Shown here piece by piece: positions 1-64,000 of a stretch of 64,000 bases of DNA (its first letter is position 1; each line of letters opens with the position of its first letter). The stretch is from NCBI GenBank assembly GCA_030750765.1, contig JASMHM010000002.1, positions 1 through 64,000 on the forward strand, in the 5' to 3' direction. Below the pieces are notes generated by a model. The model was given only the letters and a program-made list of their open reading frames with translations. It was not told the DNA's origin and ran no database searches. The translations under genes were made by a program, and so were the position numbers. The stretch is from Candidatus Woesearchaeota archaeon. GTDB lineage: Archaea > Nanobdellota > Nanobdellia > Woesearchaeales > ARS49.

Positions 1-753
1 GAGCAGCTCTACTGCGGAGGTTAGTCTGTCCGTGTTGAAACGGTTGTTTTCCACCCAGGAGATGGCTGAAGTGATCTGTTCTATCCCTGCCTCTATTGAC
101 AGCGGGTTTCCTTCAGGGTCCAACACGTCAATAGACCTCATTCTTTCTCTGGCATCTTGATAGCTTTGTTGGGTGTTGTAGAAGGGGGAGCCTCCTGGCT
201 CTCCTTCTGGCAGGCCTAGTCGTAGTTGGTAGACGTGGGTGAACTCTTCCACCGCTCCGGTGCTGAACTCCCACTGTGGGGACATGTGCAACGAAGTGCT
301 GTTTTCGGCTATCAAGGTCAACCATAAGGCTTGAAAATGGGCTTGTTCCCACTTGTGTCCTCTGGGCACGAGATCTGCAGGGTGCAAAATCGGGGAATCC
401 GTCCTTTTTTGTAGTTCCTTTAGGAATTCGTAGCCTTTTCTGTAGTTGTAGTCAATGGTACTAGCCATGATGTCGTCATATTCTGGGCTGGCATCTCGTT
501 TATCATGACTGGAGGCAGGTCTGGTAAGAAATTCTCTAAGAGGGTCGTTTATGTCATACGCGCGTTCCAGACAGGCATACAGTTCTATCCCTGAGGTTAT
601 GGGGACGCTGAGATACGCAAACTCTTTCATACCGTGCAGGGCTCTAAATGTTCGTACGATGTTGTGTACTGCGTATGTTTGTTCGCATTCCGCAGACCAA
701 ACTTGCGTTTTGTACTTATACCACAACGATTTTGCTTCTAACGTATCTGTCAC
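1..753 (-). CDS. Nucleoside 2-deoxyribosyltransferase-like / DUF4406-like protein, C-terminus truncated by window edge
   Basis: Open frame read by hand on the minus strand, absent from the ORF track because it has no stop in the window: GTG-start MTDTLEAKSLWYKYKTQVW...YLSVPITSGIELY...ILHPADLVPRGHKWEQAHFQ...HMSPQWEFSTGAVEEFTH...; TTATAA box about 27 nt upstream of the GTG. Confidence 0.6.
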   Translation of the reverse strand, partial: MTDTLEAKSLWYKYKTQVWSAECEQTYAVHNIVRTFRALHGMKEFAYLSVPITSGIELYACLERAYDINDPLREFLTRPASSHDKRDASPEYDDIMASTIDYNYRKGYEFLKELQKRTDSPILHPADLVPRGHKWEQAHFQALWLTLIAENSTSLHMSPQWEFSTGAVEEFTHVYQLRLGLPEGEPGGSPFYNTQQSYQDARERMRSIDVLDPEGNPLSIEAGIEQITSAISWVENNRFNTDRLTSAVELL

Positions 754-818
754 GCCACGTGCTGGAAATTCATGAATTATAAGTGTTAGCGTCTTACAGA
801 GTGTAAACAATCCGCCCC

Positions 819-1364
819 TTACTGTTGCACAAGAGGTTGGTCAAGTATTGCTTGATTGAACGCTCTGGCATCCCTGCCGTGTTGTACCACGTGCGGAAAC
901 TTTAGCTCGCCATCATCGGCGCGGACACTGAGGCTAAACCACATTCCATAATTGGGATCGCTGGCCTTTGTGCGAGTGGTTCCGTCGGCTCGACACTCGT
1001 CCATATACTTCATAAAACGAGAAGTATCTCCACGACCGAGAACATGATGCGCCGAATACCTTATGCTGTCTCCAGGACTCCAACCCTCAGGAGTCATATC
1101 TTTGTAGGTAATAGGGCCGCCCTGCGTATGCATGGCAGTAAAGGTGAACTTTGCATCTGGTGATTCAGGTATGGTGTGTTCTGTACGGTTAGGAAAGGTC
1201 TCTACGTTCTTTGGACCCTTAAAGTCCAACACACTTTGCGCCAACGTTGCGGGAGTGTTTGGCTTTGGCGGCGTCACAGATGTTTCTAGTGTGCTAGGCC
1301 CCTTGCAGCCGACTAGTGCCGTCACTACCAACGCGATTGCTGTACTGTATAAATCTCGCCACAT
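819..1364 (-). CDS. Putative secreted lipoprotein, hypothetical
   Basis: N-terminal hydrophobic segment followed by LVGC lipobox; CTTATAAG box upstream. Confidence 0.6.
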   Translation of the reverse strand: MWRDLYSTAIALVVTALVGCKGPSTLETSVTPPKPNTPATLAQSVLDFKGPKNVETFPNRTEHTIPESPDAKFTFTAMHTQGGPITYKDMTPEGWSPGDSIRYSAHHVLGRGDTSRFMKYMDECRADGTTRTKASDPNYGMWFSLSVRADDGELKFPHVVQHGRDARAFNQAILDQPLVQQ

Positions 1365-1400
1365 ACTGGTGTAAAGTCCCCCACGGCTTATAAGTTTTCG

Positions 1401-2174
1401 CTACTCGGTAAAGGCCAGTTCACCTACTATCTTGGCTGCCAATTTTGCTGTCTTACCCTGACTGTCCAATTGCGGGTTGACTTCTACAATATCTGCGCCT
1501 TGGTAGTTTTCTAGTGCACAAAGCTTCTCCAAAAAGGCAAAGAGGTCTGCGTTTTTTAGTCCGCCTTCTTCTGGGTAGCCTGTTGCAGGCGCAAGAGAAG
1601 GGTCAAGGTTATCAATATCCACGCTCAAAAACAGGGCTGGAGCGTTTTGGACGTAATGAAGCACTTCATGGATGATTTTGTCTCTGTTGGCCAAAACATC
1701 ATCTGCATTGTACGCTTTTATTCCTTTTTCTTTCACAAAACGCAACTCTTCTGGATCCCAAGCTCGCGTTCCAATAAGTACTAATCGTTCAGGAAGCAAG
1801 CAACCATCAGCAATAAGCATCCGCAGATAGTTCTCATGCGTAGGGATGTCAAACTCTTGCATTAGGTCTGGATGGGCGTCAAAAACGATTAATGCCGCTT
1901 CTGGGTGTTGTGTGGCGAACGCTTTGAAGGTGGAAAACGTTATGGAATGGTCTCCGCCCAAACAAACGCTAGGAAATTGTACTGTGTTTAGAATGCTTAA
2001 TTGTGTTGCAGGAAAATCACTAGAAAACACGTTCACCGTTTGGTTTTGTATGCTTAACGGCTTTCCAAGATGGCTAACCTCGCTTGCCTGGCTCAGGATG
2101 GCTGCAGGTCCTAGCTCGCATCCTTGGTTCTTTCCCATGCTTCCCCCAGAAAAGGGGATAGAGTACACTCTCAT
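1401..2174 (-). CDS. Arginase/agmatinase (ureohydrolase) family protein
   Basis: GGDHSITF, FDAHPD and SVDIDNLDPSLAPATGYPEEGGL metal-binding motifs. Confidence 0.9.
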   Translation of the reverse strand: MRVYSIPFSGGSMGKNQGCELGPAAILSQASEVSHLGKPLSIQNQTVNVFSSDFPATQLSILNTVQFPSVCLGGDHSITFSTFKAFATQHPEAALIVFDAHPDLMQEFDIPTHENYLRMLIADGCLLPERLVLIGTRAWDPEELRFVKEKGIKAYNADDVLANRDKIIHEVLHYVQNAPALFLSVDIDNLDPSLAPATGYPEEGGLKNADLFAFLEKLCALENYQGADIVEVNPQLDSQGKTAKLAAKIVGELAFTE

Positions 2175-2206
2175 AACAAAAAAAGAAAGTTAAAAGATAA
2201 AAAGGT

Positions 2207-2527
2207 TTAGTCTCCGTTCTCCCATCTGTACGTGGTTGCCCAACCATCCCCTGTTACGGGATGGAGACAGGTGCCATTTGGGCTTGCCTTCTCAAAATCA
2301 TATGGTGTTGTTCTGTTTTGAGCGCCTGCCCAGTACCGCATGCGTTGCTGGCCTCTGCCATCCGTGATGCGCACGTACACTTGGCTGGAGTCCATGTTGG
2401 CTAGAATGGTTGCTCCGTGTATTCTATGCTTCTTTACGGCAACCTTCACGGTGATTGCCTCATCTTCATCCATCACTGACCGGTCTATGTTGCTGACCCG
2501 CCAATACCACTCACGTTCCCTGTTCAT
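2207..2527 (-). CDS. Hypothetical protein (106 aa) with long leader
   Basis: Open frame; AGGAGG Shine-Dalgarno-like motif 8-9 nt upstream of the ATG. Confidence 0.6.
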   Translation of the reverse strand: MNREREWYWRVSNIDRSVMDEDEAITVKVAVKKHRIHGATILANMDSSQVYVRITDGRGQQRMRYWAGAQNRTTPYDFEKASPNGTCLHPVTGDGWATTYRWENGD

Positions 2528-2580
2528 TTCTTTTGCCTCCTGTGCGAGCTACAAAACACCGCAGGCAAGTAAGATTAATG

Positions 2581-2619
2581 TGAGTGAACCTAACTTGCCA
2601 GAGGCAAGTTGGTCACTCA
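2581..2619 (-). promoter_or_regulatory. Leader hairpin with possible alternative pairing
   Basis: TGAGTGA-ACC-T-AACTTGCC-aga-GGCAAGTT-GG-TCACTCA; a second GGCAAGT lies at about 2564-2570. Confidence 0.5.
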
Positions 2620-2681
2620 GCACAAATAGTGGCGACTAGCAACTTCTTCGTTAAACTCAGATTGTTGCCATCATACGCCAT
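2613..2681 (-). CDS. Candidate 22-aa upstream ORF (MAYDGNNLSLTKKLLVATICAE)
   Basis: ATG about 28 nt downstream of a TTTATATA box; the TGA stop lies in the outer stem of a hairpin. Confidence 0.35.
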   Translation of the reverse strand: MAYDGNNLSLTKKLLVATICAE

Positions 2682-2728
2682 AAAATACTAGGAAGGTGAG
2701 AAGTATATAAACCTTGTGCCCATACTTT

Positions 2729-4378
2729 TTACATTGTTTTCGGTGCGGCGATGCCGAGAAGGGCTAATCCGTTTTCTAGGACGGTGGTGGTCGCTTTCAC
2801 CAAGCTTAATCTTGCGGCTTTCTCTTTGTCATCTGCTTTCAACACCGGACACGCGTGGTAGAACTCGTTGAATCTGTGTGAAACTTCTAACAAGTATTGT
2901 GCAAGGGTGTGGGGTTTTCTTTCTCTGAGCGCGTTCTGCACCATCATTGTATAATTACCTAAGACGGTTACTAACTTTACCTCTGCAGCGTGTTTCAGCT
3001 GGGTGAAGTCGGGCTTGCCTACTTTTACGTTGGTGAGTATGCTGTTGGCTCTGGCGTTGCTGTACATAAGATAGGGTCCGGTGTCTCCTTCAAATTGTAC
3101 AATCTTTTCCCAGTCAAACATTATGTCGCGGACACGATCGTTCACCAAATCTCCGAAGATGACTGCCCCTACTCCTACTTGCTGTGCTACTTTCTCTTTG
3201 TTGGCTAGTTTGGGATTTTTTTCTTTGATCAGGTTGAGTGCTAGCTGGATGGTTTCTTCTAAGACTTTGTCTAGCAACACTAAGGTTCCTTTTCTGGTGG
3301 CCATCTTTTTCCCGCCTTCTGCGAGGTACATTCCGAACTTGATGTGTTCGGTGCCTTTGTAGCCGAGTTTTTTGGCTACGCTAAACACCTGAGTGAAGTA
3401 GAGTGTTTGTTCATTCCCCACAACGTATAGCATATGGTCTGCTTTGTAGTGTTTGACTCTATACTCGATGCTTGCTAGGTCTCTCGCACCATACGTGGTG
3501 GCTTCGTCACTCTTCTTCAACATTAATGGTACGGGTTCCATAGGCACCACTAACGCGTTCTGGTCGATCTTGCTTAACCCTTTCTTTTTCAACAACGCTA
3601 ACGTTGCTTCCACTTTGGGTAGGATGCTGAACTCTCCGTCAAAGCTGTCAAACTCCACTCCTAATATCGTATAGATTCTTTTGAATTCTTTGAGAGAAAG
3701 ATCTCTGAACTTGTGGTAGAGTTGTAATGCTTCCTTGTCTCCTTCTTCCAATTTCTTGAACCAGTCTCTTGCTTGTTGTTGCAACTCTTCATCATCTTCT
3801 GCTTCCTTGTTGTACCTTACATAGATCTCGTACAAGTGCTTGATGGGTTCTTTTGCTAGCTTTTTTGCATCCCCCCATCTCCTGTACCCTTCTATATACT
3901 TCCCAAAGGGTGTTCCCCAGTCTCCTAGGTAGTTCAGTCGTACTACTTTGTACCCTTGGTTCTGGAAGAGGTTGACCAAGCACTGTCCTATGACTGTTGA
4001 TCGTAAGTGTCCTATTCCAAAAGGTTTGGCAACGTTAGGATGGGAATAGTCCATGACGACTGTTTTCCCTTTACCTTCTTGAGAGGTGCCGTGCTTTTCT
4101 TTCTCTTTGAGTATTTTTGTAATCACAGACTCTGCTAGGGCTCCTTCTTTGAGGAAGAAGTTGAGATAGCCGCCTTTTGCTTCTACTTTTGCGACAAAGT
4201 CTGGTGCTTTCACTTCTTTGGCTAGCTCTTCTGCTATCTGGACAGGATTTTGCTTTCTTTCTTTTGCTAGCGGAAAGCAGGGCATGCTAAAGTCTCCAAA
4301 GCTGGGATCGGGTGGCTGGCGGAGCTCTGCCTGCTTTGATATCTTTTTTACCAATTTCAGCAGGGTTTCTTCGAACAT
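2729..4378 (-). CDS. argS: Arginyl-tRNA synthetase
   Basis: HPNVAKPFGIGHLRST HIGH-region motif, class I synthetase architecture, KKMATRKG motif; start set at MFEETLL. Confidence 0.95.
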   Translation of the reverse strand: MFEETLLKLVKKISKQAELRQPPDPSFGDFSMPCFPLAKERKQNPVQIAEELAKEVKAPDFVAKVEAKGGYLNFFLKEGALAESVITKILKEKEKHGTSQEGKGKTVVMDYSHPNVAKPFGIGHLRSTVIGQCLVNLFQNQGYKVVRLNYLGDWGTPFGKYIEGYRRWGDAKKLAKEPIKHLYEIYVRYNKEAEDDEELQQQARDWFKKLEEGDKEALQLYHKFRDLSLKEFKRIYTILGVEFDSFDGEFSILPKVEATLALLKKKGLSKIDQNALVVPMEPVPLMLKKSDEATTYGARDLASIEYRVKHYKADHMLYVVGNEQTLYFTQVFSVAKKLGYKGTEHIKFGMYLAEGGKKMATRKGTLVLLDKVLEETIQLALNLIKEKNPKLANKEKVAQQVGVGAVIFGDLVNDRVRDIMFDWEKIVQFEGDTGPYLMYSNARANSILTNVKVGKPDFTQLKHAAEVKLVTVLGNYTMMVQNALRERKPHTLAQYLLEVSHRFNEFYHACPVLKADDKEKAARLSLVKATTTVLENGLALLGIAAPKTM

Positions 4379-4453
4379 GTGGTACGTCCACGAATAGGGC
4401 TTAATAAAGGTATGTCCGAAGGAGTTATATGCTATGCGAAATTGATCCTTGTC

Positions 4454-4966
4454 ATGTGGCAACAAGCTAATGATTTAATGCGCGGACCTGCGTATTTTTT
4501 GTATAATGAAGGGGACACGTTACTGGTGGTTGCAGGAGAGGATGCCGTGCACAGGCTTGAAGTAAGGTGGGATGATCTGATGTTTTGTCCGCCGCACCTG
4601 GGCGGACAAATTCCCTGTCCTACACGAAGGTTACATTCCGTGGTTCTTGGTGAGCCTGCGAGCGAGGTGGGCTATTTTCGGCCTGAAGGAACAAGGCGTA
4701 CGTCTTGGATTGAACAGGATGTGGAGGCGTATACTATGCAAGATTTGCCTGATGCTCCGCCAAAAAGGGAAACTGTTTTTGAAAGCGAAATGTTTGATTT
4801 TTGGAAGCCCGAGTGCACGAGCCATCTTCACGAACGGCGTGACTGGTTTTGGCATCTGGCAAAAGAAGTGCCCCCTCTGAAGCCTTCTATGGAGCAGGCA
4901 ATCGACCGGTTGGGTTCTGGGTCACGTTATGAATCCACAGGAGGGAATGATGCTTCTAAACAGTAA
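4454..4966 (+). CDS. Hypothetical protein
   Basis: Open frame; TTATAT box about 28 nt upstream of ATG at 4454. Confidence 0.5.
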   Translation: MWQQANDLMRGPAYFLYNEGDTLLVVAGEDAVHRLEVRWDDLMFCPPHLGGQIPCPTRRLHSVVLGEPASEVGYFRPEGTRRTSWIEQDVEAYTMQDLPDAPPKRETVFESEMFDFWKPECTSHLHERRDWFWHLAKEVPPLKPSMEQAIDRLGSGSRYESTGGNDASKQ

Positions 4967-5339
4967 TATTAAATACGTTTGTCAACGTGGGAATCCTGAC
5001 GTGAGGGTTGGTTTTGACCCGTCTGGTGATGTGCGATGTCTAGAGGTGAGCGGGAAGAATAGATTTGCCCGCTTGTTCTTTTTTGATGAGGAACCGGAGC
5101 TGAGTCAATGGGGAACGTATGAACAGAAAACAATTGTGAATTCAAGCGAGGCGGGTAGTCCGGGAACTATCACTCGTGGACACTACTCGAGTGTTGTCAA
5201 GCCATCTGTCTTCTCAGAAGAGGGTCTGAGTGAGGAGTGTAAAACCGAGCTTGGCATACATAAGCCTCGATTTGCGCAACTGCGCACTTTTGAGAATTTA
5301 GCAGCATCATTACAGAACGTACTACTGCACCTCCCCTAA
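4947..5339 (+). CDS. Hypothetical protein
   Basis: Open frame overlapping the end of the upstream gene. Confidence 0.5.
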   Translation: MMLLNSNIKYVCQRGNPDVRVGFDPSGDVRCLEVSGKNRFARLFFFDEEPELSQWGTYEQKTIVNSSEAGSPGTITRGHYSSVVKPSVFSEEGLSEECKTELGIHKPRFAQLRTFENLAASLQNVLLHLP

Positions 5340-5369
5340 GCTTATAAATGCTGTTTTCTTCCACTATCT

Positions 5370-6065
5370 ATGAGTGGGGGGAAGGACATACGTGGACCTG
5401 AGCCAGATTGGTTTAACATTGCCGTGTATGGTGAGGAGTGGGAAAGAGGCACCAAAAAGGTCCCTACCGAGCTTCTATCTGATTATAACCGCCTGGTTTT
5501 GCATTCTGATGTTTTAGGAGGGTGGCAGATGCCTTCGAGAGCAGAAAAAGCTTACAACAATGAAATAGGGGTGGTTCTTGGTTCACCTAAATCACACGTA
5601 CCAAAAAGCGTGGCTGCCCATTACGCAGTGCGCACGCCATTGAACCAGGGTAGGAATGAAAACAATCGCAGACGTGCTATGGTTCGCTTGCTAGACAAAT
5701 CAGTCTCTTCCCGTCCAGGACAAAAGCGCATCGAAGAGTACCTCAGACCTCTCGTAGGAAGTTTTGGGATTCCCGAATGGAACTGCGATGGCTCAAGCAG
5801 AGAGGTGCGAGTGCTCAGCCTTGCATATGCGCTCGCCATCAACCACCGAGTTGCTTTGTTGGCAGAAAATGAAAGAATTTTGGACTTTGCAGACACCTTC
5901 TCTCGTGAGGTCAGAGAGGGCAAGCATCCAGGGTTTGTGTGCTTCTATCACGTCCAACCTTGGAAAATGGAACGAAAAGAGGGAATATTTGTTCCTAACT
6001 CACACGTAAAATTCAGAAACCAACGCGCATCTTATCGACCTTCTTTCGAACCGCTTAGCGCGTAG
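5370..6065 (+). CDS. Hypothetical protein
   Basis: Open frame; CTTATAAATG box about 28 nt upstream. Confidence 0.6.
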   Translation: MSGGKDIRGPEPDWFNIAVYGEEWERGTKKVPTELLSDYNRLVLHSDVLGGWQMPSRAEKAYNNEIGVVLGSPKSHVPKSVAAHYAVRTPLNQGRNENNRRRAMVRLLDKSVSSRPGQKRIEEYLRPLVGSFGIPEWNCDGSSREVRVLSLAYALAINHRVALLAENERILDFADTFSREVREGKHPGFVCFYHVQPWKMERKEGIFVPNSHVKFRNQRASYRPSFEPLSA

Positions 6066-6067
6066 GA

Positions 6068-6532
6068 TTAATATGTGGCAGTTCTCTTAAGAATGTTACG
6101 TATGCCTACGTCTGGGTCTTTCATCTCTGTTTTGTACAAGGGTATGATGTGCCAGTGAAGATGGTGGATGGTGCGTCCTGCAGCCTCGCCATTGTTCAGC
6201 CCCCAGAAAAACTGTACTGGTGGCGTGCCGAGGTCAGGATGCTGGAGAGCTCTCTTGCAAAATGCCTTTGATGAATCATTCAATGGATCGCGTACAAAAC
6301 CTTTGTACAGATCTTCAAGGTCTGCTTCTAGGATGATTTTCTGTGCTTCCATCGCTGCTCCTACCCAAGATTTTTGGTGTTCTGGTTTCTGATCAGAAAA
6401 ATCCACGACATGTGAGGTAGGGATGACTTCTACATGGCCGGGTGAGACCGGAAAACGATCATAGCGCACATACCACAAGTCATTCTGCCATACTGCCTCT
6501 GCTTTTCCCAGATCACAAAACAAACATGCCAT
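6068..6532 (-). CDS. HIT family hydrolase
   Basis: CLFCDLG N-terminus and HHLHWHIIP histidine triad. Confidence 0.9.
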   Translation of the reverse strand: MACLFCDLGKAEAVWQNDLWYVRYDRFPVSPGHVEVIPTSHVVDFSDQKPEHQKSWVGAAMEAQKIILEADLEDLYKGFVRDPLNDSSKAFCKRALQHPDLGTPPVQFFWGLNNGEAAGRTIHHLHWHIIPLYKTEMKDPDVGIRNILKRTATY

Positions 6533-6621
6533 TCCTTAGGGAGGCGACGTCTTTTTCTTGATTTTTAGTCATTGAATTCCATTATTGGTGTAAAACATAA
6601 AAGGATATGCCGAAATATCTG

Positions 6622-6679
6622 GAAAACTGTTCGGTTTTCACCTACTTTTAGTCCAAATATGGAAAACCATTCCGTTTAA
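6622..6679 (+). promoter_or_regulatory. Two putative operator sites upstream of the Lrp gene
   Basis: GAAAAC-TGTTCG-GTTTTC (6622-6639) and GAAAAC-CATTCC-GTTTAA (6662-6679), exactly 40 bp apart. Confidence 0.5.
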
Positions 6680-6719
6680 GAGCGAAAAATACTTAAAGAA
6701 TGAGGCAATTCTAGGTATA

Positions 6720-7160
6720 ATGAGTGTGGATAACAAGGATCGTCGGATCATCGCAGAACTCGTCCAGAATAGCGACCAGACCACCAGCAAGCTTAGTAAG
6801 AAGCTAGGAATACCCATCACCACGGTGCACAACCGCATAAAAAAGTTGCAAAAGGATGGTGTTATCATCAACTACACAGTAAATCTGGACCATCACAAGC
6901 TGGGAAGGCCAATCCCTGCGTTCATCAACGTGACTATTAACTATGGGGCTGGCAAGAATATCAGTCAGACATCCATAGCCACAAAACTGAAAAAAATAGA
7001 TGGGGTGTACGAAACCTACATTCTTACCGGCGGTGCAGATATCGTAGCCAAAGTGCTCGCCAAGGACATCCCAGATCTGAACGCTATCGTTACCGAGAAA
7101 TTAAGAAATATAGAGGGAATTGACAAAACGCAGACGAGTATCGTGTTAAAAGAAGTGTAG
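6720..7160 (+). CDS. Lrp/AsnC family transcriptional regulator
   Basis: N-terminal HTH (TTSKLSKKLGIPITTVHNRIKKLQKDGVI) plus RAM-like domain (YETYILTGGADIVAKV). Confidence 0.9.
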   Translation: MSVDNKDRRIIAELVQNSDQTTSKLSKKLGIPITTVHNRIKKLQKDGVIINYTVNLDHHKLGRPIPAFINVTINYGAGKNISQTSIATKLKKIDGVYETYILTGGADIVAKVLAKDIPDLNAIVTEKLRNIEGIDKTQTSIVLKEV

Positions 7161-7204
7161 CAGGGACCCGATAGCTTTAAAAAGTCAAGTCTTGTCTTAC
7201 TCGT

Positions 7205-7708
7205 ATGGCCAAACTAAGAAAGTTCTCCGCATATCAGACGGTTGAACGACCCTACACAAGGCACTCAAAGTATAAGGTGAAGAACTTCGTACGTAGCAGG
7301 CCAGTCAACAGAATCGTACGTTTTGTGATGGGCAGTCGAACCAAAACATTCAAGCACAAACTACAATTGGTGAGCAATCAACGCATGCAAATGCGGGACA
7401 ACGCTATTGAGGCAGCACGGCAAACCTGCAACAGGTTGTTAGAGTTAGAATTCATAGCTAATTATCGATTCATGATTCATGTGTTTCCGCATCACATTCT
7501 CAGAGAGAACCCATTATCTGCCGGAGCAGGCGCTGACCGAATGAGTACAGGAATGGCACACAGCTTTGGAAAGAACATTGGCATTGCTGCCCAAGTGAAA
7601 AAGGGAAAGGTCATCTTTTCGGTACAATTCAACGAAAACCCAGAGATAGTGAAGGTAGCGTTGAAGCGAGCAGCCGCAAAGCTACCATGCAAATGTCTGA
7701 TACGCTAA
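7205..7708 (+). CDS. rpl10e: Ribosomal protein L10e (uL16)
   Basis: MAKLRKFSAYQTVERPYTRHSKYK...SAGAGADRMSTGMAHSFGK. Confidence 0.93.
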   Translation: MAKLRKFSAYQTVERPYTRHSKYKVKNFVRSRPVNRIVRFVMGSRTKTFKHKLQLVSNQRMQMRDNAIEAARQTCNRLLELEFIANYRFMIHVFPHHILRENPLSAGAGADRMSTGMAHSFGKNIGIAAQVKKGKVIFSVQFNENPEIVKVALKRAAAKLPCKCLIR

Positions 7709-8031
7709 CGTACGAGGAATTTCTTAAAGTAGACATCCGTGTTGGTAAGATAGTCAAGGCCATGGAGTTTCCTGAGGCTAACAAGCCAGCGTACAAGTTA
7801 GAGATTGACTTTGGAGATTTGGGAATAAAACAATCCAGTGCACAACTCACTAAAGAGCATGCATTAGAAGAATTAGAAGGCATGCTTGTTCTTTGCGTGG
7901 TCAACTTTCCTCCCAAACAAATAGGGCCCTGGAAGAGCGAAGTGCTAACCTTAGGCGTGCCGGGCAAGAACGGTTCCTGGACTTTGGTTGGTCCAACCAA
8001 AGATGTTGCCATCGGCGGCAGGCTAGCGTAG
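7693..8031 (+). CDS. csaA: tRNA-binding (EMAP/CsaA-like) domain protein
   Basis: LKVDIRVGKIVKAMEFPEANKPAYKLEIDFG and CVVNFPPKQIGPWKSEVLTLG. Confidence 0.88.
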   Translation: MSDTLTYEEFLKVDIRVGKIVKAMEFPEANKPAYKLEIDFGDLGIKQSSAQLTKEHALEELEGMLVLCVVNFPPKQIGPWKSEVLTLGVPGKNGSWTLVGPTKDVAIGGRLA

Positions 8032-9618
8032 TGCGGTGAGCTTCACCTGTACTACTGAACCGCCTGGTTTTTGTACTGCGAGAACATCCTTGACACCAAA
8101 ACCGCCGCCTTTTGGGAAATAGGTTCTTCCGATCTGCCATCCTTCTATTGTTGGGTCTGCAACATGGTAGACCTTACCGTCGTATTCAAACGCGAAACCG
8201 TTCCGCTTGCTAAAGTTTCCTGTGACTGCGACGGCAGCGTGATTGAGGCGGTGGCCATACTTGATATACAGGATGATGTAGTCCACTCCCATTTGCTCGA
8301 GCAAACTAGCATAGGCCACCATGTGGCTGCTACAGTCAGCTTCGTTAGACATCAGCACTTCGAACATGTACTGTAACACCTCTCCTTCTTGACTGGTGTA
8401 GGGGATACCTTTGCTCACGAAATCCATGGCTCTTTGCATCTTAGATTCCTTACTCCATCCACCGATCCGCTTCACCAGACGAATAAGGGATTGATCTCCT
8501 TTTGCCGAAATCCTTGATCCAACATTGTAGATCCATGCCTTATCCGTGATTTCCAGCCTTCGCGATCCTCCGTACACGTACCTCTTAGCGTTGATCAGTT
8601 CTGTCATGGTTATCTCAAACCGAACGCCGCCAATCTCCCTTACGTACCTGTCGTCCGGTCCCACGTTAAGGTGCTTGGCAGGAAACCGAAAGCCAACACC
8701 GTGAAAATGCATGCCGCGGTTTAACCTTAGGCCGTCACTGAAACGGGAAGATGCCGCTCTGTCGTCACCGTACTCAACATTACCCGGATAGAGAGTGAGT
8801 TTTTTTACGTCCTGTTGTGCCTTTGCCAAAGGACCGGGATGGGTAAAGTACAGTTTGTCATCCCCTGTCTCGTGAAATTTGAACTGGCTCTCACAATCCT
8901 TAACGCGATTGATGAAGAGGCGATCGGTAAAGCTGGATTTTTGGCAAAAATGGTTGAGCACCCAGTCGCGCACTTTACTATTCGCGGCCTGCACTTTCTC
9001 AAGAGGTGTTAATTGTTCTAACAATTTTGAAATCTTCTCAACCCTTTTACTGATGCCAACTATGCTGTAGCTCTCCCTTTTCAGATCCGCAAGGAGTTTA
9101 GAGAGTTCTTGCTGCTTTTCTTGCAAGGTTTTTCTTGCCCAACTTAGGTAGCCGTTGACGTGCATTTGCTTCTCCGCACCTGCGATAACTGCATCTGTCT
9201 CTTGGAGTAGCTTTTCGCCTCGTTGGTCTAGTAGCGCTTGGGTGATCTTCACGCTCGCAACGTCAAGCTTGAGGTACAGTTCATTCAGGGTGCCTGTATC
9301 CCTACCGCTCTCCCTCACGTACTCCAGATTATCGTGGTATCTATCAATGGCGTCAATAATGAATGCTTTTGCAGACTGAAGATCGTCCTCTTCATACGCT
9401 TGCACTGCTTTAACAATATCTTCTTCTACTTTTTGTAAATCTTTGCTGAGCGCGGCATCGCTTGCACCCTCCGGTCGGGTGTAGCCTTCTACGGGTGTGT
9501 CGGGGATGACTCTGCGCATTGTCGTTTTGGCAATGATCTCGCGCATCTGGTGGATTAATGGCAAAGCGGCTAGCATGCCTGCAACCACCGCTTTTCTCCA
9601 CTTTTTCATGGTCAACAT
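8023..9618 (-). CDS. Membrane-anchored transglutaminase-like protein with coiled-coil N-terminal region
   Basis: Putative Cys-His-Asp triad: NEADCSSHM, RLNHAAVAV, YHVADPT; N-terminal hydrophobic segment. Confidence 0.65.
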   Translation of the reverse strand: MLTMKKWRKAVVAGMLAALPLIHQMREIIAKTTMRRVIPDTPVEGYTRPEGASDAALSKDLQKVEEDIVKAVQAYEEDDLQSAKAFIIDAIDRYHDNLEYVRESGRDTGTLNELYLKLDVASVKITQALLDQRGEKLLQETDAVIAGAEKQMHVNGYLSWARKTLQEKQQELSKLLADLKRESYSIVGISKRVEKISKLLEQLTPLEKVQAANSKVRDWVLNHFCQKSSFTDRLFINRVKDCESQFKFHETGDDKLYFTHPGPLAKAQQDVKKLTLYPGNVEYGDDRAASSRFSDGLRLNRGMHFHGVGFRFPAKHLNVGPDDRYVREIGGVRFEITMTELINAKRYVYGGSRRLEITDKAWIYNVGSRISAKGDQSLIRLVKRIGGWSKESKMQRAMDFVSKGIPYTSQEGEVLQYMFEVLMSNEADCSSHMVAYASLLEQMGVDYIILYIKYGHRLNHAAVAVTGNFSKRNGFAFEYDGKVYHVADPTIEGWQIGRTYFPKGGGFGVKDVLAVQKPGGSVVQVKLTALR

Positions 9619-9734
9619 ACAAATCGCTGTTTTTGTATAAATAATGTGTTCTTTTCACGTAATCTAGGAATCCTGAGCGTGGACACCTTAGCATGGTTGT
9701 GCCTAAGAATTACTAGAACGTATGCAAGATTCCT

Positions 9735-10625
9735 TTACGTTTGCGTTATGATTTCTACCTTGTCATCGATAAGAATGGTGTGTTCTGCTTGCGCAACAAC
9801 ACCTTTGCCTCTTTCGAACAACGGGGGGTAGGCATGGATGGCGCCTACCTGGCGTAACTCTTTCAATCCTAACTTTGTTTTGCCTTCGCCAAACTTTGCC
9901 ATCAACCATCTTGTGGTGAAGGGTAGTGTTGAGTATTCTTTCTCAATGTGTTGGAGTATTTGTCTGGCAAACACGCTACGGATGGGTTTTGGCGCTACCA
10001 AAGAAAAGATGTTTGCTTCGTGCTCTCCCTCTGCCACTAATCCTGCTCCTGTGGTGGAGAAGGGTTCTATGGCAAACACGCCCTTCCCTAGCTTAACATC
10101 TTCGCCTGTATCATGATTAGGAATGGTGGGTGGCGTGTGGATTAAATTCTCGCCCAACCCATGACCAGAAAGGTTGCGTATGGGTTTGAAGTTGTAAGAA
10201 TGGATGGTGGTTTCTATCGTTCTACCAATCTCTGCTAACGTAACATTCTCTCCTTTTTCTTTTACTAAATCTAATGCCTTATCTCTTGCTTCCTCTGCAG
10301 CCTTGATGAGGTCTGCATGGTTGCCACTAAGATCTATACTTACTGCGTTGTCTCCTATCATTCCGTTGACCGCAACTCCTAGGTCAAGCTTTACTAATTG
10401 ATCTGTAAATGTTGCTTCATCGTTAAGATCTGGACAACTATGTGCTGCGATATGGTTCAAGCTTACTTGTACGGGAAAGGCTGGCTGGCCTCCTAAGGAA
10501 GCGATCTTGGCTTCTATCTTGTCACACACCTCTACCACCTTAGAGCCGCTCTTGACTAGATTTTTGCCAAACTCTCTAGCCTCAGCAGCGATCTTTCCCG
10601 CCTTGCGCAAACTTTCCACGTCCAT
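9735..10625 (-). CDS. map: Methionine aminopeptidase, archaeal type II
   Basis: FPVQVSLNHIAAHSCP, KLDLGVAVNGMIGDNAVS, SGHGLGENLIHTPPTIPN, EPFSTTG motifs. Confidence 0.95.
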   Translation of the reverse strand: MDVESLRKAGKIAAEAREFGKNLVKSGSKVVEVCDKIEAKIASLGGQPAFPVQVSLNHIAAHSCPDLNDEATFTDQLVKLDLGVAVNGMIGDNAVSIDLSGNHADLIKAAEEARDKALDLVKEKGENVTLAEIGRTIETTIHSYNFKPIRNLSGHGLGENLIHTPPTIPNHDTGEDVKLGKGVFAIEPFSTTGAGLVAEGEHEANIFSLVAPKPIRSVFARQILQHIEKEYSTLPFTTRWLMAKFGEGKTKLGLKELRQVGAIHAYPPLFERGKGVVAQAEHTILIDDKVEIITQT

Positions 10626-10729
10626 AAGCTGGCGATCGAGAACGAGTATATAAAGCTGTACACGGAATTAGACGGGAGGGTAGAAAATCAAGGATAACAA
10701 TTTATAAGACCCTTCATTGACCATGACTT

Positions 10730-11119
10730 ATGAAAATAAAGCTGCATCATTTTGCATATACTATCCGCCCGAACACTTTGGAATTGGTTCTAGAACTTCT
10801 GAAAAAACTAGGGTGTACGCTAGCATACAGGGAAAAAAGTGCGAGATGGTGCATGGTTAAACAAAAACCGATTTCTTTAACTATACAAATAATTGAAACC
10901 AAAGATCGTCCCATTTCCATAAAACAGAAAGTTAACACACATATTGCTTTTTTATCAAACACTCCAAAAAAAGATATTGAAGAAATTAAGAGGTGGGCTG
11001 GGAACAAGAATATCAAATTTCGACATGGGGGATGGTCTGACAAGGAATTATGGTTTGATCTTCCAGGATTGTTCACCAATTTTGTAATTGAAATAATGCA
11101 CACTTCAATTGTAGCATAG
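10730..11119 (+). CDS. VOC/glyoxalase-like superfamily protein
   Basis: HHFAYTI...THIAFLSNTPKKDIEEIKRW...KELWFDLPGLFTNFVIEIM; TTATAA box 28 nt upstream. Confidence 0.55.
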   Translation: MKIKLHHFAYTIRPNTLELVLELLKKLGCTLAYREKSARWCMVKQKPISLTIQIIETKDRPISIKQKVNTHIAFLSNTPKKDIEEIKRWAGNKNIKFRHGGWSDKELWFDLPGLFTNFVIEIMHTSIVA

Positions 11120-11160
11120 ATCTGGCAATGCTTATAAATGGCCTGCGCCTAGGTAGGGGT

Positions 11161-11508
11161 GTGAACATTAACTCTCTTTCGAACATAAGCGCAATAGCTT
11201 ACTACGCGATCCCTCCTAGTGACCAGGATGACTCTGCCATGATTCCACTGAAATTGGAAGGTTTCGCACTCCACGTAGGGGTGGTTGCAGATGATGGTGT
11301 AGATCTTGGTGATCCTGCTGGCGCTTATGCAGAAAAGGGAGGCCTTGTGCAACGCATGATCTATCACCGCATCACCATGCCTCGATTTCTTCAGCTGCAA
11401 GACAAATGGAAGAGGTTAAACTTGCAAAGGCCGAATACGTTTGAAGAAAGCAAATGGAAAAAGGACGATGATTCAAGAGACAATACTGGCGGGACAGGAC
11501 TACTATGA
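11161..11508 (+). CDS. Hypothetical protein
   Basis: GTG start about 27 nt after a TTATAA box; overlaps the cbf5 ORF by 4 nt. Confidence 0.5.
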   Translation: MNINSLSNISAIAYYAIPPSDQDDSAMIPLKLEGFALHVGVVADDGVDLGDPAGAYAEKGGLVQRMIYHRITMPRFLQLQDKWKRLNLQRPNTFEESKWKKDDDSRDNTGGTGLL

Positions 11509-12452
11509 CCGTCAAACAAGAAGCAACCACCTCTCCTGATCACGGTTGCGCACCAGAAGAAAGGCACATTTCTGATCTGCTACAAACGGGTATGCTTGTT
11601 ATCAACAAACCTAAGGGTCCAACGTCTCACATGGTGGCGGAGTATGTAAAAAAAATACTAAAAGTGAAGAAAGCAGGCCATGGAGGAACTCTCGATCCTG
11701 GCGTTACAGGAGTACTTCCTGTAGCACTAGCAAGATCTACACGAGTGAGCCAAGCATTGTTGCTAGCAGGCAAAGAGTACGTGTGTTTGATGCAGCTCCA
11801 CAAAGAGGTGCCAGAGAAAAAGATAGCAGCACGTTTGAAAGAGTATCAAGGTGAGATAACTCAACTACCTCCTGTAAGAAGCGCTGTCAAGCGACAGTTG
11901 CGACAACGCACCGTATACAAGATAGAGTTGTTGGACATCCAAGGAAGAAGTGTCTTGTTTAGAATGAACTGCCAAGCAGGCACCTACGTAAGAAAGTTCG
12001 TACACGATTATGGATTACCACTAGGCGGAGCCCACATGGCACAGCTTATACGCACCAAAGCAGGCCCGTATCTAGACACGGAGATGCACACCCTACAGGA
12101 GTTGGAAGATGCCTACCAATTCTACAAGGAAGGGGATGAGACCATGCTACGAGAGATATTATTACCATTAGAAACGGCCATAGCCCACCTACCAAAGATG
12201 TGGTTGTTAGACAGCACTATAGATAGTATAGCGCACGGAGCAAAACTACACCTTCCAGGTATTGCCAAGTACGATGATAACATCATAAAGGATGACATGA
12301 TAGCTTTACTATCTCTCAAAGGAGAATTAGTAGCATTAGCAAAAGCAGACACAGACAGCAAAGGCATGGCAAAAGAGAAGGGCTTAGCAGCCTCCCCGCA
12401 TACCGTGTTTATCCAACCAGGAGTTTATCCAAAATCTACCACCGCTTGCTGA
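11505..12452 (+). CDS. cbf5: tRNA/rRNA pseudouridine synthase Cbf5 (dyskerin family, PUA domain)
   Basis: INKPKGPTSH, GGTLDPGVTGVLPVAL, AGTYVRKFVHDYG motifs. Confidence 0.93.
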   Translation: MTVKQEATTSPDHGCAPEERHISDLLQTGMLVINKPKGPTSHMVAEYVKKILKVKKAGHGGTLDPGVTGVLPVALARSTRVSQALLLAGKEYVCLMQLHKEVPEKKIAARLKEYQGEITQLPPVRSAVKRQLRQRTVYKIELLDIQGRSVLFRMNCQAGTYVRKFVHDYGLPLGGAHMAQLIRTKAGPYLDTEMHTLQELEDAYQFYKEGDETMLREILLPLETAIAHLPKMWLLDSTIDSIAHGAKLHLPGIAKYDDNIIKDDMIALLSLKGELVALAKADTDSKGMAKEKGLAASPHTVFIQPGVYPKSTTAC

Positions 12453-12541
12453 AAGGTAGGCATGCTGTTGTTCTGCTAGTAATGATATATTAATCTTTAC
12501 TCAGCAACTGACACAACGTTTATAAGCATACATACTAAGAC

Positions 12542-14329
12542 ATGCCCATGGATTTTGCCTTTCCCGCAGGACTCTGGGCGTTTCTCGCGTTAGTACCCTT
12601 CATCCTGCTCTACCTTATCAGACCAAGACCCAAACAAATGGGCATTCCAAGCTTAATGTTCTTCATGAAGCATGAAGGAGCGAACAAAGTCACCAGTCTC
12701 TTCAGAACCTTTGTCAAAGATTGGCTGTTCCTGTTACAACTGTTGTTGTTGATCTTACTAGCATTCGCAGCCGCACGACCCTTTACTGAGTACAGTCAAG
12801 ACGTGACTGCAGAAAACATTGTTTTTGTGATGGATGCCAGCGCAAGCATGCACACCAAAGAAGGCACCACTACTAGGTTTCAGATTGCTAAAGAAAAAGC
12901 CAAAGGGTTAGTGGGAGCAAGGAACACGGTGATTCTTGCCAAAGAAGTACCCTTGATAGGTATCAAAAACGAAAAAAGTCTTACCACCCAAGAATACATC
13001 CAAAGTCTTTCCCCCACAGACACACCCACAAGGTTAGGAGATGCCATACTATTGGCTGGCGAGACATTAAGCAAAGGAAGGGTTGTTGTTGTCTCTGACT
13101 TTGTCAACACAGGAGGACAAGATCCTGTAACTGCAAGAAGTGTTGTTGAAGCAAAAGGAATAGCAGTAGACTTCATCAACGTAGCAGGCTTAGACAAGAC
13201 CAACATGGGAATTGTTGATGTGACCTTCGGTGAAAGTGTTACTGCAATCATCGCCAACACGGGCAGCACAGAACAAACAAGAACGTTACGCGCAGGCACC
13301 ACGGCAAAAGAGATAACCCTCGCTCCAGGAGAGAGCGATGTCTTCAGCTTTGCAGAACCACAAGGAGTACTCAAGCTCGAGTTAGAAGGCTCGGATGACT
13401 TCAAGGTGGATGATGTGGCGTATGTTGCAGGCTCAGCAACCCAAAACGTGAGCGTGCTACTCATCACCAACAACCAAAGTGTATTCTTAACCGCAGCACT
13501 CAAAGCAACAGGATTGGTGAGTTTGCAGATAGCAGAACCACCCATCGTACCTAAAGAGAGGTTTGACGTGTACATCCTCCACAACATTGACAAGAATGAA
13601 ATCTTAAGCGGAACGTTAGAAATCATCACCCAGCACGTTAAGGATGGTAGCGTGGTTATCACTCACGCACAAAAAGACTCGCACTTGTTTGACTACAAGG
13701 GATTGAACCCGGTAAAGATCGACGGTTTCAAGGACAAAGCAAAAGTGGTGGTCCAGCAATTATCTACTTTCACCAAAGATATTGACTTTGGTGTCATAGA
13801 AAGCGTTCCCAACGCAATAACTGATGGAGATGTGTACGCTTCCGCAGCAGGCACGCCTGTACTTGCCTCAAAGCCTTTGGGCGCAGGAACCATATTCTAC
13901 TTTGGATTTATTGAAGAAGCAGCCAACTTCAAATTCACCCCTGACTACCCTATATTTTGGAACGGTCTCATAAGCTTCCTTTCTGGTCATCAAGAAGCCA
14001 AACGTCTCAACTACAAGACAGGCCAACAACTCTTCGTCGGGAAAAGGAGTCTTATAGTAACTCCTGCAGGACCTTTAGAAGCCGCAAGCGTACCCTTAGA
14101 GTTGATCGGAACATACACCGTATCAGGAAAAAGTTATGGTGTGAGTCTCTTGAACGAGATAGAGAGCACCATCAACGCTGGGGCGAGTGTTGGTCAAAAG
14201 AGCACTGAATACGAACTCCACACAGTGACCGAGACAAAAAAATACGATCTTGATCTTGCCTTACTCAGCCTTGCTTTAGTTCTCGTACTCTTAGAAGTGT
14301 TATTCATCAAAATGCGGGGTGACCTATGA
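12542..14329 (+). CDS. BatA-like N-terminal membrane protein with VWA domain
   Basis: FPAGLWAFLALVPFILLYLIRPRPKQMGIPSLMFF N-terminus; MIDAS-like FVMDASASM; C-terminal TM. Confidence 0.8.
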   Translation: MPMDFAFPAGLWAFLALVPFILLYLIRPRPKQMGIPSLMFFMKHEGANKVTSLFRTFVKDWLFLLQLLLLILLAFAAARPFTEYSQDVTAENIVFVMDASASMHTKEGTTTRFQIAKEKAKGLVGARNTVILAKEVPLIGIKNEKSLTTQEYIQSLSPTDTPTRLGDAILLAGETLSKGRVVVVSDFVNTGGQDPVTARSVVEAKGIAVDFINVAGLDKTNMGIVDVTFGESVTAIIANTGSTEQTRTLRAGTTAKEITLAPGESDVFSFAEPQGVLKLELEGSDDFKVDDVAYVAGSATQNVSVLLITNNQSVFLTAALKATGLVSLQIAEPPIVPKERFDVYILHNIDKNEILSGTLEIITQHVKDGSVVITHAQKDSHLFDYKGLNPVKIDGFKDKAKVVVQQLSTFTKDIDFGVIESVPNAITDGDVYASAAGTPVLASKPLGAGTIFYFGFIEEAANFKFTPDYPIFWNGLISFLSGHQEAKRLNYKTGQQLFVGKRSLIVTPAGPLEAASVPLELIGTYTVSGKSYGVSLLNEIESTINAGASVGQKSTEYELHTVTETKKYDLDLALLSLALVLVLLEVLFIKMRGDL

Positions 14330-16665
14330 ACATCGAACAACCTCAACTATTGCTAGCCATCATTCCTCTAATCATCGTGTTTTTCTTTCTGCTAAGAAAG
14401 CAATTCGTCCAAGTGACAGAAGATGATGATACGCGTAAAAGAAAGAAGAAAGTGCGATGGCTCATGCTGCTCACTAGAACAATCGTCGCATTGGCATTGC
14501 TGACAGCAATAGCCAGCCCCTTCACCACGATAACCAAAACCATCCAAGGAGATCCAGTAGTAAGAATACTCATTGACAACAGCTCCAGCATGGGTGCCAT
14601 GGAAAACTTTGATCTTAGTGTTGTTGAAAAAATGCGCAACAAAGTAGAAGTTGAAGTGCACATGATAGCAAGCCCTGAGGTGTCAGACATTGGAGATGCC
14701 GTGCTAGCAAACTTAGCACCCTTTGAAAGCATCCTCTTAGTGAGCGATGGCAACGTCAACCAAGGCGCAGACCTAGGGGATGTGGCACTCTTTGCCCAGC
14801 AGATCAACGCCACCATACATGGAGTGCGTCTCAACACGCTAGTGGAGGACGTGGCTGTTTCAATAGACGGACCAGAAAAAACAAGCGCAGACGTAGACAC
14901 CGAATTTAGAGTCCACACTACGGGTCCGGCACTCACCAAAGTAACCGTAGACGGAAGCATCGTATTTGAAGGACAATTAGATGGAACAAAGGCAATCACG
15001 AGAACATTCAAAGAAGGCTATCATCGCGTTGTTGCCTCCATACAAAAGAACGACCACTACCTAGATAATAATGTCTTCTACAAAACCATCAAAGCAGTCA
15101 CCCCGCCAAAGATATTGTTCGTGACTGAGAAAGGAGAGAGCAGCATGCTCACTCTCCTACGCCAAGCGTATGAAGTAGACGTAAACAGTCTCGTACCCTT
15201 TGACCTAGATCCGTATTACGCCGTCATCCTCAATGATGTTCCTGCAGGCAACGCAGACAAGTACGTTCCTACCCTAACAGATTATCTTACTGAGGGCAAT
15301 GGATTAGTGGTTGTAGGAGGCAAGACCAGCTATGACAACGGCAGGTACCGCAACAGCCTGTTTGAGAAACTACTCCCGGTACACGTAGGCAGACCAAAAC
15401 GCAAGGAAGGTGACAACAATATCGTGCTGCTTATTGACATCTCCGGAAGTACTGGGTCCGGCTTTGGCGGCAACAAAGCAGTAGACGTAGAAAAGGCACT
15501 AGCCATCGCAGTCATCGCAGAACAAATAAGCCCAGACACAAGAGTTGGCGTGGTGGCATTCAACACACAAGCCTTCACCATATCGGATATTGATTACTTA
15601 GGCAACCGGCAGACAGTACTAGAAGACAGGATAGCAAGACTCAAGGATGGTGGAGGAACGCTGATCGGAGTAGGTATACTCAAGAGCTTGCAAATGTTAG
15701 AGACTGTCCAAGGCAGCAAGAACATCATACTCATCAGCGATGGGCGCACCCAAGGAGAGAATGTAGCACTAGAAAGCATCAAACTCGCAGCCAACAGCGG
15801 AGTCAGGATCTACACCGTAGGTGTGGGAGGAATGACGCGAGAACACGTCATGGTACAATACGCAGACATGACCGGAGGTATCTACTTCCGAGCTACAGAC
15901 AGCAACAGAATAAGCCTGCTGTTTGGGAAAGCAGAACCAGACTCCAGCAGCCAAAAGCAAGTAGTCGTGCTCAACAAAGATCATGATCTAACAAGAGGCA
16001 TGGACAACATCACTGCAAAGATTACCGGTTACAACCAGATCGCACCCAAAACAACCGGACAACTCCTGATAAGCACCAATGATGGGCTGCCTGTGTTAGT
16101 GGTGGGCAGAGTCGGCCTAGGAAGAGTCGCATCCATCGGCACAGACGACGGCACTGCATGGGGAGGAGAATTGTTAGGAACTGAAAACAACATCTTCCAC
16201 ACGCGAACCATAGACTGGTCAATAGGGGAACCTGACCGAAAAGATAAGGAGTTAGTGCTCATAGCAGACACGCGAGTGAGAAGTTCTACCCCTATAATCG
16301 TGCGAAGCAGCAAACAACCCAAGATGGAAGGAAGAAGCTTCCTCAGAGCAGACCGGAACACTTACGCTAGCACTATCATCCCTGACAAGATAGGATTCCA
16401 AGAGATACTCGGAGCAACGTTTGCTGTTAACTATCCTTCTGAATACGACAGGATAGGCCAAGGAGAGGCCCTCACCTTTGTCACTCGAAGTACTTCCGGA
16501 CAGATCTTTGCCCAAGATGATGTTGAGGGCATTGTTGAGGCAGCAAAAGCAAGAGCCAAGCGTACCCTGGCAACAAGGGACTACATAAGATGGCCATGCA
16601 TTTTGGTCGCGATAATCGTGTTCTTGCTCGAAATCTTTATAAGGCGCTACTTGCGTGTAGAGTAA
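14326..16665 (+). CDS. Membrane protein with two VWA-like MIDAS motifs
   Basis: RILIDNSSSM and NIVLLIDISGSTGS; N- and C-terminal TM segments; 4-nt ATGA overlap with upstream gene. Confidence 0.85.
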   Translation: MNIEQPQLLLAIIPLIIVFFFLLRKQFVQVTEDDDTRKRKKKVRWLMLLTRTIVALALLTAIASPFTTITKTIQGDPVVRILIDNSSSMGAMENFDLSVVEKMRNKVEVEVHMIASPEVSDIGDAVLANLAPFESILLVSDGNVNQGADLGDVALFAQQINATIHGVRLNTLVEDVAVSIDGPEKTSADVDTEFRVHTTGPALTKVTVDGSIVFEGQLDGTKAITRTFKEGYHRVVASIQKNDHYLDNNVFYKTIKAVTPPKILFVTEKGESSMLTLLRQAYEVDVNSLVPFDLDPYYAVILNDVPAGNADKYVPTLTDYLTEGNGLVVVGGKTSYDNGRYRNSLFEKLLPVHVGRPKRKEGDNNIVLLIDISGSTGSGFGGNKAVDVEKALAIAVIAEQISPDTRVGVVAFNTQAFTISDIDYLGNRQTVLEDRIARLKDGGGTLIGVGILKSLQMLETVQGSKNIILISDGRTQGENVALESIKLAANSGVRIYTVGVGGMTREHVMVQYADMTGGIYFRATDSNRISLLFGKAEPDSSSQKQVVVLNKDHDLTRGMDNITAKITGYNQIAPKTTGQLLISTNDGLPVLVVGRVGLGRVASIGTDDGTAWGGELLGTENNIFHTRTIDWSIGEPDRKDKELVLIADTRVRSSTPIIVRSSKQPKMEGRSFLRADRNTYASTIIPDKIGFQEILGATFAVNYPSEYDRIGQGEALTFVTRSTSGQIFAQDDVEGIVEAAKARAKRTLATRDYIRWPCILVAIIVFLLEIFIRRYLRVE

Positions 16666-16666
16666 C

Positions 16667-17212
16667 ATGGCCTTTGTAGACAAAAACGCCAACCTGCTCT
16701 TGTTATTCCTTATCGTGATTAGCGCAACAGGATTGGTGGCCGCAACCGTATACTTCCAACAAAATTTTGAGAACATCAACCAAGACTATGATACTAAGGT
16801 GGCTCTGCTAAACAAAGTAAGCGATGAGTTAGAGAACCAAAGATCCGCCCTAGAAGCCGTTAGATCCGAACTATTGCTCAAAGAGAACAGAGAGGATGAA
16901 ATTGTGGAGAAGTTTACCGGCATCAAAGAAGAGAAGAAAGGATTGGAAGAGGATAAAACAAACCTACAAACCCAGAACGAAATACTGGAAAGCTCAAGAA
17001 TTGCGGCAGTACGCGCTCAGCAGACAGCCGAATCGGATCTAGGGGATGCAATCGTTGCGCTAAGCAGAGCAGACCGTGAAGCAGAATTCCAAAGAAGCGA
17101 AGCAGAACGGTGGCGAGGCGAGGCAGATCGGAGACAAAACAGTCTGAACACCTTCACCTCAAGATTGAGCAGTTGCAAGAATACGTGTGGCAGCGGCTGC
17201 GACGGGATCTAG
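16667..17212 (+). CDS. Membrane-anchored coiled-coil protein
   Basis: N-terminal TM followed by a long charged heptad-rich region; 1 nt after the upstream stop. Confidence 0.7.
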   Translation: MAFVDKNANLLLLFLIVISATGLVAATVYFQQNFENINQDYDTKVALLNKVSDELENQRSALEAVRSELLLKENREDEIVEKFTGIKEEKKGLEEDKTNLQTQNEILESSRIAAVRAQQTAESDLGDAIVALSRADREAEFQRSEAERWRGEADRRQNSLNTFTSRLSSCKNTCGSGCDGI

Positions 17213-17234
17213 GCCCACTAGGAACAGGGGGAAG

Positions 17235-17792
17235 CTATCTTAACTTCTTAGCATCCTTATCTCGAATATCCCACACCTCAGAAGGGATGGGGCTTAGCTC
17301 GCCTGCATCAAGAATGTAGTCCACGTACAAGTCAGCATCGAGTTGAGATATGCTTGTACAAACACGTTCACCGTGCTTGTTCGCACTGGTAGAAACAATA
17401 GGGACGCCAGTAGCTTGCAAAAGCTTAGTGATAGGGTGGTCGGGAATCCTTACCCCAATACTGGCATGGGGTGCTACCTCTTTCAAAAGGTCGGTATCTT
17501 TCTTGTCCATGATGAAGGTGAGCTTTCCTGGCAACTCTTTCAAACGTTCTCGGTGTCTACTATCACAGTTTTCCATGATCCAGGCCATGCTGGGTGCGAT
17601 AACGCTAAACGGAGCGTCTGTTTTTTTCAATTCCCGCAATTTCTTCACCGCTTTAGGATTTGAAGCATCACATCCTATCCCATACACAGTATCGGTAGGG
17701 TAGATGAGGAGTTTTCCCTTCAAAAGCTCGAACTTTAGGTCTTCCTGGACTGAGGGTGTTGTTTGCACGTCTTGCCACGAGATGATTTTCAT
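17235..17792 (-). CDS. Sua5/YrdC/YciO family protein (threonylcarbamoyl-AMP synthase-like)
   Basis: LIYPTDTVYGIGCDASNPKAVKKLRELK and IVSTSANKHGE. Confidence 0.9.
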   Translation of the reverse strand: MKIISWQDVQTTPSVQEDLKFELLKGKLLIYPTDTVYGIGCDASNPKAVKKLRELKKTDAPFSVIAPSMAWIMENCDSRHRERLKELPGKLTFIMDKKDTDLLKEVAPHASIGVRIPDHPITKLLQATGVPIVSTSANKHGERVCTSISQLDADLYVDYILDAGELSPIPSEVWDIRDKDAKKLR

Positions 17793-17865
17793 TGTTTTTG
17801 GAGAACATCCATGATTAATAAACCTTGCCAGTAGGCTTTTAAAGGCGAGTTGCTTGTCAGAGTGG

Positions 17866-18645
17866 ATGAGTAAGGTCAAGCAAGCGCTGGGAGAGTTGCG
17901 GCGAAGCGTGCTCTCCGTGGTGTTGTTCCAAAAATACATCGACACCTTAGTTGTTTTTTCTCTGAGCTTTCTAGCGACAGTCCTCGTCAGTGTGAACTGG
18001 CTATGGGCCTTTGTACCTACTGTTCTTTACTTGTTCATCCACTGCTGGGGAGGCCTCAAAGAGGCTAAGCTGGCAGAGGTAGAGGCAAAAGTGCCGGAGA
18101 TGGAGATGCAGCTGAGAACGGTGGCGGATAACGAAGGACATGAGAACGCGGTCATGAAGGAATTGCAAGATGACGTGTTGCAGCGCATGAAGAAGGTCAA
18201 GACTAGCGCCTTTGTCCATTTTGGAAGGATAGGCGTCAGAGTGATGTCGTTGGTTTTTTTAAGTTTGATCACCATCTTTGTCAGTGCAAGCAACATACAA
18301 TTCATGGACTTGCCCACAACCATAGACGCTATCCGTTCTGGGGAACGACCAGACCATGACCTTAACGCTTCCTTGCTAGAATTGTTACAAAACGACAGCG
18401 AATACCAATACGGCAATCGTAGTGTGGCAGAGCTAGGCTATGAAGAGTTGGAATTGAAGATCAGTCCTGTCATGAGCGAGATCGAGATTGGCCAGGTGGA
18501 AGATCCTACCCAACAACAATTTTCTGAACGAGCAGGGGTTGCTGGCAAAGCACAAAAAACTGGCGGCACGTACCAAGAGTCAGAAAAGGTGAAAGAAAAC
18601 TATGAGTTAGTGCAAAAATACTTCACCGATATTAGCGGGAAGTAA
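17866..18645 (+). CDS. Membrane protein, hypothetical
   Basis: Open frame with hydrophobic segments; ATG start chosen. Confidence 0.6.
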   Translation: MSKVKQALGELRRSVLSVVLFQKYIDTLVVFSLSFLATVLVSVNWLWAFVPTVLYLFIHCWGGLKEAKLAEVEAKVPEMEMQLRTVADNEGHENAVMKELQDDVLQRMKKVKTSAFVHFGRIGVRVMSLVFLSLITIFVSASNIQFMDLPTTIDAIRSGERPDHDLNASLLELLQNDSEYQYGNRSVAELGYEELELKISPVMSEIEIGQVEDPTQQQFSERAGVAGKAQKTGGTYQESEKVKENYELVQKYFTDISGK

Positions 18646-18841
18646 TCTCGATAACTTTCATCCTTGATGTTTTTCCTCGAAGAATTCTCACGTCAGATTT
18701 GTGCACGTTGTACTGTTTGGCAACCAAGGCAATCACGGCTAGGTTTGCCTCTCCACCTACTGGTTTAGCCTTGACATATGCCTTGCCAGCAGAGAGCTTT
18801 TCTTGCCTGGCGTTAGGGATAACACGAATCGTGAGTCGCAT
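18632..18841 (-). CDS. DUF167/YggU family protein
   Basis: RLTIRVIPNARQEKL...AKPVGGEANLAVIALVAKQYNV...VRILRGKTSRMKVIEI. Confidence 0.85.
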   Translation of the reverse strand: MRLTIRVIPNARQEKLSAGKAYVKAKPVGGEANLAVIALVAKQYNVHKSDVRILRGKTSRMKVIEITSR

Positions 18842-18889
18842 GGAATGAGAACTGATCAGTTTTATAAAAGGCTTGACATTAGAGATTGT

Positions 18890-19279
18890 ATGAGTGAAGA
18901 TCCTGTGATTCTGCATGCAGTCAATCTAGGGATACTGGTGCAGAAGAGCGTGAATCCGCTGCCTGATTTGGTGTTGGATGTAGGTCCAAGGCTGTACAAG
19001 ATCTTTCCAGTAATCCAGGAGGAGGATGTCCTCACGCTTACATGGGATAGTGATGAGTATGTTGGAGACCATGAAGGTTGTTTGAGGGCGATGTTTGATT
19101 TGGTTCCCCGAGGGATCCGGACGGCCCTCGTCACTACACATTCGCAGGTGTATCAGACCCTTGAAAACTTGATGACCCCTAGTGGTGATGATGGTTACTC
19201 ACAGGTCAACGGTGGGCATTTCATTCTCCTGCTCTACCGAAACGGCCCTGAGCCCATAGTTGAAGAATCCACGAACTGA
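18890..19279 (+). CDS. Hypothetical protein
   Basis: ATG 28 nt after TTATAA box. Confidence 0.5.
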   Translation: MSEDPVILHAVNLGILVQKSVNPLPDLVLDVGPRLYKIFPVIQEEDVLTLTWDSDEYVGDHEGCLRAMFDLVPRGIRTALVTTHSQVYQTLENLMTPSGDDGYSQVNGGHFILLLYRNGPEPIVEESTN

Positions 19280-19826
19280 CTACGAAGATCAAAACGATCA
19301 TTAATAGCATATCAATAAAGAATATTTCTGGAAGTAATCGTATAAGGTAGGCATCCGGAGGGAAGATATAGTTCCCTTGAGGAAAGAACCATTCATGGAA
19401 CCAAACAAAGCTTCTGCTGAAAAAGACCATGATGATGGCTAAGGGTGCTAATAACCATATTGCTTGTTTGGAAGCGGTCAGCAAGGCTTTTCTCTTGTCA
19501 GGAAGTAAAAGTACACATCCTACAGTACACCACAAGAATAGGGCAAACGCTGCGGTGATGGAGTGCATGACATCCTTGACATCTGACATGTGGCTTCTCT
19601 CGTTGTCGGTGATATCCAAATTAAGCTCTTTTTGCCATAAGAAGTACGCAATCATGCTGTTGGCTGCCTTGTCCGGCTCTCCTACCCCAAAAGTGTCGTA
19701 GGTTCCTGCATGCCAAAAACCTAAACTGTAGGCTAGTGGGTTGTACATAACCAAATTTGCGCTTAATAATAGTAGCGTTATCGGGAGTAGGGCTATGAGA
19801 ACATGGAGCACGATGGTGTTCCGCAT
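19221..19826 (-). CDS. Membrane protein, hypothetical
   Basis: Several hydrophobic segments; TTTATAAA box upstream. Confidence 0.6.
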   Translation of the reverse strand: MRNTIVLHVLIALLPITLLLLSANLVMYNPLAYSLGFWHAGTYDTFGVGEPDKAANSMIAYFLWQKELNLDITDNERSHMSDVKDVMHSITAAFALFLWCTVGCVLLLPDKRKALLTASKQAIWLLAPLAIIMVFFSRSFVWFHEWFFPQGNYIFPPDAYLIRLLPEIFFIDMLLMIVLIFVVSSWILQLWAQGRFGRAGE

Positions 19827-19921
19827 CCTTACAACCTGAACCGAACCTTTATAAACCTTAACTCTATCTTTAGTCTTACAGGGAATGGATATATTCCACT
19901 TTCTCCCTGATTTCGAAGACG

Positions 19922-20275
19922 ATGACACCACAAGAACATGACACTACAGTGATGGATGCTTACTTAGACACATCTGGTTGTTTTCATGTTAAAGGTCCGG
20001 ATGATTCGATTTTTTTTGAGAGACAGACAGATCAACAACTGATGAGGGTAACTCGCGAGCAGGTTCTACAAAGCGACAGATACCGAGGATTCCAAGCAGG
20101 GTATGGCAGTAATGCGCAATGCTGGAGAAAGGTTCCCAGGCCTAAAGTCGAAGAAGGTGATTGTGCTTTGCGGACACTCGTTGGTATCCGTCTAGGATGG
20201 TCTTTTACGATTAACCAAGCGGTTTCTCAAAGTGATGGTAAGAACGGTAGCGGGCATACGGCATCCCCACAATAA
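19922..20275 (+). CDS. Hypothetical protein
   Basis: Open frame only. Confidence 0.35.
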   Translation: MTPQEHDTTVMDAYLDTSGCFHVKGPDDSIFFERQTDQQLMRVTREQVLQSDRYRGFQAGYGSNAQCWRKVPRPKVEEGDCALRTLVGIRLGWSFTINQAVSQSDGKNGSGHTASPQ

Positions 20276-20567
20276 CTATTAGGAATACTACCACCCAGAC
20301 GATCATTATTAACAACGGTGGGCGTGATTGCAAACTAGAAAGCATGACGCTAAACGCAATAATCGCCCCCACAAAGGGTGCGAGAATACAAACAATCTTT
20401 CCTGCGTGCGTGTTTAAACGAATACTCCTAAACAACAAGCTTGGTTCTTTTCTGAGATGCTCAACATAGCATTCGTTATGGTATCCCCACACCTTCAACC
20501 CTTGTAAAGCAGTGGTGAGCTCGTTCTTAGAAGCAATAACTTTTCCGCATCTATGACACTCAACCAT
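20211..20567 (-). CDS. Membrane protein with N-terminal zinc-ribbon-like motif
   Basis: ECHRCGKVI...YHNECYVEH plus two TM segments. Confidence 0.6.
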   Translation of the reverse strand: MVECHRCGKVIASKNELTTALQGLKVWGYHNECYVEHLRKEPSLLFRSIRLNTHAGKIVCILAPFVGAIIAFSVMLSSLQSRPPLLIMIVWVVVFLIVIVGMPYARYRSYHHFEKPLG

Positions 20568-20591
20568 GTGCTTACCTCACTGTTTTTGTAT

Positions 20592-21122
20592 TTAAGCGTT
20601 GCGCATACGCAGGCTCATTTGTTTGGCCATAACCGTCTTTTGTTTGTTGTCCACCGTAATCTCTGCTTTCCTAACTTTGGTGCAGGGCATGGCTAGCTTG
20701 TGCACTTCTACCTCGAAGCCGAGTTGTTGGAGTTTTGGGATGCACTTCTTTTGGCTTTTCTGTAATTGTTCGTGGCCTAGCTTGCACTCCACAAACTTGA
20801 AGCGTCCGTTTCGGTGGCAAAGAAAGTCGGGCATGCCGTGATGGACGATGTTTAGATATTTTAGATGGCAAAGCGTGCCGGTTCTGTGCTTTTCTAACAG
20901 CTTACGCAGCCTTTCGTACTTTTTCTTTACGTTCGGATACAGGTTGGGGCGTAGTGTGATGTCTATGAGTGCGCTACGCCACACCTCCCACCCTTGCTTT
21001 TCTAGTCTTTTTTTCAAGTACTTTTCGGATAATCCTCTTCTTTGGGTGGGCATGAATAGCATGGGCACGTAGATGTGCTTTACTGGCTCGTACTCGAATA
21101 TTTGTGTCTGGCTCACCCACAA
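20592..21122 (-). CDS. Putative VRR-NUC / PD-(D/E)XK-like nuclease
   Basis: HHGMPDFLCHRNGRFKFVECKLGHEQLQKSQ (GxPD...ECK motif). Confidence 0.55.
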   Translation of the reverse strand: MWVSQTQIFEYEPVKHIYVPMLFMPTQRRGLSEKYLKKRLEKQGWEVWRSALIDITLRPNLYPNVKKKYERLRKLLEKHRTGTLCHLKYLNIVHHGMPDFLCHRNGRFKFVECKLGHEQLQKSQKKCIPKLQQLGFEVEVHKLAMPCTKVRKAEITVDNKQKTVMAKQMSLRMRNA

Positions 21123-21168
21123 AAGAAGCGTTTTGTGCTTAAAACCTTCACGCGTCCATGTCCAGTGT

Positions 21169-21468
21169 CTAGTGGGTCTGTACGATTCTAAACCCGCTGC
21201 CTTCTACACGTATATGTACATTCTCGCCTTCTTGAAGTCCGAGAGCGACTTCGACATCTTTTGGCAGACGAAGGATGAGGTTGCTGCGTATTCTTCCGAG
21301 CTTTGCTATCACGTCTTGTTTTTTCAGTTTGTTGAGTAAGAGGATTCTTTCCGCCTGCTCGGGGTGATAGTATCTCTGACCACAAGAACATGTCCCGCCA
21401 TCGATCTGGTGGCTGTTGAATCGCATCTTGGCTATCTTCATTTTTTTGTCGCATCTATCGCATTTCAT
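21169..21468 (-). CDS. Zinc-ribbon plus AbrB-like domain protein (antitoxin-like)
   Basis: CDRCDKKM...CSCGQRYYHPEQAERI followed by VIAKLGRIRSNLILRLPKDVEVALGLQEGENVHIRV. Confidence 0.65.
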   Translation of the reverse strand: MKCDRCDKKMKIAKMRFNSHQIDGGTCSCGQRYYHPEQAERILLLNKLKKQDVIAKLGRIRSNLILRLPKDVEVALGLQEGENVHIRVEGSGFRIVQTH

Positions 21469-21759
21469 TTTGTGAACCTTCCAAAGTGTATGAGCCTCCA
21501 GCATGGCTCTCTTTCAATATCGTCGTAGTCTTTCGCAATGACTGCGTTGTATGTTTTTGTACCCTTATCCATCCATCTCTCGATGGTGCCTTCTTTTCTT
21601 TTTCTTGGCGCGTCATACCCTTCCTCGAGGATATCAACAACTTCATGCATAGATGCACATTCTTTGATGAGCTCTCGCATGGCTGCATGAGCTTTAGGCG
21701 CCCAAGCAATTTTCTCTTCGAGACCGTCTTTTGTAGCATGGAATACAAAGGTAAAACAT
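21465..21759 (-). pseudogene. DUF4258/MqsR-like putative toxin, start codon out of frame by 1 nt
   Basis: Coding-like frame FTFVFHATKDGLEEKIAWAPKAHAAMRELIKECASMHEVVDILEEGY...CWRLIHFGRFTK; ATGTTTTACC puts the ATG one base out of frame; internal ATG at 21680; ATGA overlap with downstream gene. Confidence 0.45.
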
Positions 21760-21779
21760 CCTTAAAAACATGAGCTGGA

Positions 21780-22592
21780 TTACGGCATTTGGTTCTTGAA
21801 AAACTCGTACATGTTAACCGCCTCTGCAGTGATGTGCAAATCATCAACTTCGGTGAGGTACTCGGCAAGATGGGGGAGTGTACAATGCCTTCTTGCGAGC
21901 GCTTGTAGAGGTGGGTATTTCCATCCGTGTTCGTCAACGATGACCTCCGAGATGTCATGCGCGTACGCTGCACCCATCATGAAGCACGCATGACGATTCC
22001 AGTCCTTATTCGCAGGAAAGTACGCAACAATGAGGTCAAAGCGGGGCATGTGGCGAGACTCCTGGTAAGCATCTTCAGAGAACAACACCGTTCTATCTGG
22101 TCGTGCCTCTCGAACTTCTGTGTAGGTATTATCTATTGCCTCGTCCACCTCGCCGCATATCAAGACGGTGTTGACAAGCAAACGCTCATCCGTGCCTGCG
22201 GGGTACTTGCTTTCGATGTATGCATCCTTTTTCTCAAGATTTGGGTTTGTTTTCAGAAAGTCAATGGCTTCGTCCAAGCTAGAAAAATGGCTGTCTGCCA
22301 ATTGTTCAAGTAAGGGATCGGGGGTGTCCTCATCCACCACGATGAGATGGTTGCCATGCGCTTGTGCCACCCCAATCTCTGCGTAGCTCATCACACCCCT
22401 GCTTTTTCCTTTGGGGAAAACAGCGAGAGCGACGGGGCACTCTTCTGCTTCCTTCAAGTCATCATACGCAAGCTTGAGTACCGAGGATTGTCGATGTTTT
22501 CTAGGATCGGAAAAGGAAAGATTAGGTAACGCTTGGATGATGCCATCCCGGAAGCCATGAAAAGAACCAATCAGATACACTTTGTTGGACAT
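21780..22592 (-). CDS. Tandem nucleoside 2-deoxyribosyltransferase-like protein
   Basis: Two halves each with a Rossmann-like strand, FDLIV/CPVAL, MSYAEIGVAQAHG / CFMMGAAYAHDI pattern. Confidence 0.5.
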   Translation of the reverse strand: MSNKVYLIGSFHGFRDGIIQALPNLSFSDPRKHRQSSVLKLAYDDLKEAEECPVALAVFPKGKSRGVMSYAEIGVAQAHGNHLIVVDEDTPDPLLEQLADSHFSSLDEAIDFLKTNPNLEKKDAYIESKYPAGTDERLLVNTVLICGEVDEAIDNTYTEVREARPDRTVLFSEDAYQESRHMPRFDLIVAYFPANKDWNRHACFMMGAAYAHDISEVIVDEHGWKYPPLQALARRHCTLPHLAEYLTEVDDLHITAEAVNMYEFFKNQMP

Positions 22593-22626
22593 CGTGGGAA
22601 AGATGGAGCTTGGCTTAAGAAGATAG

Positions 22627-22899
22627 TTATTCTGTACTATGATACATCGAATCAATACCATTCTGGAGGAAATAACCCTCGCCGTTGGGGTCGAAGACCT
22701 TTTTTATGGCAACACCTTGATCGTTCTTAACAATGTCGTAACTACCCAAGAATTTCTTTCCATCAGGTCGGACACCCACTGCTAGTGGCGTTTCAACAAC
22801 TGTGGTAGGGAGGGTAACTTTGGATTTTATCTCGGACGTGCATCCTGCAATGATTACGGCGAGTGCTGTACTTCCCAAGATTCCAAGTATACGTAACCT
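22627..22899 (-). CDS. Putative lipoprotein, hypothetical
   Basis: Signal peptide with VIIAGC lipobox. Confidence 0.55.
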   Translation of the reverse strand, partial: RLRILGILGSTALAVIIAGCTSEIKSKVTLPTTVVETPLAVGVRPDGKKFLGSYDIVKNDQGVAIKKVFDPNGEGYFLQNGIDSMYHSTE

Positions 22900-23041
22900 C
22901 ATATTCTTCTCAATAAGTTCGAGATATATAAATGTGTCCACATATGGCTATTTCACTTCCATAAAGTTAATAAACAAGTTCTTCTCTGAGTATTACTCTA
23001 GGTGAGCAAAGATAACGAGCTATCTCAGGAACGTAGTCCCG

Positions 23042-23407
23042 ATGTTCATGATGTTGTTGACGATTGGTTGTCATACTGTAAACAGCGTGCGTTCTGTCGT
23101 GCTTCCCTACCGATCAACCTACTTTCCTAACACGTTTTTCCAGAGCCAAGAAACCGAAAAAGTAGCTTCCCGAGTCTTCCAGTCTCTCTATGATTCTGAA
23201 GGGACGGCGTTGAGCCCAGAGCAGGCAGCAACCTACATCCGCACCAAGTGGAACCTTCGAACAGACAGAAGAGGAGACGAGTTCGCCCTCGAGAAGGGTG
23301 GCACGTACATTGAAATGTGGGAGGCCAGACGCGTCCACCAAATTTGGGACAAGGCAGACCACATGAGAGCGATAGAAAATATTGTCAAAAAAGATGCTGA
23401 CAAGTAA
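23042..23407 (+). CDS. Hypothetical protein, possible lipoprotein
   Basis: MFMMLLTIGC N-terminus; open frame. Confidence 0.45.
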   Translation: MFMMLLTIGCHTVNSVRSVVLPYRSTYFPNTFFQSQETEKVASRVFQSLYDSEGTALSPEQAATYIRTKWNLRTDRRGDEFALEKGGTYIEMWEARRVHQIWDKADHMRAIENIVKKDADK

Positions 23408-23438
23408 GTTTATATTCTAGAACGTTTTGCTCAAGATT

Positions 23439-23912
23439 ATGGAACTCTTAGTTGCCCCGGAACAACAATGGCAAACGCTCAAGAAGTACGCAGTCATCCC
23501 TACAGTTGACTTAATAATAGAATGGGGAGACAAAGGAATACTCTTTGTACGACGTAAGATAGAGCCGTACAAAGGACTTTGGGGCTTTCCTGGATTGCGC
23601 GTGTACAAGCCAGAAGACATCCCTGATGCGATAAGAAGGATTGCTAACGAACAAGTAGGTTTAGATGTTACTGGCTGTGTAGCTATACCGCTAGCGCCAT
23701 TTGTTGGCAAGTTTAAAGATAGACAAGACATCAGCTCTGGGTATTATATCAAACTCTTAGACACTGACCAACACATACAATTAAACGCAGACCATCTAGC
23801 AGGGTACGAATTCTTCAAAGACGTTCCTGAGGGAACGGGAAGCATGTACAAACACTTCTTTGAGGAATACTTAAAGTTAAAACATGGAGAGATCTCTAAG
23901 ATCGAACTATAA
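23439..23912 (+). CDS. NUDIX hydrolase
   Basis: Phosphate hydrolase fold segments LFVRRKIEPYKGLWGFPGLRVYKPEDIPDAIRRIANEQVGLDV. Confidence 0.75.
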   Translation: MELLVAPEQQWQTLKKYAVIPTVDLIIEWGDKGILFVRRKIEPYKGLWGFPGLRVYKPEDIPDAIRRIANEQVGLDVTGCVAIPLAPFVGKFKDRQDISSGYYIKLLDTDQHIQLNADHLAGYEFFKDVPEGTGSMYKHFFEEYLKLKHGEISKIEL

Positions 23913-24265
23913 TGTCAGTGCTTTCTATGGATTTTGATGGGGTGTTATCTGAGTATCATGGTTATCAAGGGAGAGGAAAGTTCGGCAAGCCCCTTCCAGG
24001 TGTGAAAGAATTCTTAGAACGTGTAAAGAACGCAGGCCACAGTTTTGTTGTGCTCACCACGAGAAAGGAAGTAGAATTGGTCAAGGAATGGTTTGTGAAG
24101 AACGAGCTACCTATGCCTACCAAGATAACAAGCGAAAAGGTGGCAGCGTCTGCATATGTGGATGACAGGGCGGTTAATTTTTCTGGAGATTTTGACAAGC
24201 TTGCTAAAGACTTGCAAATCTTTACCGTCCACTGGCGAGACAAGAAAGTGTTCAAAGACTTATAA
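23912..24265 (+). CDS. HAD-like hydrolase
   Basis: SMDFDGVLSEY, VLTTRKE, AYVDDRAVNF. Confidence 0.75.
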   Translation: MSVLSMDFDGVLSEYHGYQGRGKFGKPLPGVKEFLERVKNAGHSFVVLTTRKEVELVKEWFVKNELPMPTKITSEKVAASAYVDDRAVNFSGDFDKLAKDLQIFTVHWRDKKVFKDL

Positions 24266-24466
24266 GATTCCTAATCTGAGCAAAGCGCAGCCAACCCATG
24301 CCACCATGATGAGGTACCATACTCCAAACGCTTTGGTTACTGGAAACCATTTGGACATGATGGGGAAGTATTTTTTGTAACATTTTTGCTCTCTCCACGC
24401 AACAATATTGGCGCATAAACTGTCAGCAAGCACAAGATACCACAATATTGCTTCCCAAGGGATCAT
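24260..24466 (-). CDS. Small membrane protein
   Basis: 68 aa, two hydrophobic segments. Confidence 0.4.
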   Translation of the reverse strand: MIPWEAILWYLVLADSLCANIVAWREQKCYKKYFPIMSKWFPVTKAFGVWYLIMVAWVGCALLRLGIL

Positions 24467-24497
24467 ACTCTTGTCGAAGTCTTCACCTTAATAAGAA

Positions 24498-26027
24498 TTA
24501 CCTTTTTTTCAAGTACTGTAGTGCTTTCTTGGCACCGTTGTGGCCGGGGATGCAGGTGGCGCCTCCGCCGGGGTGTGCGCCGCTTCCTGCCAAGAATATT
24601 CCTTCACTGGGTGTGGTGTAGTCTGCAAAGCCAGGAACAGGTCGACTAGGTCCTAGGTTTGCGATGTTCATCGCTCCATGGAAGAGGTTGCCGCCAGGCA
24701 TTCTTGTGATTTCTTCAATATCTTTTGGACTCAAGATCTCGTGGTGTAGGATACTCTCTCTAAAACGAGGTGCGTGCTGCTCTATGGCATCTATAACTGC
24801 GTCGTAGAACGCTTCCTTTTGGTGATGGCTATCGTAGGGCAAGTATTGGACGAAGATGTTCATGACTTGTTTTCCTTCCGGAGCAACCGAAGGATCTACA
24901 ATGCTAGGAATGGTCATCTCAATCATAGGTTTTCTAGAGTGACCATACACTTTTGCTTCGTCAAAAGCATCTTGGATGTACTGTACGGTGGGTGAGATGT
25001 GGATGGTTCCGCGTAATGCTTCTGCTGGAGGTTGACAGGTGAATTCCGGAAGCCCACTCAGGGCTAGATTGATTTTGGCACTGCCACTAAGGTGGCTCGT
25101 TCCTTGTACGCGGCTATCGTACTCGTGACCCATGCTTATGAGATCGCAAAGCACTTTTGGTGCTGCAGCGCAAATTACTGCATCTGCTATCTCGCTGCCG
25201 CCGTCATCAAGCGTTATCATATATCGGGACCCATAAGGAATTATCCTCTTGGCTGTGGCGTTAGTTCTAACCTCCAAGCCATTGGCTTGACCTGAACTAA
25301 GTAATGCTTCGCTTATGCCGCCCATGCCTCCTTCGACGAATCCCCACACTCCTGCTTTACCGTTTACGCCTCCCATGACGTGGTGTAGGAGTACGTAGCC
25401 TGTTCCTTGGTCCATAGGGCCTGCCCAGGCTCCGATTACTCCGTCTGTTGCTAGCGTGCTTTTGATGGCTTCGCTCTCAAAGAATTGGTTAAGGTATTCA
25501 GATGCGCTCATACCCATCAGGTCAGTAAGTCCAAATCGATGTTTCCATAAGGCACGATCGCGGAAGGCAGATACTCCTGCGGTCCACCAAGTGCTTAGGT
25601 TTGCCGGAGGTCGTAGGAGTGTCGCTTCAAGATCTCTTCCGATCTCTGCAAGATTGTCTTCGTACTCTCCAAACGCGTCTGCATCACGCGGTGAGAACTT
25701 GGATATCTGCTCGTGAAGCCTGTGCTCATCGCCGTAGAACACCAAGAACTCATCGTTAGGGAAGAGGGAAAGACCGCTAGGATTCCTTTCCAGAACGTTA
25801 TAGCCGTGTGCGTGGAGTTCTAAATCTTGGATGATTTTTTCAGGCAAAAGACTGACGACGTAAGAAAATCGGGAGATTCTAAAGCCGGGCCACAATTCTT
25901 CTGTAACAGTTGCGCCACCAACCATTTCTCTGCTTTCCAGAACGGTGACATCTATGCCTTCCTTGGTAAGGTACGTTCCGCAGGCTAGACCGTTATGGCC
26001 TCCACCGATGATGACTGCTCTTGGCAT
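24498..26027 (-). CDS. FAD-dependent phytoene desaturase-like (PYROXD2/CrtI-like) oxidoreductase
   Basis: AVIIGGGHNGLACGTYLTKEGIDVTVLESREMVGG; GIFLAGSGAHPGGGATCIPGHNGA. Confidence 0.85.
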   Translation of the reverse strand: MPRAVIIGGGHNGLACGTYLTKEGIDVTVLESREMVGGATVTEELWPGFRISRFSYVVSLLPEKIIQDLELHAHGYNVLERNPSGLSLFPNDEFLVFYGDEHRLHEQISKFSPRDADAFGEYEDNLAEIGRDLEATLLRPPANLSTWWTAGVSAFRDRALWKHRFGLTDLMGMSASEYLNQFFESEAIKSTLATDGVIGAWAGPMDQGTGYVLLHHVMGGVNGKAGVWGFVEGGMGGISEALLSSGQANGLEVRTNATAKRIIPYGSRYMITLDDGGSEIADAVICAAAPKVLCDLISMGHEYDSRVQGTSHLSGSAKINLALSGLPEFTCQPPAEALRGTIHISPTVQYIQDAFDEAKVYGHSRKPMIEMTIPSIVDPSVAPEGKQVMNIFVQYLPYDSHHQKEAFYDAVIDAIEQHAPRFRESILHHEILSPKDIEEITRMPGGNLFHGAMNIANLGPSRPVPGFADYTTPSEGIFLAGSGAHPGGGATCIPGHNGAKKALQYLKKR

Positions 26028-26050
26028 ATTGCATAACTTCCGACGACAAC

Positions 26051-27130
26051 TTATAAAGTTGCTCCTCTGGAGGAGTTACGGGGCTTTCCGGCGTAGACTC
26101 CATGCGCCCAAAAAAAGCGAGCTCGCCAGTCCCGCCAAGGTAGCTTGCTGTTAGCGCTGCCGTGCCATTGATCGTAATCTAAGTCATGAAACCCTGCATC
26201 AAGGATCTGGGTGGGTAACTTCTCTGTCGAGTGCCACTCCCAATAGTCCAAAATTCCTTTGAACGGACCAACTGAAGGATCGGTTATTACTTGTCGTTCC
26301 ATAACATGATTATGGAGGAACATAAGCGCGCGACACACGTATTGTGTTAGTCTATCGCCATGTGGTTCTCCTGTCAGAGCAAACTCTTCCCGTGGGTCGT
26401 CATCTCCCCATTTCCTGTTGATGTCGCTATCAAGAGAGTGGCGAGAGTATTCGGAATTTCTGATTCCTCTTTGCTGTGAATACATCTCAAAGCTCTCACG
26501 GCGGCCGCACCAGGACCACACCGCTCCCCAGAACATGGTGTTCAACCACTTACTTACGGGCATGATAATGTCCCTGCACGGTGGAAGTATGTCTAAGGTG
26601 TATATTCTTCCTCCTGGGCGGAGAACACGATAGCATTCAGCCAATGCTTCTTCTCGCGTGTCATTGTCTAAACATCCTGGTCCGAAGGCCCAGGTGATGC
26701 CCTCCACACTGTTGTCGGCAAGAGACAGGTCAGTGATGTCTCCATTGATGGTGCTCACCGCATCCAAGCCGGCCCTTCGCGCGTTTTCGTCCGCCAAGTC
26801 TGCCATGGGTTTGGATCTATCGCACTGTATGATACGTGATTTGAGCGCCTTTCCCGCTAGGATTGAGGTATGACCTGGCCCTGTTGCAAGATCCAGCACT
26901 GTATGGCTGGAGTCATATCCGTCTTCTTTCATCCTTGACACAAGGCGGTTCCTCAAGGGCCAATCTAGTCCGCCCGTGTGGCGGCCGTGACGAAGATCAT
27001 AAACCGTACAAGGTAGCTTGAAATGTCGTAAATAATCACGATTCCTGACCAAGAGCTTCCACCATGGAGGTAACTCTTCTGTCACCAAATCATACATGCT
27101 TGCCACGTTAGGTTTATTGTTGACTCGCAT
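26051..27130 (-). CDS. Class I SAM-dependent methyltransferase
   Basis: TVLDLATGPGHTSILA...IQCDRSKPMADLA...LAECYRVLRPGGRIYTLDILP. Confidence 0.8.
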   Translation of the reverse strand: MRVNNKPNVASMYDLVTEELPPWWKLLVRNRDYLRHFKLPCTVYDLRHGRHTGGLDWPLRNRLVSRMKEDGYDSSHTVLDLATGPGHTSILAGKALKSRIIQCDRSKPMADLADENARRAGLDAVSTINGDITDLSLADNSVEGITWAFGPGCLDNDTREEALAECYRVLRPGGRIYTLDILPPCRDIIMPVSKWLNTMFWGAVWSWCGRRESFEMYSQQRGIRNSEYSRHSLDSDINRKWGDDDPREEFALTGEPHGDRLTQYVCRALMFLHNHVMERQVITDPSVGPFKGILDYWEWHSTEKLPTQILDAGFHDLDYDQWHGSANSKLPWRDWRARFFWAHGVYAGKPRNSSRGATL

Positions 27131-27144
27131 AAAAGGCTAAGGGT

Positions 27145-27822
27145 CTAAGCCCGTCTGGCAAGATCTGCGCCAAACTCTGTGGTGGGCTGGAAGTGTGTGT
27201 CGAAAAGAGTGTGTAGAGCTTCGCTAGCCTCGCGCAGATTTTCAATAGGGACGTTATCTTTTGCCATGTACTCCAGCTCACACATGATGTATGCGTGCGC
27301 CTCATCAAGCATTACGTGTTCGGCATACGTCTGTCTGCGAAGATGTTCCATAACGGGTTCTCGATCAGCTTGAGGAATGCTCCTTACCACGGCATCAACT
27401 TTTGCTCGGTACCTTTCGTTGGTGTGTCTCAACCCGTGAGCAGTCTCATGCCTGCCATCAGACTTGTCTGATTCTTTGCATACACCAATGATGTAGGATT
27501 TGTTGGGTAGGGGCATGCACAGTCGCAGCAAAATCTTTTCTTCTGGCGTTAAGGGGTTGAATTCGCCCATGATGAGCGGTTTCAGTGCAATTTTAGGGAA
27601 ATTCCAGGCCTTGAATTCTTCTAGGAAGACGTTTCTTCCGGTATCAATACATTTTTGGTATGTTCTCATAAACCAATCTTGGTGTTCTTCAACGGTGAAA
27701 ACGCGGTCACTAAACTCTTGAGTTTCATACCGTTCTGAGGCTCTCAGAAAGGCGTTCATTTGTGATACTAAATCAGTGCCATACACTAACTGCACGTCTT
27801 TGCACACTTCAATAAGTCGCAT
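27145..27822 (-). CDS. Hypothetical protein with HETAH motif
   Basis: Start at MRLIEVCKDVQL; HExxH-like GRHETAHGLRH. Confidence 0.5.
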   Translation of the reverse strand: MRLIEVCKDVQLVYGTDLVSQMNAFLRASERYETQEFSDRVFTVEEHQDWFMRTYQKCIDTGRNVFLEEFKAWNFPKIALKPLIMGEFNPLTPEEKILLRLCMPLPNKSYIIGVCKESDKSDGRHETAHGLRHTNERYRAKVDAVVRSIPQADREPVMEHLRRQTYAEHVMLDEAHAYIMCELEYMAKDNVPIENLREASEALHTLFDTHFQPTTEFGADLARRA

Positions 27823-27900
27823 TTTGATACGATGACTGCTTTGCCTATAAACCTGAGCAAAAACCAAAAGCCATATAAAGAGTCAGCAACCCTGCATGCT

Positions 27901-28122
27901 ATGGCAAAAGATCAGAAACGAAAGGTTAACTGGGTGCTTTGCTTGGTGATGTCCATCATGTTCGGTAGCATGGGTGTGGACCGTTTCCTCTTGGGTCATG
28001 TTGGCTTAGGCATTCTTAAGCTCATAACTATGGGTGGTCTAGGCATCTGGTGGTTGGTAGACGTCATACTAATCGCTACTAAACATCCGTTCGAAAACAT
28101 CGAATGGGTAGAAGAACGCTAA
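27901..28122 (+). CDS. TM2 domain protein
   Basis: GSMGVDRFLLGHVGLGILKLITMGGLGIWWLVDVI. Confidence 0.85.
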   Translation: MAKDQKRKVNWVLCLVMSIMFGSMGVDRFLLGHVGLGILKLITMGGLGIWWLVDVILIATKHPFENIEWVEER

Positions 28123-28167
28123 CATATGTATCGTAAAGGTTATTATGTAAACGTTGTTTTGCAACCT

Positions 28168-28488
28168 CTATTTTTTACCCACTTTTTCCATCTTGAGGAC
28201 TTTTTTAGCAATGATGAATACTAACACTGCTAAGATAAGAAAATTCAACAATTCTGCCACAAACGGACCCCATTTGAAAACAAACGGCCCTATAACTAGC
28301 TGAGACGTCGCCCAGCCACCCTCAGGTACAAAAGGTGTGATGATGGGCATGATGATGTTTGTCACCAAACTCTTCATTAAATCTTTAGAAGCAGCACCCA
28401 TGACAAAACCCATAGCCATGCCGATGATGGCATACTGGTTGAGGAATTCCTTAAATTCGTCACGTACTGCTATAACCTTTGCCCTCAT
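28168..28488 (-). CDS. mscL: Large-conductance mechanosensitive channel
   Basis: EFKEFLNQYAIIGMAMGFVMGAASKDLMKSLVTNIIMPII. Confidence 0.85.
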   Translation of the reverse strand: MRAKVIAVRDEFKEFLNQYAIIGMAMGFVMGAASKDLMKSLVTNIIMPIITPFVPEGGWATSQLVIGPFVFKWGPFVAELLNFLILAVLVFIIAKKVLKMEKVGKK

Positions 28489-28561
28489 AGAATAATTTCC
28501 TTATGATGTAGTATATAATGCTATCGCACCAATTAATATATGAAGAAAGCTTCCTAATAGC

Positions 28562-29074
28562 ATGCAAGAAGTAGAAGTAAAGATTTTGGATGTTGACGTG
28601 AAAGCAGTACAACAGAAGCTGGCCGACCTTGGAGCAAGGAAAGTCTTTGATGGTGAGTTAGACATCGCTATCTTTGACACAGAAGACAACCAGATTCGGA
28701 AGGCAAAAAGCCTCTTACGCCTACGTTCAGATGGTGAGAAAACAGTGCTGTGCCATAAGAGACTGATAACCAAACAAGGAGCAAAAATCATGGACGAGAA
28801 TGAGGTAGAAGTCCAAGACAAGGAGCGAGCAAAACTAGTCCTGCAAAGCCTAGGTTATACCAAGATTCGCACCCAGACCAAACACCGAACCTCTTACTTA
28901 CTAGGCGAGGTTCGCTACGAGCTAGACACGCTGCCAGGAATTCCTACGTTTCTTGAGATCGAAGCCAAAGACGTACAAACACTCCAAAAGGCAGTAAAGC
29001 AATTAGGCTACGCCCCTCAAGATACAAAACCTTGGACAGGTGGGGAGGTGTTAGAACATTATGAGAAACATTAA
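28562..29074 (+). CDS. CYTH domain / class IV adenylate cyclase-like protein
   Basis: MQEVEVKILDVD, LRLRSDG, ENEVEV, YELDTLPGIPTFLEIEAKD. Confidence 0.85.
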   Translation: MQEVEVKILDVDVKAVQQKLADLGARKVFDGELDIAIFDTEDNQIRKAKSLLRLRSDGEKTVLCHKRLITKQGAKIMDENEVEVQDKERAKLVLQSLGYTKIRTQTKHRTSYLLGEVRYELDTLPGIPTFLEIEAKDVQTLQKAVKQLGYAPQDTKPWTGGEVLEHYEKH

Positions 29075-29381
29075 TAAATTTCAAGACTCTCCTAGGCCTA
29101 TGTTGCGGCAAGCAAACGTGAATGCTCTGGTGTTGCTTTCTTACAAATGGCAACACAACGCTATAGTTGAACAGCATCCAGAGCTTCAAAATGCGTATAG
29201 GCGGGGGGCCCACCACTTTAGGCGAGCTGCGGAGTTTGCAGAAAGGGGATACTAATTTGGCGAAAAACAGGAATCCTGGTTTGCTTATTTCGGACTGAGA
29301 CAAGCGTGTGTTGGCATAAAGATAGATGCGCTCAGCGCACACCGACAAGAAGTCACAGACACGCTCAATGAAGATATTTAG
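29061..29381 (+). pseudogene. Hypothetical ORF interrupted by in-frame TAA at 29253-29255
   Basis: ...RRAAEFAERGY*FGEKQESWFAYFGLRQACVGIKIDALSAHRQEVTDTLNEDI* in one frame. Confidence 0.4.
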
Positions 29382-29420
29382 TCGAAAGGTATTTAAACGA
29401 GCACATTTTTCTCGACGACA

Positions 29421-29915
29421 ATGGATGACCATAAGCTGCAAGCATACATCGATGAGGTACGAAGTCAGGGCCACAAAGATGATGAGCTAAAATCACACTT
29501 GTTAGAGCACGGTTACGATACAAAAGCGGTTGATGAGGCCCTAGGTCCAGGACCTGCAGCACCACCCACCACCGCACACCCACCCTTGCCAGGCATGAGT
29601 GGAGGATTCAAACACCGAAATCCTGCGCTAGTACTGGTCTTTACAATTATTACTTTAGGAATCTACGGCGTTTATTGGCTTGCCTCAACAACCAATGAGC
29701 TCAAGGCAAAGACGCCCTTAGCGCCTAGTCCCTACCTTTTGATACTGTTTGTGGTTCCACTAGTGGGCCTCATAGCCGCCATTGTCTACTGCTGGAAGTA
29801 CGGCAAGGCCCTAGAAGAGGTCACCAAGTTTAGCGGCATAGGCATGCTAGTGTTGTTATTGTTCGTGTTCCCGGTAGCCCAAGTGATAGCACAGATGCAG
29901 TTGAACAAGCATTAA
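29421..29915 (+). CDS. DUF4234-like membrane protein
   Basis: KHRNPALVLVFTIITLGIYGVYWLASTTNELK. Confidence 0.7.
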   Translation: MDDHKLQAYIDEVRSQGHKDDELKSHLLEHGYDTKAVDEALGPGPAAPPTTAHPPLPGMSGGFKHRNPALVLVFTIITLGIYGVYWLASTTNELKAKTPLAPSPYLLILFVVPLVGLIAAIVYCWKYGKALEEVTKFSGIGMLVLLLFVFPVAQVIAQMQLNKH

Positions 29916-29974
29916 CTCTGTCCTTGCATTTCTGAGTACTAATATTTTTATACTTCTTGATCATTCATGCGCCC

Positions 29975-30280
29975 ATGGTCAGGGATTGCGAGCAAGCCAG
30001 AGAAATAATGAGACGCTACGTTAATCTCACCAAAGAGGCCCATGCAGAATGGAACGCAGGAGGAGAGGCGTATGAAATGGGTAACGCAAGGGTGCAGTTC
30101 GGGATCGAGGATACGACGCTTGATGACGAGGAGTTTGTAGGCGTTATGTGGGTGAGAAAGAACGCTGACAAAATGCCAGAGCGAGATGTCTCCGAGGGGA
30201 TGCATGTTTTCTATGTTGATCGTTCTCAGTCCAAAACTCTCAAGGCGCGCCCTATATTCACTGCCCCTTCTACTTCATGA
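29975..30280 (+). CDS. Hypothetical protein
   Basis: Open frame; TTTATAC box about 28 nt upstream of ATG. Confidence 0.5.
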   Translation: MVRDCEQAREIMRRYVNLTKEAHAEWNAGGEAYEMGNARVQFGIEDTTLDDEEFVGVMWVRKNADKMPERDVSEGMHVFYVDRSQSKTLKARPIFTAPSTS

Positions 30281-30681
30281 GGACCATCCACAAAGTGGTA
30301 GGTATAGTGATCCAAAACAATGAGCTACTCATGGTGAGAAACGTTGGCAAAAACATCTGGACAGGTCTAGGTGGCAAACCAGAACAAGGGGAAAGCGAAG
30401 AGCAAGCACTTGTTCGCGAAATCCAAGAAGAGATAGGGTGCGAGGCAACTATTGGGAAAAAGATTGGTGACTTTACTGATAAAGCAATCTTTGATGACGC
30501 CATGGTCAAACTATCTGTCTACATGGTAAACTTAGAAGGGATGCCTACCCTGCAGGATGGCGAGTTGGAGGAGATGATGTTCATGCCTCACGATTACCGC
30601 GACCAAGACATTACGCTGTCACCTTCCATAACGAACGATGTCATTCCAAAACTTATCCAAGATGGACATCTAACGTGGTAG
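30277..30681 (+). CDS. NUDIX hydrolase (8-oxo-dGTP diphosphatase-like)
   Basis: Nudix box GKPEQGESEEQALVREIQEEIG. Confidence 0.9.
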   Translation: MRTIHKVVGIVIQNNELLMVRNVGKNIWTGLGGKPEQGESEEQALVREIQEEIGCEATIGKKIGDFTDKAIFDDAMVKLSVYMVNLEGMPTLQDGELEEMMFMPHDYRDQDITLSPSITNDVIPKLIQDGHLTW

Positions 30682-31431
30682 TTACTTGCTTCGCTTCCAA
30701 AATTCTTCAAAGTACGCTTTGAACGAGTCAGCAATGTGTTTGTTGACGATTTCTACCGCGATAGCTTCAGGGTGTTGCAGCACTATGGTGACGGTGTCTG
30801 CATAGATTAGGAATGTTGCCGGAGTTTGGATGTCCGAATCCATAACTCTTGTGACTCCATTTTTGTAGCTGTTCCTGTCCTTCAACGTAGGAAGATCAAT
30901 ACCTTTATTGAACAAGGCACGAAACTTTATCCCTTCTCTCACTCTTTTGACATGGTCTTTTTTCCAGTACGCGTGCTGTTCTTCTGGCTGGAAGATGGGC
31001 ACGCCAAGGTACACCCACTCGTCTCCTTTCCCTAGCTTATTGTAAAGATGCTCGTGCGCTGTCCTAATCCCTTTGAAACCGATATAGACGCTAGCCTGGC
31101 TTTTCGCAGCGCTTGCTTGCTTTAGCAATAATTGTGGAATAACATCTGCCACCTTTTTTCGGTGGTCTGCGAGCGTGCTCGCTCGCTGATCCATATACTC
31201 TAACAATTTTGTGGGCGCCGCAGCCTGATAGTATTTTGTCTTATCTTTTGTGATGAACGACGCCAGCCCTTTTTCCATCAATCTCTCAAGAATTTGGTAG
31301 ATGATGGATCTGGCAACGCCTGACCGGTCAACAATAGGTCCGGTAGTGGATGCTCCCAACTCTAGCAAGGATAGATAGACTTTGGATTCTCCTTCCGTAA
31401 GGTCGGCATGCTGGAGTAGGGTGGTGTCCAT
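30682..31431 (-). CDS. TrmB family transcriptional regulator
   Basis: LTEGESKVYLSLLELGASTTGPIVDRSGVARSIIYQILERLMEKGL HTH plus C-terminal phospholipase D-like region. Confidence 0.85.
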   Translation of the reverse strand: MDTTLLQHADLTEGESKVYLSLLELGASTTGPIVDRSGVARSIIYQILERLMEKGLASFITKDKTKYYQAAAPTKLLEYMDQRASTLADHRKKVADVIPQLLLKQASAAKSQASVYIGFKGIRTAHEHLYNKLGKGDEWVYLGVPIFQPEEQHAYWKKDHVKRVREGIKFRALFNKGIDLPTLKDRNSYKNGVTRVMDSDIQTPATFLIYADTVTIVLQHPEAIAVEIVNKHIADSFKAYFEEFWKRSK

Positions 31432-31525
31432 AGATGCTATAGCGTGAGATACTATAAAAATCTTACTATTGCCCTACCACTACTGGTGGGCGTATGGTTA
31501 AGTAGGTAGTTTATCTCTAGAGAAC

Positions 31526-32593
31526 ATGAAAAACACGCTTATACTTACGCTCATCCTGCTGTCAGCCTGCACCATGCACGCGGCAGTACCCTTTGAATCA
31601 CAACCCATCGTGATAGGTTATATTGGCCCATTTACCGGTGATGCAGCCAGTTTTGGCCTCATAGAGCAGCACGTGATGGACATGCTTGTTGAGGATCTCA
31701 ACAAAGAAGGCGGCATCCATGGCAGGCCGATCAAAGTAATCTATGAAGACGGGAGATGCCAAGGAAAGGATGCGGTTACCGCAGCTAACAAGCTCATCTT
31801 TGTGGACAAGGTCAAAATACTCTCCGTGGTGTGCAGCGAGGAAAACCTCGTGGTAGCTCCGCTAGCAGAGGCCAACAAGGTCTTGCAGTACAGCGCGTGG
31901 CCCACCCACGCAGACATTTCTCATGCTGGAGATTACATCTTCAGAAATGGCTACTCTGATGCAGACACTGCCGAGGTCGCAGCCAAACTCTTACAACAAC
32001 ATGACACGGCAGGTATGCTGTACGAACAGACAGGCTATCCTGAAGGTATCAAACGAACATTGGTTGAGCTCCTACCCGACGTGGTAGTAGAAGGATATGG
32101 GGTAGACGCCGTAGACATGCGCACCCAGATTACCAAACTCATAGCACAGGACGTAGGAGCTATTTTCCTCAATCCTAACACTCCGGCCTCAGGCCTTGCA
32201 GCCTTGCAACAAATCCGGGAGCTAGGCTTTGAGGGTGCGATATATGGCAACTACTTTGGGGGTTATGCTGCGGTCAAGGACTATCCCGAAGCAAAAGGAA
32301 TGCAGTACGTTGCAGATCCGCTGGTTCCCGACTCGCCACTCAAAGACCAGCTATGGCAGCGTTATGAAGAAAGGTATGGTGAAGAACCAGGCTTTGAGTT
32401 CGCTGCTGCAGCAAGATACGACGCCGCCATGATACTCTTCCAAGCCTTACGTGAGGTGGGCGACGATCCTGACAAGCTAAGAGATTGGTTGTATGCCATG
32501 CCTGACTACACAGGCATGCTAGGCACGTATCATTTTGATGAAAATGGTGATATTACAGGTGTAGAGCCTGCCGTACGAATCGTTGGCGAATAA
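31526..32593 (+). CDS. ABC transporter substrate-binding protein (branched-chain amino acid type), lipoprotein
   Basis: Lipobox LLSAC; VIGYIGPFTGDAASFG...LVEDLNKEGGIHGRPIKVIYEDGRC. Confidence 0.9.
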   Translation: MKNTLILTLILLSACTMHAAVPFESQPIVIGYIGPFTGDAASFGLIEQHVMDMLVEDLNKEGGIHGRPIKVIYEDGRCQGKDAVTAANKLIFVDKVKILSVVCSEENLVVAPLAEANKVLQYSAWPTHADISHAGDYIFRNGYSDADTAEVAAKLLQQHDTAGMLYEQTGYPEGIKRTLVELLPDVVVEGYGVDAVDMRTQITKLIAQDVGAIFLNPNTPASGLAALQQIRELGFEGAIYGNYFGGYAAVKDYPEAKGMQYVADPLVPDSPLKDQLWQRYEERYGEEPGFEFAAAARYDAAMILFQALREVGDDPDKLRDWLYAMPDYTGMLGTYHFDENGDITGVEPAVRIVGE

Positions 32594-32594
32594 C

Positions 32595-32738
32595 TTACTT
32601 GCGCGCCATCACTTTTCCAAGAATAAAGCATAACAATGCTATACACCAAAACCAAAGCCAGGGTATCTTTCCCATGGCAGCCATGGTTAGGCTTGCTATG
32701 AGGAGGACGCTGAGGAGGACTGAGGTGCTTTTTTTCAT
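32595..32738 (-). CDS. 47-aa two-TM microprotein (MKKSTSVLLSVLLIASLTMAAMGKIPWLWFWCIALLCFILGKVMARK)
   Basis: Hand-read ORF below track cut-off; ATGA overlap with upstream DUF1385 gene. Confidence 0.6.
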   Translation of the reverse strand: MKKSTSVLLSVLLIASLTMAAMGKIPWLWFWCIALLCFILGKVMARK

Positions 32739-33574
32739 GTGACCTTCTTGATGGCAGCGATGGCTACCTCGAGCTGTTTGGCGTTAGGTTCTCTTGTCGT
32801 AAGACTTTGCGTCCACTGTCCAGGTGTGCTCAGCCAGCGAACAAACTTCTTATCATAATGGTTTGCCGTGAACATCAATAATTCGTAAGATAACCCTACA
32901 ATAACGGGTACGAGCACTAATCTTGCTAAAATATTGTAGTACCAGTGCGGTGTTCGTACGACGGCAAAGATAAAAATGCTGATAAACACGACATACAACA
33001 ACAAACTCGTTCCACACCTAGGATGGAAGATGTTTGCTTTCTTGCAATTCTGTACAGTTAACTTCTTCTTACTCTCAAAGCAGTTCACTGCTTTGTGTTC
33101 TGCTCCGTGATACTGGAAGACGGTCTTGATGTCTCCCCACATACCTATCCCAAGTAAGTATGCTACAAAGATTACTAAACGAAACAATCCATCCCAAAGA
33201 TTGAAGGCCACGGTCTTTGCTGGAGCAAGGAAAGTAGAAAGCCAGTACGGTAGCAAAATAAACAGGCCGAGTCCGATTAAGAGTGATACTATGACTGTGA
33301 CGCTTGCCTCAACGTCTGAAATCTCTCCTTCATCGTCTTGCTGGCCTGCACTCCAGAGAAGGCTTCGCATGCCGATGACGACCATCTCGATGAGGAAGAC
33401 AAAGCCTCTTACTAAAGGAATCTTGAGTATCGGATGTTTTTTGGTTACGCTTGTGGCTTTTTGATTATGAAAGATGATTTTTCCTTTTTTTCTGACTGCC
33501 GTGCTTACTTTTTCCTTGCAGCGCATCATGACGCCTTCGATGACTGCTTGACCGCCCACTCTCATAGCTTCCAC
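32735..33574 (-). CDS. DUF1385 family membrane protein
   Basis: RVGGQAVIEGVMMR...YHGAEHKAVNCFE...HPRCGTSLLLYV. Confidence 0.9.
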   Translation of the reverse strand: MEAMRVGGQAVIEGVMMRCKEKVSTAVRKKGKIIFHNQKATSVTKKHPILKIPLVRGFVFLIEMVVIGMRSLLWSAGQQDDEGEISDVEASVTVIVSLLIGLGLFILLPYWLSTFLAPAKTVAFNLWDGLFRLVIFVAYLLGIGMWGDIKTVFQYHGAEHKAVNCFESKKKLTVQNCKKANIFHPRCGTSLLLYVVFISIFIFAVVRTPHWYYNILARLVLVPVIVGLSYELLMFTANHYDKKFVRWLSTPGQWTQSLTTREPNAKQLEVAIAAIKKVT

Positions 33575-34287
33575 AATCCTCCGTAGAATTCTCTACGAGC
33601 CTGCTCTAGATGTTCTACCGTGCCTATGTCGACCCATCTTCCGTTTAGTACCACGCTGTGGACTTCTCCTTTTTCCATTAAGTGTCTGATGAGTTCGCCG
33701 GAGTTGTCGTGTCCTTGTTCGGCAAACTCGCGCACGTGTTTCAGGGTTTCTTTCGGAATATAATAAACTAGCGTGCTGATGAGCGTGCTTTCTGGCTCTT
33801 CCGGTTTTTCCACAAACTTTACCACTTGGTTTTCTTTGACACTCACAACACCGAAACGTTTTGCTTCAGAGGTTTCTTTAACATCGTACAACCCGATAAC
33901 GACTCCTTTTTGTTTGGTGGCCATGGCTAGTAGATTTTGGAGATTATCCTCAAAGAGGTTATCTCCTCCTATGATCAAAACATCCTCATCATCGCCCACG
34001 CAATCAAGTCCAAGAACGCAATCTCCCACTGCTCCTTTTCGATCCTCATTACTTACGCTGCCATCATCAACAACATCGATCTCTTGGTGTTTTCCCCAGT
34101 CTGCAAACACGGGGAAAAAGCGGTGGTTGGTTACCGCACAAATTTTGGTCATGCCCAATCCCTTAACTTTGTCAACAATATGGTCAATAATGGGTTTTCC
34201 GCCAACGTCTAAGAACGGTTTTGGGACGTGCATGGCCAAAGGATGCATCCTAGTGGCATATCCTGCAGCAAGAATCACACATTTCAT
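33562..34287 (-). CDS. Sugar-phosphate nucleotidyltransferase
   Basis: CVILAAGYATRMHPLAMHVPKPFLDVGGKPIIDHIVDK. Confidence 0.9.
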   Translation of the reverse strand: MKCVILAAGYATRMHPLAMHVPKPFLDVGGKPIIDHIVDKVKGLGMTKICAVTNHRFFPVFADWGKHQEIDVVDDGSVSNEDRKGAVGDCVLGLDCVGDDEDVLIIGGDNLFEDNLQNLLAMATKQKGVVIGLYDVKETSEAKRFGVVSVKENQVVKFVEKPEEPESTLISTLVYYIPKETLKHVREFAEQGHDNSGELIRHLMEKGEVHSVVLNGRWVDIGTVEHLEQARREFYGGLWKL

Positions 34288-34337
34288 AAGTCATAAAAAC
34301 GAACAAGCTTTTTAAATACTTTCACGATTCCAGTTCT

Positions 34338-35675
34338 ATGTTAGAGAAACTAGGGCTAGGAATACGAGGAACACTCAAAAAGCTAGCCAAATCCTTGTTT
34401 GTAGACCAAAAGCTGATAGATGAGCTCATCAAGGACATCCAGAGGGCACTTCTTGCGTCTGACGTGAATGTACAGCTAGTGTTCGACCTTAGCAAGAGCA
34501 TCAAAGAACGCGCCAAAGAAGAGGCTGCTAAAGGTTTAACCAAGAAAGAACAGCTCATCAACATTGTGTATGAGGAGTTAACCACCTTCCTAGGTGGGGA
34601 AGGCACAGAGCTCAAGATTCCGGAAAGCAAACCCTTCAAGATCCTACTAGTGGGCTTGTACGGAAGCGGAAAGACAACCGCTTCTGGAAAGCTAGCCAAA
34701 TACTTCACCAAACGCGGAAAAACCGTCTCTATCGTTGGCTTGGACACCATGCGTCCAGCAGCCATGGACCAAATATCTCAGTTAGTGAAGGGAACGAGTG
34801 TCAAGGCAATCGTAGACAGAGATAATAAAGATCCTGTGGCCATCTACAAGAATGCTGAGGCCACCATTAGCAAGCAAGACGTAGCAATCATAGACACTGC
34901 AGGAAGGGATGCCTTAAGCGATGACCTTATTGAAGAAATTTCCAAGATCAAAGAAGCCGTAGACCCAGATGAGATCATCCTCGTCATGAGCGCAGACATT
35001 GGGCAGACCGCAAAGAAGCAAGCAGACTCCTTCCACGACAACTGTGGAGTTACTGGAGTCATCATCACCAAGATGGACGGTACTGCAAGAGGCGGAGGAG
35101 CGTTAAGTGCTTGTGCTGCCACAGAAGCACCCGTACTCTTTCTAGGGGTAGGAGAAAAGATAGATGATCTAGAAAAGTTTGATGGTAAGCGCTTTGTAGG
35201 CAGACTCCTAGGAATGGGAGATCTTGCCAGTCTTGTCGAGAAAGCACAAGGTGCTGTTACTGAGGAAGATGCCAAGGTCATGGAGAATCGTTTGCTCAAG
35301 GGAGAGTTCAATCTTTTAGATTTGTACAATCAGATGGAAGCCATGAACAAGATGGGGACACTAGGAAACCTTATGGAGATGATTCCAGGCATGGGACAAT
35401 TAAAGTTGCCTAAAGATGCCATCAACGTCCAAGAAGGCAAGCTCGTACAGTGGAAAAGAGCGATGGACAGCATGACCAAGAAAGAACTCGAAGAACCAGA
35501 TGTTATCGATTCTAACCGTGTAAAACGCATCGCTACCGGAAGCGGGGTCAAGCAAGATGACATAAGAGGATTGATCAAGCAATACAAGCAATCAAAGAAA
35601 ATGGTCAAGCTCCTGAAGGGCGATGTGAATCCTGACAAATTGTTAAAGAAGTTGAAACATCAATACAAGGGTTAG
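34338..35675 (+). CDS. srp54: Signal recognition particle protein SRP54
   Basis: NG-domain GLYGSGKTTASGKLA, DTAGRDA, TKMDGTARGGGALS and C-terminal M domain. Confidence 0.95.
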   Translation: MLEKLGLGIRGTLKKLAKSLFVDQKLIDELIKDIQRALLASDVNVQLVFDLSKSIKERAKEEAAKGLTKKEQLINIVYEELTTFLGGEGTELKIPESKPFKILLVGLYGSGKTTASGKLAKYFTKRGKTVSIVGLDTMRPAAMDQISQLVKGTSVKAIVDRDNKDPVAIYKNAEATISKQDVAIIDTAGRDALSDDLIEEISKIKEAVDPDEIILVMSADIGQTAKKQADSFHDNCGVTGVIITKMDGTARGGGALSACAATEAPVLFLGVGEKIDDLEKFDGKRFVGRLLGMGDLASLVEKAQGAVTEEDAKVMENRLLKGEFNLLDLYNQMEAMNKMGTLGNLMEMIPGMGQLKLPKDAINVQEGKLVQWKRAMDSMTKKELEEPDVIDSNRVKRIATGSGVKQDDIRGLIKQYKQSKKMVKLLKGDVNPDKLLKKLKHQYKG

Positions 35676-36148
35676 TCAATACTATCAATACTCTGGACGA
35701 CGCCGTCCTTGTACTGTCTTGCTTTGAAGTGCGTGAATCTGAAGAATTCTTTTTCTTCAACCGTTCCATTAGTATCCCAGTATCCCTGCAGCACAACGGG
35801 ATCGCGGTCTGTATCATGCAGCTCACTGTTGTAGGCTTTCCTCCAAGATGATAGCTTCCGCGTGTCTGTTTGGTTATTGCGTGCAGCTCTTGCTCTGGCC
35901 ACTACCGGCATGCCGTTTCGGTCATATGCGGGCAGTTTAAGTTCTAACCAACCGCCGCGTGCATACCCTAGGCTTGCCTCTTCTCTTGGCTCCCAGGCCA
36001 TTGTTTCTGATCCTGCAACAGGTGGGGTGAATGTTTTTTTGAAAGCATTCCCTACAATGCGTTTACCCATAGGGTTGGTTTGGAGAAAGGCAGCAAAGAA
36101 ACCTGCGCAAATCAATGCTAGCAGAACATTCTGACTCTTTTTGCTCAT
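35672..36148 (-). CDS. Hypothetical membrane-anchored protein
   Basis: N-terminal hydrophobic segment; open frame. Confidence 0.55.
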   Translation of the reverse strand: MSKKSQNVLLALICAGFFAAFLQTNPMGKRIVGNAFKKTFTPPVAGSETMAWEPREEASLGYARGGWLELKLPAYDRNGMPVVARARAARNNQTDTRKLSSWRKAYNSELHDTDRDPVVLQGYWDTNGTVEEKEFFRFTHFKARQYKDGVVQSIDSID

Positions 36149-36179
36149 GAGCTCACGAAAACCATCAGAACTTAAAAAA

Positions 36180-37637
36180 CTACTGCTTCATGAACGGGAA
36201 TAACACTACATCTCTTATGCTTTGCTTGTTCGTGAGCAACATCGTCATGCGATCTATGCCGATGCCTAGTCCGCCTGCAGGTGGCATGCCGTGCTCCAAG
36301 GCTTTGATGTAGTCTGCATCAAAAGGATGGGCTTCTTCATCGCCTTTCTGTCTTTTCTCTTCTCCTGCTTTGAAGAGTTCTTCTTGTCTTTGCGGATCAT
36401 TCAACTCAGAATAACCATTAGCGAGTTCCATGCCGCAAGCAAACGGTTCAAAGCGCTCTATGGCGTATTCCGGGTCCTCTCTGCATTTCTTTGCTAGAGG
36501 ACAGGTCTCCCAAGGATGGTGGGTGATGAAGATGGGTTGGATTAGGTGTTCTTCTACTTTGGCTTCAAAGATTGCGTTGATTAGTTCCCCTCTACTTGCG
36601 CCTGCTTTCACATCATCCGCTTTTGCAATCTGCATTAACTCTTCCTTGCTCATGCTTGCTGCATCGATGTTGGCAAACTTTTTGATTGCTTCCAACATTG
36701 TCATCTTTGGCCAGGGCTTTTTGAATTCTAACTCGTGATCTCCGTACTTTACTTTTGTTTTTCCATTCAGCGCAAGCGCACACGCTTCATAGATGTCTTC
36801 TGTGACGCCCATCATGGTCTCATAATCTCCATACGCGCAGTAGCATTCCATCATGGTAAACTCTGGATTGTGGGAACGATCGATATCTTCGTTTCTGAAC
36901 ACTTTACCTATCTCGAAGACCTTGTCAAAGCCTCCTACTAACAATTTCTTTAGAGGAAGCTCTAGAGCGATACGCAGGTAGACGTTCGTTTTGTGAGCGT
37001 TCAGGAACGTTTTGAAGGGTCTTGCTTCTGCGCCACCGTAGATGGGTTCTAGGACTGGAATCTCTACCTCTAGGTATCCTTTGTCTCTAAGCACTTTCCT
37101 TGTAGTGTCCAGGATTGTTTGGCGTTGTTTGAACACTTCTTTGACATCAGGATTCATGGTAAGATCTAGATAGCGTTGTCTGTATCTTTGTTCAACATCT
37201 TTCAAACCGTGCCATTTTTCTGGTAGGGGTCTTAAGCTTTTGGAGAGTAGTTGGAAGCTGGAGACGTTTACAGAGAGTTCGCCTGCTTTGCTTTTGAAGA
37301 TGGTTCCTTTCGCGCCTATCCAGTCGCCTCCATCAAACATTTTCAAAAGGTCGTACTGTTTGAGATCGTCCTTTCTGAAATATAATTGTATTTTCCCCGT
37401 ACTATCTTGGATGTGGGCAAAGGTGATCTTGCCTAAGTTCCTAAATCCTAGCAATCTGCCTGCTACGCTGACCTCATCTTGGGTCTTGCCTTCTGCTGGT
37501 AAGCTTTCGTACTGTTCCTGAAGTGCTGCAGCGGTGTTCTTGACATCGTACCCATGAGGATAGGGTTCTATACCTTGCTCTCGTAAGGTTGCCAGCTTTT
37601 TCTTTCGTTCTGCTATGAGCTCTTCTTCACTTGGCAT
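36180..37637 (-). CDS. lysS: Lysyl-tRNA synthetase, class II
   Basis: Motif 2 FRNEDIDRSHNPEFTMMECY and motif 3 GGLGIGIDRMTMLLT; N-terminal OB fold. Confidence 0.95.
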   Translation of the reverse strand: MPSEEELIAERKKKLATLREQGIEPYPHGYDVKNTAAALQEQYESLPAEGKTQDEVSVAGRLLGFRNLGKITFAHIQDSTGKIQLYFRKDDLKQYDLLKMFDGGDWIGAKGTIFKSKAGELSVNVSSFQLLSKSLRPLPEKWHGLKDVEQRYRQRYLDLTMNPDVKEVFKQRQTILDTTRKVLRDKGYLEVEIPVLEPIYGGAEARPFKTFLNAHKTNVYLRIALELPLKKLLVGGFDKVFEIGKVFRNEDIDRSHNPEFTMMECYCAYGDYETMMGVTEDIYEACALALNGKTKVKYGDHELEFKKPWPKMTMLEAIKKFANIDAASMSKEELMQIAKADDVKAGASRGELINAIFEAKVEEHLIQPIFITHHPWETCPLAKKCREDPEYAIERFEPFACGMELANGYSELNDPQRQEELFKAGEEKRQKGDEEAHPFDADYIKALEHGMPPAGGLGIGIDRMTMLLTNKQSIRDVVLFPFMKQ

Positions 37638-37780
37638 GGTCTAGATTTCGTGCATAAGGCATATAAAGCTTTGCCCTCCACTGGCCAGGCAGGATTAAAC
37701 CTTGTCTTTAATCAGTGAACGTATTACACCAAAACCTTTTTAAGTCTAGTGTGTGTGCTTAGACGTGGAGTGAAGTAAAG

Positions 37781-38017
37781 ATGAATGGTACAATGGCGGG
37801 CAATTTGGGCGTTTTTGGTAATTTGGGCGTTGTGAGGCAGTACGTTGAAACCGCGTACGAACGCCGTGAAAAGCAATTGAGAGCTCGAGAAGATATCCAA
37901 AAGTTTATCCGTGATAAGGTAGATACAAACTGGCGTGGAAGAGATAGAGATGATGTTGTGTCTCCAAGACCGGAAAATTCTTCTGGTGTCTCTGGTGATT
38001 ACGAAGTCGTTAATTAG
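37781..38017 (+). CDS. Hypothetical small protein
   Basis: 78-aa open frame; N-terminal GNLGVFGNLGVV repeat. Confidence 0.4.
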   Translation: MNGTMAGNLGVFGNLGVVRQYVETAYERREKQLRAREDIQKFIRDKVDTNWRGRDRDDVVSPRPENSSGVSGDYEVVN

Positions 38018-38071
38018 CAGCGTCGAGAGGGTACCTTTTTAAATGGAACGACGCTTTTTGTCTTTACGAGT

Positions 38072-39757
38072 ATGGCAACTATAGGTGCGTTTGTGAATGA
38101 TTTCCATATGTGGCTAGATGAACGACTAACGCGGTTGGAGAGTAAGGCTGCATCGTCGCGCGAGGATGCAGAGGAAGATTTACAGAAACTCTTAGGGTAT
38201 CCCAGAATTTTGTACGAGATTGCTAGCGGCACTCATACTGTTCCTGATAATGTCTCACGCGCTTCTAGCGAAGACCACGAATTTTCCCCTGAAGTAGCGT
38301 TGGCTGACGGTGCAGAGAAATATTTGCCAGGGGGCATAGATCCCCGTTTGCAGCAAGGTATGCACCTTTGGGCCAGTGTTGGTGAAGATTCTGACAGATT
38401 ACAAGAGCTGATACCCTACATCTATGCGTGTTTCCATGATGCGTTCCAGATGTCAACAGTTGGTCCTTTCGCCCCGCTGGCTTTGGAGGCACAGACTAAA
38501 GCTGTTGGGAAACTGAATGATTCTTTTCCCGTAACTCGAATACGTATCAACGATGATCCTCATTACGCAATTAAATGTTATCCCAAGGGAGATCCTCGAC
38601 CGGCTACTCAGGCTGCAAATTGTACTGCGTTAGGCAAGACGTATCAGAACTGGGATTTGACCAGAATCCCTATTCCTTGTGTTCTCGGAACCATCGAGCT
38701 CCCTGATGAAGATTATGTCTTTATGGGAATGACTGGCGAGCCTGGAGTTCCCCTCAACCGCGAGCTCGGGGTCGCGGACCTTAGTGATGAAGCGCGAATG
38801 CATCACCTCAGAGAACTTGTAGGGATGTCTGTGCATATGGGTTATCAATTGGCAGGTCAACTAGGAAGTAAAGAAAAAGATTTGGATTATGCGCGTAGGT
38901 CATTCAGCACGCCAAGAGGAACCCGGGCTCACATCGGGGCAAAGACAGTCCGTGCCATTGAGGAAAGCGGTTTCCAAGATAGAGATACCGACTTGTATGC
39001 CTATCTTCTTAGCTTTTTGGAAAATATTGATCATCTTCGAGATCAAATAAACGATGATTCGCTTTGTGTGATGGTTGATGGAAGTCCTGAAAATATCAGT
39101 CTGAACGGTGGTGAATACCGCCTTATCGATTTTGAGAACAGACTAGGATACTTTTTTGCTAGTGAGGTGTGGGCGGGATTACTGCATCCGGATTCGGGAT
39201 ATGATTTTTCACCAAAAAATGAAGGCATGACTAAAGCATACGTCGCTTTTGCTGCAGGTGTTGGAGCGCTATACAATGAGCAACTATCTGGGAAGATGTT
39301 GATGGACCTTGATTGGGAGGATCCTGCCTCAATATATCGTGAAATTGGACGAGTAAAGAGCGAGAATGGCCAGGATCTAGATATTATTTACCGACATTCT
39401 CTGGGCTGTGCGGTCAAGAGTGCTTTCGAGAATCTGCGAATGGGAATATCCCGTCGGAAAGCGGCTAATGATTACACAGATGATCTATGGGTTGCAAACT
39501 CTTCCTTCTTACAAGCTCTTGATGATGTTGAACGCACTTCGGGTTCACTCATGAACCGACTTCAGCAAGAATGGACTCCAGACACCACACAAAACTGGGA
39601 TTGTTTTAGTACGCGCACACGATGGCTTGGCTTTCAAATAATCAAGAATGAGTTTGAGAGAGGAATAGAACATTACGGGGCAGTTTGTGAGAGCGCATTG
39701 ACCATGCTTGGTTTTGACGAAGCTTCTCAAGTAAGAGAAACTTATTTCAAAATCTGA
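38072..39757 (+). CDS. Divergent kinase-like (APH/protein-kinase fold) protein
   Basis: HYAIKCYP (lysine strand), VMVDGSPENISLNGGEYRLIDFENR (catalytic/metal loop-like). Confidence 0.5.
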   Translation: MATIGAFVNDFHMWLDERLTRLESKAASSREDAEEDLQKLLGYPRILYEIASGTHTVPDNVSRASSEDHEFSPEVALADGAEKYLPGGIDPRLQQGMHLWASVGEDSDRLQELIPYIYACFHDAFQMSTVGPFAPLALEAQTKAVGKLNDSFPVTRIRINDDPHYAIKCYPKGDPRPATQAANCTALGKTYQNWDLTRIPIPCVLGTIELPDEDYVFMGMTGEPGVPLNRELGVADLSDEARMHHLRELVGMSVHMGYQLAGQLGSKEKDLDYARRSFSTPRGTRAHIGAKTVRAIEESGFQDRDTDLYAYLLSFLENIDHLRDQINDDSLCVMVDGSPENISLNGGEYRLIDFENRLGYFFASEVWAGLLHPDSGYDFSPKNEGMTKAYVAFAAGVGALYNEQLSGKMLMDLDWEDPASIYREIGRVKSENGQDLDIIYRHSLGCAVKSAFENLRMGISRRKAANDYTDDLWVANSSFLQALDDVERTSGSLMNRLQQEWTPDTTQNWDCFSTRTRWLGFQIIKNEFERGIEHYGAVCESALTMLGFDEASQVRETYFKI

Positions 39758-40659
39758 TCATCAAAGCACATTTGAATGGTCGGGATGGCCAGACTTCTAA
39801 TGCTTATCAATAAGTCATGAACAAACGCAACATGAACGGTTATCTGGCCTTTTTTACTAACGAGCGAGTCGACAATATCCTTTGTCTGCTTACTATGCAA
39901 AACCAATCGAGGGATGTGTTCTTGCTTGCGTGATCTCAACAGACTCAATATTTCATCCAGAAAGGAATCTAGGCTTTTTAGTGCATTAACCGTCGCCTTA
40001 CTAGGAGCCCTAGGTGCAAACGATCTTGCCAAATGTTTATACGCGTCTCCGATACCTTCCAGCTGATCGACAATATCGTACATAGGCCCTATTGATTCTT
40101 TTATTGTTTCTGGATGTTTTGTGATGAGGCGTAGACAGAAGAAAGAAAACTTGTTAACGTTAACATCCATTAACACTATGTTGGCGTATCCTGCTGCGTC
40201 GTGGTTTGCTGCTGCATCAGTCATTTCCTTAGCCATGTTACCTATGAATACTAGCAAGCGTTTGAGCACGTGCCCAAATTCTTCAGGAATACTGTCGCTG
40301 AGTTTTCGTACGACGAGGTGATTCCTTCCCTGGTCTACAACACCAAATCCAACACAGGTGTGGCTGACGAAATCTTGAATGGTGGCGATCTGTTCTGGGC
40401 CAGACACGTCTAGTCTCATTTCGTCATATCCTGCTTTGTATAGTGAGCTTAGGATGGCCAAACTGGAATAGTTGTCAGTTATTTTGAGAGATATTGTTCG
40501 AGTTTCCTTTCTTATTTCTTCAACAGAAACCAGCAAGCCTCTTGGACCGGGGGTTACCTCGAGCTCATCTCCTTTAGCTATGTTGTTTTTCTTTGCCCAC
40601 TCTCTAGGCAGTGAAATGAGCTGCGTACTATTCGCTATTTGTATAACTTTTCGTTTCAT
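39742..40659 (-). CDS. AbrB-PhoU domain regulator
   Basis: N-terminal MKRKVIQIANSTQLISLPREWAKKNNIAKGDELEV (AbrB-like) and C-terminal PhoU-like helices. Confidence 0.8.
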   Translation of the reverse strand: MKRKVIQIANSTQLISLPREWAKKNNIAKGDELEVTPGPRGLLVSVEEIRKETRTISLKITDNYSSLAILSSLYKAGYDEMRLDVSGPEQIATIQDFVSHTCVGFGVVDQGRNHLVVRKLSDSIPEEFGHVLKRLLVFIGNMAKEMTDAAANHDAAGYANIVLMDVNVNKFSFFCLRLITKHPETIKESIGPMYDIVDQLEGIGDAYKHLARSFAPRAPSKATVNALKSLDSFLDEILSLLRSRKQEHIPRLVLHSKQTKDIVDSLVSKKGQITVHVAFVHDLLISIRSLAIPTIQMCFDDQILK

Positions 40660-40678
40660 CCACTAGGCATAGCGTCTG

Positions 40679-40706
40679 ATTATATAAAAAGGTTGCGATT
40701 ATATAA
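40679..40706. repeat. ATTATATAA direct repeat pair (40679-40687, 40698-40706)
   Basis: Exact copies 19 bp apart in intergenic DNA. Confidence 0.7.
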
Positions 40707-40776
40707 AGATTATAAATTATAAGGAATAACTATATTAAAACCCTTTGTACGGTATTTCTTAGAGGAAACCCGAAAT

Positions 40777-40914
40777 ATGGGGAGTACGCGAAAGATAAAC
40801 GAGCCGCATCTGAACCGCCGCCAATGGGATGAAGATCTCTGGGAGGAGGAGTTGGATGACGACGAAATCATGGAGGAAAGCAACAATGGAAAACGAAACA
40901 CCAATGGTAATTGA
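40777..40914 (+). CDS. Acidic Trp-containing microprotein A (45 aa)
   Basis: MGSTRKINEPHLNRRQWDEDLWEEELDDDEIMEESNNGKRNTNGN; shares D-E-x-LWEE pattern with microprotein C. Confidence 0.5.
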   Translation: MGSTRKINEPHLNRRQWDEDLWEEELDDDEIMEESNNGKRNTNGN

Positions 40915-41002
40915 AGACGTCGGAGATCTCCAGGCTTTTCTGTGTAACAACTTACAAGACAGAAAGAAGCGTGCGAGATTCCAGCGCGCATCACTGCAAT
41001 AA
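40886..41002 (+). CDS. Microprotein B (38 aa)
   Basis: MENETPMVIEDVGDLQAFLCNNLQDRKKRARFQRASLQ; GGAGG 9 nt upstream; paralogous to D. Confidence 0.65.
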   Translation: MENETPMVIEDVGDLQAFLCNNLQDRKKRARFQRASLQ

Positions 41003-41020
41003 CGCGTCTTCACTCACTTG

Positions 41021-41055
41021 AGACTACCCCGTCCCTCTCACGAGGGATGGGGTCT
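41021..41055 (+). terminator. Hairpin followed by T-rich tract
   Basis: AGACTACCCCGTCCCTC-tcac-GAGGGATGGGGTCT then ATTTCTACATTTTTTTT. Confidence 0.6.
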
Positions 41056-41100
41056 ATTTCTACATTTTTTTTATTATCTTTTTTCTTTATTTGTCACTCC

Positions 41101-41159
41101 AATTATATAAAATTCAACAATTATATAATTATTATAAAGTTTAAAGCATAATTATATAA
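41101..41159. repeat. Three AATTATATAA repeats (41101-41110, 41119-41128, 41150-41159)
   Basis: Exact 10-mer copies upstream of microprotein C. Confidence 0.8.
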
Positions 41160-41206
41160 TCTTAATATGGTGCATACTTGTTATCAACACCAAGGGGGTT
41201 AGAACC

Positions 41207-41332
41207 ATGAACGAAGAAGAATGGATGGACGACACCGTATGGGAGAACGACATGGATGAAGGGTCGCTATGGGAAGAGGCCTTCATGCAGGGCGTACGCG
41301 AAGCCGAAGAAGAAGGCTTTGGGGGGGCATGA
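41207..41332 (+). CDS. Acidic Trp-containing microprotein C (41 aa)
   Basis: MNEEEWMDDTVWENDMDEGSLWEEAFMQGVREAEEEGFGGA. Confidence 0.6.
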   Translation: MNEEEWMDDTVWENDMDEGSLWEEAFMQGVREAEEEGFGGA

Positions 41333-41445
41333 ACATGGATGACATACCCTTTATTGTTACAGACATTGAGGATGTACGCGCTTTCCTCATGAACGAGGCA
41401 CTTGACAGAAAGCGTCGCACCAAATACCAACAACACCTAGACTAG
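41329..41445 (+). CDS. Microprotein D (38 aa)
   Basis: MNMDDIPFIVTDIEDVRAFLMNEALDRKRRTKYQQHLD; ATGA overlap with C; paralogous to B. Confidence 0.65.
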   Translation: MNMDDIPFIVTDIEDVRAFLMNEALDRKRRTKYQQHLD

Positions 41446-42120
41446 GTCGGCCAGCCTGCCAAACGGTAGCACTTGTTTGTCTACCACGAACACTTCTGTT
41501 TTGGCGGGCACGGCTAGATCTGGAGGGTTGTTGATGACATCTGAACCTTCCTTAAGTGTATTGAAAGAGGGTTGTACAATAATCGTGGATTTTCCTTGCG
41601 TGATCTTAAGAAAGCATTTGTACAGTTCACTCTTTCTATCTTCACGAAGACGCACCGCAGGATGGTAGTGTCCGATGATCAGCACCTTAGGCAGTGGGTC
41701 TGGAAGCGTGTCTCCGTGCATGATCGTCATACCTCCTGCGTTGTAGGATGTGACTAAGGAGAGATTGCGATCTTTGGCAATCGGGTCAAGAACGGTGTCA
41801 TGATTGCCTTTCACGACCACAAGCTTTGCTTTTTGTTGGATATAATCAATAAGTTTTTTCACGTTTCTCCATTCTTGTGGTCCTATGCTGCCGAACTGGT
41901 CCTTGATGTCCCCATTAAGCACGACGGTGGTGGGCTTGGCCACGTCCATTATTGTTTGTAGCCGGTCAAGCACCTCTGTAAAAGGGCGTTTGGGTACGAG
42001 CACGCCCTGCTTGTTGAGACTTTCCTCTAGCCCAATATGGACGTCAGAGATGACTAATGTTTTTGACGCTTCAATGTAGCAAGCTACGTCAACAGCCACC
42101 ACACCCTCGCATAGTTTCAT
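41437..42120 (-). CDS. Metallophosphoesterase (calcineurin-like, archaeal)
   Basis: LVISDVHIGLEESL, LNGDIKDQFG, VVKGNHDT, IIGHYHPA. Confidence 0.92.
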   Translation of the reverse strand: MKLCEGVVAVDVACYIEASKTLVISDVHIGLEESLNKQGVLVPKRPFTEVLDRLQTIMDVAKPTTVVLNGDIKDQFGSIGPQEWRNVKKLIDYIQQKAKLVVVKGNHDTVLDPIAKDRNLSLVTSYNAGGMTIMHGDTLPDPLPKVLIIGHYHPAVRLREDRKSELYKCFLKITQGKSTIIVQPSFNTLKEGSDVINNPPDLAVPAKTEVFVVDKQVLPFGRLADLV

Positions 42121-42195
42121 GGTGGTGAAATCTATCTTGAGTACAAAAAGATATCCTATAGGGAACTTTATAAGTCGCGTTCTACTGTGCAATCC

Positions 42196-42990
42196 ATGGA
42201 TCTTGAGGGTGCTCTCATTTTTGGAATGGGTGTTGTTGAAGAGGCTGGAAGAGCGATTCAAGCGGTAAGACGATCTGGTTTTATTGAGCTTGATTACAAA
42301 GCTGACAATTCGCCTGTCACAAAAGCAGATCACCTAAGTGAGGAGATCATAAGAGATCGACTACTAGGGCGATTTCCTGACACTGGTTTTTGCGGTGAGG
42401 AGAGAGATGCACAAAATCCTGGGGCGCCGTTCCTTTGGTATTGCGATCCTTTGTGCGGAACCTCCTCGTTCATCAGGTACGAGAACACCATCGCCATCAG
42501 CCTGGCATTAGTTAACGAGGGTAAAACGGTGCTTGGCATAGTACACAATCCGTTTACCGGCGAGTCGTGGTATGCTGCTGATGGTACGAGACCTGTTTAC
42601 AACAAGGGGACCATGCCTTCGCAGTCTCCAGAAAAATGCTCAGAGGCAATATGTAACTATGGGGTTCCTTCAGACGACTACGATACCGTACGTAAGCTCA
42701 TGGAACTGAGACATGAGGAGAAATTGGGTAAGTTAGTAAGTCCTGGAGGCTCAGCAGGCCTCGCCCTTGCCCAGGTTGCCCAGGGTGTTTACAGCATTCT
42801 CTTCGTGAACTCTGCCAAAAATGGAAAGCCGGCAGATCTTGCAGCAGGAATTTACCTCGTTGATAAGGTGGGCGGTATTACAACTCAGACAGATGGTAGC
42901 GACTTTGATATTTTTGGTGGCCCAACAACGGTGCTGTCTGTTAACAATCGTAAACTCCATGAGGATGCGCTGAACGTATTGTGTGGGTAG
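42196..42990 (+). CDS. Inositol monophosphatase-family protein with altered metal motif
   Basis: CGEERD, WYCDPLCGTSSFI, PADLAAGIYLVDKVGG; TTATAA box 28 nt upstream of ATG. Confidence 0.8.
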   Translation: MDLEGALIFGMGVVEEAGRAIQAVRRSGFIELDYKADNSPVTKADHLSEEIIRDRLLGRFPDTGFCGEERDAQNPGAPFLWYCDPLCGTSSFIRYENTIAISLALVNEGKTVLGIVHNPFTGESWYAADGTRPVYNKGTMPSQSPEKCSEAICNYGVPSDDYDTVRKLMELRHEEKLGKLVSPGGSAGLALAQVAQGVYSILFVNSAKNGKPADLAAGIYLVDKVGGITTQTDGSDFDIFGGPTTVLSVNNRKLHEDALNVLCG

Positions 42991-43037
42991 CACGAAAGCT
43001 TTTTATACTCGTATTCGGGCGTTTTACAAAAGAGGTG

Positions 43038-43259
43038 ATGCGCATGGCAAAACGAGGATTATCCTGTACTTGCAACGCACCAAAACTGGCAGCAGGAGTG
43101 CTGTCTGTAGCGGTGGGCATATACTTGATAGTGCTAGGTTGGGCAACGCAAGGACTAGGCCAAACGTTCTGGAGTGTATTGTGGTATTTCTTAGGAGTGT
43201 TTGCTATAACGCTAGGAAATGCTATTAAGAGCAAGGCCCTAGTGTGCGAGATCCATTGA
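43038..43259 (+). CDS. Small membrane protein
   Basis: MRMAKRGLSCTCNAPKLAAGVLSVAVGIYLIVLG...; two TM segments; GAGGTG upstream. Confidence 0.6.
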   Translation: MRMAKRGLSCTCNAPKLAAGVLSVAVGIYLIVLGWATQGLGQTFWSVLWYFLGVFAITLGNAIKSKALVCEIH

Positions 43260-43906
43260 ACAAGCAATTAATGTCCTACTTCGAGAACCTACGAGGGGTT
43301 CTCCAACAGCAAGGATATGATCAAACAGACATAGACCAAGCCTCAGTCAAAGAGAGCGTTCCCTTACTACTTGTGGTTAGCTGGGGATTGAGCGCAGCCT
43401 ACTTCTTCCTTACGCTTACCTTCATCCTGCTTTCCTTGTTAGGGGGCGGAATGATTGCATGGATGGTGTTGATCGTAGGAGCCTTCATCATTGGTTGTGT
43501 GAGTGGCTTTGGTTTAGTGCGAGCCACGACCCGACCTTGGAAGGTAGCAACCATGGCGGGGTTAGCACCCTTCTTATCCATGATCTTGCTTCCGGTGATG
43601 ACGTTGATGGAATTGTTGCTCGAGAAGGTGAGGTTAGCCTTAGAACCCTTTGCATCTGCAGGAGGGAAGGCGGCAGCAGGCCTTACGTCCATCTCTTTCC
43701 TTCCTGAGGCTTTGCCAGGAAGGCTGCCTGTGGCGTTTCTCATCTTCATGTCTGCCATATTCATCCCTACACTATTCTTAATCAAACGTAAGAAGTTCAA
43801 ATCGCTAGCTTGCTTGTTTATAGGAGTCATAGTATGCTTTGTAGGATACCAAATATCGCACACTGCGTTATTATTCGTCTTCGAGAGTATTGCAGGAAAA
43901 TTCTAA
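43244..43906 (+). CDS. Multi-TM membrane protein
   Basis: Four or more hydrophobic segments; overlaps upstream gene. Confidence 0.65.
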   Translation: MRDPLNKQLMSYFENLRGVLQQQGYDQTDIDQASVKESVPLLLVVSWGLSAAYFFLTLTFILLSLLGGGMIAWMVLIVGAFIIGCVSGFGLVRATTRPWKVATMAGLAPFLSMILLPVMTLMELLLEKVRLALEPFASAGGKAAAGLTSISFLPEALPGRLPVAFLIFMSAIFIPTLFLIKRKKFKSLACLFIGVIVCFVGYQISHTALLFVFESIAGKF

Positions 43907-44791
43907 CTACATCTTTTCCAAGCGAGAAATCCTTTCCTCGATAGGAGGGTGGGTGGCAAACAATGCTATTGTCTTTCCTTTAGTTTTCCTGAAAGGGGTG
44001 GAGATGAACAAGTGTGCAGTGGCACGGTTAGCTCTGTCCACTAATGGGTCGGGATCGCTTTGGATCTTCTTGAGTGCGCCGCTTAACCCTGGAGGGTATC
44101 TTGTCAACGCTGCTCCTGTAGCGTCTGCTAAGTATTCTCTTTGTCTACTTATCGCGAGGCGCATCAAATGCCCGATGATGGGTGCAAGTATGGCTAGGAC
44201 GATGGCAAGTATGAGGAGCGCAGGGTGTCCTTTCCTGTCTCTTCCTCCTCCAAACCAAAGACTGCGGAGGAAGAAGTCTCCTAACAAGGTAATGACACCT
44301 ATCAACACCGTGGTTAGCATCATTAACCTAATGTCATAGTTCTTTATGTGTGCCATCTCGTGAGCGATAACGCCTTCTAACTCTTGACGGTTGAGCTTGT
44401 CTAGCAATCCAGTAGTTACTGTTACGGATGAATGTTTGGGATCTTTGCCTGTTGCAAAAGCATTCAGCGCAGTATCATCGATGACGTACACCTTTGGGGT
44501 GGGTATGCCTGCAGCAACCGCTAGCCCTTCTAGGGTGTGCCATAAGTGTGGGAACTCTTTCTTGGTCACCGGTCTTGCACCGGTCATACCCAAGATCATA
44601 CTCCCTCCTGTATTGAAAACGATCAAGAAGTATATAGCTCCCACTACGGTGGACATGATAACACCAAACCAGACGTTGCCATAGTACGATCCTAGAACGC
44701 TTCCTAGTAATCCTACTATGATAACAAAGAGTATGACTAAGACGACGGATTTGATGTTGTTAGACCGAATTTGCTGGAATAGCGTAGCCAT
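43907..44791 (-). CDS. htpX: M48 family metalloprotease HtpX
   Basis: GVIAHEMAHIKNYDIRLMML zinc motif, N-terminal TM pair, C-terminal THPPIEERI. Confidence 0.93.
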   Translation of the reverse strand: MATLFQQIRSNNIKSVVLVILFVIIVGLLGSVLGSYYGNVWFGVIMSTVVGAIYFLIVFNTGGSMILGMTGARPVTKKEFPHLWHTLEGLAVAAGIPTPKVYVIDDTALNAFATGKDPKHSSVTVTTGLLDKLNRQELEGVIAHEMAHIKNYDIRLMMLTTVLIGVITLLGDFFLRSLWFGGGRDRKGHPALLILAIVLAILAPIIGHLMRLAISRQREYLADATGAALTRYPPGLSGALKKIQSDPDPLVDRANRATAHLFISTPFRKTKGKTIALFATHPPIEERISRLEKM

Positions 44792-45343
44792 TTAAAACTC
44801 AACTTTGACGTTCTTCTTTTCTGCTTCATCAACTTCAAAGGTTTCTGCTTGTTTGAAGCCCAAGCTGTTAGCAATAAGATTGTTGGGAAATACTTGTATC
44901 TTGTTGTTGAAGGTCATGACAACATCATTGTAGTGTTGTCGGGAATAGCTGATCTTGTTCTCTGTTCCGGTTAGCTCTTCTTGCAATTGTAGGAAGTTTT
45001 CGTTAGCTTTCAGTTGTGGATAGTTCTCTACCTGCACCATCAAGCTTCCTAAAGCATTGCTGAGTTTTGAGCTTGCTTGTGCTTTAGCTCCCATAGTTGC
45101 AGCCTTCATAACTGCGGTTCTTTCTTTGGTAATCTCGGTGAGCAAATTCTTTTCGTGCTTTGCATACCCTTTTACCGTGTTGATAAGGTTAGGAATCAAG
45201 TCATGGCGTCTCTTCAACTGCACGTCAATCTGTGCTAGACTGTTCTTGATCTCATTTTTTAGCCTGATAAGGCTGTTGTACAAGAAAATGACTGCTAAAA
45301 TGATAATTCCAAGAATGATCGCAATCCAAATCCCTATACTCAT
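44792..45343 (-). CDS. LemA family protein
   Basis: YNSLIRLKNEIKNSLAQIDVQLKRRHDLIPNLINTVKGY. Confidence 0.93.
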   Translation of the reverse strand: MSIGIWIAIILGIIILAVIFLYNSLIRLKNEIKNSLAQIDVQLKRRHDLIPNLINTVKGYAKHEKNLLTEITKERTAVMKAATMGAKAQASSKLSNALGSLMVQVENYPQLKANENFLQLQEELTGTENKISYSRQHYNDVVMTFNNKIQVFPNNLIANSLGFKQAETFEVDEAEKKNVKVEF

Positions 45344-45909
45344 GCAGTTTCAGATTTCTTAGCTCTTTTTAAAGCTTCCTGAAAGGCAGGGCGGTCCCGT
45401 ACGCCCTTAAAACTGGCGCCATTCCATGACGTGAGTCTTTCTGTCCATGCTTGGGCGCCCGGCAACTCTCGAGGTTCTTCCTGGTATCTTCCATGGGTGT
45501 GATCAACCTGCCATTTGACAGTTGTGAAAGCTAGTTCTGAGGCCAGTCTTTGGTCATCTGTGCGTAAGATAAGATCGCCATAACTCCCGAGGCAGTGGTC
45601 GCTAACCACGTTGTACGGAGTCTTGTCCCAAGGTTCTGTTCCGTGGCCATCCAAGCCTACCCTATCAAAACAGAGCCAGGTATCATCCCAAAATAGTGCC
45701 ACAGATCGCTCAAGAACTTCCAGCAAGGATGTTGTTTCCTCAGGTTCTTTATGGTGATAGTGGATAAGAACCGTGCCTATTCTGACGGCCTTGTAAGCAG
45801 CTCCTTTTTCATTGCTTCCTCCACCCCAGATAATCTGGTGGTAAGGATTGATAACTTCCCAGTTTTTCCTTCCGATCAGGGGAATGCCACTTGTAGCTCT
45901 ACTTGACAT
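45340..45909 (-). CDS. Hypothetical protein
   Basis: Open frame; CTTATAAG box upstream. Confidence 0.55.
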   Translation of the reverse strand: MSSRATSGIPLIGRKNWEVINPYHQIIWGGGSNEKGAAYKAVRIGTVLIHYHHKEPEETTSLLEVLERSVALFWDDTWLCFDRVGLDGHGTEPWDKTPYNVVSDHCLGSYGDLILRTDDQRLASELAFTTVKWQVDHTHGRYQEEPRELPGAQAWTERLTSWNGASFKGVRDRPAFQEALKRAKKSETA

Positions 45910-45951
45910 ATAGTTTACAGTAAAATAAGACTTATAAAGGTGGCCACGGTA

Positions 45952-46796
45952 TTACTTTTCAGCGTAGATCATGCCGTGCTTCCACAATCCTTTCTGCATG
46001 GCCTCATGTCCCCATATGCCGGACATCATGTTTGCATCGTTTATCTTGTTTCTTAAACCTGCTCTTCTTAAGAGAAAGGCCAGGGGTCGGAATGCGTGGC
46101 ATGTGTGCTTCAATCTTCTTAGTGACGGCTCTGCTAGTTTCGTGGTGTCATAGTGGGTGGCCATGAAACCTGTTTTTTCTGCTAGCGTGACAAACGTTTG
46201 TGGTGTTACGAGTGTGGGCATTGCCCAGGAGTCCATAAAATTTTTCATCAATGCCTTTTCTTCGTCATTTTTCGATTCTCTTCCTATGAAATAGTCTGCA
46301 GTGATCAGTCTGCCGCCTTTTTTCAGCACGCGGTATGCCTCCCTCAAAAACTGTTCCTTGTCTTGCGCGTGCGGGATGCTTTCTTGTGCCCAAACAACGT
46401 CAAAATAGTTGTCAGGAAACCTTGTTTCTGTGTAGTCGCGAATAGAAAATTCCACCAATCCCCTTTGGTCTCTTGTTAATGCTAATTTTTTTGCGTGATC
46501 TATCTGTTTTGGGCTTATGGATATGGCGCTGACTTTTGTTCCTAACGTTTCCGCTAGCCAGAATGACGTTCCGCCCACGCCGCATCCTGCGTCCAAAATG
46601 ACGTCTTTTTCGCTGACTTGGCCAAGACACGGACCATCTCTTTGTTTTGCTCCATTAATGATTCAGCGTGCGTTTTTGTTGTTGGTTGCCAGAATCCTAG
46701 ATGGGTTCCGAGGCTTTTCTTGTCGCGCCATAGACAGTTGTACGCAATCTCGCAATATCTGTAGTAGTCTACAACGTTGGCCGCATTCTTGTCCAT
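45952..46796 (-). pseudogene. SAM-dependent methyltransferase split by a 1-nt frameshift near 46624
   Basis: ORFs 46554-46796 and 45952-46596 join as ...MVRVLAK|VSEKDVILDAGCGVGGTSFWLAETLG... Confidence 0.7.
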
Positions 46797-46835
46797 TCTT
46801 CAGCCTACGATGTTAGTCTGGTTATAAGCGTTGTC

Positions 46836-47336
46836 TTACTTCAACGTGTCAGCTAAGCTTGCGCTCATGCTTGCTGGAAACGTAACAATTACTGTTCGTT
46901 TGAAGGCTAGTAATGCATTCGTTTCCCACGGTGCTTGCTGGATTAAGAAGAGTATCAATCCAACAACGCAAAAAGATAATACATACGTTAGGATGGTTCG
47001 TTTGAGGAACTCATCAAAGTAATGCTTTATCCTGTTTTGTTCTTTGTAGTAATGATAGAAGGCGAATACTGCCACGAAAGCTAAGGAAAGGGCTAGAATG
47101 CCGTAAATGTTGTTCATGGGGAGGGAAGCTCCTAACCTCCATGTTTCTTCTGTGAACGCTACAGGGATGGCGAGAAGGCTTGCTCCTACAACAACTTGGA
47201 AGAGGTCTTTCCAGTGGAACTCAACCATCAAGGGTTGCATGAAGTGATGGACTACTTTGCCTTTAGAATCATGGACTGTGATTATTTCTTTTAATTTGCC
47301 ACCAACCCTCAACACTTCGTGCTTTGTCTTGGCCAT
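46836..47336 (-). CDS. Membrane protein, hypothetical
   Basis: Four hydrophobic segments; TTATATAA box upstream. Confidence 0.65.
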   Translation of the reverse strand: MAKTKHEVLRVGGKLKEIITVHDSKGKVVHHFMQPLMVEFHWKDLFQVVVGASLLAIPVAFTEETWRLGASLPMNNIYGILALSLAFVAVFAFYHYYKEQNRIKHYFDEFLKRTILTYVLSFCVVGLILFLIQQAPWETNALLAFKRTVIVTFPASMSASLADTLK

Positions 47337-47372
47337 TACCGTCGAGAAAAGTTTGCGGTTATATAAGTGTTT

Positions 47373-50219
47373 CTAGTCAATAACTTCTGCCTTTTTCTTC
47401 ATGACAAACTTGATTAACCTGTCAGGGTACGCTTTTGGGATGGTGCCTTCTACGAGTTCGTTAAGATAGCCTACGAACTCGTTGTTGAACTTTTCTTCTC
47501 CATCTATCAATCTTAAGAATTCGTCTGCATACATTCTTGGCAGGCGTAGCTTTCTTGCTACCTCCATGGCGTCATGTCTTAACTCGTCTTGTGCTGAAAG
47601 CTTTTCTTCAACAACTTCTTCCTCTTGTTCTTTCCAATAGTTTTGGTAGTCAAACTCGTGGTCTTCTTGGCCTATCTTTGCTAGCACTAATTTGTGCATT
47701 CTGCGTAGGAATTCGTGCTTGTCCTCGATTTTTAGTACATCTAAATGTCCTTGTAGTGCTAGACTGAAGGCGAAAGGGCTGGGAGGGTTGGTGTGTATTT
47801 CTTTCACCAATATCTTGTTATCTCTGACTCCTTGTAGCACGTTCATGGTGTTTTTGATGTCCATGACGTCTTCTAGGCATTCTCGTTTGGCTTCTTGGAG
47901 GATGCAGAAGTCACGGTCTAGTCTTTCTAGTGCCTTCATGAGTATCATGCTGCTCACTTGTTGTCTGCCAACACGCTTTTGTCTTCCTTTGTAGTTTCTT
48001 AAAATCATTAAGGCGCGTCCTGCACAGTGTCGGAACCTTCTTTTGTACAATTCTGATCGTTCTATTGCTAGATCCATAACTTTTTGGAGTTTGTCTGGTC
48101 GTAGGATCTTGAAGGCTTCTTTTGCTTTGACGCGCTTTCCACTGATATAGAAGCCGTTGTCTGATATTCCTAGTTCTACGTCTCTTTTGTCTTTTTGTGC
48201 TAGAACAAACGCTATAGCTCTGCTCAAACAATCATTGACTCTTCTTCCGAAGAGGGAGTGGAAGACGGTTTTACCGTCTTGCGGGTTCTGTTCTATGATT
48301 ATGAGCTTGTCATTGCCTAACACTTTGCAATAGTCGTACTGTTCTCGTAAGTAACTATATAGTGCGAGTGCGGTTGTCTCATCCACTTCTAGGTATTCTC
48401 GTATCCATTTGAGGATTTCTTTTTGTGGCTTGTTGTGGAGCATTCTTTCAAACACAAACCTTCTGAACTGTCCTATATCGGTTGCTAGATCAAAACTTAG
48501 CGGGAGCATTTCTGAGAACCATGATGGCACGGTGGGCATTCTTGACACTGCAGATTTGACTTGGGCTACCATCCCTCTGCTGAACCTGAACTCGTACGGA
48601 TCGCCACCTAGCAAGAAGATGTCGCCTTGCTTCAGGTTTTCTACGAACGCCTCATCTAACGTTCCTACAATGTCTTCGCGTATTTTGACGGTGATGTGGC
48701 TTTGGTCTGGAATAGTACCAATGTTGGTCATGTAGATGACGCGGCTCATGCCGCCGCTTTTTCCTATTCGTCCTTTCTCTCTCCATAACCTTGCGAAGAT
48801 GTTTCTGTCTTGTAAGGGTGCGAATTTGCCAGCAAGATAGTCTGCTATTTGTTCGAACTGTGAGCGTTTGAGATCGTGATAGCAGTAACTCTTCTTGATG
48901 AGCTTGTACATGTCGTTCTCATCCCAGTTTTGTTCTAAGGCCATGCCTAAAACATGTTGTGCTAAAACATCTAGTGCCATTGTGGGGATGTGTAAGCGAT
49001 CTATCTTTCCTTCTCGTGCGTTTCTGACCAAGCATGCGCATTCTACTAAGTCGTCTCTGTCTAGCACGATGATTTTTGCTTTGATGGTTTGGTGAAGTTT
49101 GTGGCCTGCACGTCCTGCTCGTTGTAGGAATCTGGCAACACTCTTCGGACTGCCTAGACATATTACTAAATCAACAAAGCCGATGTCGATGCCGAGTTCT
49201 AAGCTGGTGGAACTGACGCAGGCTTTGAGTTCTCCCTTTCTTAATTGGTTTTCAATCTTTAATCTGGTGGCTTTGCTCATGCTGCCGTGATGCGCACCGA
49301 TGTTGTTGACGTACTTTTTTGGGTGGGTGGTTTTTAGATGGTCAACAACTCTTTCTGTCGCAGCTCGCGTGTTGGTGAAGATGATGGTTGTCCGATGTTT
49401 TTGTATCAAGCTATCAATTTTTTTGTACATGGTTGTTTGTAGTTTTCTGTGTGAGGCGTCTATGAGGTTCGGTACTGGGCACACAACTTCTAGGTCAAGA
49501 TCTTTGGTGAAGTGTACCTTGACGATCTTACAGTCTCTCTTGCCTACTAGGAATCGCGCTATCTCTTCTATGGGTGCTACGGTGGCTGACAATCCTACTC
49601 GGGACATGCTGGTTGCTAGGCGGTTTAGTCTTTCTAAGGATAATGATAGATGTACGCCGCGTTTGTTCTCTGCTAGTGCGTGGACTTCGTCCACGATGCA
49701 CCATTGCACGTCGTGCAGGTGATCTCGGAACTTCATGCTGGAAAGTACGATGCCTAGACTTTCTGGTGTTGTTATGAGGATGTGTGGTGGCTTTTTCAGC
49801 ATCTTTGCCTTTTCTGATGCGGTAGTATCGCCGGTGCGTACGGCTACGCGTACTTGGCTTGCCTTTTCGCTGATCTTGATCATTTCCTTTAGTGGTTCTA
49901 GCAGGTTGACCGCGATATCGTTATTTAGCGCTTTCAAGGGTGAGATGTAGACTGCGTACACCTTGTCTTCGAGGATTCCTTTCTCTGCACTGTCTACCAA
50001 CTCGTTAAGTATTGCTAGGAATGCTGTTAACGTTTTGGTACTCCCGGTTGGGGCGCTTACTAATAGGTTCTCTCTACCGTGGATAAGCTTGACACCATAT
50101 CTTTGGGGTAAGGAGAAGGAAGGAAACTTATTTTTGAACCATTTCTTAACTGTAGGGGTGAGCACGCGAGCTACGTCTGTCTGGCTGCTAGGTTTTTCCA
50201 CATACGAAAGCGTTCCCAC
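47373..50219 (-). CDS. lhr: Lhr-family large DEAD/DEAH helicase
   Basis: SAPTGSTKTLTAF, ISPLKALNND, DEVHAL, GLSATV, STSLELGIDIG, QRAGRAGH. Confidence 0.9.
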   Translation of the reverse strand: MGTLSYVEKPSSQTDVARVLTPTVKKWFKNKFPSFSLPQRYGVKLIHGRENLLVSAPTGSTKTLTAFLAILNELVDSAEKGILEDKVYAVYISPLKALNNDIAVNLLEPLKEMIKISEKASQVRVAVRTGDTTASEKAKMLKKPPHILITTPESLGIVLSSMKFRDHLHDVQWCIVDEVHALAENKRGVHLSLSLERLNRLATSMSRVGLSATVAPIEEIARFLVGKRDCKIVKVHFTKDLDLEVVCPVPNLIDASHRKLQTTMYKKIDSLIQKHRTTIIFTNTRAATERVVDHLKTTHPKKYVNNIGAHHGSMSKATRLKIENQLRKGELKACVSSTSLELGIDIGFVDLVICLGSPKSVARFLQRAGRAGHKLHQTIKAKIIVLDRDDLVECACLVRNAREGKIDRLHIPTMALDVLAQHVLGMALEQNWDENDMYKLIKKSYCYHDLKRSQFEQIADYLAGKFAPLQDRNIFARLWREKGRIGKSGGMSRVIYMTNIGTIPDQSHITVKIREDIVGTLDEAFVENLKQGDIFLLGGDPYEFRFSRGMVAQVKSAVSRMPTVPSWFSEMLPLSFDLATDIGQFRRFVFERMLHNKPQKEILKWIREYLEVDETTALALYSYLREQYDYCKVLGNDKLIIIEQNPQDGKTVFHSLFGRRVNDCLSRAIAFVLAQKDKRDVELGISDNGFYISGKRVKAKEAFKILRPDKLQKVMDLAIERSELYKRRFRHCAGRALMILRNYKGRQKRVGRQQVSSMILMKALERLDRDFCILQEAKRECLEDVMDIKNTMNVLQGVRDNKILVKEIHTNPPSPFAFSLALQGHLDVLKIEDKHEFLRRMHKLVLAKIGQEDHEFDYQNYWKEQEEEVVEEKLSAQDELRHDAMEVARKLRLPRMYADEFLRLIDGEEKFNNEFVGYLNELVEGTIPKAYPDRLIKFVMKKKAEVID

Positions 50220-50328
50220 TACGGTCTAATGCATGATTTCATCGTATAAAAGGATATGGTTAGTACTATCAAGGATTGGTGTTGGCGCATCGAAAATGTT
50301 AAATAGAGGTTGTTATTTTCTAGTAGTT

Positions 50329-50652
50329 ATGGCATTCCGAGATTTTTTCAAAAGCCAAGAAACGAAGAACGAAGAACTCTTGACGAATCTTGGTACGTGG
50401 GCCACCCAGGTATCTAAGTGGACGGTGGCTTTGAATGGCCTACCGCCTGCTGATAGGGGAAGTGGGATTAGGTCGCTGCAGACCTTTACCAGAGTGTCTA
50501 ATGCAACTTCGGCCAAGCTACGGGTAGAACCGAAAGCAGATGTTTCTGGCGATAAGGCGGAAATGACTGTGGCTTTGACTGATGTGCTAGAGGTCATGAA
50601 GGATGAGACCTCACGGGCACAGATAGAAGTGGTCTTAGCTGCCTTGAAGTAG
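50329..50652 (+). CDS. Hypothetical protein
   Basis: Open frame from MAFRDFFKSQ. Confidence 0.5.
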   Translation: MAFRDFFKSQETKNEELLTNLGTWATQVSKWTVALNGLPPADRGSGIRSLQTFTRVSNATSAKLRVEPKADVSGDKAEMTVALTDVLEVMKDETSRAQIEVVLAALK

Positions 50653-50707
50653 TTTACGTTTTTTCTTCTACCTTATAAATCTGCACAAAGGGTTTAAAAG
50701 TAGTTTT

Positions 50708-51835
50708 TCAAGCATGCACGCGGCGAACGTACTCGCCAAGGTCGTCCATGGCGATTTTTACGGCTTCCCTGTCCCCGACACGAGTGATGAAATCAAGAGA
50801 TGGGCGTAGTTGAACGTAAGCATCATGTGTTGCTGTGGTTTTGTGCTCTTTTGCCCATCGTTCAGGCTCAGGAATGCCTAATGTCTTCCCAAAGTGTTGA
50901 AGAAGGTAGTTGGCTAGTCCTTCATGCAGGCCTTCTGCTGCTTTCATGCACATGTCTCGCGCCTCGGCAGGTGGCCTTCCTTGGGTTCGCAACGCCTTTT
51001 CGTAATCATCCTCTGAAAACGATGTGTTGAGGGGTATTGTTTCGGAGAACACGGCGAAACTTAAAACATCGCGTACCGGAAGGAAGATAGCAAACAAGGG
51101 GTTCTCTCGTGAGTGGCCACGGCCGAGGGTTACGCTCGCTCCTTGTCGATGTTTGACACGCCAAACGCTTGCTGACCTCTCTGGCTCTTGTCTGGTAGAT
51201 CCTGTAAGTTCGGTGACCTGCCACATGTATCTGCCAAGGTACGCCTCATTCATCGCTATTCCGTCTTTTTTATCGTTGATACCAATGAACGGTATTGTAA
51301 AAGGATGGAACTCGGGGTAACGGGTATACGTGAAATCAAGAGCACGCTCGGCGTAATTCCTTGCGTGTTCTGTCTGTTCTACCGCCTCAGGACTGACGAA
51401 GTAGCTTTTGGAAACATTGGTGAGGACCGTTCCTTGTTTGATGCCCTCTTGTTCCATTTTTTGTGTGAGCGGGGTCCATCCACTTTGGAGTATTTTGTGG
51501 TACTCAGGATCCCCTCCTCTTAGGATGTCAACGCTATGTAGGGTGTTGTATTTTTTTTGGTTCGCAACAAACTGATCTACAAATCCTGCTGAGGGATTGC
51601 TTAATTCATAACGATCTGGGTGGTCTTCTTGTAAGTACAGAAATTTCCATTCTGGTGGTGTGCGCGGCCAAAAATTCCAAGCACCCAATGCTGCCCCTGC
51701 TCCTCCTAGCACTGATCCGAAAACGAATCCTCTGCGCCCCATCCAGTGGGCTGGAGCTGGGACCTTTGCTGGCACGGTGGCTGCAGAGTTAGGCCTATTT
51801 TTGGCTCTCTTTTTCCTCCGAGTTGGTCTGCTCAT
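50708..51835 (-). CDS. Hypothetical protein with basic N-terminus and signal-like hydrophobic segment
   Basis: RRGFVFGSVLGGAGAALGAW; EGLHEGLANYLL motif; TTTATAAGG box upstream. Confidence 0.55.
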   Translation of the reverse strand: MSRPTRRKKRAKNRPNSAATVPAKVPAPAHWMGRRGFVFGSVLGGAGAALGAWNFWPRTPPEWKFLYLQEDHPDRYELSNPSAGFVDQFVANQKKYNTLHSVDILRGGDPEYHKILQSGWTPLTQKMEQEGIKQGTVLTNVSKSYFVSPEAVEQTEHARNYAERALDFTYTRYPEFHPFTIPFIGINDKKDGIAMNEAYLGRYMWQVTELTGSTRQEPERSASVWRVKHRQGASVTLGRGHSRENPLFAIFLPVRDVLSFAVFSETIPLNTSFSEDDYEKALRTQGRPPAEARDMCMKAAEGLHEGLANYLLQHFGKTLGIPEPERWAKEHKTTATHDAYVQLRPSLDFITRVGDREAVKIAMDDLGEYVRRVHA

Positions 51836-51940
51836 CTCTAAAATGGTAAACGTTGCCTTATAAAGACCTCCTTAGTTATCACGATGGTGGGACGTCGGTC
51901 TAGACTAAGCTTAATATATGTCTTCAAGCGTACCATTCCC

Positions 51941-52288
51941 ATGAGCTTACAAAAGAAGTTCGCAACCGGATTGGGTGCGTTGTTATTGATTGTAGGTATT
52001 TGGGGTTTTGTGGCAGGTAGCGTGTTGATCTTTGATGTCAACACTCCCCACAACATTCTGCACGTCGTTACTGGTGTGCTAGGATTGGTGGCAGGGTTGA
52101 CTGCTGGTGGAGCGCAAGCAAAGACCTTCAACGTGATTTTTGGTATAGTGTATGCTTTAGTCACAGTTGTTGGCTTGTTGAACATTCCCAGCATGGTTAA
52201 CTTGCTGAACCTGAATGCTGCAGACAACATCCTGCACTTGGTGATTGCCGTAGCCACGTTAGGTGTGGCGTTTGGAAGTCACGATTAA
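51941..52288 (+). CDS. DUF4383-like membrane protein
   Basis: NILHVVTGVLGLVAGL...FNVIFGIVYALVTVVGLL...DNILHLVIAVATLGVAF. Confidence 0.75.
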   Translation: MSLQKKFATGLGALLLIVGIWGFVAGSVLIFDVNTPHNILHVVTGVLGLVAGLTAGGAQAKTFNVIFGIVYALVTVVGLLNIPSMVNLLNLNAADNILHLVIAVATLGVAFGSHD

Positions 52289-52328
52289 TTTTTTTCTTTT
52301 TTTTAGAAACCCATAAATACTAAAGAGC

Positions 52329-52832
52329 ATGCGTTACACTATGCGACCACCATTACAGCACATTTTTGAGGAAGCCCAAAGAAGGGGTACCCAGGTTGCT
52401 GCTGCAGAACGAGCGTTTTGTCAGCGTTTTGGAGAAAACTTGGATGTGGCTACGAAAAGACTAGCACCAAGAAAACAATTCCCCAGAAGCCCTGCACAGA
52501 TGCGTTCCATACTGTTTGAGGCAAAAAAACAAGAGTTAATGTTGTTGATGCCCTTGGCTGAGACGTTTGCTTCTTATTCTGCACACCTGAAAGTTGTTGA
52601 TGCAAGTCTAGCAGAGGATGTTGTTGCGGGCACAAGCACGTTCCATCCTGCGTTGTTACAAAAGCTAGGCGAGCACATGCGCCTTTTGATGCCAGAAGAT
52701 CCTGCATCACATATTCAAGGGAATATACAATTTGCAGACACCGAACAAGGACCTCGTGCTAGCATGGCCGATCCGTTAAGTGAGCGTATAGCTGATGTGA
52801 ATGAATTGTTGAAACAATTGCGTGATAAGTAG
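52329..52832 (+). CDS. Hypothetical protein
   Basis: Open frame. Confidence 0.5.
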   Translation: MRYTMRPPLQHIFEEAQRRGTQVAAAERAFCQRFGENLDVATKRLAPRKQFPRSPAQMRSILFEAKKQELMLLMPLAETFASYSAHLKVVDASLAEDVVAGTSTFHPALLQKLGEHMRLLMPEDPASHIQGNIQFADTEQGPRASMADPLSERIADVNELLKQLRDK

Positions 52833-52840
52833 CTAGATAT

Positions 52841-53542
52841 TTATGGATTGTTTTGACTTTGGGCCATCTCAATTTGTGCCCTTTCGGTGTTTATTCGCTT
52901 CAATTGCTCTCGCATGGACATAACTAACTTGTTCAAGAGAGGGTCATACTCTAGGTTGCTATTATCCACAAGTGTTTGCATTGCCTGAACAAGGCCGCTG
53001 CCGTCCCTGCCTATCTGCACAAGTATGAGCTTTAACTCTGTAAGGAGTGCCAGAAGTTCCTCTCTCTGGCTGCCAGAAGCACTTTTTAGGGCTTGCTTCC
53101 ATGCCGCCTCACTGAAACCTATCTCTGAAATGAAGTCCACCCAGATTTGGTCTTCTTCTTTGCCAGTAATCTTAGCTAGGAGTGCTATAAGTCCCTTCTC
53201 AAGATTTTCTTTTTTCTGGACCTTACCCGTCTCGACTTCCAACAGAGCCAAAACTCTCTCCCTCTCCTCAGCAGACATGGAATATTGTCCACGCTGCAGC
53301 CGGGAGCGAATTTTTACAATGTCGGGTGATCCAAGATAGCTAGCAAGTGATATGGCGAGTCTCCTATCCAGCATTCCTTCGCCATGCAAACTGCTTACGC
53401 TGAGCATTTTTAGTGCCACGTCTTCTGCCCTTTTCTTGTTGTACCTAATTCCGGTGAATCCCAAGACTGTTGCGATAACCGCAATTGCCAACATAACTTT
53501 ATTTTTGTTGGATAAGATAGGTATAGAGCTTATGGTGGGCAC
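52841..53542 (-). CDS. Hypothetical membrane-anchored helical protein
   Basis: N-terminal TM, helical charged remainder. Confidence 0.55.
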   Translation of the reverse strand: MPTISSIPILSNKNKVMLAIAVIATVLGFTGIRYNKKRAEDVALKMLSVSSLHGEGMLDRRLAISLASYLGSPDIVKIRSRLQRGQYSMSAEERERVLALLEVETGKVQKKENLEKGLIALLAKITGKEEDQIWVDFISEIGFSEAAWKQALKSASGSQREELLALLTELKLILVQIGRDGSGLVQAMQTLVDNSNLEYDPLLNKLVMSMREQLKRINTERAQIEMAQSQNNP

Positions 53543-53587
53543 GTCATATATATTTCTTTGCCTTTTGCTTAAAAGCAGCAGAGTTCA

Positions 53588-53992
53588 CTACGCCCAAAAT
53601 CCTGATTTTCTCAGCACCCATTCTACCCCGTCAACCTTGTCTAATTCTTTGATCTCTGCTATAGAAAAGAACTTTGCTTCGGAAATGTCCTCTCTCGCTA
53701 TCACTTCTGAAGATCGTGGTGAGGCGAGAAAGAAGAACACAATAGAATGGTAGTCTCCTGGAAGGTTTATGATTTCCTTATGACATAACAACTTGTGAAT
53801 TTCTACATCCAAGTTTGTTTCTTCTTTGATCTCTCTTAGTGCTGCGTTTTGCAAGGACTCTCCCCATTGTACACCGCCGCCAGGGATGACCCACTTGTTG
53901 TTAGCGTTCTTCTTGTTTCTTAGACCAAGCAAGAATTTCCCATCTTTCATCACTAACACTGCTGCGCCAAGGCGAGGTCGTTGCTTGTCCAT
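53588..53992 (-). CDS. NUDIX hydrolase
   Basis: Nudix box GGGVQWGESLQNAALREIKEETNLDV. Confidence 0.92.
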   Translation of the reverse strand: MDKQRPRLGAAVLVMKDGKFLLGLRNKKNANNKWVIPGGGVQWGESLQNAALREIKEETNLDVEIHKLLCHKEIINLPGDYHSIVFFFLASPRSSEVIAREDISEAKFFSIAEIKELDKVDGVEWVLRKSGFWA

Positions 53993-54076
53993 GGGTGCGG
54001 GATCAGCGTTTGCTATATAAAATGAAGTAGAAAATAGGTCCATCAACCTTTTAAATCATGATTACGAGGTTAGTTT

Positions 54077-54721
54077 ATGGATTGTGTGATCTTAGCAGGT
54101 GGAAAGGGTACTAGAATGGGAGAAGGTCCTCCTAAGGCGTTAGTGCTAGCACAAGGTATCGCCATTCTTGACAGGCAGATAAACTATTTTAATGATAAAG
54201 TGGAGAACATCATAGTTAGTTTGGGCCATCGTGCTGAAGAAGTGGTAGAACACCTCAAAAAGGAGCACGCTGACAAGAATGTAACGTGGGTTGTTGAGGA
54301 AGAACCTCTTGGTACTGCAGGCGGATTGCGATTAGCGCTGGCTAAAACAGATGCTGACAAGATTGTCGTACAAAACTGTGATGATATTGCAGATGTTGAT
54401 CTCAAAAAGTTAGAAAAGTGTGAAGATCCTACTATTTGTTTGGCGCACCCTCATCTTCCTTTTGGGTTGGTGGAAGAACATGAAGGGTATGCTAAGTTTA
54501 CCGAAAAACCTTTGCTGGATACGTATTGCAGCATGGGGTGGTATGTTTTCAAAACCAAAGACATTCTACCGTTGCTGCCAGTAAACGGCATGCTAGAGTA
54601 TGATGTCTTCCCTAACATGAAGCTCAAAGTGCATCATCATGAAGGTTTTTGGAGAAGTTTGAACCTAAAGAAGGATGTTACAGAATTTGAAGATATAGAG
54701 CTGCCTTTGGCGTTGAGATGA
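54077..54721 (+). CDS. Sugar-phosphate nucleotidyltransferase
   Basis: DCVILAGGKGTRMGEGPPKALV...EEEPLGTAGGLRLAL. Confidence 0.9.
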   Translation: MDCVILAGGKGTRMGEGPPKALVLAQGIAILDRQINYFNDKVENIIVSLGHRAEEVVEHLKKEHADKNVTWVVEEEPLGTAGGLRLALAKTDADKIVVQNCDDIADVDLKKLEKCEDPTICLAHPHLPFGLVEEHEGYAKFTEKPLLDTYCSMGWYVFKTKDILPLLPVNGMLEYDVFPNMKLKVHHHEGFWRSLNLKKDVTEFEDIELPLALR

Positions 54722-54752
54722 GTAGTGCACTAACATCCTACCCTAAAGATTA

Positions 54753-54974
54753 TCATTTCTTATTTATCCATTTGTTAACTTTTCTTCTTATTACTTTATT
54801 GGTTGAATACGCATAAGTGCTATCTAGTCCTAGAATGACGGTACTGATCGTTGCCGGGACTTCCCCTGCTAACGCCTTAGCAGATTTATAAATTAAAACA
54901 ATCATAACCATTGCCACAAAGATTAGTCGACCGTACTGAACAACATCTTCAGTAGTTTTTTCAGCTGGATGCAT
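54753..54974 (-). CDS. Small membrane protein
   Basis: 73 aa with hydrophobic segments. Confidence 0.45.
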   Translation of the reverse strand: MHPAEKTTEDVVQYGRLIFVAMVMIVLIYKSAKALAGEVPATISTVILGLDSTYAYSTNKVIRRKVNKWINKK

Positions 54975-55014
54975 TACTTAAAACACCCTTTAAGCGTATA
55001 CAAAATTTATGGAT

Positions 55015-56073
55015 CTAAGAAAACCAACCTTTCTTAGCAGAGCCAGCAAACTCTTTTAGTGCTTCCTTTTGTTTCTTGGATAAGCGTTTTGGTACGTCTG
55101 CGAGTGCGCGAATATGGAGGTCTCCTTGACCGCCACGCACCGAGGGCATGCCTTTGCCATTGAGCTTGAAGACGGTGTTGTCTTGGGTGCCTGCAGGAAT
55201 CTTAAGATCTGCCTTTCCATCTAAGGTTTCTATCTCTACCGTGCCTCCCAAGCATAGTATGGGGAATGGCACTCTGTGTTCGGCTAGTAAGTGTGGTCCT
55301 CGTCTTTCAAAGCGATCGTCTGTTTGTACATGGATGAAGACGAAAAGGTCTCCATCTCTGCCGCCCTTCAATCCTGCTTCGCCTTGTCCTGCTAGGCGTA
55401 GGCGCATGCCGTCCTCAACTCCTGCGGGGATGTCTGCTTCTATCTTTCTTTTCTTTTTTGCGCGTCCTTGTCCTTCACACTCTTTGCATTCGTTTTGGTA
55501 GGTAACACCACTTCCAGAGCAGGGCTTGCATGGCCTTTGCGTGGCAAACACTCCTAGAGGTGTTTGGTGGGCTTGTTGGACGCTTCCTTGGCCTCCACAG
55601 TGCTCGCACGCTTCCTCTCCGGTGCCACCTTGACCTTCACATTCTTCGCATGATACAAACGTACTGAGGGATATATCTTTTTGGAGGCCTTGGCTGGCTT
55701 GTTTTAACGTAATGCTTACTTCTGTTTGTAGGTCATTGCCGTGCTGTCCTTGTCGTTTTCCGAATCCTTTGAAGCCGAATCCGCCAAAGAAACTGTCTAC
55801 TAAGTCATCAAAATTGCCAAAGTTAAAGCCACTAAAGTCTTGTCCTTGGAAGTTGGGTGCGTCTGCAGTGCCGTACGTGTCGTATTGCTGTTTTTTGTTC
55901 TCATCCCCTAGCACGGCTGCTGCTTCTGAGATTTCTTTGAAGCGTTCTGCTGCGTTTTCTTCTTTAGAAATGTCTGGATGGTACTTTTTTGCGAGCTTTT
56001 TGTAGGCTTTCTTGATCTCCTCTTTACTTGCGTCTCTGCCTACACCTAATAGCTCGTAGTAATCCTTACTCAT
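55015..56073 (-). CDS. dnaJ: Chaperone DnaJ
   Basis: J domain [31 protein letters not shown]; four CxxCxGxG-type repeats. Confidence 0.96.
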
Positions 56074-56102
56074 TCTTGCGCTTGCTTCCGAATGCCTTTA
56101 AA

Positions 56103-57953
56103 TTACTTCTTCTCTTTGAAGTCAGCATCCACTGTTTTTTCTTTGGTTTCCTTCTTGTCTGCCTTTGAGTCTGCTTTTGGCTTTGCTTTCTCTTGCTCTT
56201 TTGCAGCTTTTTCGTACAGCTCGGTAGCCATCTTTTGGGCTACTTCTTTTGCTGCCTCTACTGCCTTTTTCAGAGCGGGCATGTCCTTAGGATCTTTGGC
56301 TAGCTCTTTCTTAACCACTTCTACCTTGTCTTTGACGGCTTTCACTTGGTCTTCTTTGACCTTGCCCTTGACGTCACCTAAGGTTTTCTCTGTGGTGTAC
56401 ACTAAGGTTTCGGCTTCGTTTAACAATTCTGCCTCTTCCTTTCGCTTTTTGTCTTGCTCTGCGAACTTTTCTGCATCCTTCCGCATCTTTTCCACTTCTG
56501 CTTCGTCTAGCTTGTTGGGTGCAGTGATCTTGATGCTTTGTTCTTTGCTCGTTCCAAGATCTTTTGCTGACACTTGTAAGATTCCGTTAGCATCTATGTC
56601 AAAGGTTACCTCAATCTGTGGTACGCCTCTTGGTGCTGCAGGAATACCTACAAGATCGAACTGTCCGAGGTTTTTGTTGTCCTCGTACATCGGTCGTTCT
56701 CCTTGGCCTACACGTATCGTTACGGCAGGTTGTGAGTCTGCTGCTGTTGAGAAGGTTTGCTTCTTTTTTGCAGGGATGGTGGTGTTCTTGTCTATCACTT
56801 TTGTGAAGACTCCGCCTAACGTTTCGATACCTAGGCTTAGAGGTGTGACATCTAGTAGTAAGACGTCCTTAACATCTCCAGACAGCACGCCTGCTTGGAT
56901 GGCTGCTCCTTGTGCAACACATTCCATAGGGTCTACGCCTCGTTCTGGTTTCTTGCCTAGCCATTCCTCAACTTTGCGTTGTACGATGGGCATTCTTGTG
57001 GGTCCGCCTACCATGATGACTTTGTCAATGTCTTTTGCAGACAACTTTGCATCTTCTATCGCAGTGTGTACGCTCTTGTGACATTTTTCTACGATTTCGT
57101 CCACTAATTGTTCTACTTCTGTGCGTTTGAGTGCAAAGCTGCAGCTTATGGGTCCAGAACTTCCTTGTGCGATGAACGGAAGGTTTACTTCTGTTTCTAC
57201 CACTTGGGAAAGTTCGATCTTTCGCTTTTCTGCTTCTTCACGAACTCTTTGCATGGCTGCGTTATCATCATTCAGATCCACGTTATGGAGTTCTTTGACT
57301 TTTCCCACAATATGGTTGATGATGACATCATCCATGTCTGTTCCGCCTAGTTGTGTGTCTCCAGAGGTGGACTTGACTTCAAAAACGTCATCTCCGAATT
57401 CCATGATGGTGACGTCTAACGTTCCACCGCCAAGGTCAAACACTAATATTTTTTGTTCTCCGTCTTTCTTGTCTAACCCGTACGCTAGTGCTGCAGCAGT
57501 GGGTTCGTTGATTATTCTTTCTACTTTCAACCCTGCAATTTCACCTGCGTCTTTGGTTGCTTGTCGTTGATTATCATCAAAGTATGCCGGTACGGTGATG
57601 ACTGCTTTCTCTATCTTTTCTCCTAAAAAGGATTCTGCGTCTTGCTTTATCTTTTGGAGGATTAGCGAGCTTACCTGTTGGGGTGTGTATTCCTTTCCAT
57701 GGACGGTGTATTTGAAGCTTGATCCCATCTTTCGCTTTGCAGCCATGATGGTTCCATCTGGGTTGGAGATTGCTTGGCGTTTTGCTGGTTCTCCTACTAA
57801 TGATTTGCCTTCTTTGTCAAAGCTTACCACAGAGGGGAAGGCTTTGCCGTAGAGGCTTGCGCCTTCTGCTGAGGGTATGATCTTTGGTCTGCCTGCTTCT
57901 AAGATTGCGGCTGCGCTGTTACTAGTTCCTAGGTCTATTCCGATTATTTTCAT
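56103..57953 (-). CDS. dnaK: Chaperone DnaK (Hsp70)
   Basis: [53 protein letters not shown]. Confidence 0.97.
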
Positions 57954-58393
57954 TGTTTTCTCCTGCTAATGCTCACTTTGGCATAGCGTAGTACTTTGTC
58001 TCCGATTATGTATCCAGGTTGGATCTCTTGTACGATGCTTCCTGGGGATTGTTTGCTGTCTACTTCTAAGACTACTTCATGTTTGAAGGGGTCTGGTGAC
58101 CCTTTGCAGGGTATGCATTTGACTCCTTGACTTTCGAGGAACTTGTCAAGGCGTTTTGCTATGGTTACTACGCCTTGGGCAAGCTCTTCTTGGGAAGCGT
58201 TATTCACGTTGTGTACTGCGTGATGGAAGTCATCTATGATGTGTAGTAAGTCATGGATGACGTTGTGGCGGATCTCTTGTTGCATGGATGCTCTTTCTTT
58301 CTCAACACGTTTTACGTAGTTTTCAAAGTCTGCTTGGACTCTTTTCAACTGGTCCAACGTGTCGTTCTTTGGTGTTTTTGGTTTTCCCGCCAT
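57950..58393 (-). CDS. grpE: Nucleotide exchange factor GrpE
   Basis: [14 protein letters not shown]...[17 protein letters not shown]...[17 protein letters not shown]; overlaps dnaK by 4 nt. Confidence 0.93.
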
Positions 58394-58401
58394 CGTAAAT
58401 G

Positions 58402-58418
58402 GTTGACCTTAGGTCAAC
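58402..58418. promoter_or_regulatory. Perfect palindrome GTTGACCT-T-AGGTCAAC (putative operator)
   Basis: 8-bp arms, 1-nt centre, between grpE and a divergent HTH gene. Confidence 0.7.
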
Positions 58419-58493
58419 ATAATGGTATGTAAGATGCGTTTCATATATAAACCTTTCGGAAAAGCTTAAATAGGGGTGTTGGTTAACTACCGT

Positions 58494-58886
58494 ATGATCA
58501 AGCGCAAGATCGTTCTTGTGAGAACCGGCACGCCCAGCCGAAACATTAATGCAGAATTGCAATGGTTCGGGCAAAGCTTAGGATTGTTTGGTCCGAGAGA
58601 TCGCGATAAGAGCGCATTTAGGCTTTTTTTGGAGTTATTGAAGGCTGCCAAGGCACAAGAGAGCATGAGCTCAGATGAGCTCGCAAACAGGTTGCTGATT
58701 ACTCGAGCTACTGTAGTGTACCATCTTAACGAGTTGATGGAACGCGGTCTAGTAGTGCAGCAAAGGAAGAGATATTTGCTTCGCGAACAAGAATTACAGC
58801 GCTTAATGGATGACTTACAAAGAGATGTGGAAGCAACATTACATCACATGCGTGATGTTGCTAAGGAAATAGACGAACGCCTATAA
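58494..58886 (+). CDS. Winged-HTH transcriptional regulator
   Basis: MSSDELANRLLITRATVVYHLNELMERGLVVQQRKRYLL; CTTAAATA box about 28 nt upstream of ATG. Confidence 0.75.
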   Translation: MIKRKIVLVRTGTPSRNINAELQWFGQSLGLFGPRDRDKSAFRLFLELLKAAKAQESMSSDELANRLLITRATVVYHLNELMERGLVVQQRKRYLLREQELQRLMDDLQRDVEATLHHMRDVAKEIDERL

Positions 58887-59388
58887 TCATGTGGATGAAG
58901 TATAACACGATAAGTCCAAAAATGAAGACTCCTAACAACACTAGCCATCCTTGTCCTGAGGTTGGCACCTTCCATTCTGTCTTTGGTGGGGTAGGGACGT
59001 CTACCGTAACCTCGACGGGAACGTCGATAACTGGTTCGTTTGTTGCTTCTGGAATGGTGCTGTGAGAGATGAATAACGTTGCTACCTTGAACGGACTCAC
59101 ATCTAACAGATTAACATTGACGCGTCTGCCCTCCAATTCTAGCTGTTGCAAGGCGTTAATGCTGAGTTCATGGCTTACCTGTCCTGGAAAGAGTTCGTAA
59201 AAGATGCTTTCATTCGTGATGTCTTTGATGGCAAGGGAAATAGTAGTGCCTTCAATGCGTACGACATCATCCTTGATGGTTTCTATGGTCGCTGATGTTT
59301 CTTTAACGTCGATAAAGTCAGGACTTCTATGTTGATCTGCAGCCATAACTGAGGTGGCTAACAACAACATCAAAAGTAACCGTCGCAT
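58861..59388 (-). CDS. Secreted/membrane protein with C-terminal TM
   Basis: Signal peptide MRRLLLMLLLATSVMAA and C-terminal hydrophobic anchor. Confidence 0.65.
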   Translation of the reverse strand: MRRLLLMLLLATSVMAADQHRSPDFIDVKETSATIETIKDDVVRIEGTTISLAIKDITNESIFYELFPGQVSHELSINALQQLELEGRRVNVNLLDVSPFKVATLFISHSTIPEATNEPVIDVPVEVTVDVPTPPKTEWKVPTSGQGWLVLLGVFIFGLIVLYFIHMIIGVRLFP

Positions 59389-59419
59389 GGTGAGGAAAGC
59401 AGAAGGTGGGTTAAAAAGG

Positions 59420-59641
59420 TTAGTCAATCTGGTCTACGGAGGGAGATTCTTGCTTGTCCTCCATTCCCGCAATACATGGCCACAGACTGTCGAAATTCGC
59501 TAAGGCAGAGTCATAAGCTACGTACAAATTGTTTGTTCTAGGAGTCTCTCCATCTGCTGGTTTTTCATGTAGATTCTGACGTCTCCCTTTCACAAGATAC
59601 TTTCTGTGCGCCAAAAGAACATTGTCTAATCGTGTAACCAT
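59420..59641 (-). CDS. Hypothetical small protein
   Basis: TTTATAAA box about 28 nt upstream of ATG. Confidence 0.5.
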   Translation of the reverse strand: MVTRLDNVLLAHRKYLVKGRRQNLHEKPADGETPRTNNLYVAYDSALANFDSLWPCIAGMEDKQESPSVDQID

Positions 59642-59673
59642 AGAACTAATAATGCATAGGGAATTTATAAACG

Positions 59674-59784
59674 TTAGTTTGGATCAGGGATGGCGCCCTC
59701 GTCGTGGCCATCGTCTTCGAAGACGTCTTCTTCGTCGTCATCTTCTGCCTCAGAAAAATCCTTAGGATCGTATACTTCTGCCAT
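59674..59784 (-). CDS. 36-aa highly acidic microprotein (MAEVYDPKDFSEAEDDDEEDVFEDDGHDEGAIPDPN)
   Basis: ATG overlaps the stop of the L15e gene (TAATG); not in the ORF track. Confidence 0.6.
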   Translation of the reverse strand: MAEVYDPKDFSEAEDDDEEDVFEDDGHDEGAIPDPN

Positions 59785-60338
59785 TATTGTTTCCTCTTGT
59801 TAGCTCGCCGGCTAGGTCGGGCTTTTTCTCGTCCCTTACCCTTGCCTCGCATGCCTCTTACTTTCTTTCCAGCACTTGTTAGCCCTCGATTAACTCTGCC
59901 TTTCCTGTTCTCTAGGTGTGGCATTCTAGCTTTCACATCTGGACTTTGTGGATCTGCAAGGATGACTTCATACCAAGCATGGATGCCGTCTTGGCCCACC
60001 CAGTATGAGTTCAACACTTCAGTATTCGGAAACGCGTTGCCAGCTCTTTGCTCAGCAATCACTTGATAGTTTTTTCTTAAGTTTAATCTTCCTGTCTTGT
60101 TCTTGCTTCTGTGACCGCCAGCAAAGCTCTTCTTGTGCGGTCCTCGAATGACTGTCTGTCGTACAACGAATAATCCTTTGATAGGCTTGTAACCAAGACT
60201 TCTAGCGCGATCTAATCTTGTAGGTCTTTCTAGACGTACGGTGGAGGCGTCCCGACGCCAGGCCATGATGCGTTCTCTCCACATCGCCATTTGCTTGGGC
60301 TTTTTCCACAATAATCGCATTCTTGTGTATAAAGACAT
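59784..60338 (-). CDS. rpl15e: Ribosomal protein L15e
   Basis: RPTRLDRARSLGYKPIKGLFVVR...GRPHKKSFAGGHRSKN-like core and basic C-terminus. Confidence 0.92.
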   Translation of the reverse strand: MSLYTRMRLLWKKPKQMAMWRERIMAWRRDASTVRLERPTRLDRARSLGYKPIKGLFVVRQTVIRGPHKKSFAGGHRSKNKTGRLNLRKNYQVIAEQRAGNAFPNTEVLNSYWVGQDGIHAWYEVILADPQSPDVKARMPHLENRKGRVNRGLTSAGKKVRGMRGKGKGREKARPSRRANKRKQ

Positions 60339-60377
60339 AACTCCAAAAAACAGAGGGCAGTTTAAAAAGGTTGTGGA

Positions 60378-61055
60378 TTAGATAGCTGCTACACTTCTTA
60401 ACCAACTAGATATTCTGAAGCGACTTTTTTTGGGTTGAGGGGCAGGAGCCACATGGCGCTCTTCTCGAGGCGCGTGTGAGTATTCTCTTGTTCCTTTCTG
60501 GAAATCATATTGTCTGCTGAAGTTCATCCCGCCAAACAATTGTTGGTTATCCTTAAAGAACAGACTAAATTGTGGACGCACAACAAGGTTTTCTTCGATC
60601 CCTTGCTCATACGCGATTCTTCCTTGTATAAGGTTGAAAACGTGTTTGAAATCGCGGGTGGTAATCTTGGGATCTTTGATATTACCTGCTTTTACAGATT
60701 GCGCGTAAATTTTTGCTTGTTTTACTAATGCGTTTCTTGCCGTGCGCAAATAGTCAACATTCAGAGTCTCTTGAGAGTCACGTAAGTCATTTGCGGTCAT
60801 GTAGAGCGCACTTTCAAGTGTGTCAGCAGGATCGCTAGTATTGTAATTGCAAACGTCTTCTTCTATGGTGTTGCCTCGAACAGGAAAACATTCTTTTACT
60901 TTGCTTTTCATTCTTTGAAACAAAGATTTTTCCACATTGCGACCTTCATTCACCACGCCGAGCCATGCGTCAGGACTTTTAGATCTGCCCATCATGCGAT
61001 ACGCTATCGCTTTTGAAGTGCTTAACCCGGTCCCATCGTATGTAGCGGTTGTCAC
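60378..61055 (-). CDS. Hypothetical protein
   Basis: GTG-start open frame. Confidence 0.55.
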   Translation of the reverse strand: MTTATYDGTGLSTSKAIAYRMMGRSKSPDAWLGVVNEGRNVEKSLFQRMKSKVKECFPVRGNTIEEDVCNYNTSDPADTLESALYMTANDLRDSQETLNVDYLRTARNALVKQAKIYAQSVKAGNIKDPKITTRDFKHVFNLIQGRIAYEQGIEENLVVRPQFSLFFKDNQQLFGGMNFSRQYDFQKGTREYSHAPREERHVAPAPQPKKSRFRISSWLRSVAAI

Positions 61056-61107
61056 GATAGAAGGTGGTAACTAACCAAAGAAAAAAATTTCGTGCGTGTT
61101 GTACGTG

Positions 61108-62310
61108 TTATCGACGGAAGCTTCCAAATCGTGGACGATCTGTTCTGCGTCGTTGTGGCATTCTTCCTCGGCCGCCAGGTTTTTCTGCGAACGGGTTGAA
61201 GGCTACCTTGTTGAACTTTGGTAGTTCTCCACGAACGATCTTCAACGTCGCGTCTTGTAAGACATTATTGAAATTGTCATAATCTCTCTCACTTAACAAC
61301 GTGATAGCATCTCCCTTTTCCCCTGCTCTAGCAGTACGTCCTATCCTGTGGATGTACTCTTCAGAGGTTGGCGGAACATCATAGTTGTAGACGTGCGTCA
61401 CGTCTTTGATGTCCAGTCCTCTTGCTGCAACGTCTGTTGCTACAAGAACATCGATCTTTGCGTCATGCAAACTTTTGAGTGCGTGTTCTCTTTTGCTTTG
61501 TGTCATGCCACCATGGATGCCCATGGCTTTCAACTTGTTGTTTTGCAAGTTCTTAGCAACTAGAGAAACCTCTCTGCGTGTTGCGCAGAAGACTAATGCT
61601 AAACCGTCTGTCTTTTCCTTCAAGAAGTGGGAAAGAGCTGAGAACTTTTCTCGTCTATCAACAACATAGTACGCTTGCTTTAGTTGCGTGTGGTCTACCT
61701 TGTCTTCTCCCTTGATGGTGGTTGGGTCTCGTAAGTGCTTTTCTGCAAGTTTGTAGATGTGTTGTCCTACGGTTGCAGAGAACAGTAACGTCTGTCTTTC
61801 GCTGGAGACTTCACTGATGATTCTTTCTACATCTTCAATGAATCCCATCTCAAACATGCGATCTGCTTCGTCTAGGATTAGGTATTTTACAGTTGCTAGG
61901 TTGAGTGTGCCTCGTTCGATATGATCGAGCACTCTTCCTGGTGTTCCTACTAAGATTTCTGATGTTTCGATACCGTGCACTTGTGGTTCATACCCCACTC
62001 CTCCGTACACTTGTACGACTTTCACGCCTACAGCCTTTCCAAAGTCTTGGAAAACCTCAGCCACTTGAGAACAGAGTTCTCTGGTAGGTGTTAATACTAA
62101 TACTTGTAGTTGTCCTGGTTGTATTCTGTTTAAAACGGGTAGTGAGAAGGCTGCAGTCTTTCCGCTGCCTGTTTTGCTCTTTCCTACGACGTCTTTGCCT
62201 TCTAGGATTAAGGGCATGCACTTCTCTTGGATCATGGTCCACTCTGTGTATCCTGCTTTTTTGACTGCCTGCTGTAAAGCTGGCTTTAGTTGTATGCTAT
62301 CTATGTTCAA
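61108..62310 (-). CDS. DEAD-box RNA helicase
   Basis: Q motif, SKTGSGKT, PTRELCSQV, DEAD, SAT, HRIGRTARAG; TTG start at 62310 preceded by GGAGG. Confidence 0.93.
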   Translation of the reverse strand: MNIDSIQLKPALQQAVKKAGYTEWTMIQEKCMPLILEGKDVVGKSKTGSGKTAAFSLPVLNRIQPGQLQVLVLTPTRELCSQVAEVFQDFGKAVGVKVVQVYGGVGYEPQVHGIETSEILVGTPGRVLDHIERGTLNLATVKYLILDEADRMFEMGFIEDVERIISEVSSERQTLLFSATVGQHIYKLAEKHLRDPTTIKGEDKVDHTQLKQAYYVVDRREKFSALSHFLKEKTDGLALVFCATRREVSLVAKNLQNNKLKAMGIHGGMTQSKREHALKSLHDAKIDVLVATDVAARGLDIKDVTHVYNYDVPPTSEEYIHRIGRTARAGEKGDAITLLSERDYDNFNNVLQDATLKIVRGELPKFNKVAFNPFAEKPGGRGRMPQRRRTDRPRFGSFRR

Positions 62311-62513
62311 TTTAACCTCCTCGGTCAAAAGAATTCGTATTTCCGACCATCTTTATGGTTGGTTAATCCTCCTAACCTTCTCTCTACCTGTAAGTAGCAG
62401 TTTAGCCTTTATAAACCTTGCTATTGATTAAGGAGGGTGTTCCCCCTCGAGAGTTAGAAAACCCAAACGTTTAAGAAGGGGATCTGAATCAACACCAAAA
62501 ACGCGAGTAGAGC

Positions 62514-64000
62514 ATGGTAAAAAGAGCTAAGAAAAAGGTAGTAAAGAAAAGGCGAATTTCTAAGCCTAGGGCTCAAGCGTTTGCAGCTGAAATTTTTGAC
62601 ACAGATCGATCAAGCTCCACCGAAAAATATTGGGCCAAGAGCGCGTGGGATGGACTCTCCCCAGGTGGCGAGGCTGCTGCGCACGCATTTGGTGAACGAT
62701 ACAGAAAAAGTCTAGCAAACAAGCATACAAGAATGCGTGTAGACTTTATTTGTAAAAAGCTTGAAAGACATGGATATTTACGCGTGGGAAGTCTTGAGGA
62801 CTCCCTAGGCGATCAATGGGATCCGGTTGGAGGAAAGCAAAAATTCTTTGGTGTCAAGGACGAGCAGATGGTGTATGCCATCCATCTAGGAAGTAGGCCC
62901 GGTGAGCACGGCATGCACGTAGCTGGAGCACACATAGATTCTCCTGCATTGATCGCGACAGAACATCCGCTCCGACAGAATTTCAATCAGGCATTCATGC
63001 AATCCATGGTTTATGGAGGCGTGAACCCTGCAGATTTTACGAACATACCTCTGTGCATGTATTTGGTTGGCGCAATGAGGGACAAGGACAATCTCGAAGC
63101 TGATCGTGCAATCCTTCTGGGCGGACGTGCAGGAGGGTCTTCGTTTATTGCACCCACACAATCACTCCATTTTGACGCGGAGAGCCCAGACATAAGCGAA
63201 CTTTACGTGTTGCTTGGTAACAAACCCTATCCTTCATTGGATGTCGATGTCAGGAAGAGAATACTCCTCCAAAGCATTGCCAGCCTTCGAGAGCGAACAG
63301 GAATGCAACTCACCGAACAATCATTTGAGGATTTGGACGTGTGGTTCTTCCCTGCTGCACCAGCAAATTACGCAGATCTGTCAAAGAGTGTGATTACTGC
63401 CTATGGTCAAGATAACTGGGCAAGCGCGTATGCACTGCTCGAAGGTTTAATTGATACTAAGAACCCTTCCTACACCAACGTGGCTGTTTGGTACGCTGGT
63501 GAAGAGATTGATGATTCAGGCCCAGGAAGTATCAGCAACAATTTCCTCGCGGACGTGGTAACCCCTGCCATCACCTATATTTTGAAGGAAGATCTTGCCA
63601 GTCACTATGCCGGCCTCATAAACGGCTGGACAATGTTCCTTGATGGCATTGGTCCTGCAAGCCAAAATACGAAAGGCCACCAAGATATGCACAATGCTGC
63701 GTACATGGGTTCAGGCCCAGTCCTTCTCAAACATGGTGGTTCAGAAGGACTCTACGGAGGATACTCGTCTCATCCTGCTCATAGAAAGGCTATTAGAGAT
63801 TTGCTCCGCGACTCAAACGTACCTCACCAGGTAGCCATGATGGGCTCGCAAGACAACAGAATTCCCAACGCTTCGAGCACGTTTCACACTTCGCTAGGAG
63901 CATGGGGTGTGGATTTAGGACCTATAGTGTCATGTATGCACAAAGGAATGGAGGAATCATCTGTTGTTGATGTCCACCTCACCGCGCAAGCAGTCAAAGC
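62514..64000 (+). CDS. M18-family (aspartyl) aminopeptidase-like protein, truncated by window edge
   Basis: HVAGAHIDSPAL, VAVWYAGEEIDDSGPGS, GHQDMHNAAYMGSGPVL; no stop before the window end. Confidence 0.7.
   Translation, partial: MVKRAKKKVVKKRRISKPRAQAFAAEIFDTDRSSSTEKYWAKSAWDGLSPGGEAAAHAFGERYRKSLANKHTRMRVDFICKKLERHGYLRVGSLEDSLGDQWDPVGGKQKFFGVKDEQMVYAIHLGSRPGEHGMHVAGAHIDSPALIATEHPLRQNFNQAFMQSMVYGGVNPADFTNIPLCMYLVGAMRDKDNLEADRAILLGGRAGGSSFIAPTQSLHFDAESPDISELYVLLGNKPYPSLDVDVRKRILLQSIASLRERTGMQLTEQSFEDLDVWFFPAAPANYADLSKSVITAYGQDNWASAYALLEGLIDTKNPSYTNVAVWYAGEEIDDSGPGSISNNFLADVVTPAITYILKEDLASHYAGLINGWTMFLDGIGPASQNTKGHQDMHNAAYMGSGPVLLKHGGSEGLYGGYSSHPAHRKAIRDLLRDSNVPHQVAMMGSQDNRIPNASSTFHTSLGAWGVDLGPIVSCMHKGMEESSVVDVHLTAQAVK

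Follow-up and report, generated by a model that had tools for sequence, protein, structure and literature searches.

In Halobacterium salinarum, the genes brz and brb sit beside bat and encode two small proteins, one with a zinc finger and one that is basic, respectively, which co-operate with the transcription factor Bat (PMC3184054). The woesearchaeal operon described here resembles this system (PMC3184054, PMC2253796), its nearest tested precedent, in that a zinc-ribbon microprotein (Z) and another microprotein are encoded by neighbouring genes beside a transcription-factor gene, the analogous pairs overlapping. There, brz and brb are co-transcribed and have been shown to act together on transcription, and it is by arrangement that the woesearchaeal operon may be likened to them. 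Several differences must be considered, i.e., (i) the proteins belong to different families as far as tested, (ii) the regulator is of the Bat family there and an AbrB-PhoU protein here, (iii) Brb is strongly basic (pI 11.4), (iv) brz-brb, as described in the accessible parts of both papers, comes without an acidic core protein and without an RNA element, which are both present in the woesearchaeal operon, and (v) the window, namely the whole stretch of 64,000 nucleotides analysed here, has itself no zinc ribbon. The C(P)xCG zinc-finger micro-proteins of Haloferax volcanii are, like Z, one-domain zinc ribbons of less than 70 aa (PMC6562870, PMC11241148), whereas Z is accompanied by an acidic microprotein (A) and often by a further one (B). 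Respective to the acidic proteins, a role may be suggested by analogy, and as a functional lead only, by AbbA of Bacillus, a small AbrB antirepressor which helps remove AbrB from DNA and is described as a DNA mimic (Tucker et al., 2014, cited in PMC5300871). In the literature library searched, no paper was found that treats Woesearchaeota together with small zinc-ribbon proteins, with small ORFs or with AbrB. The genomes of DPANN archaea are small and poorly annotated. The present operon is widespread and combines a structured RNA with a regulator gene conserved next door; by analogy, it would add a lineage-level case of microprotein co-regulators of the brz-brb kind.

The window belongs to an archaeal genome of 1.14 Mb (G000), in which two tandem units, A-B (40777-41002) and C-D (41207-41445), each comprise a promoter and two overlapping microprotein genes, all on the forward strand. 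Gene A (40777-40914) encodes an acidic microprotein of 45 aa (pI 4.4) without the AFxxG core and overlaps by 29 nt gene B (40886-41002), which encodes a microprotein of 38 aa. Gene C (41207-41332) encodes an acidic microprotein of 41 aa (pI 4.05) bearing the core motif WEEAFxxG and overlaps by 4 nt (ATGA) gene D (41329-41445), also of 38 aa and the paralogue of B. A purine-rich, Shine-Dalgarno-like stretch precedes each of the four genes. The four ORFs, the duplication of a two-gene unit and the overlapping frames, all proposed in a first-pass annotation, were thus found again on the sequence. The acidic/basic pairing proposed at the same time held for the acidic side only: acidity is confirmed for A and C, whereas B (pI 6.1) and D (pI 5.1) carry no basic net charge and have a basic character only in their C-terminal halves. 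For D, a helix spanning residues 13-37 is predicted (pLDDT 85, pTM 0.46; model from 7 sequences). In the libraries searched, the A-D operon gave no match to any annotated family of proteins or RNAs, and PADLOC and PHROGs scans of A-D returned no match. Three features come in addition to that annotation, namely a divergent AbrB-PhoU regulator gene (39742-40659, reverse strand, 305 aa), a duplicated promoter block, and an RNA element between B and C (41006-41061, forward strand). The promoter/operator-like block (TTATAAATTATAAG...CTATATTA) is 28 bp long and lies before A (40710-40737, forward strand), with a second copy showing one mismatch to the pattern before C (41132-41159, forward strand); exactly 2 matches occur in the 64-kb window and 0 in shuffled windows. 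Because the pattern was drawn from these two copies, this result shows a joint duplication of promoter and genes and does not bear on operator status. The block is recognisable in most genomes of the family of the window (f1), weak or absent in three of them (G006, G003 and G020), and present also at three RNA-element loci of another family (f32); it may be only a TATA/BRE promoter.

It is virtually certain that A-D are genuine genes and that the operon they form part of is conserved. In the first instance, B and D share 12/31 identities and 22/31 positives in an ungapped BLASTP alignment (E=2e-10 for a single comparison), with a score reached by 0/5000 shuffles. The paralogy first put forward is therefore upheld, as is the gapless alignment, except that its end-to-end extension requires a one-residue offset (12 identities). 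The likeness of A to C is much weaker and mostly compositional, 3/5000 shuffles scoring as high. Both units are kept at the equivalent place in a sister species (G001), which alone represents the genus in the set besides G000, and a single unit stands at the locus in another genus of the same family (G016), so that the homologues in relatives on which the first-pass annotation had staked the case do exist; D is 81% identical to its orthologue in the former and 51% in the latter. No homology was read into the weaker matches of D in G018, G026, G030, G033 and G035, and the region concerned in G035 held no operon on reading its sequence. Between G000 and G001, changes in A-D fall mainly at third codon positions, with dN/dS of 0.16 for A, 0.07 for B, 0.11 for C and 0.13 for D (pooled 0.115), single values being rough since a simple counting method was applied to short alignments (the first 39 codons for A), yet all in agreement. 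These values point to purifying selection on all four genes, in line with the selection claimed from the outset, and lie nowhere near 1, the figure then considered fatal to it. Between the paralogues B and D, dN/dS is 0.41, which says little because dS is saturated (>1.5). It is extremely improbable that the four ORFs arose by chance or are the remnant of a pseudogene; such a reading could draw on their very short length, their lack of annotation and their acidic low-complexity stretches, but it conflicts with the low dN/dS of all four genes, the conserved starts, the Shine-Dalgarno-like sites and the synteny. Conservation refutes it for B, C and D, and for A only the tail overlapping B is unconserved, the G001 gene stopping 5 codons earlier.

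A-B/C-D is a doubled, genus-specific and local form of an operon distributed across the order. Judging from the loci compared, the core of this operon is the acidic microprotein A/C, with B/D and the zinc ribbon Z (40-46 aa) as optional partners; where loci could be read, A comes first, followed by B and lastly by Z, with B or Z absent from some genomes. The core motif of the acidic gene takes the form (L/S)xWExAFxxG or DDELSPxEEAFMxGYEEA, and in other families a motif of the latter kind mostly closes the A-type protein. In a profile search for this gene, C matches with E=1e-11 and A does not match. C is the typical copy and A a diverged one that has lost the core motif. The A-type profile matches 25/28 family genomes at E <=0.1, a count that includes, in some genomes, a longer fusion protein in place of the operon gene; B also has profile matches in the family. 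Z, with the motif CxxCG...DPYxCRxCE...LD, comes with A and often B. Of 295 genomes examined in the order, 41 contain it, and a search of 85,488 species genomes with an exact degenerate DNA pattern, which misses divergent members, retrieves it in 34; those named are Candidatus Woesearchaeota (33) and Nanoarchaeota (1), relatives by which the window itself would be placed in Woesearchaeota. It is absent from G000 and from the equivalent locus in G001 and G016. No NCBIfam model matched Z above its cut-off. A PRDM9-like identity, suggested by low-E sequence matches in the PDB, was rejected as no single stretch passes, the matches coming from repeated C2H2 fingers. Genome completeness varies throughout, many loci stop at contig edges, and gene starts were read from the sequence. 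Of note, several loci outside the family (L142, L146, L151, L157 and others) carry after Z a conserved gene of ~95 aa beginning MKLHQQFDLNL... or similar, and others (L143, L150, L158, L183, L184, L187 and L188) a microprotein of ~35 aa with a DFFxRY...EFxEK-like pattern.

This distribution bears directly on the addiction pair initially considered. Two overlapping small genes, a tandem duplication and a neighbour with a MazE/AbrB-type domain are what a toxin-antitoxin system could look like; nevertheless, of the pair, the acidic member is the constant one and B/D is optional, so that the pair is not a conserved unit, B or Z being lost alone while A stays. The operon is single-copy, syntenic and vertically kept on the chromosome, no match was confirmed in viral contigs for the B/D profile nor found in phages and plasmids for Z, and no toxin family was matched in Pfam, NCBIfam, PADLOC or PHROGs. 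For these reasons, an addiction function is highly unlikely.

The divergent neighbour is, by its domain and predicted fold, an AbrB-PhoU regulator. Its product matches the MazE/AbrB domain PF04014 with 29.5 bits (cut-off 24.7), its PhoU part remaining below the Pfam cut-off. In its AlphaFold model (pLDDT 86), the top 17 PDB fold matches are all PhoU or PhoU-like, with rank 7 titled only "hypothetical protein"; as E-values are only 0.002 to 0.06, the assignment is carried by the probability (0.98-1.00) and the consistency of the matches. The AbrB of Bacillus is not known to have a PhoU part. Considering the 34 Z loci found by pattern, and thus chosen regardless of the regulator, 6 are too short upstream for a decision, and in the remaining 28/28 a divergent AbrB-PhoU gene lies no more than 1.1 kb away (profile search, E 5e-28 to 3e-111); the profile was built from 63 regulators including those of some tested loci, for which the hit, though not its position, is given by construction. 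Such a gene likewise accompanies 17/17 RNA-element loci of the family whose upstream sequence reaches 1.5 kb or more, those of G022 and G040 ending at contig edges. In the family f32, it was found within 1.5 kb at 0/3 RNA-element loci, which makes the adjacency usual and not obligatory. In a regulator tree with several long branches and hence unsure details, the family's operon-linked regulators group together (4 label changes vs 15.2 when shuffled) without forming one clade, and those linked in other families constitute a distant AbrB-PhoU group, suggesting that the association outlasts one orthologue. The window genome holds seven matches to the AbrB-PhoU protein, and the operon offers a concrete handle on the control of such regulators. 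One of these matches (C9:157575-158429) contains an in-frame TGA and is perhaps a pseudogene or a chance extension.

The RNA element is previously undescribed, Rfam providing no family match. It is composed of the 12-mer GUCUUCACUCAC, a 12-bp GC hairpin (41026-41053 in the window, z -5.9) and a U-rich tail. In 19/28 family genomes, the 12-mer is invariant at the end of the operon and the sequence of the hairpin changes; in some of them, further copies of GUCUUCACUCAC elsewhere look chance-like. A hairpin is present in 20/20 elements examined (19 family genomes and L174), with a run of at least 4 T on its 3' side in 16/20 (not in G010, G006, G003 and G020), so that not every member ends in an intrinsic terminator of the standard kind. 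Covariation over 18 sequences exceeds all 500 shuffles in score and in cells paired, but with 70% of cells paired the alignment is rough, and counts of this kind are inflated by related rows. The covariance model (R1) gives 47.4 bits to the window element, which belongs to its training set, and independent support comes from the spread of the element, found among the 295 genomes in 17, only in the families f1 and f32. The three f32 genomes were outside the training set; there, the element follows A in G058, A-B in G128 and only a degenerate ORF in G191. A reading of the element as a protein-coding frame was discarded because the frame is not kept (G009 vs G023).

It could be asked whether the RNA is the main product, i.e., a small regulatory RNA in which GUCUUCACUCAC pairs with targets or binds a protein, the microprotein genes being passengers or partners. 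The juxtaposition of 12 invariant bases and a hairpin whose sequence changes, the detection of the element in f32 by the model and its persistence in G191 next to a mere degenerate ORF would fit. On the other hand, a search of the 28 genomes for the complement of the 12-mer, GTGAGTGAAGAC, with up to 1 mismatch gave 155 matches after removal of the 19 own elements, vs 127 for a reversed control, and no recurrent site conserved across the family was recognised among the matches listed. The element is, besides, absent in most operon-bearing families, and G014 has lost the 12-mer yet retains A, alone, with a hairpin terminator. Such an RNA-centred function is thus rather unlikely.

Taken with the recurrent regulator neighbour, the RNA element closing the operon makes A-D probably small helper proteins of gene regulation. 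More specifically, we tentatively favour the view that the microproteins are small co-regulators working with the divergent AbrB-PhoU regulator, because this neighbour is recurrent, the proteins are small and the acidic module is linked with zinc fingers; the f32 loci devoid of a neighbouring regulator keep this preference short of an even chance. In the corresponding scheme, where all physical interactions, the use of the block as an operator, the direction in which regulation runs and the part played by the RNA are inferred, AbrB-PhoU would read a signal via its PhoU part and bind the AT-rich, palindrome-like block common to the operon promoters. The putative acidic helix of A/C would bind the regulator or one of its partners and thereby alter DNA binding, with B/D, and elsewhere Z, as possible partners within the same complex. 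The 3' hairpin would end the transcript and the invariant 12-nt strand may serve as a site of post-transcriptional control. A variant, in which one short transcript would provide a stable 3' RNA with the invariant 12-nt strand and its microprotein partners (elsewhere also Z) as a ribonucleoprotein-like unit controlling the AbrB-PhoU circuit, appears distinctly improbable.

The link of the acidic module with zinc fingers comes from a fusion relative matched in 59/119 genomes, though not in G000, where the A motif (YTEEGREELxExDExxPWEEGFxxGA) is embedded in a protein of ~130 aa found order-wide (L235-L264) and is mostly followed by a treble-clef-like zinc finger (FCS/L24e-like, with Pfam matches below cut-off). 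This fusion is a Rosetta-stone-type hint that acidic module and zinc fingers may act together. Its neighbours vary, which counts against co-regulation with AbrB-PhoU and leads to another possible, if unlikely, reading, where the microproteins belong to a basal machine, be it the ribosome, RNA polymerase or a stress/hibernation factor, and AbrB-PhoU merely regulates the operon, as neighbourhood alone could mean. A zinc ribbon with an acidic helix is a common build among small ribosome- and polymerase-bound proteins; the weak resemblance of the fusion relative to L24e (far below cut-off) and the f32 loci without a neighbouring regulator point the same way. Conversely, no significant match to a ribosomal or polymerase protein was obtained in Pfam, NCBIfam or the PDB, and the patchy presence of Z in the order is unlike that of a basal factor.

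On the other side of the regulator gene, a 561-aa ORF (38072-39757, forward strand) has no Pfam or NCBIfam match; in G001, the equivalent position is occupied by a 566-aa ORF (L011 929-2629), apparently strongly diverged.
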